From Planctomycetota bacterium (GTDB taxonomy: Bacteria > Planctomycetota > Phycisphaerae > UBA1845), in NCBI GenBank assembly GCA_024276605.1, contig JAJRWX010000041.1, positions 1 to 39,419 on the forward strand: 39,419 nucleotides of DNA, in the 5' to 3' direction. Within the stretch, counting starts at the first letter, position 1; each line of letters begins with the position of its first letter. Positions 1 through 39,419 of the stretch are shown here, in pieces. A model generated the notes under the pieces. That model was not told the DNA's origin. It ran no database searches and worked only from the letters and a program-made list of their open reading frames with translations. Both the position numbers and the translations under genes were made by a program.

Positions 1-141
1 AGGGTGGCATGGGCAAGGCTTTTTTTGCCCGTGGTGGCCACCGGAGCTACACGGGTAAGTCCCGATGTATCCCGACTATACGTCGGGATACATCGGGACT
101 TACCCATGCCACCCGAATTCTTAGCTGTGACGAAGCACTAG
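1..141. repeat. MITE-like structured repeat, copy 1 (left end outside window)
   Basis: The segment holds a perfect 24-bp inverted repeat (53-76 against 82-105, 5-nt loop) inside an outer 12-bp inverted repeat, GGGTGGCATGGG at 2-13 against CCCATGCCACCC at 103-114. A side hairpin GGGCAA...TTGCCC lies at about 11-30, and CCCGTG/CACGGG pair around 28-55. The right terminus 123-141 reads CTAGTGCTTCGTCACAGCT on the minus strand. That matches the left terminus of the copy at 24457-24636 (CTAGTG, four variable bases, GTCACAGCT). Bases 53-122 differ from the second copy at one position only, in the loop. No transposase is present, so a non-autonomous element is the best reading; the family is unknown. 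Confidence 0.75.
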
Positions 142-226
142 ATGTGATTCTCAGCGATCACCGACGACGTTATATAGATGAGCAGCGGCGCGGGATCGTA
201 TGTCCTTGGCGGGTCGATAGGGGATG

Positions 227-3200
227 TTATTGAGTCAGTTCCGCCATATGTTTTTGTAGGGACTGCTGCTGGGTGAGTAGTTCGGACAAGCGCTCGCGCT
301 CGGTGGCGATGACTTCCGGTGGGGCGTTAGCCACGAACTTTTCGTTGCCGAGTTTACTTTGCTTACCCTTGATTTGCTTTTCCAGGTTTTCCAGTGTCTT
401 GGTTGCACGCTTACGTTCGGCTTCATCGTCGCTGACGTCGTGGACGTAAATGCGTAGTCCGTGGATGTTGACGCTGGCGGCGTTGGGTGGACGTTTAGCC
501 ATGGGATCAATCGTTAACGACCCGATGCCGGCCATGTGTTTGACGATGTGGGCGTGGGATTCGAACGTGCTAAAATCCTCAGCGGGTAGGGCGATGGTTA
601 CGGTGACACGATCCTTCGGCGCAACTTTGCACTGCGTGCGCAAATCACGCACGCCGCGCGTAGCGTCTTGCAATTGATTAAATGTCTTGACGATGGCATC
701 ATCTTCCAGTGATGCGTAACCTTCGACCGGTGGGAACATGGCCACGATCAGTTGAGAATCCGTATCAAGATCAGCGATGCCGGGTAGACCACGCGCTGGT
801 GCGATGGCATTCAACTGTTGCCAGAGTCGTTCAGTAATAAAGGGTAGCGTAGGGTGAAACAGGCGAAGTAGTTGGTCCATGCAGAAAGCTAGAACCTGCT
901 TGGCGGTAGCCGTGGAATCTGCAGCGCTGATCGACGAGTTGGGATCATCTTCCGATTGAGATTCGTTGGTTAGTATTGGTTTGGTGAGTTCGATGTACCA
1001 GTTGCATAGGTTTTCCCAGAAGAACTCGCGTATCAATTTTATGGACGCCGAGAACTGATAATGTTGCAGGGCTTGGTGGTAGGCACGGATGGTCTGTGAG
1101 AGGGTCGAGAGAATCCAACGGTCTTCCGGGCGCAGGTCTTGGGGTTTAAGTTTGTTACACGATGCACCTTCAAGGTTCATAAAGGCGAAGCGGGCGGCGT
1201 TCCAAAGTTTGTTGCAAAAGTTTCGGCCTAGATCGAATTTATCCGATGTTTCACGCGCGATGGTCAATTCTTTTTTCGTGTCAGCGTCGGCCCATTGGGT
1301 GGCGAATTCTTTTCTGCACTCTTTGTTGAGGCATATAACACGGTGACAGTCGGACGGCTGCAGTTTACGATCCAGCTTGATCCCGCGGGATTTTCGGGAT
1401 TGCTCCTCAGCTTTGATTACTAGCGACTGGTCGACGAGTTTTTTGCAATGCGGACAGATATATTCGACCGGCATGCGGATGTCTTGGGTTTCGGTGGTCA
1501 TGTCAGCCATGGCATATCGCAGGGCGTCCGCACCGTGCGTGTGGATAATGTCCACCGGGTCAACGCCGTTACCCTTGGATTTACTCATGGTCTCGCCGCG
1601 ACCGTCGAGAATTTTCGGGTGGATGTAGACATGGTCGAACGGAACCTCGCCCATGGCGTACAAACCAAACATGACCATGCGGGCCACCCAATTGGTAATG
1701 ATGTCCCGCGAAGTAATCAGTACATTGCCGGGATAATATTGCTTGAGATGCGAAGTCTGCTCCGGCCAACCAAGCGTACTGAATGGCCATAGGGCGGATG
1801 AGAACCAGGTGTCAAGGACGTCGGGGTCTTGGCTCACGCCGTTTTCCGCTAGCTTAGTTCTGTCTGTTTCCGATGCCTCTTCATTCCAGCAGCAAAGAAG
1901 GTGTTGTTCTCTGATTCCGTAGTCTCTATCCCGATGTTGTGGCAAGTGCATAGTTGCTTGCAAGTATGGCGCAAAGTGTTTTTCCCCAGGGAAGTCTGCC
2001 AATGCTTTGATGCCAATTCCCTTTCCACTTGCAATATGTCCTGGTGCTGGTCGTTTTTCCGACCAAATCGGTATCCGATGTCCCCACCAGAGTTGTCGGC
2101 TAATACACCAATCTCGTTTCTCACCTAACCAGTCGAGGTAACTTTTAGCGTAGCGTGTTGGAAAGATTTTAATGCGTTCGTCCTGCACAACGTCGATGGC
2201 CGCTTGCGCGAGTCCTCGGATTTTCTTTCCAGACGGCAAGATTACGGAAGATTCAACATCAGGGTTCAGTCCCTCACGACGTTGTCTACTGTCTTCATCG
2301 ATATCACTTGTTTGTACAAACCACTGATCGGACAAGAACGGCTCAATGGCGGCTTTGCTACGGTCGCTGTGTCCTACTTCGCGGTCATGATCTTCGATGT
2401 CGTGGACTAAGCCTAGTGCCTCCATATCCTCAACGACTTTGTTGCGGCCCTCACTAGCGAAAGTTAGTCCTTCATACTTTTTGCTATTGGGATTGTCGTT
2501 ACCGTCCGTTTCGACAATTCGCGCGATCTTGCCGTCTTTCGTGAGTACATTAATCATTGGTAGTGGCGGGTCTTGACGCATGCCAACTTCGTAATCGTTG
2601 GGATCATGTGCGGGAGTGATCTTTACGCAGCCGCTGCCCAACGTAGGGTTGGCATGTTGGTCGGTGATGAGCGGGATGATTCGATCGACTAAAGGCAAAC
2701 GTAATGTACGACCATCCTTTGCCATCTTGGCAAGCGTTAGTAGCAAGGGAAGATGCGTCTTGCGTCGTTGGATAATGGCATCGATCTTGTCCTGAATGCC
2801 GGGTTTATCTTTTTCAGAAGCTACATCCAAACTATCGTGCAACTTTTGTTCAGCTTTGTTGAGTTCACTTTCGGGATCGGCGCATACGGCCACGGCTGTG
2901 TCGCCCAGCATGGTCTCTGGTCGAGTTGTGGCGATGATGACGAACTCCGGCTCACCGGGTTGGGGATCAATGACCGGATACTTGAAGTGCCAGAATTTTC
3001 CCTTGATGGTCTCGTAATATACTTCATCGTTGGCGACGGCTGTTTGTAATTCTGTATCCCAATTGACCAACCGCTTCCCTCGGAAGATCAATCCATCCTT
3101 GAAGAGATTGAAAAATTGTAGGCGAACTGCTTTGGCTAAGCCTTCGTCGAGCGTGAAGCGGGAGCGTTCCCAATCACAGGAACATCCCATGAGCTTCAAC

Positions 3201-3595
3201 TGGGAGAGGATGCGTTTCTCATAGTCATCTTTCCATTGCCAGATGCGGCGGACGAGTTCATCTCGACCGAGGTCATGGCGAGATTTTCCTTCGGTTTCGC
3301 GGATACGGCGTTCGACGACGGCTTGCGTCGCAATGCCGGCGTGGTCGCAGCCGGGTTGCCATAAGGTGTTAAAACCGCGCATGCGGTGATAGCGCACTAA
3401 GATGTCTTGCAACGTATTGTTGAGCGCGTGACCTAAGTGCAGCGCACCGGTGATGTTAGGTGGTGGGATGACGATGGTAAAAGTTTGTTCGTGAGCGCGA
3501 TCGTCGGGTGTTGAGCGAAAGGCTCCGCTTTGCTCCCACTGTTGGTAAATGTCTGATTCGACCTTTTGTGGTTCGTAAAGTTTTTCGAGTTCCAT
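227..3595 (-). CDS. valS: Valyl-tRNA synthetase
   Basis: Class I aminoacyl-tRNA synthetase that charges tRNA-Val in the cytoplasm. The HIGH motif is HLGH (residues 53-56) in the context PPPNITGALHLGH, and the KMSKS-type motif is TMSKSKGN (669-676). The editing (CP1) domain lies between them, the anticodon-binding domain follows from about 780, and a Lys/Glu-rich coiled-coil arm ends the protein (about 1060-1122), as in bacterial ValS. At 1122 residues it is about 170 longer than the E. coli enzyme. The extra length includes a stretch in the editing domain (about 245-295), one before DPDVLDTWFSSALWPF (about 512-588), and a CPHC...CLNKEC zinc-ribbon-like insert right after the catalytic domain (about 705-785). 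The ATG start fits the family N-terminus, but I see no clear Shine-Dalgarno sequence. Confidence 0.97.
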   Translation of the reverse strand: MELEKLYEPQKVESDIYQQWEQSGAFRSTPDDRAHEQTFTIVIPPPNITGALHLGHALNNTLQDILVRYHRMRGFNTLWQPGCDHAGIATQAVVERRIRETEGKSRHDLGRDELVRRIWQWKDDYEKRILSQLKLMGCSCDWERSRFTLDEGLAKAVRLQFFNLFKDGLIFRGKRLVNWDTELQTAVANDEVYYETIKGKFWHFKYPVIDPQPGEPEFVIIATTRPETMLGDTAVAVCADPESELNKAEQKLHDSLDVASEKDKPGIQDKIDAIIQRRKTHLPLLLTLAKMAKDGRTLRLPLVDRIIPLITDQHANPTLGSGCVKITPAHDPNDYEVGMRQDPPLPMINVLTKDGKIARIVETDGNDNPNSKKYEGLTFASEGRNKVVEDMEALGLVHDIEDHDREVGHSDRSKAAIEPFLSDQWFVQTSDIDEDSRQRREGLNPDVESSVILPSGKKIRGLAQAAIDVVQDERIKIFPTRYAKSYLDWLGEKRDWCISRQLWWGHRIPIWSEKRPAPGHIASGKGIGIKALADFPGEKHFAPYLQATMHLPQHRDRDYGIREQHLLCCWNEEASETDRTKLAENGVSQDPDVLDTWFSSALWPFSTLGWPEQTSHLKQYYPGNVLITSRDIITNWVARMVMFGLYAMGEVPFDHVYIHPKILDGRGETMSKSKGNGVDPVDIIHTHGADALRYAMADMTTETQDIRMPVEYICPHCKKLVDQSLVIKAEEQSRKSRGIKLDRKLQPSDCHRVICLNKECRKEFATQWADADTKKELTIARETSDKFDLGRNFCNKLWNAARFAFMNLEGASCNKLKPQDLRPEDRWILSTLSQTIRAYHQALQHYQFSASIKLIREFFWENLCNWYIELTKPILTNESQSEDDPNSSISAADSTATAKQVLAFCMDQLLRLFHPTLPFITERLWQQLNAIAPARGLPGIADLDTDSQLIVAMFPPVEGYASLEDDAIVKTFNQLQDATRGVRDLRTQCKVAPKDRVTVTIALPAEDFSTFESHAHIVKHMAGIGSLTIDPMAKRPPNAASVNIHGLRIYVHDVSDDEAERKRATKTLENLEKQIKGKQSKLGNEKFVANAPPEVIATERERLSELLTQQQSLQKHMAELTQ

Positions 3596-3731
3596 ATTGA
3601 TGGCTGAGTTTGTTAGGGTGATGGTCTATGCGGCGGACCCGACGAATACGTAAGTCGGGCAGCGACGGCGATTCCTAGTAACATGGAAGGTAGACAATGC
3701 ACGCCAAATGTCAATGCGAACGGGCGGTCGG

Positions 3732-4637
3732 TTATTTGATGCCAAGCTGCTGGGCTGCAGCGCTGGCTGTGTTGCTCAAGAGCGTGGCTATGGTCATAGG
3801 GCCTACACCGCCGGGGACGGGGGTAATGTGTGATGCGATGTCTTTGGCTGCATCAAAATCTACGTCGCCGATATTTCCTTCATTGTAGCCACAATCGATT
3901 ACGACGGCTCCGGGTTTGATCCAATGGCCAAGAACGAATCGTGGTTGTCCGACAGCGACAATGAGTACGTCGGCCCGGCGGACGATGCCTGAGAGGTCGC
4001 GTGTGCGAGAATGACATAGTGTGACGGTGGCATGATGGTTAATCAGCATCGATGCCATGGGTCGGCCAAGAATGGGGCTTCGACCGATGACAACTGCGGC
4101 GACTCCGTCCAGATCAATGTTGTACTCATCCAGCAAACGCATAATGCCTGCCGGGGTACAGGATGGGTGGGCGGGCATGCCCAGGATATTACGTCCGAAA
4201 GCTGCCGAGCTGACGCCGTCAACATCTTTGCGTAGTGGGATGGCCTCGAAGGCCGCGCGCTTATCGATGGGGGCGGGTATGGGATGTTGAATGAGAATGC
4301 CGTGGACTGTGTCATCCTCCGACAGCTCATGTACGGTGTCGAGGAGCGCTTGGGTAGATGTATTGGCTGGGAATTCTCGATTGATGGATTTGATACCCAC
4401 CTGCTCGCAACATTTACGCTTCATGCGTACATAGGTAGCAGATGCAGGATCGCTACCGACGAGTACCGTGGCCAGGCAAGGTGTGACACCGGAGGTATCA
4501 ATAATCGTTTGAATCTGATTAGCTGTTTGTATGCGAAGCTTTCTCGCCAGTTGAGTACCATCAAGAAGGCGGGGCTTGGTAGGGTTGGTGATGTCTTGAT
4601 TCATCTTGGTGATAAGCTTACCAACCAGACCGGCCAT
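3732..4637 (-). CDS. folD: Bifunctional methylenetetrahydrofolate dehydrogenase / methenyltetrahydrofolate cyclohydrolase
   Basis: Cytoplasmic one-carbon enzyme converting 5,10-methylene-THF to 10-formyl-THF with NADP+. Visible family motifs are YVRMKRKCCEQVGI with the catalytic lysine, ILIQHPIPAPID (usual form ILVQLPLP, so a Leu-to-His change beside the conserved Gln), KDVDGVS, PSCTPAGIMRLL, the Rossmann segment VVIGRSPILGRPMA, and the C-terminal signature TPVPGGVGPMT. Length is about 300 residues, normal for FolD. Start is uncertain: a GTG at 4643, an ATG at 4637 and an ATG at 4604 are in frame and none has a strong ribosome binding site; the 4604 start gives the most family-like N-terminus. 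It lies downstream of the aminotransferase gene and upstream of valS with gaps of about 90-140 bases, so it may have its own promoter. Confidence 0.96.
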   Translation of the reverse strand: MAGLVGKLITKMNQDITNPTKPRLLDGTQLARKLRIQTANQIQTIIDTSGVTPCLATVLVGSDPASATYVRMKRKCCEQVGIKSINREFPANTSTQALLDTVHELSEDDTVHGILIQHPIPAPIDKRAAFEAIPLRKDVDGVSSAAFGRNILGMPAHPSCTPAGIMRLLDEYNIDLDGVAAVVIGRSPILGRPMASMLINHHATVTLCHSRTRDLSGIVRRADVLIVAVGQPRFVLGHWIKPGAVVIDCGYNEGNIGDVDFDAAKDIASHITPVPGGVGPMTIATLLSNTASAAAQQLGIK

Positions 4638-4731
4638 CGTCACTAGTGCTGTCAGGTCTAAATCGATGGGTGCCCATATAACTTGACCACTGATATTGTC
4701 CCAAAGATACTACCCTTGAGCGAGACCGGCT

Positions 4732-5862
4732 CTATTTCTCTTGCAATGCTATGGACTTTGCCGGCTCGGCCACGCGGGCAACGATAGCGGCGATCATGTC
4801 GATTTCCCGACCGGTGATATACGGGCATAGTGGTAGTGATAGTAATTCGTTGCAGTATGATTCCGTGTTGGTTAATGGACGCGGTACGATGCAAATCCGT
4901 CGCATGGCATCTTGTGTGTGGATTGGTTGCGGGTAATGGACGCCGGCGAAGATTTCCTCATTCTTTAGCGCCTCTATGACTTCATCTCGATTACCGCATC
5001 GCACGACAAAGAGGTGGTAGACATGCTCAGCATCGTCGATGGTGGTTGGCAACACAACATGGGTACCTTCCAGGACATCCATATATCGAGCTGCTAACTG
5101 GCGGCGCGTATCATTCCAAATATCAAGGTGTTGGAGTTTTACGCGCAATACAGCAGCTTGGATGGTATCTAAACGGCAGTTATAGCCCGGTATCATATGC
5201 TCATACTTGCTTTTGGAGCCGTAATTTCTAGCACTGCGAAGCCAATACGCCAGGTCATCGTCGTTTGTGACGATGGCACCACCATCGCCTAGCGCCCCTA
5301 AGTTTTTGCCGGGATAAAAGCTAAAGCAAGCGGCTTGTCCAAAGCTGCCGCAGCGCTGCCCCTGAAATCTTGCACCGTGAGCCTGGGCTGCGTCCTCGAT
5401 AACCAACAAGCCATGTTCAGCGGCTATAGCGCTGATGGTATCCATTTGTGAAGGCTGACCGTAAAGATGAACAGGCATGATAGCCTTGGTTTTATTTGTG
5501 ATCGCCGAGATCAACTGTTTGGGGTCAAGGTTGTATGTCTGCGGATTATGGTCCACGAGTACAGGGGTTGCGCCGGCGTGATGAATAGCCAGGGCCGTTG
5601 CGATGAAAGTGTTGGCCTGTGTAATCACTTCATCACCGCGTCCTATACCCAGCCCTTTTAGGGTCAACGTAATGGCATCAAGACCGCTGCCGACTCCAAT
5701 GCAATGCTTGACCTCACAATACTGCGCGAATTCTTGTTCGAATGCGTGTACCGCATTCCCCAAGATATAGTCCCCGCGATTGACAACCTCTGCGATGGCT
5801 GTATCGATCGCATTACGTAGCGCTTCGTGCTGTCTTTTTAGGTTGACAAGTGGTATAGCCAT
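4732..5862 (-). CDS. DegT/DnrJ/EryC1/StrS family sugar aminotransferase
   Basis: PLP-dependent aminotransferase (376 residues) expected to aminate a nucleotide-linked keto-sugar in surface glycan synthesis. The N-terminus [14 protein letters not shown] is typical of the family. [11 protein letters not shown] supplies the PLP-ring aspartate, and [17 protein letters not shown] carries the Schiff-base lysine. HVYHLFVVR and [11 protein letters not shown] are standard C-terminal blocks. The best-matching subgroup by eye is the 3-keto-sugar aminotransferases (WbpE/FdtB/QdtB type), but substrate cannot be assigned. The start has a good ribosome binding site (AAGGAA, 6 nt before ATG), and the gene follows the GT2 glycosyltransferase after about 10 nt, indicating one operon with it and the upstream dehydrogenase. 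Confidence 0.93.
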
Positions 5863-5872
5863 GGATTATTCC

Positions 5873-6595
5873 TTATTGTCTGATACCGAATCCGAGTAGA
5901 AAGATCGGCCTTAATATATTCCACCAGCCGATGATTGGTTTCATCTTAGTATAGCCTAACCTTTTGGGCGGATAGACTTTGGTGCATGGAACTTCGATGT
6001 GCTTGTAATTGAGTTTTAATACTTTCCATAGGAGATACACTTCCAGACCGTAGTTATCCAGCCAGGATTGGTTGAGTCGTATGCGGTCATCTTGCAATAG
6101 TGAAAGTTTGAATGCGCGAAACCCGTTGGTACTTTCGGTGAGTGATTTTCCGGTGAAAAATTGCATTAGCCAGGGGTGGACGCGCGTGGCTAGCTTGCGA
6201 TAGAGAGGCATATCACCTCCCGTACTACCACCGGCGAGATGGCGTGAGCCCATGACGAAATCATATTCACCATCACATATGGGGTCGAGTAGTCGAGGGA
6301 TTTCTTGGGGATTGTCTTTATTGTTCCCGGCAAGAATGACAACAATGTCAAAACCGTGATCGCAACCGAACTGAAGTCCGCAACGTATCGCCGAACCTAC
6401 TCCGCTTCGATGCGGCATGGTGATGACTGTGGCTCCATGCGAGGATGCGACCAGGGGGGTGGTGTCGGACGAGGCATCATCAACCACAAGCACGGTATCG
6501 AGCGATGCTATGTCGCACCGTGCTACCACATGGCCGATTTTTGCCTCTTCGTTATAGGCCGGAATAATGGCAAGAATTTTCTTGTCTTTGTACAT
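5873..6595 (-). CDS. GT2-family glycosyltransferase, DPM1-like
   Basis: A 240-residue family 2 glycosyltransferase domain with no obvious membrane helices. The nucleotide-sugar binding start ILAIIPAYNEEAKIGHVV and VLVVDDASSDTT are classic GT-A motifs. FVMGSRHLAGG and the STNGFRAFK block match polyprenyl-phosphate mannosyltransferase-like proteins. Where most GT2 enzymes have a DADGQ-type metal-binding motif, this one reads LAGNNKDNP, a variant I associate with a DPM-like subfamily, so altered metal coordination or donor use is possible. The gene sits between a Gfo/Idh/MocA dehydrogenase and a sugar aminotransferase, suggesting transfer of a modified sugar, perhaps to a lipid carrier. No good ribosome binding site is visible at the ATG. 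Confidence 0.9.
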   Translation of the reverse strand: MYKDKKILAIIPAYNEEAKIGHVVARCDIASLDTVLVVDDASSDTTPLVASSHGATVITMPHRSGVGSAIRCGLQFGCDHGFDIVVILAGNNKDNPQEIPRLLDPICDGEYDFVMGSRHLAGGSTGGDMPLYRKLATRVHPWLMQFFTGKSLTESTNGFRAFKLSLLQDDRIRLNQSWLDNYGLEVYLLWKVLKLNYKHIEVPCTKVYPPKRLGYTKMKPIIGWWNILRPIFLLGFGIRQ

Positions 6596-6685
6596 AAGCT
6601 ATAAAACCGGCCGATCTTGGTTGCCATTCGCTCAGATGTCATGCCTGAAAACTATGTCCGTATCACGGCTGAGCACTAAGGGATT

Positions 6686-7849
6686 TTACTCGGATACATA
6701 ATGGGTTGGCGCGGGCATCGTTGTGCCTGTGGTCGTATCCGCTTCGGTACCGCGAACCCAGGTTCTTGCTGCAACTACGTCCATCGATGCACTGACAACC
6801 GGGCCTACACGACCGGGTGAATGCGAAATGGAACAAATTGCACCCCCGTTGTTCATTGATTGAGTAGCAGCTTCGAGTACACGAGCGACGGCGGCACCTT
6901 CTTTGGCGCCGGGGCCTTGTTGATTTCCAGTGGTAATCCAATCTAAAAATGCAGTAGCTTGGCTAATGAGCGGTTCTGTGCGGTGAATGGCCGGCAATTG
7001 TACATCCGCATTACGGAGCAAGTAATTGAACTCGCCGAAGGAGTCATAGTATGGTGGTTCTTGGACGCCTTTATCGTATAATCGAAGCATGTCGTTGGGA
7101 TCTACATCATCCCAGTGGGCCATTTTCTTGTCACCGATGACGGTTAGTGTTCTGATTTTGCGTGGGTTCAACCAGCTAACGTGGATATGCCCTAACGTAC
7201 CGTCGGCATAGTGCAATGTGGTGAAGCATACATCTTCGATATCAGTTTGCGTAATGCATCTCCCGGTTGCAGACACTGCGACTGGCTCTTCTCCCATCAA
7301 ATAATTGAAAATCGTAATGTCATGCGTACCAAGATCGTAAAGGGCGTTGACGTCGCCACGGATCGGACCAAGATTAGTTCGTACGGCGTCGAAGTAATGA
7401 AGCCTGCCAAGTTCCTTGGCGATGATGCGGTTGCGAAGCTCGATGATGCCGGCATTAAAGACAAACACATGGCCAACCATTAACACGCGGTCGTGGGCCT
7501 GTGCCAAGCGACCTAACGCCTCTGCTTCGGTCGAACTTGGGCAAAGCGGTTTTTCGACGAGCACGTGTTTACCTGCCATAAGTGCATCACGCGTGATCGC
7601 TGCGTGAGTTCCGGTGGGGGTGGCGATGATGACCGCATCGATACGATCGTCAGAAAGCATGGCTGTGTAGTCATTCGTGGTGCTGATACTTGGAAATCGT
7701 TGCTTAATACGTTCAAGTAAACCTTCTTTCAGGTCGGCACAAGCAATGACGCGAGATCGGTCTTGCTCAGAGAAAACACGTATGTGATTTGGGCCCCAAT
7801 GGCCACAACCTATAACACCCACGTTGATAACTGATCGATTTACGGACAT
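6686..7849 (-). CDS. Gfo/Idh/MocA family oxidoreductase (nucleotide-sugar dehydrogenase-like)
   Basis: NAD(P)-dependent oxidoreductase of 387 residues. The Rossmann motif is GVIGCGHWGPNH (about residues 12-23), the family signature is VEKPLCPS (about 98-105), and the C-terminal half is the sheet domain of the family. VGHVFVFNAGI and DLGTHDITIFNYLMG match members acting on UDP-sugars (WbpB type). With the aminotransferase two genes downstream it would form an oxidation-then-transamination pair at sugar carbon 3, as in UDP-diacetamido-uronate pathways; this is inference from context. The start is supported by GGAG 8-9 nt upstream of the ATG. It is the first gene of a three-gene set (6686-7849, 5873-6595, 4732-5862) after a 213-base gap. 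Confidence 0.92.
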   Translation of the reverse strand: MSVNRSVINVGVIGCGHWGPNHIRVFSEQDRSRVIACADLKEGLLERIKQRFPSISTTNDYTAMLSDDRIDAVIIATPTGTHAAITRDALMAGKHVLVEKPLCPSSTEAEALGRLAQAHDRVLMVGHVFVFNAGIIELRNRIIAKELGRLHYFDAVRTNLGPIRGDVNALYDLGTHDITIFNYLMGEEPVAVSATGRCITQTDIEDVCFTTLHYADGTLGHIHVSWLNPRKIRTLTVIGDKKMAHWDDVDPNDMLRLYDKGVQEPPYYDSFGEFNYLLRNADVQLPAIHRTEPLISQATAFLDWITTGNQQGPGAKEGAAVARVLEAATQSMNNGGAICSISHSPGRVGPVVSASMDVVAARTWVRGTEADTTTGTTMPAPTHYVSE

Positions 7850-8062
7850 ACGATTTTGCTCCGCTGATGACGCTGATCGAATTCATACACCATGTCTAAT
7901 ATCGGAACCGCATACCTGGCGCTGCAATAACACTGGAGTTTGGCGTGATATGGGCAGCTATAAAGTCCGATAATAGGATATCGCGCTTGGTGTGAATCTG
8001 ATCGTGATCCCTATGGCTTGGGCAATCATGAGAATTGCGGGAGTTATGTTGTGGTCACCGTG

Positions 8063-9610
8063 TTAGGTGTCGGTGGCGACATCTTTATCGACGTTGAGCA
8101 ACTCAAAAAATTTGCCGGTGGCCGCACACAATTCTGCGACGTTAGCACCTATCAGTAAGATGAGGCGGGATATTTCGTTTTGTTGTTGTTCGAGTGTTTC
8201 TCGTCGTGTTAACAAATCGTCTATATTGAGTTGCCCATTGAAATAAGCAACCACGCCGGATTCATAATCCTGAACGTATCGTGGCAAGTTCTTTATGAGT
8301 TGGTCGCGACTATCACTGAGGGTGTCGATGCGTACCAGCGGCTCAAGTGTATCCGTAAAAATTTCATTTTCTCGAGCGGCGATAGCGTGTTTGAAACGAT
8401 TGATCAGACCATTGGATTGACGAATAAGACTGTCAGTCACACGAGGATCGACGGCGCTAATGTCTATACCGACGGAAACCGACCAGTCGGATATACTTTC
8501 GTTCTCTCCGCGACCTTCCAGAGAGGATTGTCCCCCCAATAGCAATGCTAGATCCCACCGACCACGCTCAGCCAAGTCCAATTGAACTTCTGCGTTTTTT
8601 AGGGAATTACTAAGTGTGGCTATTTCCGGATCGGTATCAATGCTGGTGCGGAGTAAATCCTGGTGGGAACAGTTTTCAAATGGATTGAAAAACTCTTCGA
8701 CCATTTCAACTTGTACGTTGAAGGGTAGACCAATGGCGGCCAGTAGACGTGCGGACTGGATTTCATATCGTCCAATGGTGTTACGCACTTCGGACGTCAC
8801 GGTGGCTAACTCGGCATTAAGGCGATCAAGATCGGACTGAGAGCTTGGACCTTTCCGTTCGATGATTTGCTCGCGCAGTTTTTCTAAATCGTTTTTCCAG
8901 GATGTTCGATTTTTAACCACGCGAGTCAAGTTAGTGACATCGTAGAAACGAAACAGTGAACTTTGCAGTCGATCGCGGACGGTTTGTATGTAGGCGAGCT
9001 GCGCGTCGTCCAGTTCGTTGCGGCGAAAAATATCTTCACTGGTCCGTTCCAGTTTACGTCGGGATACGGCGAATGGATATCGTAGATCGGCTGAGATGAA
9101 GGGGTAGTTACCGATTTCATCGTTGTTTTCGTTTGTGTTGTAACCCACCGCAACATTAAACTCCGTCGTATCGAAAAATAACCGTTCGATGCCTAATTCC
9201 ACAGCGTGATCCCGTGTGCGACTGACGTCCTGATCGTCACGAGATTCGTTGAAGTTGTTGGAAACGCGAAATCTCGGGGTGAGTGAATCACGCGATGTAT
9301 AGAAAAAGTCGTATCGTGCTTCTTCAGATTTATAGCGAGAAAAGCTGGAGGCGATGTTGGGGTGGGCGTTGAAGGCTATGGAGATGAGCGATCGCGGCGT
9401 GAGTTTGATTTTCTTACCGTCATCGACGTCAGTCAGTCTTTTCGGGTCCGGCAGCGTATTGATGGATGTTGGCGCTGGAAATGAGACGCCGCTATCAAGG
9501 CTGATCGATGGAACGTGGTTAGCACACGACGAAAGAACCAGGGGTAGCCAAGATAAGATCACCATGTAAGTGGAAAAGAAACATGAACGTGTATGACCCC
9601 TTTGGTGCAT
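8063..9610 (-). CDS. TolC-like outer membrane efflux/export lipoprotein
   Basis: About 515 residues from the ATG at 9610. The N-terminus is a lipoprotein signal: a basic start, then MVILSWLPLVLSSC with lipobox L-S-S-C. The rest is long, charged and helix-rich with the duplicated layout of outer membrane factors: LDRLNAELATVTSEVRNTIG and DYESGVVAYFNGQLNIDDLL resemble the helical barrel repeats, and LLGGQSSLEG...WSVSVGIDIS resembles the beta-barrel strands. The open frame extends to 9700, but the start at 9610 places the signal peptide correctly, with GGAGG about 14 nt upstream. It follows two membrane glycosyltransferase-like genes, so it may be the outer-membrane exit of a glycan or glycolipid export route. 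No inner-membrane pump or adaptor gene is adjacent. Confidence 0.82.
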   Translation of the reverse strand: MHQRGHTRSCFFSTYMVILSWLPLVLSSCANHVPSISLDSGVSFPAPTSINTLPDPKRLTDVDDGKKIKLTPRSLISIAFNAHPNIASSFSRYKSEEARYDFFYTSRDSLTPRFRVSNNFNESRDDQDVSRTRDHAVELGIERLFFDTTEFNVAVGYNTNENNDEIGNYPFISADLRYPFAVSRRKLERTSEDIFRRNELDDAQLAYIQTVRDRLQSSLFRFYDVTNLTRVVKNRTSWKNDLEKLREQIIERKGPSSQSDLDRLNAELATVTSEVRNTIGRYEIQSARLLAAIGLPFNVQVEMVEEFFNPFENCSHQDLLRTSIDTDPEIATLSNSLKNAEVQLDLAERGRWDLALLLGGQSSLEGRGENESISDWSVSVGIDISAVDPRVTDSLIRQSNGLINRFKHAIAARENEIFTDTLEPLVRIDTLSDSRDQLIKNLPRYVQDYESGVVAYFNGQLNIDDLLTRRETLEQQQNEISRLILLIGANVAELCAATGKFFELLNVDKDVATDT

Positions 9611-9745
9611 GACTATTTCACAGGCCTCCCCGTTGTCGCCGGCGTGCCATACGGATGGCTGAAGAAGGCTGAAGTTACCGACTTTGTAATCTTTGAGCAA
9701 GACAGTGTTTGTCTGACTTTGTCTGACGAGGGTTCGGTTGCTTCG

Positions 9746-11530
9746 TTAGCCTTGACGTTTCTTTGCATCCATGGTGTCAACGATTTGCCTAGTAACATGG
9801 GGAGATGTTGCTCCCTGCAGGTCATATATACGAATGGCACCTCCATCGGCTTTATTCATAGCGTCTAATCTAAATTGCCCCCATGAACCCTCGGCCAGAA
9901 ACTCCCAGCGATAGTTACTTAAATGTGGATATTGAGCAACCTTAGTGAATTGTTGGATGAGTAGGTTTTCCATCTCATGCCACCAATCAATGGCAGTACT
10001 GCCTGGATGGCTGTGCCAAAATTGCGGATCAATGGTTACCCATCTGATACCATCATCTAGCCAGTGTTGTAGCGTCTGCTCGGGCGTCTGTGTGCGTACC
10101 CAATGTTTAGCTTCTATAATAGCATGATGTGAATGCTCTAGATGAATCCAATATCGTCGATAGTTGGGTACGATTATTTTGCCGGACGCGACGGTGTTAA
10201 GGTACTGGCATGCCTGGGCGAGGTTGCTGCTTTTATTTTTCAGTTCCAGGCTTTGTCGCATGGCCGGTGTTAAGATAAAGCACATCAACATTGTTACGGA
10301 AAAGTAAATCAGTTTTGGGTTCTTTGGCCATAGTTGCATCAGTTGATTAACGGCGACAGCCATGCAGATCATGATAAACGGTAGGGCGCCATTTAATCCA
10401 CGTGCTATGGGATGCGACTGTAGAAGCAGCATCATGGCAGTAGCGAGAACAATCCAGGCGGCGATACTTGTTGTATTACGTTTGCTTAGCAGCAGGCCTG
10501 TGCCCCCTAGGGTAAGACTTAAGGCTATCCAGCCATGCCAGTGCGTGAAGTAGTTGACCATAGACCAAGCCACGTCCATGTGAATCATGCGATCACCCAC
10601 TGTTTCGCCACGGAAGAGTAGCTTGACATGTTGGGCAATTCCTTGAAAAAAAGTGTCCAAGGGAAGGTAGCTGTCGGTAAGTGTTGCTACGATACGAGCT
10701 GATATAAAAATAGACTCGATAGCGAAAAACGGAATGGCAAACCCGAGACACATCCAGACTGTAGCACGGAGCCAATGCGCGCGGGTGCTTGAGTTCGTTA
10801 CTGATGAGTCATGGCTACGACGGCGGGTGATGAATTCCATCAATAGCGGGATACCTGCAAAGTAGGCGACACTGTAATGGCAAGTGGCGGCAAATCCAAC
10901 GGCTAAGCCTGATAAAAGGAATGTTCTTCGCGTTGACCAGGAGCGGGTCCGACCTAGTACCCAAAGATACATACCCAATAAAGCGAGACATCCGGCGGTT
11001 GTATGTGCTAGTGCGGACCTACTGTAGATGAGATGGTATGGCGAGACGGCAAGCAGAGCGCTCGCGGTTAAGGCGATAGCAGGATTGAAAAGATGGCGAC
11101 ACAAGAAATATACGATCAGTACAGCGAGTGTTCCGAAAAAGGCGTTCAGTAATAGCAGGGCATGAGGCCCATCACCAACGAGGAACATGATTGTAGCTGC
11201 GGATAGCGTGTATCCTTGCGAGGGTTTTCGATAATGCCCCGAAAAATCAACCCCGATGTCTTTCATGCGTTGTTGATAGGCTGCTTTGTCGTGATGAAGT
11301 AATGCTTCCCAGGCTTGACCATCAACCAGGACTTGAGCACAGCGATGCCAAAGTTGCGCATCGCTAACATACCATGCGTCGTCCTCATAGCGAACGCCAA
11401 CATTTGTGACTCCGTCGAATCGTAGCCATATGGCTGTAAGCATAACCACAACGACAAGCGTGTAATACCAACGTCCGGGACGTTGTGTATCGTGTGGAGA
11501 AGTGCTTGATATTTTCGTGGTTACATCCAT
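9746..11530 (-). CDS. Multi-pass GT-C glycosyltransferase, PMT/ArnT (GT39)-like
   Basis: A 594-residue integral membrane protein. An N-terminal helix (about residues 22-38) is followed by an extracytoplasmic loop with an acidic pair (VRYEDDAWYVSD) typical of GT-C enzymes that use polyprenyl-phosphate sugars. Multiple hydrophobic segments follow to about residue 420, then a soluble C-terminal domain. The segment PYHLIYSRSALAHTTAG resembles the conserved SP-x(n)-SR block of PMT/ArnT proteins. It lies 9 nt after the upstream 661-residue membrane gene, so the two are almost certainly co-transcribed. Likely role: transfer of a sugar from a lipid carrier outside the inner membrane to a glycan, lipid or protein; the acceptor is unknown. 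Confidence 0.8.
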   Translation of the reverse strand: MDVTTKISSTSPHDTQRPGRWYYTLVVVVMLTAIWLRFDGVTNVGVRYEDDAWYVSDAQLWHRCAQVLVDGQAWEALLHHDKAAYQQRMKDIGVDFSGHYRKPSQGYTLSAATIMFLVGDGPHALLLLNAFFGTLAVLIVYFLCRHLFNPAIALTASALLAVSPYHLIYSRSALAHTTAGCLALLGMYLWVLGRTRSWSTRRTFLLSGLAVGFAATCHYSVAYFAGIPLLMEFITRRRSHDSSVTNSSTRAHWLRATVWMCLGFAIPFFAIESIFISARIVATLTDSYLPLDTFFQGIAQHVKLLFRGETVGDRMIHMDVAWSMVNYFTHWHGWIALSLTLGGTGLLLSKRNTTSIAAWIVLATAMMLLLQSHPIARGLNGALPFIMICMAVAVNQLMQLWPKNPKLIYFSVTMLMCFILTPAMRQSLELKNKSSNLAQACQYLNTVASGKIIVPNYRRYWIHLEHSHHAIIEAKHWVRTQTPEQTLQHWLDDGIRWVTIDPQFWHSHPGSTAIDWWHEMENLLIQQFTKVAQYPHLSNYRWEFLAEGSWGQFRLDAMNKADGGAIRIYDLQGATSPHVTRQIVDTMDAKKRQG

Positions 11531-11539
11531 ACGATAAAC

Positions 11540-13501
11540 TCATGGCAAGTCGTCATTGATGGATGACGATTGTGCTACAGTCACTGCTGGTTTTATGAGA
11601 TAGATTCGACACGGGTACACGGAGGCGTACGTCGTATCGTTTTGGGAATCATAAATCAGTTCTGTAGGGATTTTATTGATCCATTGTGCCGGCATGGGTT
11701 CGCTACGCCCTGCGAATAAATAATCTATTGATTGTTCACGCAAGCGAGCCATGGTGATGTCCCCATCGGGGTAGATGGTATACCAATGGTCGACCGTCAT
11801 AACATCATTAGTTAAGGATGCGCCCAGCAGTGCATATGTTGCGTCCGGTGTAGCTACATTAAGGATGCGCGTACCAGCCGCAAAATGATCTACTAATGTC
11901 GGTATCGCGTATATGGATGACCGGTCCCATCGACCATCCTTCAAGCGAGAGGCTAGTGCACTGGCCGGTTGGATGGTTGTTGTCGCTGCGTTTACCAACA
12001 AAGCTAACGACAAGAGGGCGATACAAGTTCGTGGTTTAGTTCGTAGGAAATCGCGTAGCATCGAAGCTGACACGGTGATGGAGATAATGACAAAGAGTAA
12101 AACGAAACGCAGCATTTCCTGAAACGCCGTAAGTAGTAGCACGAAACCCAACACAGACAATATAACCAGGATCAATTGCCAACGCTGCGAAGGTGTCATG
12201 GGTCTTGTCGTTAAAGCCAAGAGCAAAGCTAGAAGAATAGCAGGAGGTACAAAGGTGGCAAACGCTGCGCCTAACCCGTTGTTGACGCTCAGCGGATATC
12301 CTCCACCGGCACGCTTGACTTCGTGCCAGGGATAATTCCACCAGAACCGCAATTTGTCACCAAAAGTTCTTACAGGATACCAGTCCTTGGCGACGAATCC
12401 GGGAAGAATCTTTTCGCCACCGACTTCAAAAGTAAGCGGATAGATGGGGTTGTTGGCCTGAACCGTACCACGTGCAAACCAAAATCCAGCACATACGAGC
12501 ATGGGTAAGGCAAACGCTGTTGCGCTGGTCAGCGTTCGGCGCGATAGCCAAGCAAATCGTCCTGTGCGAACCCAGTTCACGCATAGGGTGATCAGCCCAA
12601 GTAGAGGGGAAAGTGCGAGGTAGGTGGTTTTGCTGCCGATGGCAAGGCCCGCAGCTATTCCAGCCAACATGATTAAGCCGCATCGTTGTCGTGATGTCGA
12701 TACGCGCGATGCCCAGAGGATGGCTAATAGACCCATTAACCAAGTCGTTGCCGCATATAGGTCGATGTACGAAGATGCACTTTGAAAAATCACGATCGGA
12801 AGACCGGCAGATATGGTGGCGATCAATATGGCAGCTCGCGTACCGCGTCCAAGTGCCCGAGCGATGGCATATCCAAGCGCCGCCGTAAGTGCTACCTGGG
12901 GCAGGAAAATACCCGACACGATTCGCTCGTAACCGGCGGCTAATAGTAACATGGGTGCAAACATCGCATTGTCGGGATAACAGTGGACGATATGGTTGAA
13001 AGTCAGATCGATTGCACCGGTTTGTAGCCAGCGTACTGCGGCTGGTAAATGATAGTGAAGACCATCGTAGCCGGTTGGGTATCGTGTCAAGGCATCGATC
13101 GTGAATACGGTATATGTTGCGGTGACAATGAGGACGGGTATCCACAACCCACGTTGAAACAAGAGTTCCCGAAACCGAGACCATGGCATGCGTCTATTGT
13201 TGTTTGTGGATGAGTTCGCAAGAGGTAATTTATGCATTTGCCAAATGATCAGCATCGTCAGTAATACATAAGTACATGCAATTGATAGTGGAGACACAGC
13301 GCGTAGGTCTGTAAATAGAGCGACCGATGCCGGTATGTGAACGGCGAGTACGAGGATGGCCTTGGGAAGCAGCAAGGCCAAGAGCCATCGAGCACATAGT
13401 TGGTTTACACCGCAAAACTCGAGCACGCGCATGCCTTGCCACCATGCATGGATCGCGCAGGCTGTAATCATGAGCAAGCATAAAGAGGCGAGAAGAGCCA
13501 T
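11540..13501 (-). CDS. Multi-pass membrane protein, GT-C glycosyltransferase-like
   Basis: About 653 residues with a dozen or so hydrophobic segments. After the second group of helices it carries RYPTGYDGLHYHLPAAVRWL, an Asp- and His-containing first extracytoplasmic loop of the kind seen in GT-C enzymes of the PMT_2 type. The C-terminal part is a soluble domain (TRILNVATPDATYALLG onward). I do not recognise a characterised homolog. The frame is open to a TTG at 13525, but the ATG at 13501 starts the first hydrophobic helix and has GGAAAG about 13 nt upstream. A 47-residue membrane smORF ends 7 nt before this ATG, and the GT39-like gene begins 9 nt after its stop, so these three genes look translationally linked. 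Confidence 0.75.
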   Translation of the reverse strand: MALLASLCLLMITACAIHAWWQGMRVLEFCGVNQLCARWLLALLLPKAILVLAVHIPASVALFTDLRAVSPLSIACTYVLLTMLIIWQMHKLPLANSSTNNNRRMPWSRFRELLFQRGLWIPVLIVTATYTVFTIDALTRYPTGYDGLHYHLPAAVRWLQTGAIDLTFNHIVHCYPDNAMFAPMLLLAAGYERIVSGIFLPQVALTAALGYAIARALGRGTRAAILIATISAGLPIVIFQSASSYIDLYAATTWLMGLLAILWASRVSTSRQRCGLIMLAGIAAGLAIGSKTTYLALSPLLGLITLCVNWVRTGRFAWLSRRTLTSATAFALPMLVCAGFWFARGTVQANNPIYPLTFEVGGEKILPGFVAKDWYPVRTFGDKLRFWWNYPWHEVKRAGGGYPLSVNNGLGAAFATFVPPAILLALLLALTTRPMTPSQRWQLILVILSVLGFVLLLTAFQEMLRFVLLFVIISITVSASMLRDFLRTKPRTCIALLSLALLVNAATTTIQPASALASRLKDGRWDRSSIYAIPTLVDHFAAGTRILNVATPDATYALLGASLTNDVMTVDHWYTIYPDGDITMARLREQSIDYLFAGRSEPMPAQWINKIPTELIYDSQNDTTYASVYPCRIYLIKPAVTVAQSSSINDDLP

Positions 13502-13508
13502 GATCGTG

Positions 13509-13652
13509 CTACAACTTTCCAGCAAGGCGCGATGCTTCAGCGAGGAAAGCGCGGATGGCTTGAGCTTGCCATACGTAGACCGTGAAGCTTATGGCACATA
13601 AAGCAAGAAGATAATTCTCTTTCCGAAATATATGACTCGTTAGATTATGCAT
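13509..13652 (-). CDS. Small membrane protein (47 aa), hypothetical
   Basis: This frame encodes a 47-residue protein with one predicted transmembrane helix (YLLALCAISFTVYVW), a basic N-terminal side (HIFRKEN) and an amphipathic basic C-terminal tail (AFLAEASRLAGKL). Its TAG stop is 7 nt before the ATG of the GT-C-like gene, and the ribosome binding site of that gene lies inside the last smORF codons, so translational coupling is plausible. The ribosome binding site of the smORF itself is weak (AGGTCC, about 10 nt upstream). It is judged real because of its position, its transmembrane pattern and an alanine-rich composition that looks coding. No homolog is known to me, and it could still be a chance frame in a leader. 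Confidence 0.45.
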   Translation of the reverse strand: MHNLTSHIFRKENYLLALCAISFTVYVWQAQAIRAFLAEASRLAGKL

Positions 13653-14058
13653 GGCGCGATTGGACCTATCGCTGGGGACTTAGATTATACATTGAAGGAT
13701 CGCCAAGTTTACGGGCGTTCGACTATGTGTGAATATCGGACGCCAATCGACCCAGCGTGAGATTTCAATCGTCATTGAATGATGGAATCTCGCCGCTGCG
13801 ATTGGCGGAAGTAGCTGATATGAGTTTATTAACACAGGTGAAGAAAATATTTTTTTATCGGTCTTATTATATAGAGATTCGTAAACGGGATTCATACAGG
13901 CGTCTGTAGATGGCAATTGTCGCGTGCAATCACTTGGTTAGTCATGCAAACTTGATCGGTGAACAAGTCGATACATAGATACGGCCAGCGCCGAATAGCT
14001 AAGGAATGGGGATTATGTTGCGCGCGATAATATGCCCGCTGAGGGATCGGTAATTGAT
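13653..14058. other. Divergent intergenic region (about 400 bp)
   Basis: No convincing gene is seen here. It separates the minus-strand glycan genes from the plus-strand cpaE-like gene and should hold promoters for both. An AT-rich stretch at about 13838-13880 has several TATTAT/TATATA-like hexamers. A weak plus-strand promoter candidate is TTGATC at about 13951 followed after 17 nt by an ATAGAT-like hexamer. An open minus-strand frame at 13680-13916 has no protein-like features and was not called. Confidence 0.4.
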
Positions 14059-15243
14059 ATGAGTGAAGTCATCCAAGCTTGCCTTTACAATACTGATGCT
14101 AGCGCTCAAGAGGAGCTAAATAACCACATCAGCAATTTGAATTTTGTGCGTTACGTCGGCCAGGTTGAGAATGAGAATGAGCTGTCAACCTTGACAGGTG
14201 AATCAAGACTGGGTTTGATTTTCTTTAATCTAGACCCAAATCCTCCGCAGGTTCTGGAGGTCATCGAACAATTCGCCACACGATTTCCTGATATTGCGCT
14301 CATTGCGCTGAGTGAGCAAACCAGTCCGGAAGCTATTCTGGCACCGATGCGCATTGGGTGTGATCAATTCGTCTGTAAACCTATTGACCCGGAAGATCTC
14401 GCACGCGCGGTAAGTCGAGTAGCCAGCAAACGATTGTTAACTCAGGGGAAAAGCCGTCGAATCTGTGTGGTTGGTGCTAGTGGTGGGGTTGGTACTACCT
14501 CAATCTCGAGTAATTTAGCTTTCGAGATAGGTCATACCACACAACATCCATGTGCCTTGGTTGATCTTGACCTGCAGTTCGGTGACGTCGCAGCCAATTT
14601 TGATATGGAAGCGAAATATACGCTTTTCGATATTGTGTCCACGGCGGACCATATAGATCGAACTGTGATTGAGACAGTGATGACCAATGCCGCTGACAAT
14701 GTAGTCGTATTGGCACGACCGTTCGGGGTCGATCAGGCTGCCTCTATTACTCCGGAAGTGATTCATCATACGATAGATTTACTATCATCCATCTACGAAA
14801 ACGTGGTGGTTGACCTGCCGCGTGAGTTAAATGCCAATTCTTTTGCCGCGTTAGAGCAAGCGGATTGTGTATTAATTGTATGTCAGTTACTTGTGCCTAG
14901 TATTCGAAATGCTCGTCGATATCTCGACGCCGTCGTAAGTCACGGCATTCCGGAAGAACGCATTCACATTGTGCTCAATCGTGGAGATACATGCACCGGT
15001 CGAGTTAGCAAGGAAGACCTTCAAGATACGATCAAACGCCCGGCCATAGCTGTCATACCTAACGATTTCCAGTTTATGGCCCGGGCACTCGACTTCGGTC
15101 AACCGGGTGGTACGACGGATCGCAACAACGCCGTAGGCCAGGCCATATCAAAGCTGGCGAAATACGTCTTGAGTGGTGGGCAGGACGACGGATCATCCGA
15201 GAAGGCGAAGAAGGGTTTTCTTGGTAGGTTGCTCTCTCGCTAA
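14059..15243 (+). CDS. CpaE/TadZ-like pseudo-receiver plus MinD/ParA-type ATPase
   Basis: About 394 residues from the ATG at 14059 (GAGGG about 13 nt upstream; an ATG at 14032 is also in frame). The N-terminal third resembles a response-regulator receiver. The position expected for the phosphorylated Asp reads Asn (IFFNLD), while the conserved Lys remains in FVCKPID. The C-terminal part is a SIMIBI ATPase: P-loop VVGASGGVGTTSISSNLA, then LVDLDLQFGD, VVVDLPR and a closing IPND element, as in CpaE. Both the signature Lys of the deviant Walker A and the usual P-loop Lys are replaced (Ser and Thr). CpaE/TadZ proteins localise Tad pilus machinery at the cell pole, but no other Tad gene is in the window. 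It converges on the next gene with 7 nt between stops. Confidence 0.85.
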   Translation: MSEVIQACLYNTDASAQEELNNHISNLNFVRYVGQVENENELSTLTGESRLGLIFFNLDPNPPQVLEVIEQFATRFPDIALIALSEQTSPEAILAPMRIGCDQFVCKPIDPEDLARAVSRVASKRLLTQGKSRRICVVGASGGVGTTSISSNLAFEIGHTTQHPCALVDLDLQFGDVAANFDMEAKYTLFDIVSTADHIDRTVIETVMTNAADNVVVLARPFGVDQAASITPEVIHHTIDLLSSIYENVVVDLPRELNANSFAALEQADCVLIVCQLLVPSIRNARRYLDAVVSHGIPEERIHIVLNRGDTCTGRVSKEDLQDTIKRPAIAVIPNDFQFMARALDFGQPGGTTDRNNAVGQAISKLAKYVLSGGQDDGSSEKAKKGFLGRLLSR

Positions 15244-15250
15244 CACGCGC

Positions 15251-16084
15251 TCATTCAACTAACGATCGCAAATAATTCGCCGCTTCCATGATACCTGTAC
15301 GTGTGCCAAGTGGGCCGCTACATTCTATGAGTAGTGGCGGTGCACCAGGTAACATGCGCAATTTGTTGACCATGCGCGGAATACGAGCGTCGCCCGTGCC
15401 CAAGCCTGCGGGGGTTCCGTATGTGCGTCCTGGGTTTGCAGACGCAAAGCCGTCTTTCATATGTACACCCTTTACTCGATCGCGGAGTGTCGCGAGTGCT
15501 CGAATGGGATCATCGCTACCGTAAACGATGAAGTTCCCCGGATCGAAATTGATGGCTAGGTTGTCACGTTCCACACGATCGAGAAAGCTATGAAGCACTT
15601 GAGCTGATTCGCGCCCTGTTTCTACAAGAAGTGTCTGCCCACGTTTTCGTAGCTCATCTGCCACTAGACCAACACGCTCCACAAGCTTGTCGTAATTCGG
15701 CAAATGTGTTTCCGATGGAATCGTACCGATATGCGTAGCGATATAGGTAGAGCCAAGCGCTGCTGAGATGTCTGCGACACGACATGTCACGTCCAATCGC
15801 TGCGGATACTCTGCATCGGGCATGTACCCTCCGGTCTGTGCGATCGAGTCGATGGATGTGTAGTCCTCCCGTTCGAAGGCTGCGAAGGTTGACGTAATGG
15901 TGACATCGTGTGATTGGGCCGCTGACGACAGGGCGTTGGCATTCACGTGGTCTATTGTCTCTCGCGTGAAAAAACCCAATTGGATATAGTTCAATCCAAA
16001 CTGCTCGTTGGTAACATGGATCGCTCGTAACGGATCATGGCGATCGATGCTCCAACTACAAATACCTATTTCCATCAAGGGCAT
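15251..16084 (-). CDS. Sugar phosphate isomerase/epimerase family protein (TIM barrel)
   Basis: A 277-residue protein of the xylose isomerase-like TIM barrel (AP endonuclease 2) superfamily. The N-terminal strand EIGICSWSI, the metal-ligand Glu in LLVETGRES, AINFDPGNFIVYG and the VKGVHMKDG strand are the usual landmarks. Substrate cannot be deduced; planctomycetes carry many such paralogs for unusual sugars. The start at 16084 has a strong AGGAGAG about 8 nt upstream, inside rlmN. The gene overlaps the 3' end of rlmN by 10 bases, and a second in-frame ATG at 16075 overlaps the rlmN stop as TGATG, so translation is probably coupled to rlmN. Confidence 0.88.
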   Translation of the reverse strand: MPLMEIGICSWSIDRHDPLRAIHVTNEQFGLNYIQLGFFTRETIDHVNANALSSAAQSHDVTITSTFAAFEREDYTSIDSIAQTGGYMPDAEYPQRLDVTCRVADISAALGSTYIATHIGTIPSETHLPNYDKLVERVGLVADELRKRGQTLLVETGRESAQVLHSFLDRVERDNLAINFDPGNFIVYGSDDPIRALATLRDRVKGVHMKDGFASANPGRTYGTPAGLGTGDARIPRMVNKLRMLPGAPPLLIECSGPLGTRTGIMEAANYLRSLVE

Positions 16085-17157
16085 GTGTCGGACTCTCCTT
16101 GTCGCCGCCGCAGTTGCCCACAGGCTGCGTCGATGTCTCTACCTCGACTTCGGCGCAAATGGGCGTTGATACCCAAATCACGTAAACGAGTGAGAAAACG
16201 TTCGCTATCTTTATCGCCAGGCCGATGATACGGCAGGTCGGGTACGGGATTGTATTGTAGTAAGTTCACATGTACGCGCATGCGTCGGGCAATCCGAGCC
16301 AGAGATTCGGCGTGTTCCGTATGGTCGTTAAGTCCGCCTAGTAGAATATATTCCAGCGTGATTTCTCTCCCTGTACGCTCGAAGAAATAGTTGCAGGCTT
16401 CGATGAGTGGTTCTATGCCCACACGGTCTGCCCAGGGGATAATTTGTTGCCTGAGATCGTCGGTGGGGGCGTGTAGCGACAGGGCTAGCGTGATTTGAAT
16501 ACGCTCATCTGCTAGACGCTTTATTTGAGATGGTAGTCCTACCGTGCTAATAGTAATTTTTCGGGCGCCAATGTTAAGACCCCAGTCAGCGTTGATCGTG
16601 CGCAACGCCTGCAATGAAGCTTCGTAATTGGCCAGCGGCTCCCCAAGCCCCATGAAGACGACGTTTGATAACCTGCTTTGGTTGTCACAACATGCACGAA
16701 TGCGCATGGCTTGTTCTACTATTTCTCCGGCATTTAATTGTCTTTGTAAACCGTTCAAGCCGCTGGCACAAAAAACGCATCCAACAGGACATCCCACCTG
16801 AGTGGAAATACAAGCCGTCCGTCTTTCTCCATCAGGAATAAACACGCATTCGCTCGTTGCGCCATCCGGCCAGCGTAATAGCAGCTTGATCGTGCCGTCC
16901 TGCGATTGTTGCTCGGTGATGACCTGTGAACGGAAAATGGGTAGCTCTTTGGTGAGGATTTCTCGAAGTGGTTTGGATATATTGGTCATCTCGTTATGCG
17001 TGCGGGCGCCATGCTGATAGATCCACTCCAGCAGTTGTGTCGCACGGTAGGCCGGTTGTTTTAGTGCCACCAACCAATCAGCCAAGGACTCTCGTGTCAA
17101 ATCAAAGATACTTGGCTTATCTGATTGTACGTGATGTTGAACGGGGAGTTCCATCAT
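16075..17157 (-). CDS. rlmN: Dual-specificity 23S rRNA A2503 / tRNA A37 C2-methyltransferase RlmN
   Basis: Radical SAM enzyme that methylates C2 of A2503 in 23S rRNA and, in many bacteria, A37 of some tRNAs. The 4Fe-4S motif is C123-x3-C127-x2-C130 in STQVGCPVGCVFCASG. SAM-binding and family blocks VVFMGLGEPLANY, KITISTVG and LALSLHAPTDDLR are intact, as are YILLGGLND and the C-terminal catalytic Cys in DAACGQL (residue 346). Length 360 is typical. The upstream zinc-ribbon gene ends about 70 bases before this start. Two adjacent in-frame start codons (MM) are possible. The following isomerase gene overlaps it by 10 bases, which is an unusual partner for rlmN. Confidence 0.96.
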   Translation of the reverse strand: MMELPVQHHVQSDKPSIFDLTRESLADWLVALKQPAYRATQLLEWIYQHGARTHNEMTNISKPLREILTKELPIFRSQVITEQQSQDGTIKLLLRWPDGATSECVFIPDGERRTACISTQVGCPVGCVFCASGLNGLQRQLNAGEIVEQAMRIRACCDNQSRLSNVVFMGLGEPLANYEASLQALRTINADWGLNIGARKITISTVGLPSQIKRLADERIQITLALSLHAPTDDLRQQIIPWADRVGIEPLIEACNYFFERTGREITLEYILLGGLNDHTEHAESLARIARRMRVHVNLLQYNPVPDLPYHRPGDKDSERFLTRLRDLGINAHLRRSRGRDIDAACGQLRRRQGESDTCP

Positions 17158-17228
17158 GAGAGACTATCCTAGAGCATCCAGCGATTTTGTGTAGCAGCAG
17201 GGATCACTTTTTAGATGGATTAAATATA

Positions 17229-17768
17229 TCAAGGACGAGAGACAACTTGACAGTCGCATATGTATACGGCTGTGGCGTTGCGATTGAGCAGGTCTTTTCC
17301 GCAATCGGGGCACAACCATTGCAGTCCGCACTCGGGGCATCGGCCAGTCGTATCACCTGCTCGACTGTACCCGCAACGAACACATTCGTTACGTTTTCTT
17401 CTGTTTCTACGCCGGATAGGACCGTAAAAAAATGCCAGCGTAGGATGAGTAAATAGCACGACAACGATAAACCAAATGGGTAAGGTGAACCCGACATAAT
17501 GCCAGCCTGCGCGATTGTTTCCTATAGAAAAACTGACTGTTCCGATGGGGCGGATGGACCGACGAAAATGATAGTTGTGGTATGGACGACCGTCCTGCCG
17601 TGCATGAAGCATACGGAGGTTGCCTTCGATGATTTCTATGACACCAAAGTGGTCACTTTCACCGATTAGACCACGCCAACCAACGTCGCGCCAAATGCTT
17701 ACGATGCCAAAGCTGCAAAGCATGAGCGCAGTGGAAAATGATGTGATGAGAAAAAGACGAAGTATCAT
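17229..17768 (-). CDS. Membrane protein with C-terminal double zinc ribbon
   Basis: A 179-residue protein of unknown function. It has an N-terminal hydrophobic segment (residues 2-26), a soluble stretch of about 70 residues, a second transmembrane segment (about 97-122, LPIWFIVVVLFTHPTLAFFY), then a basic RRRNRRKR linker and Cys pairs. CVRCGYSRAGDTTGRCPECG is the short zinc ribbon found on many planctomycete membrane proteins, which makes this a useful taxon clue. It is followed by a second pair set, CPDC...CDC. The ribbon should lie on the cytoplasmic side given the basic linker (inference). The start is a plain ATG with no clear ribosome binding site. It may be transcribed with rlmN, about 70 bases downstream. 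Confidence 0.75.
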   Translation of the reverse strand: MILRLFLITSFSTALMLCSFGIVSIWRDVGWRGLIGESDHFGVIEIIEGNLRMLHARQDGRPYHNYHFRRSIRPIGTVSFSIGNNRAGWHYVGFTLPIWFIVVVLFTHPTLAFFYGPIRRRNRRKRNECVRCGYSRAGDTTGRCPECGLQWLCPDCGKDLLNRNATAVYICDCQVVSRP

Positions 17769-17991
17769 ATTATTGTGAATACAACATGCTAATAGTCGAG
17801 CACCTATCCTTCTTGCTGATGATAAAGGGTAGGTATTGCGAAATTGTATGGTCTACCTACCCCGAGGTTGTTCCCTATAGTGCAAAGCTTGTTCTAGTAC
17901 CACGTTTATTCCATCGTTGTGTCAAAAAAAGGCGTTACACGTCTATTAGATTGTAGTGCCGGGAATGAATGCTGGTTGGGGAACCGCATTG

Positions 17992-18008
17992 GGGGTGTGT
18001 CGCACCCC
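17992..18008 (-). terminator. GC-rich hairpin downstream of the oligopeptidase gene
   Basis: GGGGTG and CACCCC form a 6-bp stem around a 5-nt loop, about 35 bases past the stop of the oligopeptidase gene. It is not followed by a T tract on the minus strand (one occurs only about 60 bases further on), so it may be a 3'-end stabiliser rather than an intrinsic terminator. Confidence 0.3.
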
Positions 18009-18040
18009 TTGCCCGGTATCTTAACACTATACATGTAGGT

Positions 18041-20173
18041 CTAATCCTTGATGCCGAGGGTATCGAGTAAGAAGGCATAGTCAAAAGCCACGGTATGTAA
18101 TCTTTCATATCGACCGGATCGACCGCTATGTCCGGCGCCCATATTGGTTTTAAGCAGGAGACGGTTATCGTTGGTTTTAAGCGCGCGCAACTTTGCGGTC
18201 CACTTAGCCGGTTCCCAATATTGAACTCTGGGGTCATTTAATCCTGCTGTGATGAGCATGTTCGGATATGCCTTAACCGTGACGTTATCGTAGGGTGAGT
18301 AGCTCATCATATAATCGTAGTATTCTTTCTTAGTAGGATTGCCCCATTCTTCATACTCAATCACGGTGAGTGGAATGGTGGCATCGTACATGGTATTGAC
18401 GACATCCACGAATGGGACTTTGGCAATGACAACGGAGAATAAATCCGGTCGCATGTTGGTCACAGCCCCCATCAATAAACCACCGGCACTGCCACCCATC
18501 ATAGCCAGGTGATCGGGTGAGGTATATTGTTCATGAATCAAATGCTCAGCGGCGGCGATGAAATCCGTGAAGGTGTTTTTTTTCTTGAGAAACTTTCCAT
18601 CTTGATACCACGGTCTGCCTAAATCGCCGCCGCCACGAATATGGGCGATGGCATAGACGAAACCACGGTCGAGCAGGCTAATGCGATTGGCATCGAAGCG
18701 TGGGTCCATGCTCATACCATAAGAACCGTAGCCGTATAGCAGTGTGGGATTGGTTCCATCTTTTTTCAAACCCTTCTTATGGACTAACGAAATCGGAATA
18801 CGTGTGCCATCTTTGGCGTAGGCAAAAAGACGTTGCGATACGTATTGCGTCGGGTCATAGCCTCCCAACACTTCGTGTCGCTTGCGTAAGGTGGAAGTGC
18901 GCTTGTTCATATCATAATCGAAGATTGAACGAGGCGTGGTAAGTGAAGTATACGCGTATCTAAATGTGGTTGAATCAAATTCCGGATTGTCTGAGCCATA
19001 GACGGTATACACCGGTTCCGGGAATGACACTTCATGTTCTTGTTGACTTTTGAAATTATGTATACGCAAACCTCTTAATCCTCGACGGCGCTCCTGGATC
19101 ACCAGATGGTTTTGGAAGGCGGAGGCACGCAGAATTCTGACCGCTGGGTCGTGAGGAATGACGTCGGTCCAGTGTTCAACCGATGGTCGGTCTATGGGTG
19201 TGCGGACGATTTTGAAGTTGATGGCCTTGTCGTTGGTGACCATATAGAAATGGTTGCCGTGATGAACGGCTGAGTATTCGACACCGTCACGCCTTGGCGA
19301 AATGACTTTCGCGTTATCGCTCAGTCGGTTGGCGTCTAAGAAACTAACTTCCGATGTGATTTGACTATTGGCATCAATAAAAATATATCGCTGACTCCGT
19401 GACTTGCGAATGCCTACGTGAAACCGTTCGTCGGAATCGTGATAGACAACTTGGTCTGACGTTTGCGGGGTGCCAAGTGTGTGGCGGTGTACCTTGTCCG
19501 GGCGTTTCGCGTCATCCAGCGTAGTGTAGAAAATAGTGGCATTGTCGTTTCCCCAGGCCAACCCATAATATGTATTGGCGATGGCGTCGGGCAGTATGGC
19601 GCCGGTCGAAAGGTCTTTGATTCTCAATGTGTAGGTTTCTGAACCGTTGGTGTCCACGCTGAACGCAAGGAGTCGATGGTTAGGACTGATCGCCTTGTTG
19701 CCTAATCGGAAATAATCTAAACCTCGTGCCAGTTCATTTTCATCCAGTAGTATTTGTTCTGTTGCGCCTGGGGTGTCAGTCTTGCGGCAATGGATGCGGT
19801 ACTGTTTACCTTCCTCGGTGCGTGAATAATATTGGAACGGCCCGAATGTAACGGGTACTGAAAGATCGGTCTCTTTGATGCGGGATTTCATCTCCTTAAA
19901 TAACTTGTCTTGTAGCGATTGGGTGTGCTGCATGACGCGTTGTGTATAGGCATTTTCCGCCTTGAGATAAGCGATGACATCATCATCTCCACGGTTGCGT
20001 AGCCAATAGTAATGATCGGTGACTGACTGGCCGTGACGCGTTTCATGGTGAGGTATGATTTTGGCGCGTGGAAGCGCAGCTTCATCGGACGTTTTATTAC
20101 TGGCACATGTTGTTACCATGTTACTTTCCCCTAGCATCATCACGATAACAACGACAATCGTCAGTCGTTTCAT
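18041..20173 (-). CDS. ptrB: Oligopeptidase B-like S9A serine peptidase, exported
   Basis: A 710-residue prolyl oligopeptidase family enzyme: seven-bladed propeller (about 70-430) followed by an alpha/beta hydrolase. The catalytic triad is visible as Ser562 in MMGGSAGGLLMG, Asp647 in ITAGLNDPRVQYWEPAKW and His682 in NMGAGHSGRSGRYE. The WEPAKW block and IPLTVIEYEEWGNP, whose acidic residues bind Arg/Lys at P1, point to oligopeptidase B rather than proline-specific POP. An N-terminal hydrophobic signal (residues 3-15) followed by VTTC suggests export, perhaps as a lipoprotein, although the lipobox is imperfect. The start has AAGGAGT 7 nt upstream of the ATG. It appears monocistronic, with about 200 bases before it. 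Confidence 0.93.
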   Translation of the reverse strand: MKRLTIVVVIVMMLGESNMVTTCASNKTSDEAALPRAKIIPHHETRHGQSVTDHYYWLRNRGDDDVIAYLKAENAYTQRVMQHTQSLQDKLFKEMKSRIKETDLSVPVTFGPFQYYSRTEEGKQYRIHCRKTDTPGATEQILLDENELARGLDYFRLGNKAISPNHRLLAFSVDTNGSETYTLRIKDLSTGAILPDAIANTYYGLAWGNDNATIFYTTLDDAKRPDKVHRHTLGTPQTSDQVVYHDSDERFHVGIRKSRSQRYIFIDANSQITSEVSFLDANRLSDNAKVISPRRDGVEYSAVHHGNHFYMVTNDKAINFKIVRTPIDRPSVEHWTDVIPHDPAVRILRASAFQNHLVIQERRRGLRGLRIHNFKSQQEHEVSFPEPVYTVYGSDNPEFDSTTFRYAYTSLTTPRSIFDYDMNKRTSTLRKRHEVLGGYDPTQYVSQRLFAYAKDGTRIPISLVHKKGLKKDGTNPTLLYGYGSYGMSMDPRFDANRISLLDRGFVYAIAHIRGGGDLGRPWYQDGKFLKKKNTFTDFIAAAEHLIHEQYTSPDHLAMMGGSAGGLLMGAVTNMRPDLFSVVIAKVPFVDVVNTMYDATIPLTVIEYEEWGNPTKKEYYDYMMSYSPYDNVTVKAYPNMLITAGLNDPRVQYWEPAKWTAKLRALKTNDNRLLLKTNMGAGHSGRSGRYERLHTVAFDYAFLLDTLGIKD

Positions 20174-20373
20174 AGTCTACACTCCTTGTGGGAATCTTTC
20201 CCGGTATTTGTGTCACAAGTGACGATGTTGCACGACAACGTCGAGTCATTTCAGCCCGGCGCATCTATACTATAGCATCCTCGTGTGTTGTGTAGTGTCG
20301 CCAACAAGAAAAATATCGCGGTAATCCGTTTTAGCAGAATCATATCACCACGAGATCATGCCCATGCTTAGCT

Positions 20374-21336
20374 TTACGGCCCTTGATGAACATACGTTAA
20401 CCAACGCGGCGCGAGGCGGTCGAGTACGCGTCTGGTAAAAATAGTTTTGGTCTTCTCTGCAACTTTACGTGTGGATGTGGCAGAAGCGATCGAGCGAATA
20501 TATTTACGCAGCCATTCTCTTTCCTGTGGTGCATTGACCAGGTAAGCCACAAGCGTATAAGCCTGTGCATAGGCGAGTGTGCGCTGCGTGTAGGCCAGCC
20601 CTGGTACGCGCTGTTGGTTGTAGAAATCGGATCGGTTCATCAGAACCAATTTATCTATGGGGATAAGTTTTTTCGATTGGGCGACGTTACGTACGATGTT
20701 AAAATAGCTCGTTCTCGGACGATTAAAAATAAGGCCTTTACCAGTGGCACGGGCCGTTCCAAAGTGTGTGGCTAGACCTTCGTTTAGCCAGATAGGCGCA
20801 GCCGGCATGTAGCGATGGACGAACTGATGAAACGCCTCATGAAACAACACTTGGTAAGTTTGCTCCGTACGTCCGTCATCGAGAATGATCAACAGTTCAA
20901 CGCTAGGAACGAACATCCCAGCTGTATGCTCGGCGAATTGACCAAAGTAGGCGCGCGTGAATTCACGATAATCTTTCTTGGAACCCAAGATAACCACGCG
21001 AAATAATGATGAAGTATTTGTATCATCTTCATGTCGTACACCATCTTTATCAGGTGATCGGTTCGGTGTGGTAACCGATGATTTACTTAGTAAATCGCCG
21101 AAGCCCTTTTCATATTCCGCGTGTATGAATTCCAGGCATCGGCCATACTCGATAAGTTTATCCTGACTGACCGAACCGGCTAATGCGTAATGTTTTGTGC
21201 TATGGCGAACATTGAGATTTTCAACGTCGCTGCCAAGTTCACGCGGCTGTGCGTACAGAAACGTATGAGTCAGCGCGAACATCAAACCGGTGATAAGGGG
21301 ACTACGTATTAGAAATGCGTTGGCTACTATATTCAT
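20374..21336 (-). CDS. Secreted DUF1570-like zinc metallopeptidase
   Basis: About 320 residues from the ATG at 21336. An N-terminal signal peptide (FLIRSPLITGLMFALTHTFLYA, cleavage near YAQ) leads into a domain with the gluzincin motif HEAFH and a third zinc ligand Glu in WLNEGLATHFG, 16 residues on. This matches the DUF1570/peptidase MA-like families frequent in planctomycetes; substrate is unknown. The frame is open to 21372, but starting at 21336 puts the signal peptide at the N-terminus. It lies about 20 bases after the stop of the OppF-like ATPase. A TATAAT hexamer sits 6 nt before this ATG, so an additional, nearly leaderless transcript is possible. Confidence 0.82.
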   Translation of the reverse strand: MNIVANAFLIRSPLITGLMFALTHTFLYAQPRELGSDVENLNVRHSTKHYALAGSVSQDKLIEYGRCLEFIHAEYEKGFGDLLSKSSVTTPNRSPDKDGVRHEDDTNTSSLFRVVILGSKKDYREFTRAYFGQFAEHTAGMFVPSVELLIILDDGRTEQTYQVLFHEAFHQFVHRYMPAAPIWLNEGLATHFGTARATGKGLIFNRPRTSYFNIVRNVAQSKKLIPIDKLVLMNRSDFYNQQRVPGLAYTQRTLAYAQAYTLVAYLVNAPQEREWLRKYIRSIASATSTRKVAEKTKTIFTRRVLDRLAPRWLTYVHQGP

Positions 21337-21355
21337 GTTCTCATTATAGCAGGCT

Positions 21356-22189
21356 TCAAGTATTTCCGGCACTGATTGTCGGCACGGCAGCTAATAACGC
21401 TTGTGTATAGGGATGTTGTGGTTTAGTAAACAGCGCGTCGGCTTCAGCGATTTCCACAATCTTTCCGGATTTCATCACGGCTATGCGATCGCTGATGTAT
21501 CGCACGACGGCGAGATTGTGTGTGATGAAAAGCAACGTCAGGTTCAGTTCGTCCTTGAGGTCGGCTAATAGGTTGAGAATCTGCGCTTGAACGGAAACAT
21601 CCAACGCGCTAACCGGTTCGTCACAGATAATCATTTTCGGCTTGAGTGCGATGGCCCGAGCGATTCCGATACGCTGTCGCTGCCCACCGGAAAATTCGTG
21701 CGGATATCGATTTGCGTCAGAGGGATCAAGCCCCACCTTTTGTAGTAGCGCGGCAACTTCTTTTCGGCGTGATGATTGATGGCCGGACTTGTGGATCACC
21801 AACGGCTCGGCAATGATGTCTTCAATGCGCATGCGCGGGTTTAAGCTACCGATGGGATCTTGAAAAATAAACTGTATGTGTCGGCGCACTTGGCGCAGGT
21901 CCGCGCCACGAGCGCTCAACACATCGCGCCCGTCGAAGTTGATGTGCCCGGAAGTGGGTTGTTCAAGTCGAATGATCGTTCGAGCAAGCGTGGTTTTTCC
22001 GCAGCCGCTTTCTCCGACTAAGCCCAGCGTGGTCCCTATTGGAATCTCAAAACTGATGCCATCCACGGCACGACAGAGCTTGCCTTTGTCTCGTTGCTTT
22101 CCATGTTGATCTGAAAATGAAACATGCAAATCTTTCACGGACAACAACGCGATTGCCTGAGCTTCGGATTGATGTGCCAAGCTCATCAT
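21356..22189 (-). CDS. Orphan oligopeptide-type ABC transporter ATPase (OppF/DppF-like)
   Basis: A 277-residue nucleotide-binding protein. Walker A is GESGCGKT (59-66), the Q-loop is [14 protein letters not shown], the ABC signature FSGGQRQR (166-173), Walker B IICDE (187-191) and the switch His is in [11 protein letters not shown]. The C-terminal [13 protein letters not shown] is diagnostic of the Opp/Dpp/Nik subfamily. Normally such an ATPase is encoded with OppD, two permeases and a binding protein; none is in this window. It starts 1 nt after the TMTC-like gene's stop, in the context TGA-t-ATGATG, so it is translationally coupled to that gene and followed by a secreted peptidase. Confidence 0.92.
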
Positions 22190-22190
22190 A

Positions 22191-24287
22191 TCAGCGATTG
22201 TCCTCTTGCCCTAACGCTTTGACGCGCTGTTGGAAAATGTTGCGCATGGCACTGCCTTGGGGCACGGCTTGAATGGCTTCGTTGTAGAGTTGGTGTGCTT
22301 GTATAAACTCACCTTTCAGTGCCAACAATTCCGCCTGGCAGACCAGTACCGACGGGGCATGTGGTTCGATAGCTCTTGCCCGGATAGCCAGTTGCCATGC
22401 CTGCTCAAGATCATCACTTTCCCGCCGTTCAAGCAGGAGCATGGCTAGTTCGATCATCCGTTGTACATTCGAGAATTCGATGGCCAGCGCTTTTTGATAC
22501 CGATCGATAGCCTGGTTCCGCTGGTCGAGGTAAACATACGTGACGGCATATTCATGTTGCCACTGTGCATCATGAGCGAATATCGACTCTTTTTGTTTGA
22601 ATCGATCGAGCAATAGATCAAGCTGATTGAGTTCCCGTAGTTTGCGTATGACTTGTAGTTCCGCATCGAGATTGTCGGGGTCTTCATCGGCGCGAAGTTT
22701 AAGCGCCGCCAATGCTTGTGACTGTGACTCCATCATCAATCGAGTAACCTCGTTCAGCGCCTTAACTGTTCTGGGATGTCCCGGCACCTGCATATTGGCT
22801 ATTTGAAGATGATGAAGTGCGGCCTGATAGTTTCCTGCTATGGCATACGCTTGACCAAGTGACCGTTGGGCGTCGGTGAATCCGAGGTCTATCTCGATGG
22901 CTCGCTGCAATCGCTGGATACCCTCCTCGAACCGTCCGGCATTGACCAGCGCCTGCCCACACAATCGCAAATCCCCAATTCCGTTGGGATGCACGCGATA
23001 GGCAGCGGTGTATAGCGTGAAATTATTTTTCCAATCCTCATTCCGCAACCAGCACCGACCTAACATCATGAGTAGGACGGTACAACCTAATGCAACACTC
23101 GCACGATTTCGCAGTATCGGACCGACCGCTATCGCGAGTAACAAACATACCCACACCGACGGCAAATACCAGATGCGTTCCGCAAATGAGACTTGGATCA
23201 AAACGAGAAGATTAGCGGTAGGTGCGTAGGCGATTAACAGGCATATTGTGATGAGCGCTACGGCACGAAAACCACGACACCAAGTGACGATGGAAAATAC
23301 CAGCAGTATTGTGATGGATAGCCATCCCCATAAGACGCTCGGTGCGAATATATTGGTCGCGAGTTGCAGTTCGTTAATTGAATAGTTCACACATAGCACA
23401 TCAGGCCACAATGTTTTTGCCCAATACATACCCCATAGCTGCAGTGCGCCGAAACATCTTTGCCATAACGGTGCATCCACGAGAAAGTTGATCGTCTTGG
23501 TCAGCGCAGGTTTTTGGAAAAGATGCGCATCCAGTGCGTAGTAACGTAAAGTGAAGTATATCGCGACGGGTATGATAAAATAGATCAACCGATAGGGCTG
23601 CCACCAGCCATGGGCGGGGCGATCAGGTGTTATGCGACAGAAGTAAATATGACAGATCGGTAACAATACCATGACCGACACACCATTTTCCTTCGCCGTC
23701 ATGGCCATCAAAGCAAGTAGCGCCGTGATAACAGACCAGCACGCTACCTGAGTACGCGTGTGACTGACAATGATGTGCCGATGTGCAAGCAAGCTAAACA
23801 AAATACCCAGCGTAGCTAGAAGATCTGCCCGACCGACCACATTGTTGATTACTTCGGTATGGATCGGTAGAACCGCAAATAGTAATCCTGCGGTCGTCGC
23901 CAAAGATAAAGGCAGACCAAATCGACGAGCCAAACGAATCAAGCCGGCGCTGATAAGGGCGTGTAGTAGGATATTCGTGGCGAGTTGTGGAAGGGCGGTT
24001 GGTCCAAATAGTGTGTGGATGATTCGGTAAGACGTCAGTGCCGCCGGACGATAGAGAAGATCACGGTTAGGTGTGCCAAGTCGTGACATATGCCAGTGGT
24101 CCGTTGTCCAGCAATCCAACCATCGCCCGGATTCGTGAACGAGAGCGTTAAGCTTGACAATAGCTACGCCGTCATCGCAATAATCATTGAGTAGGGTGTT
24201 GCCATAGCAGGCCATAGCAACGACAGCCACGATGATTTGTACGCGCAACCAATGCGATGCAGTTGTGTTATCGTGGTTGGATATCAT
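22191..24287 (-). CDS. TMTC-like membrane O-glycosyltransferase with C-terminal TPR repeats
   Basis: A 698-residue protein with about ten transmembrane helices (to about residue 412) followed by tetratricopeptide repeats (about 435-690). The first extracytoplasmic loop contains YCDDGVAIV and [11 protein letters not shown]. The block [21 protein letters not shown] closely resembles the signature of eukaryotic TMTC1-4 proteins (GT105, O-mannosyltransferases) and their bacterial relatives. The DD pair is the presumed catalytic/metal acidic motif of GT-C enzymes. Expected role: transfer of a lipid-linked sugar to exported proteins, with TPRs holding the acceptor; this is inference. It is the first gene of an operon with an OppF-type ATPase and a DUF1570-like peptidase. 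Its ribosome binding site is weak (AAGG close to the ATG). Confidence 0.83.
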
Positions 24288-24632
24288 GCCTTATGATGTT
24301 ATCTCAGAATAGCCGCATCTGCTAATGCGTTCTGGATGAAAACGGATTTGACTCTGTTGCGTAGTTATGACTGAAGCGACGGGTTAGTCATCACAGAGCC
24401 GCGCCCGTAAGGAAGCGACCGGGACCGAAACCCAAAAGGCCGCGTGTGAACGTACACTAGTGCCGAGTCACAGCTTTTTTTTTCGGGTACATCCAGTGTG
24501 GCATGGGCAACGTTTTTTTTTGCCCGTGTCGGCCTCCGGAACTACACGGGTAAGTCCCGATGTATCCCGACTTTACGTCGGGATACATCGGGACTTACCC
24601 ATGCCACCCGAATTCTTAGTTTTGACACAACA
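24288..24632. other. Intergenic repeat-rich region
   Basis: About 345 bases between the TMTC-like gene and an amidohydrolase gene. Roughly 24300-24390 should contain the promoter and leader of the TMTC-like gene; no consensus promoter stands out. At 24391-24420 is a GC-rich stretch, TCACAGAGCCGCGCCCGTAA followed by GGAAGCGACC, that resembles short dispersed repeats I associate with planctomycete genomes (from memory, unverified). The remainder is the complete structured element at 24457-24636. Confidence 0.6.
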
Positions 24633-24636
24633 CTAG
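24457..24636. mobile_element. MITE-like structured repeat, copy 2 (complete, about 180 bp)
   Basis: Imperfect 19-bp terminal inverted repeats occur at 24457-24475 and 24618-24636, with 14 of 19 positions matching (CTAGTGxxGxGTCAxAxCT). The interior holds a perfect 24-bp hairpin, 24548-24571 against 24577-24600, and the same nested GGCATGGG/CCCATGCC arms as copy 1. ACACTAG occurs in direct orientation at both ends (24454-24460 and 24630-24636). Copy 1 also ends in CACTAG, so this is more likely element terminus than target duplication, although CTAG would fit a CTAR-type target. The TAG stop of the neighbouring amidohydrolase lies inside the right terminal repeat. No transposase is encoded. 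Confidence 0.72.
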
Positions 24637-25859
24637 CGTATTTTATCGCTGACCATCCGTCCGTTGATGATGGTACCGATGCAGTGCGAGGTGTATTCAA
24701 ACGGGTCGCCATCGTACAACGCGAGGTCGCCGTCTTTGCCCACTGCGATGGACCCGATACGTTCATCAACACCTAACAGGCGCGCCGCGTCGATAGTGAT
24801 TGAAGCTAAGGCTTCATCAAACGTTAGACCATTGGCTGCTGCAATAGCTGCTTCGAATAATACGACGCGCACCTTGGGTACGTAGCTTTCATATCCACTT
24901 TGTAGTGCAATCCTAATACCAGCGTGCTTGAGTGTAGCCGCTGTTTCAAAAGATTGATTTTTTCGATGTCCCACAGCGCGATACATGGCTGGATGAACAA
25001 TGACCCAAACACCGGCGGCTTTAATTTCGTCAATTAACAGATACGCCTCCGCTGCGGAGTCCAGCACGATGTCAATATCGAATTCCTTGGCTAATCGCAG
25101 TGCGCTGGCGATATCCTGTGCGCGGTCCGCCGTAATGAGCAGGGGGATCTCACGAGACAATACGCGGGCTAAAGTTTCCAGAGCGAGGTCACGGTCGGGT
25201 TTTTTATCTGCTTCCGCCTTGATTAGTTTCTGTTGATATTCGCGTGCTTTAATGAGCTTCGCACGAAGGATAGCCATCAACTTGCCGCGTGTACCGGGTG
25301 ATTTCGGCTTTCCCTTTTTTAGTGCTGAGGGACTTAGGGTAGTCGCGATCATGGCAGACTCTACAAGGGTGACGTCGCCAATGGTGTTGCCGAAGGTTTT
25401 GGCGATCATGGTTTGACCGGAAATCGCTTCACCGGGTGCATGTCCGGTATGCACCGTAGTGACACCGAATGAACGTATCCACGTGACGAGTTCATCCTGG
25501 GTGTTGTACGCGTCAATCGCACGTAGCTCGGGTTGAATCGGTGCGGAGTGTTCGAGCTGGTCTTGGTCGTGTTTGTAATTCAAGATACCGCTAAGGCCCA
25601 CCGTGGCATGGGCATCAATTAGGCCCGGCGTAACGACCTCAGCATCCAATACGCGATAACCTGCCGGGATAGTGACACTATTAGCCGGACCAACTTGGCT
25701 TATCTTACCATCTGTGATGACAATCACACCGTTGGAAATACTCGGGCCTGACATGGTATGAACCGTACGACCACGGACCACGACTTGGGCATGCGCTACT
25801 GTCGTAACTAGACTAGCTAAGAAGATCGCCACAGTGATGGGTATTGAGCGTGTTATCAT
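24633..25859 (-). CDS. Exported amidohydrolase-family protein lacking the second His of HxH
   Basis: A 408-residue protein with a signal peptide (residues 1-24, cleavage VAHA-Q) and an amidohydrolase fold of the imidazolonepropionase-like type. Family landmarks are GRTVHTMSGPSISNGVIVI, VVTPGLIDAHATVGLSG, LDSAAEAY, the ITIDAARLLGVDERIGSI block and VGKDGDLALYDGDPFE. In the metal-binding HxH motif the second His is Thr (HAT), so catalysis may be changed or absent. It starts directly after the stop of the upstream paralog (TAAATG) with GGAGGG about 6 nt upstream, so the two are co-translated and may form a heteromer. The stop codon is provided by the adjacent repeat element. Confidence 0.87.
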   Translation of the reverse strand: MITRSIPITVAIFLASLVTTVAHAQVVVRGRTVHTMSGPSISNGVIVITDGKISQVGPANSVTIPAGYRVLDAEVVTPGLIDAHATVGLSGILNYKHDQDQLEHSAPIQPELRAIDAYNTQDELVTWIRSFGVTTVHTGHAPGEAISGQTMIAKTFGNTIGDVTLVESAMIATTLSPSALKKGKPKSPGTRGKLMAILRAKLIKAREYQQKLIKAEADKKPDRDLALETLARVLSREIPLLITADRAQDIASALRLAKEFDIDIVLDSAAEAYLLIDEIKAAGVWVIVHPAMYRAVGHRKNQSFETAATLKHAGIRIALQSGYESYVPKVRVVLFEAAIAAANGLTFDEALASITIDAARLLGVDERIGSIAVGKDGDLALYDGDPFEYTSHCIGTIINGRMVSDKIR

Positions 25860-27170
25860 TTATTGACCCTCCGCGTGATCAAAACAACAAAAATAGGGCT
25901 GGGTTTCGTTACCGGCGCCGTAACCGCCGACGGCGTAGAGGCGATCCTGCGGGTACGATCGATCAAAAACTTTCTTTCCTTCGACCCACGTTTCAAGCAC
26001 CTTGGTATATACGCTCAATGGATCGCCCGAGAGAATGATAAAATCTGCGTCCTTACCAACATCCAATGATCCTACACGATCACCAAGATCAAGCATTTCC
26101 GCTCCAGCAAGCGTTACGGCTTTAATGGCGCCGGCCCGTGACATGCCCGCCCGCACAGCCATGGCCGCCATGCGAAGAAACAGGCGCCCGTCGGTAATCC
26201 AATCATCCGTATGTAAGGCAACTTTCACGCCGGCTTTTTCGAGAATACCGGGGCATTTTAACAAAAGTTCACGAGCCTCCAGTTTTCCACCTGGACTATC
26301 CACTAAAATCACCGAGCAGGGCACTCCGGCATCAGCTATCTCTTTAGCGACTTTCCAGCCTTCACTCACATGATGTAGGACCACGCGAAAATTGAATTCC
26401 TTCGCTAGCCTGATCACCGTCATGATATCATCGTGACGATGTGTGTGATGATGGACGATACGCTTGCCTTCCAACACTTCGACGAGTGCTTCCAAGCCAA
26501 TATCGCGGGGTGGTAACTTGGAAAGATCGTCCTTTGCGGCTTCTCGCTTACGTCGATATGCCTGAGCTTTGATGTACTTGTCTCGTATGAGTGACGCAGA
26601 TTTGGCACGAGTTCCCGGAAAGGGTGCGTCACGTCGGGAATTCGTGCCGTTAGCCATTTTGATGCCGCCTGTGGGCTTGCCATCGGCATCGCGAATAAAA
26701 AGATCGTCTATGGTATTCCCGCCGCGCAGTTTCACGTAAATCGTTTGGCCGCTCAGTAAGTGCCCGGACCCCGGCATAATGTTGACTGTGGTAATACCGC
26801 CGGCAACGGTACGCTTAAAACCGGCATCACGCGCGTTGATTGAATCGTAAATACGCACGTCAGGTTGGATGGGGCCTGTGCGATCTGCGCCGCCAATACC
26901 ACCGATATGGTTATGTGTGCATACCAAGCCCGGCATGATGATCTTGCCGCTTGCATCATGTCGCACAGCACTAGGTGGGATAGCTACCTCGACTTGACTA
27001 CCGACGGCTAGGATACGACCGTTCTCTACCAGCAATACGCCGTCAACAATGGGCTTTGCGCTGACGGGAATCAGCGTAGCCCCGGTAAAGGCATGTACAT
27101 CAGACTGCGCGTGTGATATCGCACAGCCGGTATGAACATACAAGACGCATACAATCAATAAGAATCGCAA
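25860..27170 (-). CDS. Exported amidohydrolase-family protein with intact HxH
   Basis: A 436-residue protein with an N-terminal hydrophobic signal (FLLIVCVLYVHTGCA). The HxH metal motif is present (MPGLVCTHNHIGG, His86 and His88), followed by GGITTVNIMPGSGHLLSGQT, a histidine cluster HHHTHRHDD, LHHVSEGWK, VALHTDDW (probable catalytic Asp) and SLDVGKDADFIILSGDP. Substrate is unknown; the family includes imidazolonepropionase and prolidase-like enzymes. The start codon is TTG, chosen because GGGAGA lies 6-7 nt upstream and no ATG gives an intact signal peptide. The downstream amidohydrolase begins at the very next base after its stop. Length and sequence resemble its partner, suggesting an old tandem duplication. 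Confidence 0.88.
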   Translation of the reverse strand: MRFLLIVCVLYVHTGCAISHAQSDVHAFTGATLIPVSAKPIVDGVLLVENGRILAVGSQVEVAIPPSAVRHDASGKIIMPGLVCTHNHIGGIGGADRTGPIQPDVRIYDSINARDAGFKRTVAGGITTVNIMPGSGHLLSGQTIYVKLRGGNTIDDLFIRDADGKPTGGIKMANGTNSRRDAPFPGTRAKSASLIRDKYIKAQAYRRKREAAKDDLSKLPPRDIGLEALVEVLEGKRIVHHHTHRHDDIMTVIRLAKEFNFRVVLHHVSEGWKVAKEIADAGVPCSVILVDSPGGKLEARELLLKCPGILEKAGVKVALHTDDWITDGRLFLRMAAMAVRAGMSRAGAIKAVTLAGAEMLDLGDRVGSLDVGKDADFIILSGDPLSVYTKVLETWVEGKKVFDRSYPQDRLYAVGGYGAGNETQPYFCCFDHAEGQ

Positions 27171-27335
27171 TAGAATTCTCCCAACGGGTTCGTGCTCATA
27201 GGGGGGAAATTATACTATAAATATTCCAAGGATAAGGCAAGGCCGCACGGCTGGAGGTCTCCACCATAACGATAAAAACTTTCTTGGTTAATGAGTGGTA
27301 TGAATATGCGATAGTTGGCCTGTGCATGGTGGTTG

Positions 27336-28124
27336 TTATTGCATCTGGCGATGGTCCGGGGCAAATTCATCCGTTTTTTCAAACCCTTCCGGAACCTGTG
27401 TTTGGAATAGGTTGTCAGGTAATTTTGGGTTGATGGTCAATTTTGTGATGGTCAGTATTTGTTTACCTTTTTCTTTGGTTGTTTGGTTAGTCATGATTCG
27501 ATCTACACGGCGCGGCAGCATATCCCGCTTGGAGACATACCAAATAGCTTCGCCACGTCCGCCGTTGTAGATGACGTGTACAACGTGACAATCTTCGCTA
27601 CCGACGCGATGATAACCCTGCATTTCCACAACATCGCCATTGATTTCGTCACTAAAAGGTGTGGGGTGAGTAAACTCGCGCATCGACAAGCGCTGGACCA
27701 ATCTGCCTTCCTGCCCGACAACGGAAGGGTCGATATCCTCATGGACTTTTTTTTCGTTATATCGAATCAGATGGAAAAGATCACCGTCGGAGGCTAAGCG
27801 GAGTTTGCGCGGGTCTTCGCTACGATTTTTGCGCACCTGCACGTCAAAACGATACTTGGCAGGATGATCTTTAGTGGATGCGACCAGCCAGACTTCACCT
27901 TCGATCAACGGCAAACGCGACTTTAGCCAACCCGTTCCTTCGGTCTTTGCGGTATAATGCACGGACTTCACCGCCTTTGTCGCGGCATCAACCTTTTTCA
28001 TGAGGGCGACGGCGCGTAAATGTGCTGGACTCTTTGTCGGTGCGGCGTCCGTCAAGGCGTCCTGGGCAACAGAAGGCGAGATCAGCATCAACAGGGGGCA
28101 TAACATGACAATAGTTCGACACAT
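27336..28124 (-). CDS. Secreted LolA/outer-membrane lipoprotein-sorting-like protein
   Basis: A 262-residue protein with a signal peptide (CRTIVMLCPLLMLISPSVAQ). The body resembles the LolA/LolB half-barrel superfamily in pattern: AVKSVHYTAKTEGTG, EGEVWLVAS, KYRFDVQVRK, then a C-terminal VHVIYNGGRGEAIWYVSKRDMLPRRVDR and TITKLTINPKLPDNLFQTQVP. This layout, with the closing P-x-x-LFQ-x-x-VPEGF, is typical of secreted planctomycete proteins annotated as outer membrane lipoprotein-sorting or DUF1571/DUF2092-like. Function is unproven. The start has AGGAG about 9 nt upstream. The flanking gaps of 165 and 194 bases suggest a single-gene unit. Confidence 0.72.
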   Translation of the reverse strand: MCRTIVMLCPLLMLISPSVAQDALTDAAPTKSPAHLRAVALMKKVDAATKAVKSVHYTAKTEGTGWLKSRLPLIEGEVWLVASTKDHPAKYRFDVQVRKNRSEDPRKLRLASDGDLFHLIRYNEKKVHEDIDPSVVGQEGRLVQRLSMREFTHPTPFSDEINGDVVEMQGYHRVGSEDCHVVHVIYNGGRGEAIWYVSKRDMLPRRVDRIMTNQTTKEKGKQILTITKLTINPKLPDNLFQTQVPEGFEKTDEFAPDHRQMQ

Positions 28125-28318
28125 GACTAAGGACTCCTAATCGTTCATTCGATATCCATACACCCACCCACTCATAAGACTAACCGACCGGAGGCCATAA
28201 CGACCACCCATAAATGTCGAAAGTTGTATGTTGCGATCGGTTATTCAGCGTAAGGGCCACTTCGAGGAAAAACATTGATACATACGCATGTAACCAGGCT
28301 CAAAAAGTGGAAAAGCCT

Positions 28319-28513
28319 CTATGGCGATGGTGGCTCTGGGGAGGGGGGCTGGTCGTCTTGGTTTTTTATATATCTCTTTTGACGCCGCAGGGATTCGCGT
28401 AAGAGGTATTCAATCTGTGCATTCACACTCCTCAACTCATCTTTTGCCCAACGGTTGAGCGCGTCCATCATTTCCGGTGAGAGACGCAGTAAAAAAGATT
28501 TACGCGCTGCCAT
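28319..28513 (-). CDS. Arc-type ribbon-helix-helix DNA-binding protein
   Basis: About 64 residues from the ATG at 28513. [20 protein letters not shown] is the beta strand and first helix of an Arc/MetJ ribbon-helix-helix domain, and [16 protein letters not shown] is the second helix. A short basic linker and a proline-rich tail ([10 protein letters not shown]) follow. The frame extends to 28570 but the MAARKSF start matches the family. It lies downstream of the SPFH gene on the same strand with about 100 bases between. From memory, this RHH protein and an SPFH protein are often neighbours, so it is probably a local regulator. Three phased TATATC repeats in front of the SPFH gene are candidate binding sites. 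No toxin gene is adjacent. Confidence 0.85.
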
Positions 28514-28614
28514 GATCTTGCTCGAAGGTCGCCATACAATCACAGGAATAAATCGCGAATCATATAACAATGGATCAAACTGAGTCGCGATCTAATCCTG
28601 GCCGGGAACGTTAA

Positions 28615-29511
28615 TTAGTTGTATAGCGTTCCGGTATTCACGATGGGTTGAGCCGCTTTATGTCCACATAATACAACGAGTAAATTGCTCACCATGGCCG
28701 CCTTTCGCTCTTCGTCCATCTCAACGGTTTTATGTTCCTCGAGTTTTTGCAGGGCCATTTCTACCATGCCAACAGCGCCCTCTACAATGCGAAATCGGGC
28801 AGCCACGACAGCCTCTGCTTGTTGCCGCTGTAACATAGCCCCCGCGATTTCCGGCGCATACGCAAGATGACTAATACGGGCTTCCTCGACGATCACACCA
28901 GCTTTGGAAACGCGCTCCTGCACTTCTTTTTCAAGATGCTTGGAGATTTGGTCAACGCTTCCACGTAGAGATAACGTGTCACTGTCGTGATTGTCATACG
29001 GATAACCCATGACTAAATGACGCAACGCAGCCTCACTCTGTACGGTCACAAAACTCTCATAGTGTTCGACATCGAATACCGCCTGAACCGTATTCGAGAT
29101 ACGCCATACAACAATGACAGCGACTTCGATCGGATTGCCTTGAAGATCATTCACTTTGAGCGTGTCCGAGTTGAAGTTGTTAACCCGCATCGTCACCTTT
29201 TTCTTCGTATACAGTGGATTAGCCCAGTGGAATCCGCTGGTTTTTACTGTCCCGCCATACTTGCCAAACAGAATTAGCACCGCGGACATGTTAGGCTGTA
29301 AGGTGAAAAAACCGCATAGTAAAAATACCCACAAGCTAACAAGAAACGTTGAGATCACCACGGCCAGAACTTTCTGCCAAACGTGGACTGATCCTATATA
29401 TGATGAAAACCACCATATCATCGCACAGCCAAGACCAACGCCTCCGATCATCAAAATCGCAAGCATTACCCAACCACTCTTAACCGATCTGTCGTACTCT
29501 TGAATGTTCAT
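28615..29511 (-). CDS. SPFH/Band 7 (prohibitin-like) domain membrane protein
   Basis: A 298-residue protein. Two transmembrane segments (about 14-36 and 47-68) precede an SPFH domain starting at [20 protein letters not shown], with [37 protein letters not shown] and the [19 protein letters not shown] helical region typical of stomatin/prohibitin-like proteins. Such proteins form large membrane rings and organise membrane microdomains or protect membranes; a specific role cannot be read here. The start is well supported by AAGGAGA 7 nt before the ATG. It is the first gene of a pair with the Arc-type regulator and lies downstream of the atp operon. Confidence 0.92.
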
Positions 29512-29524
29512 GTGACAATCTCCT

Positions 29525-29552
29525 TATATCTAAACTATATCAAATATATATC
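29525..29552. promoter_or_regulatory. Three 11-bp-phased TATATC repeats before the SPFH gene
   Basis: TATATC occurs at 29525, 29536 and 29547, exactly 11 bp apart, immediately upstream of and partly overlapping the AT-rich leader of the SPFH gene; an inverted GGATATA lies at 29559-29565. One-helical-turn spacing on one DNA face is what an operator for a cooperative ribbon-helix-helix repressor would look like. The stretch is very AT-rich, so the pattern could also be part of the core promoter. Confidence 0.45.
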
Positions 29553-29688
29553 ACTATTGGATATAAAGCAAGCTGCTGGACAAGAATCGACAACGGTATA
29601 CAGATCGTAGATTCGCGCTGAGTATGCGGAAACGGCCATTAAGTAGGCTTTATCTGTGCGAGGGTAAGTCCTATTATCGGGCGAGTGA

Positions 29689-30093
29689 CTACTTCGTTCG
29701 TGCTAAGTGGATTTGGACTTTAGCGCTTTCGACTGCACGCTGACGGGCGGTAAACGCGTTGTCGTCGACCATGTCCATGGCCCGCGCTTCCACCAGCGTT
29801 TGCTGGGCAGCTTGGACATCAATTTCCTCAGGCTTTTTGGATTGCTCTGTAAGGATGGTGAGGCGGTTGTCTATGACTTGAGCGAAGCCGCCGTCTACGA
29901 AGAGAGTTTGCGTAGAAGAGCCTTGCTGGATACGCATGGCGCCAATGCCCAGTCGGCATAGAAGAGCTGAGCGGTTGACCAGCACGCCAAGCTCGCCATC
30001 GTGGGCCGGAAATACAACTGATGTTGTCTCACACTCTAACACCGCTCGTTCAGGTGTGATGACGCTACATTGGAATGTGGTGCTCTTTGCCAT
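29689..30093 (-). CDS. atpC: F1Fo ATP synthase epsilon subunit
   Basis: A 134-residue central-stalk subunit of F1. The N-terminal beta sandwich is clear: FQCSVITPERAVLECETTSV, VFPAHDGELGVLVNRSALLC and FVDGGFAQVIDNRLTILTE. It is followed by a helical hairpin region (EIDVQAAQQTLVEARAMD onward). Length is normal. It is the last gene of the atp operon, 70 bases after atpD. No T-tailed hairpin was found after it, so the 3' end of the transcript is not evident. Confidence 0.96.
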   Translation of the reverse strand: MAKSTTFQCSVITPERAVLECETTSVVFPAHDGELGVLVNRSALLCRLGIGAMRIQQGSSTQTLFVDGGFAQVIDNRLTILTEQSKKPEEIDVQAAQQTLVEARAMDMVDDNAFTARQRAVESAKVQIHLARTK

Positions 30094-30163
30094 GGTTGTT
30101 AAATACTCAGATATCGTTGATTCTCAAGTCACATAGGTTTAGCGATGTACACTTCTTTGATGC

Positions 30164-31618
<1,455 letters not shown>

Positions 31619-31710
31619 TTAGTCCTGCTTGGAAAAAACGTTTCCGTTGCTGATTCGAGACGCCATTCGCCACTATCAGCTTAGTTATAATTAACAAAAA
31701 GTCCGTTGCA

Positions 31711-32589
31711 CTACTCTAGTGCGCTAGAGCCACCGACGATATCCAACAATTCCATAGTAATGGCTGTTTGCCTTGCTCGGTTATACTGCTGCGTGAGCAG
31801 TTTGATCATATCCTCAGCGGCATCCGTGGCAGCCTTCATCGCTACCATGCGTGCAATTTGCTCGCTGACAATCGCATCAGTAAAGCACTGGAACAACCGT
31901 GCGCGAACCGTAGCCGGGAGCAATTCGTCCAACAATTCTTTTGGCGAAGGCGAAAATTCATAATCCACCGACGATGTACGCTCGTTCGTTTCTGCCTCGT
32001 TTTCTTCACTAGATAGCGGCAGAATGCGAATGACTACGGGTTGCTGCTTGGCAGTAGACACAAACTTCACGTAACTTACATAGGCTGATCGAATTTCACC
32101 TTTGATGAAACGATCCATCATGGCATTGGCAATAGGCTCAATATCTTCAAATGCGGGCTTATCGCCTAGGTGTGTAATCTGCTCCATCATGGGGCGTTTT
32201 AGGAATTTGAAAAAGTTGATACCCTTCTTACCCACCATGGTGACATCAGTCTGGAGGTCTTGCTTTTTTTGCACATTCAAATGCTTCACCGTACTGCGAA
32301 GCAAACCCGCGTTATAGCCTCCACACAGACCACGCATACTGCTGATGGCGACGAGGCTGGACCGTTGTACGTCCTGCGGCTCGCGCATGAGCGGATGATC
32401 CACTTCACCGGCTGCGCGTGAAAGGTCGGCGGCTAACTCAGTTAGCTTTTCCGTGTATGGTTTGGTCGCCGTGGCTCGATTAAATGCTGCCTGAAAACGT
32501 GCGGTGGCAATAAGTTGCATGGTCCGCGTGATCTTGCGGATGTTGCGTACTGCTTTACGTCGTTTAACCAGGTCTCTTCTGTTGGCCAT
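31711..32589 (-). CDS. atpG: F1Fo ATP synthase gamma subunit
   Basis: A 292-residue central shaft. The N-terminal helix RRKAVRNIRKITRTMQLIATARF, the block LVAISSMRGLCGGYNAGLLR and the C-terminal helix MVAMKAATDAAEDMIKLLTQQYNRARQTAIT with the closing ELLDIVGGSSALE are all family hallmarks. Length is normal. A 7-bp hairpin precedes the gene by about 16 nt (32605-32623), in the gap after atpA. Confidence 0.97.
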   Translation of the reverse strand: MANRRDLVKRRKAVRNIRKITRTMQLIATARFQAAFNRATATKPYTEKLTELAADLSRAAGEVDHPLMREPQDVQRSSLVAISSMRGLCGGYNAGLLRSTVKHLNVQKKQDLQTDVTMVGKKGINFFKFLKRPMMEQITHLGDKPAFEDIEPIANAMMDRFIKGEIRSAYVSYVKFVSTAKQQPVVIRILPLSSEENEAETNERTSSVDYEFSPSPKELLDELLPATVRARLFQCFTDAIVSEQIARMVAMKAATDAAEDMIKLLTQQYNRARQTAITMELLDIVGGSSALE

Positions 32590-32604
32590 AATCTTATCGA
32601 TCGC

Positions 32605-32623
32605 ACCCGATATGAAATCGGGT
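32605..32623 (-). repeat. Small hairpin between atpA and atpG
   Basis: ACCCGAT and ATCGGGT form a 7-bp stem with a 5-nt loop in the 62-base atpA-atpG gap, about 16 nt before the atpG start codon. It has no following T tract, so it is not a standard terminator. It could modulate atpG translation or transcript processing. Confidence 0.35.
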
Positions 32624-32651
32624 CTGCCCTAAAGTTAACATACTTGGGAGG

Positions 32652-34370
32652 TTAACCTTTTAAGAAATCCGTTTTACAGTCTTCAAGCACTTTGCCGAGT
32701 TTTTCGGCGGTTTCATCAGAGAGTATGCCGCTGTCGTCAACCTCCTTGAAAAACTCAGGGTGTTGGTCACCGATCAATGAAAGCATGATTGTCTCGAATT
32801 CGAGTACCCGATTGACGGGAATGTCGTCAAGATAGCCTTTTGTCCCAGCGATAATGCTGATGACTTGATGTGCAATAGGCTTGGGATCGTATTGCGGTTG
32901 TTTGAGAAGCTCTACCATGCGTTGTCCACGATCCAACTGCTTTTGCGTGGCGGTGTCGAGGTCGGTACCTAACTGTGAAAATGCTTCTAGCTCACGAAAA
33001 GCGGCCAAGTCCAAGCGCAGCGTACCGGCAATTTTTTTCATGGCTTTGATCTGCGCGTTACCACCAACACGCGACACGCTGATGCCCACGTTTACCGCAG
33101 GGCGGACGCCGGCGAAGAATAAATCAGGCTCAAGATAAATCTGTCCGTCGGTAATCGAAATGACATTGGTCGGAATATAAGCGGATACTTCGCCCTCGAG
33201 TGTTTCGATTACCGGAAGTGCCGTCAAAGATCCGCCGCTATCTTTGTAGTAGTGAACGCGATAGTTGTCCTTGTCAGGCATGGAGTCAATCCATGCCTGG
33301 GCTTTTTTCTTGCCATCAGGCCGGTGGTATAAACTATTCGTGTCGTCTGGGCGTTGCGCTTTATCCGCCTTCAAGCCTTCTGGATGTTTCTTGGCGATGC
33401 TACGATCGAGTGAATCCTCAGGCGTATCCTTGGGCACCACGGCATATTCGTCACGAAGCTTAACCGAGCGCTCCAGCAATCGAGAGTGAAGATAAAAGAC
33501 ATCACCGGGATAGGCTTCACGACCGGGGGGGCGTTTGAGCAACAAAGAAAGCTGACGATAGGCCTGTGCCTGTTTACTCAGGTCATCATACACGCACAAC
33601 GTCGCGCGACCTTCCTTGTACATGAAGAACTCAGCCATCGCAGCCCCAGCATAAGGTGCGATAAATTGTAGCGGCGCCGAATCAGCTGCAGATGCGGAGA
33701 CGACGATGGTGTAATCCATGGCTCCCAATTCGCGGAGTTTTTCAACCAGGCCGACGACTGTTGATTCCTTCTGGCCGATGGCGACATACACGCAGATGAC
33801 GTCGCCGCCTTTTTGGTTGATGATGGTGTCCACGGCAATGGCGGTCTTGCCGGTTTTTCGGTCGCCGATGATCAACTCACGCTGTCCGCGCCCGACGGGA
33901 ATCATACTATCAATGGCTTTAAGCCCGGTTTGTAATGGTTCGTTGACCGGCTGGCGCTGGGAAATGCCTGGGGCTTTGAATTCGATGGGGCGGCGGTCCG
34001 GGGTATGGATATCGCCCTTGCCGTCCAGCGGACGCCCGAGCGGGTCAACCACTCGACCGATCATCGCTTCACCACAAGGTACGCTGAGCAATTCGCCCGT
34101 GCGGCGAACCTCGTCACCTTCTTTAATCCCCAGATAATCGCCAAGAACGACCGCACCGACGGAATTTTCTTCCAGATTGAACACCTGACCGACTGCGCCA
34201 TTGGCGAACTCGAGACGTTCACTAGCTAAGGCGTTGGTCAGTCCGTAGATGCGCGCGATGCCGTCACCGACTTCGAGCACCGTGCCAACCTCCGCCACAT
34301 CCACTTCGCTGCGATAATTTTTGATCTCCTCAGTGATGACCGATGAGATTTCGTCGACTTTGAATTTCAT
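32652..34370 (-). CDS. atpA: F1Fo ATP synthase alpha subunit with extra internal segment
   Basis: A 572-residue subunit, about 60 longer than usual. Motifs are intact: P-loop GDRKTGKT (169-176), [12 protein letters not shown], the [26 protein letters not shown] block, the arginine finger in [10 protein letters not shown] (Arg434), and [21 protein letters not shown]. The extra length is a hydrophilic, lysine- and aspartate-rich insert at about residues 308-377, between the helix [11 protein letters not shown] and the conserved [12 protein letters not shown]; the two are nearly adjacent in most bacteria. The reading frame is continuous, so this is an insertion and not a frameshift. The start has AAAAGGT just upstream of the ATG. 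It lies 94 bases after atpH. Confidence 0.98.
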
Positions 34371-34464
34371 GACCTTTTAACTCTTGCCTCAATAAGCTTG
34401 CGTTGCGTTGCTACCGACGCAGTAACTTTCTTCCATCTAATAGCTTCGTATGCCTTTAATCTAA

Positions 34465-35070
34465 TTATCCACCACCCTGTACGACATATGTCTTACCGCT
34501 GTGTATCTCCTGTGCCGTCCTAGCGCTTAGCGCCTTGGATAGTTTATCCAGATTTGATGCCACACTCATGTCATATTTAATATCCCCGATTTGCAGAACC
34601 ACGCCTCCGATGATGGATGGGTCAACCGTTTCAACCAACTGGGCACTCTTGCCCGTTTGGCGAGATGCGACTGTTGCCAGCGTGCTCTTAAGCTCGTCGG
34701 GTAGGGGGATAGCCGTACGTACGTGAACATCCACCCGGCCACGCTCACTTTGAAGCGCAAGACGATATTGCTCAACAATGGTGCGGAGTAAATTCAAGCG
34801 ATCTTTGCGATTGAGAATCTGCAACGTGTTGATCATCAAATCGCTTGCCTTACCACGAAAAATGCGCTCGATACTTTGTTCTCGATCACTGCCATCCACT
34901 GTAGGGTCACTGAAAAAAGCATCCAGGGATGGTGTGCGGTCCAGCAAGGCGATCAGGTCCACAAGATCAGCCAGGAGGGCATCTTCTTCGTTTGTTGCCT
35001 GGGCCAGCGACAAAATAGCGCCGGAATATACCTTGGCAAGGGCAACTTGTTTGTCGTTTACATTGGCCAT
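34465..35070 (-). CDS. atpH: F1Fo ATP synthase delta subunit
   Basis: About 201 residues from the ATG at 35070; an upstream in-frame GTG at 35082 is possible. It is the peripheral stalk subunit joining F1 to b. The N-terminal helical domain (ALAKVYSGAILSLAQ) and the C-terminal signature block VETVDPSIIGGVVLQIGDIKYDMSV...LDKLSKAL are clear. Sequence conservation is low outside these, as expected for delta. It follows atpF after about 50 bases. Confidence 0.95.
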   Translation of the reverse strand: MANVNDKQVALAKVYSGAILSLAQATNEEDALLADLVDLIALLDRTPSLDAFFSDPTVDGSDREQSIERIFRGKASDLMINTLQILNRKDRLNLLRTIVEQYRLALQSERGRVDVHVRTAIPLPDELKSTLATVASRQTGKSAQLVETVDPSIIGGVVLQIGDIKYDMSVASNLDKLSKALSARTAQEIHSGKTYVVQGGG

Positions 35071-35121
35071 GCTATGATCCACGCTGAAGTCTGCGTATCA
35101 TACGCGCTTCGTAAAGGCTCG

Positions 35122-35703
35122 TTAGTTTTTCTGCGAAGCGTTCAATTCGTCTATCGATTCAGCGATTAGCCGACTATGTTGCCCGGCGTCCAGTTCCTTA
35201 CGGATAATTTTGGAAGCAATGTCTACCGCAAGCTTACCGCTCACATCATACAGTTCTTTAATGGCGGTATCCGTGGCCACACCAATTTCTCGACGAGCAC
35301 GATCGAGTATATTGTCCGCTTCCGCCTTGGCGTCTTCCTCAATCTTACGCTTGAGCACTTCCGCATCGCGACGACCTTCATCGACCATCTTAGTCGCCTC
35401 CGCCCGAGCTTCATCCAGCTTGGCGGTGTATTCAGCTAAGCGGGCTTCCGCTTCACTGCGGTCTTTTTTGGCTGAAGCCAGGGAATCGGTGATGAAATCC
35501 TCTCGTTGTTGTAGCGCGGATAGAATCGGTCCCCAGGCGAATTTTCCCAAGACGATCAAGACCAGGACAAAAATGACCAAGGTCCAAATCGCGTTGCCTA
35601 CGTCACCGGCGAAGGGGTTAGCCGTGCCGCCTTCGCCACCCGATGCCACGGCATATGTGGTGGTTAGAAGCGAGGCGACCAAGAAAAAAATTACTTTAGC
35701 CAT
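35122..35703 (-). CDS. atpF: F1Fo ATP synthase b subunit with signal-peptide-like N-terminus
   Basis: About 193 residues from the ATG at 35703 (AGAAGG about 10 nt upstream; another ATG at 35712 is in frame). Residues 1-22 (AKVIFFLVASLLTTTYAVAS) look like a cleavable signal peptide. They are followed by a short Gly-rich linker, the normal membrane helix AIWTLVIFVLVLIVLGKFAW, and the long charged dimerisation helix rich in Ala, Glu and Arg that forms the peripheral stalk. The canonical b subunit has only the one membrane helix, so the extra N-terminal segment is notable and is matched by a similar one on the c subunit. Confidence 0.94.
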   Translation of the reverse strand: MAKVIFFLVASLLTTTYAVASGGEGGTANPFAGDVGNAIWTLVIFVLVLIVLGKFAWGPILSALQQREDFITDSLASAKKDRSEAEARLAEYTAKLDEARAEATKMVDEGRRDAEVLKRKIEEDAKAEADNILDRARREIGVATDTAIKELYDVSGKLAVDIASKIIRKELDAGQHSRLIAESIDELNASQKN

Positions 35704-35763
35704 GTCTCTCATACCTTCTCGCGTTCACGGATAATCACTTCCGCTAACAAAAGTTCAAGACTA

Positions 35764-35801
35764 TCGAATCGCAAGGGTAACAGGTTACCCTTGCGATTCG
35801 A
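35764..35801 (-). repeat. Perfect 18-bp stem hairpin between atpE and atpF
   Basis: Bases 35764-35781 and 35784-35801 are perfect inverted repeats separated by two bases, about 15 nt after the atpE stop codon on the transcribed strand. There is no T tract after it. The position suggests an RNA processing or stability element, or partial attenuator, that raises c-subunit expression over downstream genes; this is inference. Confidence 0.7.
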
Positions 35802-35816
35802 GTACATTCGATTTTT

Positions 35817-36170
35817 CTAAAGAACGGCCAGTAGGCCGACCACAACGGCGAACAAAGTTGCACCTTCGATCATAGCTGCGGTAATAATCATAGCCGTGCT
35901 AATGCTACCGGCGGCTTCAGGCTGACGAGCCATCGACTCAACGGCGCTACCACCGATTCGACCAATTCCAGCGGCACCACCCATAATGACCAGACCCGCA
36001 CCGATAGCACCACCAAGCTTACGAGCACCGTCGGTGGTTAAAAACGTGGCGTGCTCAGGCGCTGCGCTAACGCCATCACCTGAAGCCATCGCCGTTGAAG
36101 TACCCATGAACATTGACGCTACACCAAAAACAATCATAGCCAGGGCGATCTTAGAGAATCGCTTTTCCAT
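35817..36170 (-). CDS. atpE: F1Fo ATP synthase c subunit with N-terminal signal peptide
   Basis: The proton-carrying ring subunit, here 117 residues against the usual 70-85. Residues 1-30 (basic start, then IALAMIVFGVASMFMGTSTAMA) look like a cleavable signal peptide, leaving a mature protein of about 87. The two ring helices follow: GAIGAGLVIMGGAAGIGRIGG, the polar loop RQPE (82-85), and MIITAAMIEGATLFAVVVGLL with the ion-binding carboxylate Glu102. The glutamine and serine ligands of sodium-type c subunits are replaced (Ile and Gly at the aligned positions), so protons are the likely coupling ion. The start has GGAAGGAT about 9 nt upstream. A strong hairpin follows the stop. Confidence 0.96.
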   Translation of the reverse strand: MEKRFSKIALAMIVFGVASMFMGTSTAMASGDGVSAAPEHATFLTTDGARKLGGAIGAGLVIMGGAAGIGRIGGSAVESMARQPEAAGSISTAMIITAAMIEGATLFAVVVGLLAVL

Positions 36171-36329
36171 CGTACCCTATCCTTCCGTTTCAACAGTCGC
36201 TCTGCGGGAGTGAGCAACACAAAGTCAATCCGCCATCGCTGTCATGCCTTACGACCCGACTGCCCCGCAACTATCCGGGCATGGCGAACGTATAAATCTT
36301 TTCTCAATGAGAAGGCCCCGGCCAATCGC

Positions 36330-37238
36330 TTAATGCGCGGCTGCGTGAGACTCCTCATGGCCGTGGTCGTCGTGATGGAAGACCACGCACATACCAATAA
36401 ACAGCGTCGTCAAAAACGTAAAAATATACGCCTGCAAAAAGGCGACGAACAGTTCGAGCATCGTAATAGCCACGCTGGCCAGCACGACGGGAATAGCGAT
36501 GATCAAACCGCCGGTCGCGCCCATACTGCCCCAGGCCTGTAAAATAAATCCGACGAGTACAGCCAGCAAAATGTGGCCCGCCATCATGTTCGCAAACAGT
36601 CGAACGGAGAGGGCGAAAATTTTGGCACACAATCCAATGATCTCAACCGGAACCAACAAAGGGGCAAGCCAGAGTGGGCCGGGGCAAAAGTGAGCGACGT
36701 AGTGCATGCCGCCAAGACGGAACCCATTGATTACCATCATCAACATAGTTAACAACGATAGGGTTGCTGTCGTGTATATATTGCCGGTAGCTGCACCGCC
36801 AATGTGGGTGCCAAACAAGGCACTAATTGCGGGAAATGGCAGCAATCCGAGTAAGTTCATCGTTAAAACGAAAAAGAAAACACTCCAGATGTACTTAATG
36901 AACCGATCGGTGTGCTCTTGTAATGCGGGTTGAGCTACTTCTTTGCGTAGATATTGACAGATGGTTTCGAGGAAGTTGGCAAACCCTGTGGGCACCAATC
37001 GACCGATTTCATCCGTGCCTCTACGCTTGCCCGCAAGCATGGGCATCAGCAGCGTAAGCAATATGCCCGCAGCGGCGATCATGGTAATTTGATCGCTGAG
37101 AATTGTAATTTCAGCCTCTGGCGTTAGTACCCAACCAACAATACCCCACTTAGATTCCAAGTCCACTGGGAGTGTGGTCATCGGGTGCTGGATGACATGT
37201 TCCAGCGGATTGCTACTTGCGAGTATGGAAAAAGTCAT
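36330..37238 (-). CDS. atpB: F1Fo ATP synthase a subunit
   Basis: A 302-residue membrane stator of the proton channel. It has about six hydrophobic segments, the conserved Arg in the helix ALSVRLFANMMAGHILL, and the C-terminal AFLQAYIFTFLTTLFIG helix. The protein ends in a His/Asp/Glu-rich tail (HHDDHGHEESHAAAH) of unknown role, possibly metal binding. Together with atpE it forms the ion path. It is separated from atpE by about 160 bases. Confidence 0.97.
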   Translation of the reverse strand: MTFSILASSNPLEHVIQHPMTTLPVDLESKWGIVGWVLTPEAEITILSDQITMIAAAGILLTLLMPMLAGKRRGTDEIGRLVPTGFANFLETICQYLRKEVAQPALQEHTDRFIKYIWSVFFFVLTMNLLGLLPFPAISALFGTHIGGAATGNIYTTATLSLLTMLMMVINGFRLGGMHYVAHFCPGPLWLAPLLVPVEIIGLCAKIFALSVRLFANMMAGHILLAVLVGFILQAWGSMGATGGLIIAIPVVLASVAITMLELFVAFLQAYIFTFLTTLFIGMCVVFHHDDHGHEESHAAAH

Positions 37239-37272
37239 GTTTGACCTATTACTTCAATCTAACGAACACACA

Positions 37273-37707
37273 TTACGCCGCGTCAACCGGCGGCTGCTTA
37301 CTTAGCGACTTTGCCGATTGTAAGGTGAACAACGTATCAGGAACAAGCATGGCCACATAGCCGATACCAATCCACACCAATAGCGGTGTTCGCTCAAACC
37401 AACCACTTAATACGGTGATGGTTCCGAACACCAGGATCGCCACAAGTCGGGCGAGCATACTACCCAGCGCGGCATTGACAATCGCGGCACTGGTCATGTT
37501 TCGCGTAAGCACAATCGGCAAACCGCCGCACCACGAAGCTAGCAAACACACCGCGCAACCGGCTAACATCGCCGTAACCGCTTCACTACCGCCCAGATGT
37601 TTCGAGGGCCAAAATCCCACCCCCACCAGCAATAACACGACAGTACTACTCAACAAGCAAAAACGCAGGTAAGCCTTTATCGCTTCAGGCTTGTCCGTCG
37701 CGGTCAT
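37273..37707 (-). CDS. atpI: ATP synthase I-like membrane protein
   Basis: About 144 residues from the ATG at 37707, with four hydrophobic segments (roughly FCLLSSTVVLLLVGVGFW, AVTAMLAGCAVCLLASW, LGSMLARLVAILVFGTITVL and LLVWIGIGYVAMLVPDTLF). Position between atpZ and atpB and the four-helix layout match the AtpI accessory protein that aids c-ring assembly, although sequence identity to known AtpI cannot be checked here. The frame extends to 37743, but GAGG lies 8 nt before the ATG at 37707 and supports it. The start overlaps the end of atpZ by about 23 bases, so translation is coupled. Confidence 0.75.
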   Translation of the reverse strand: MTATDKPEAIKAYLRFCLLSSTVVLLLVGVGFWPSKHLGGSEAVTAMLAGCAVCLLASWCGGLPIVLTRNMTSAAIVNAALGSMLARLVAILVFGTITVLSGWFERTPLLVWIGIGYVAMLVPDTLFTLQSAKSLSKQPPVDAA

Positions 37708-37954
37708 GTTCATCGCCTCGCGCCTGCTGCTCTTGAGCAGCACGCTTTACTTCGGTCAGAGATCGTCGGATCAGATTGTAACCGCCGCCGAGAATACCCA
37801 GCCCGGCACCAATCAACACGCCGCCCTTCGGGGAAGCGTAGTATCCTCCGACCCAATAGCCAATAAGCGTAAACCCGATGACTGCACTACCAAACTCAAA
37901 CCCCAGTCCAGACAAGCGAACCCAGTTCGAGCGTTTTCCAGAGGCATCAGGCAT
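37685..37954 (-). CDS. atpZ: AtpZ/AtpI-family accessory protein of ATP synthase
   Basis: An 89-residue protein with two hydrophobic helices (LGFEFGSAVIGFTLIGYWVGGYY and GGVLIGAGLGILGGGYNLIR) and a charged tail. The pattern GFEFGSAVIGFTLIGYWVG...LIGAGLGILGGGYNLIR is typical of AtpZ (F0F1 ATPase putative subunit). AtpZ has been linked to magnesium/calcium handling and to assembly with AtpI. It is the first gene of the atp operon, about 120 bases downstream of the predicted transcription start, with GGATGA before the ATG. Confidence 0.85.
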   Translation of the reverse strand: MPDASGKRSNWVRLSGLGFEFGSAVIGFTLIGYWVGGYYASPKGGVLIGAGLGILGGGYNLIRRSLTEVKRAAQEQQARGDEHDRDGQA

Positions 37955-38057
37955 CAGGTATCATCCGCGATGCTCATTATTAATCGTTGCCTAAGTCGAA
38001 CTCGCCTTAGCGTTGTAGGCCGAGCGGTGTTAGACAACTTCGAAACCTTGCGAGGTT

Positions 38058-38073
38058 CGTGATGAACGTCACA
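38058..38073. promoter_or_regulatory. CRP/FNR-family-like palindrome in the atp leader
   Basis: The sequence CGTGA-TGAACG-TCACA matches the CRP consensus half-sites (TGTGA-N6-TCACA) at 9 of 10 positions. Its centre is about 11 bases downstream of the predicted atp transcription start, where a bound regulator would block transcription. The presence of a CRP/FNR homolog in this organism cannot be seen here. Confidence 0.4.
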
Positions 38074-38082
38074 AGGGGGGGC

Positions 38083-38111
38083 AGTCTAGCAATCTCGTTC
38101 ATGGGATTCAA
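38083..38111 (-). promoter_or_regulatory. atpZ: Predicted sigma-70-type promoter of the atp operon
   Basis: On the minus strand TTGAAT (38106-38111) and TAGACT (38083-38088) are separated by 17 bases, five and four of six matches to the -35 and -10 consensus. The start site would fall near 38076, leaving a leader of about 120 bases before atpZ. Confidence 0.5.
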
Positions 38112-38187
38112 GCACCTTTTTCATCTATTTAAGTTATTTTCTGATCGAGGTTTGTAGCTGCCAAAAAAGTGGCATACTGCCCTGCGA

Positions 38188-38216
38188 TTGACTCTATCGC
38201 ACGGTTGTTATACCCT
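38188..38216 (+). promoter_or_regulatory. asd: Weak promoter candidate for asd
   Basis: TTGACT at 38188-38193 is a good -35. The -10 is poor: either TATACC after 15 bases or TACCCT after 17. The asd ATG lies about 45 bases on, with no visible riboswitch in the short leader. Confidence 0.3.
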
Positions 38217-38260
38217 GTAGCTTGGCACGAGAGTTGTGCGATTCATCTGAACAATACCTC

Positions 38261-39283
38261 ATGGGCAACATTGGACATGTAGCCGTCGTTGGCGCCACCG
38301 GTGCGGTTGGAAAAGAGGTTTGTACGCTACTGGAGTATCGATCCATATCGGTCGATCGACTCACGTTACTGGCCAGTGAGCGATCTGCCGGGCAAATTGT
38401 CCAGGTTGCTGATCGAGCATATCCCATCGAAACACTGACTGAAAACAGCTTTCACGGCGTTGACTACGCGATTTTCAGCGCCGGAGGAGGCGTGAGCCGA
38501 TCGTTCGTCCCGCTAGCCAAGGCGGCTGGATGCGTCGTAATCGACAATTCTTCAACTTTTCGCATGGATGACGACGTACCTTTGATCGTGTCGGAGATTA
38601 ACCCCCATGATCTTGACCATCACCAGGGCATCATCGCCAATCCCAACTGCTCCACCATCATTATGAATATGGTCGTGTGGCCCTTACACCGGGTGAATCC
38701 GGTGAAACGGATCGCGGTCTGTACCTATCAGGCGGCTAGCGGAGCAGGTGCGGCAGCCATGCAAGAGCTATCTACGCAGACGGCAGACGTATTAGCTGGT
38801 CGGACTGTTGAGCCGAAAGTGTTGTCTCATCCGATAGCGTTCAATCTGTTTTCGCATGATACGCCGATCGGTGAGGACGGATACAACCAGGAAGAACGGA
38901 AGATGATCCAGGAGACGCGGAAAATTTTCCACGTCCCGGATTTGCCAATCACAGCTACCTGTGTCCGCGTGCCTATTCTGCGTGCTCATAGCGAATCGGT
39001 GAATCTGACTTTCACTCATCCCATGTCGGCACGGCAAGCCAGAGATATTCTTTCCGCAGCGCCGGGTGTCCGTGTCGTCGATGACGTCGTAGCCAACCGA
39101 TTCCCGATGCCCATCGACGCCACCGGCTTAGATGAATGTTTGGTTGGCCGCATCCGGCAGGATGTCAGTCAACCCAACGGAAACGGTCTGGAATTATTCG
39201 TATGCGGTGACCAGATAAGAAAAGGCGCAGCCCTTAACGCCATACAGATTCTAGAGTACCTGGTAAAACCGCCACGCGTTTAA
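38261..39283 (+). CDS. asd: Aspartate-semialdehyde dehydrogenase
   Basis: About 340 residues from the ATG at 38261; a TTG at 38222 is in frame but would add 13 residues ahead of the family N-terminus. It reduces aspartyl phosphate to aspartate semialdehyde with NADPH, feeding lysine/diaminopimelate, threonine and methionine. Key motifs are VAVVGATGAVGKEV (nucleotide binding), IDNSSTFRMDDDVPLIVSE, the catalytic Cys in ANPNCSTI (Cys130 from this start), AASGAGAAAM, and the active-site His with its Arg neighbours in RVPILRAHSES (His243). Length is normal for the bacterial family. It is transcribed divergently from atp and looks monocistronic. Confidence 0.96.
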   Translation: MGNIGHVAVVGATGAVGKEVCTLLEYRSISVDRLTLLASERSAGQIVQVADRAYPIETLTENSFHGVDYAIFSAGGGVSRSFVPLAKAAGCVVIDNSSTFRMDDDVPLIVSEINPHDLDHHQGIIANPNCSTIIMNMVVWPLHRVNPVKRIAVCTYQAASGAGAAAMQELSTQTADVLAGRTVEPKVLSHPIAFNLFSHDTPIGEDGYNQEERKMIQETRKIFHVPDLPITATCVRVPILRAHSESVNLTFTHPMSARQARDILSAAPGVRVVDDVVANRFPMPIDATGLDECLVGRIRQDVSQPNGNGLELFVCGDQIRKGAALNAIQILEYLVKPPRV

Positions 39284-39332
39284 TCTGTTCAGCGATTGAC
39301 GTGCAATCCGAACCCCGACCGTGACAAGCTGT

Positions 39333-39419
39333 CTAAATACCTTGCGTACGCTGGATGGCTTGCGCCTCTTCAAACCCGGCTGGTGTTCCGTTTGGTTGGC
39401 CCGGATCATGGGGCAACCT
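39333..39419 (-). CDS. Possible 3' end of a gene running off the window
   Basis: A minus-strand frame is open from the window edge to a TAG at 39333-39335, giving 28 residues ending in GFEEAQAIQRTQGI. The hydrophilic, plausibly coding sequence and the convergent arrangement with asd (about 50 bases between stops) fit the C-terminus of a protein, but the piece is too short to name or confirm. Confidence 0.3.
   Translation of the reverse strand, partial: RLPHDPGQPNGTPAGFEEAQAIQRTQGI

Follow-up and report, generated by a model that had tools for sequence, protein, structure and literature searches.

What kind of element is the unit of nested palindromes that occurs twice in this stretch of planctomycete DNA, and what keeps the arms of its long hairpin nearly perfect? 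The window (the whole stretch analysed, 39,419 nt) is contig C20 of a draft genome of 4.5 Mb in 110 contigs, here called G000. The nearest public relatives of one of its proteins, at 84-85% amino-acid identity, belong to uncultured Phycisphaerae/Planctomycetota (isolates OFTM182 and Dive100). The unit is very probably a non-autonomous MITE of the IS630/Tc1-mariner type, with a REPIN as its interior; its long hairpin is most likely kept by template switching. The parts of the two copies are as follows.

24457 to 24636, plus strand: complete IS630-type MITE, copy 2 (180 bp)
24457 to 24475, plus strand: left terminal inverted repeat of copy 2, CTAGTGCCGAGTCACAGCT, with 2 mismatches to the consensus
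24498 to 24528, plus strand: REP 1 of copy 2, guide GTGG and stem CATGGGCAA/TTGCCCGTG with a T-rich loop
24529 to 24544, no strand: spacer separating REP 1 from REP 2 in copy 2
24545 to 24607, minus strand: REP 2 of copy 2, inverted, guide GTGG and 27-bp stem with a 5-nt loop, forming the long near-perfect hairpin
24618 to 24636, minus strand: right terminal inverted repeat of copy 2, CTAGTGTTGTGTCAAAACT, with 3 mismatches
24633 to 24635, minus strand: TAG stop of the neighbouring amidohydrolase gene (24633 to 25859, minus strand), made up of the target TA and the first base of the element
1 to 141, plus strand: copy 1 of the same MITE, right-hand portion, its left part missing at the contig end (REP 1 at 4 to 33, REP 2 at 50 to 112, right terminal repeat at 123 to 141)

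The mobile part of copy 2 is taken as 24460-24633, with TA on either side (24458-24459 and 24634-24635). Both copies reported by an earlier, sequence-only reading are present, and when aligned they are identical at 77 of 78 positions, from CTACACGGG to CTTAG, the sole difference lying in the hairpin loop; this agrees with the 69 of 70 given before. Terminal repeats had been assigned to both ends of both copies, which holds for copy 2 but not for copy 1, where only the right repeat is present because the contig starts inside the element, as several other contigs also do. The 180-bp unit folds far more strongly than shuffled sequences (z -10.5 as DNA, -11.7 as RNA), and the multi-way junction proposed for it corresponds to a REPIN with its pair of REP hairpins. 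The arms of the longer hairpin measure 27 nt and are 96% complementary around a 5-nt loop. A search of the window against Rfam at the gathering threshold gave no match, and a known structured RNA was dropped as the identity of the unit.

Two further repeats were observed in the window. A palindrome of a second class (GAGCCGCGCCCGTAAGGAAGCG) lies at 24396-24417 (plus strand), some 40 bp to the left of copy 2; palindromes of this class form the MITE cargo in a related genome (G057) and at four loci (L032, L037, L045 and L049). Near the contig end, at about 39294-39325, GATTGACGTGCAATCCGAACCCCGACCGTGAC resembles the interior of another CTAG-ended repeat (L226, L242).

The window holds two members of a far larger family, and the earlier count of two copies has to give way to dozens. 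A search of the genome with the 180-bp unit returned 136 candidates; the 40 that were scored show 88-100% identity. The hairpin arm is found 76 times in forward and 77 times in reverse orientation (control 0), and the 19-bp terminal repeat 96 and 93 times (controls 0 and 2), a count that allows up to 3 mismatches and takes in IS ends and other cargoes. In total the genome has some 76 hairpin cores, and the 19-bp end, with consensus CTAGTGCTKTGTCACAGCT, occurs in about 80 pairs. The family comprises roughly 60-80 small gene-less elements. At about 178 bp, non-coding, with 19-bp inverted ends shared by many dispersed copies, they bear out the earlier description as MITE-like. No exact match to the core was found in a public genome collection that leaves out near-identical genomes. 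Shortened copies also occur in G000 (L042, L034, L254); they keep the ends and the outer REP parts, and most of the long hairpin is gone, as if the palindrome had been lost in replication.

The sequence-only reading took the loop-only difference as a sign of recent spread or of selection on the fold. Two copies are weak ground for this; over 71 hairpins the covariation of the arms is strong, and it comes with inversion of the loop. Apart from a constant T-G wobble of REP 2, 58 of the 71 stems are perfect. One-sided changes number 20. Two-sided changes number 18, at 10 positions, and every one of them gives a Watson-Crick pair; in 2000 shuffles, which take the copies as unrelated and leave their kinship outside the model, there were 1.06 such pairs on average and never more than 6. 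Six of the 18 paired changes, all the same T-A to C-G pair, may go back to a single inherited event, in which case about a dozen remain. The loop is present in both orientations (CTTTACG in 23 hairpins vs CGTAAAG in 8, and CTATACG in 8 vs CGTATAG in 7). When a polymerase switches template between inverted repeats, the described signature is that the arms become homogenised and the spacer inverted (PMC8604942; see also PMC8794818), and the covariation and loop inversion found here indicate template switching at least as much as selection.

According to the alternative, it is not a mutational process that keeps the pairing but selection, the folded RNA or DNA having a function, for example as a transcription terminator, mRNA stabiliser or regulator. 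The excess of compensated pairs (18 where 1 is expected) would fit this, as would the location of the copies, which are mostly intergenic, near the 3' ends of genes and rarely between divergent genes (2 of 30), and an effect of MITE transcripts on mRNA stability has been reported (PMC3733652). We nevertheless think it the less likely of the two. The two loop orientations are predicted by template switching and not by selection on pairing, no Rfam family matches, and the strong hairpin has no directly adjoining T-run on either strand, unlike an intrinsic terminator. Selection for folding could act alongside template switching, but alone it does not predict loop inversion. The 71 near-identical dispersed hairpins, with their compensated arms and flipped loops, allow a test of how far mutation by template switching, as opposed to selection, lies behind 'covariation', a question that bears on the inference of structured RNAs.

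The ends of the MITE are those of an IS630-family transposon. Its left end resembles the right end of the IS and its right end the left end of the IS (over about 38 bp and about 31 bp inward, respectively, in copy 2). The agreement extends past the terminal repeat, with the motifs CTTAATKTT.GGGT and CTAAGAATT.GGGT common to both, so that the MITE looks like an IS630 element with its middle replaced. No fewer than 13 further loci of G000 begin with the left end of the IS, followed by a ribosome-binding site and MQKKYVVRLSDEERDTL. In these loci the sequence runs on into the open frame MQKKYVVRLSDEERDTLREV and every time stops at a contig end, as would be expected for a collapsed multi-copy IS, the interior of which we infer. 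Only the N-terminal part of the IS630 transposase is visible in this genome, and the assembly contains no complete IS630 gene, only a sub-threshold DDE_3 fragment.

A complete copy of the IS, 1227 bp long with perfect 19-bp ends, is present in G057 (L274:867-2093). It has two overlapping frames, of which ORF1 scores 65.6 bits against the IS630 family model (cut-off 100), and ORF2 scores 121.7 against the IS630 model NF033545 (cut-off 100) and 71.9 against DDE_3 (PF13358, cut-off 28.6). This copy and the ends in G000 point to an autonomous partner with the same termini, which the sequence-only reading had suggested looking for. A 1234-bp IS630-like element (L154), with weaker ends and a masked stretch, was rejected as the direct parent in favour of L274. 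Relatives contain further IS630-type elements (L154, L269, L272, L277), whose ends lie about 1.2 kb from each other and are of a related CTAGT type, so several IS630 lineages with such ends coexist in the family.

The nested palindromes between these ends are a REPIN, that is, two inverted REP sequences with a short spacer (PMC3116915). GTGG stands at the foot of the CATGGG...CCCGTG hairpin, in the REP layout of a GT[AG]G guide at the hairpin foot (PMC6006769, PMC8266576). The motif TTACCCATGCCACCC, comprising the REP head and the stem foot, is found 188 times in G000, 70 times in G002 and 37 times in G001 (control 0-1). The latter two genomes, of the same genus, have no MITE ends; they contain lone stem-loops, e.g. 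GTGG-CATGGGTAAGC-TACT-GCTTACCCGTG, and inverted pairs too (L174, L183). RAYT homologues in G026, G021 and G028 are flanked by REPs of this GTGG-hairpin class, the G026 protein scoring 90.7 against the RAYT model (cut-off 80), and in G021 the REPs in the MITE (L158) and those beside the RAYT (L310) are of the same subtypes. The closest RAYT of the window's genome (C23:19013-19548) is split into two frames, possibly through a sequencing or assembly error, and has no REPs of the MITE class beside it. A RAYT beside such REPs was sought in this genome and given up, the Y1-transposase loci examined showing no such pairing.

A link to RAYT had been hinted at before; it stands in so far as the core is a REPIN, but this core is packaged in DDE-type ends. 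It is improbable that the unit as a whole is first and foremost a RAYT-mobilised REPIN, with the CTAG ends as incidental hitchhiking flank: in most copies both 19-bp ends lie at fixed distances and the flanking sequences cease to agree precisely at CTAG, the ends match those of an actual IS630 element, and the same ends occur without the MITE-type REPIN in L032, L037 and G057. The state of the local RAYT, broken and with no such REPs alongside, also speaks against it. In its favour are REPINs that occur without MITE ends in the window's genome and genus, and three loci (L022, L023, L027) in which the core has one IS-like end only.

Some lone REPINs of G000 (L239, L240, L241, L242, L252) have ATCATTTGTT at their border and a CTAG some 27 bp away from the REP head, which suggests another MITE shell whose terminal repeats differ from those described above. 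REP stems of very unequal length with a similar base (CATGGGTAAGTCCCGA or close to it) occur in G000 (L235, L243) and in the same genus (L052, L054, L056, L057), suggesting growth or rebuilding from the tip.

For an IS630-type MITE with a REPIN interior, a target site can be proposed from the ends. Of 42 left ends, 35 have C as the outermost base, and 41 of the 42 right ends have G there; no position further out is conserved, and abutting elements have one CTAG in common (L037, L260, L264). CTAG is present at nearly all ends and at tandem junctions. A target C-TA-G with duplicated TA would account for both the end bases and the shared CTAG, TA duplication and CTAG ends being inseparable from sequence alone; the outer C and G would then belong to the target, and the element would begin at GTGC. 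According to PMC2170065, which cites Tenzen and Ohtsubo 1991, IS630 inserts into TA, preferentially in CTAG. The earlier guess at an IS5-group element with a CTAR target was abandoned as very improbable: CTAG at both ends is compatible with YTAR, but the ends, which match over 25-38 bp, are shared with an IS630-family IS and not with an IS5-family IS, and the matching autonomous element encodes an IS630 transposase.

In the mechanism that we propose, full-length IS copies in the same cell would supply the IS630-family transposase, which would bind the 19-bp ends, excise the element and insert it at TA, mostly within CTAG. These steps are deduced from the termini, from the pattern of targets and from the biochemistry known for the family. 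Between the IS ends lies a cargo of two inverted REPs of a second system, RAYT (TnpA-REP), its GGGTGG head merged on one side with the GGGT motif of the IS end. This REP head coincides with the shell GGGT at an offset of 27 bases from the C of CTAG, the same in G000 and G021, and the common offset could reflect one ancient junction or repeated microhomology joints. Template switching between the arms during replication would copy arm onto arm, could flip the loop, and is most likely what keeps the hairpin near-perfect.

Comparison with related genomes supports the claim of recent spread. The right CTAG of copy 2 provides the TAG stop of the amidohydrolase gene, and in two close relatives of the same genus (L058, L059) this gene ends at the same codon with no MITE, a short REP or REP-like remnant lying further along. 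At a second site the MITE begins at the stop codon of a gene that we take, from its sequence, to be leuS; the one relative examined (G002, L378) has the same C-terminus (..GRLVNIVAT) and no MITE. The right outer base there is A, consistent with a CTAA target. Because the MITE is missing at two orthologous sites in same-genus genomes, these insertions are recent. The flanks of the 42 copies readable on both sides are mutually unrelated, which shows a dispersed family and not a product of assembly; although many copies lie at contig ends, these distinct flanks and the two insertions comparable with orthologous sites leave virtually no chance of an artefact of collapsed repeats.

Eleven of 86 element ends fall on the stop codon of an open frame that is 90 codons or longer, compared with 2 among the window's 112 stranded CTAG sites (Fisher p 0.003); this enrichment is only suggestive, since many of the other CTAG sites lie inside genes, where selection would remove insertions. 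Insertion into CTAG recreates TAG, so that, judging from few cases, such insertions would be nearly harmless, which suggests a route for spread beside genes with little harm.

The closest known systems each share a part of this architecture. Correia/NEMIS of Neisseria and Nezha of cyanobacteria are IS630-type elements. They have been named as MITEs (PMC3733652) and, like the planctomycete elements, are short, gene-less, high in copy number and located near genes, with 15-30-bp terminal repeats of an IS630-type transposon; unlike them, the planctomycete MITE has a REPIN, two REPs of a RAYT system, as its interior. With the REPIN/REP-RAYT systems (PMC3116915, PMC6006769, PMC8266576) it shares the two inverted REPs and the GT[AG]G guide beside a stem-loop, of a class that adjoins RAYTs in relatives, whereas its position between DDE-type transposon ends, the unusually long 27-bp stem of REP 2 and the broken frame of the local RAYT set it apart. 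The transposase family and TA target are those described for IS630 of Shigella and ISY100 in PMC2170065, as is, for IS630, the preference for TA in CTAG, but the partner IS is a planctomycete member with two overlapping frames, known from its sequence. In REP-targeting IS elements (PMC1525189), IS and REP are likewise physically associated, but there the IS breaks the REP, whereas here the REPs lie inside a transposon-derived shell; that paper does not list IS630 as a family that targets REPs. In the open-access literature, of which coverage was incomplete, no report came up of a REPIN enclosed by ends that derive from an IS. The planctomycete MITE combines two unrelated miniature mobile systems in one abundant element, one of a double-strand DDE transposase and the other of a single-strand HuH enzyme.

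The ends are present in 18 of 51 genomes of the family, with differing cargo, and in other genera the shell surrounds other inverted palindrome pairs. Most of the 17 copies examined in G057 (end counts 52 and 56) have a different palindrome, GAGCCGCGACCGTGAGGGAGCGG, as inverted pairs inside the shell; REPINs of the GGGTGGCA class occur in G018 and G021. L242 consists of a lone-type REP joined to the right half of a MITE REPIN, a hybrid that suggests exchange through recombination. A broader proposal, offered tentatively and at somewhat less than even odds, is that IS630-type MITE shells are general carriers of REPIN-type cargo in this planctomycete family, with palindrome pairs that differ between genera, the cargo being exchanged (as in L242) or kept in step with the RAYT-linked REPs of the host (as in G021). 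Two unrelated transposition systems would thereby meet in one element and, in parallel, leave a natural record of template switching that maintains long bacterial hairpins. A related shell in G042 (L138, L155) contains a further type of cargo, tandem hairpins such as GTGCGAGAATCCTTTCTCGCAC and GGCCGAGAAGGGATTCTCGGCC.
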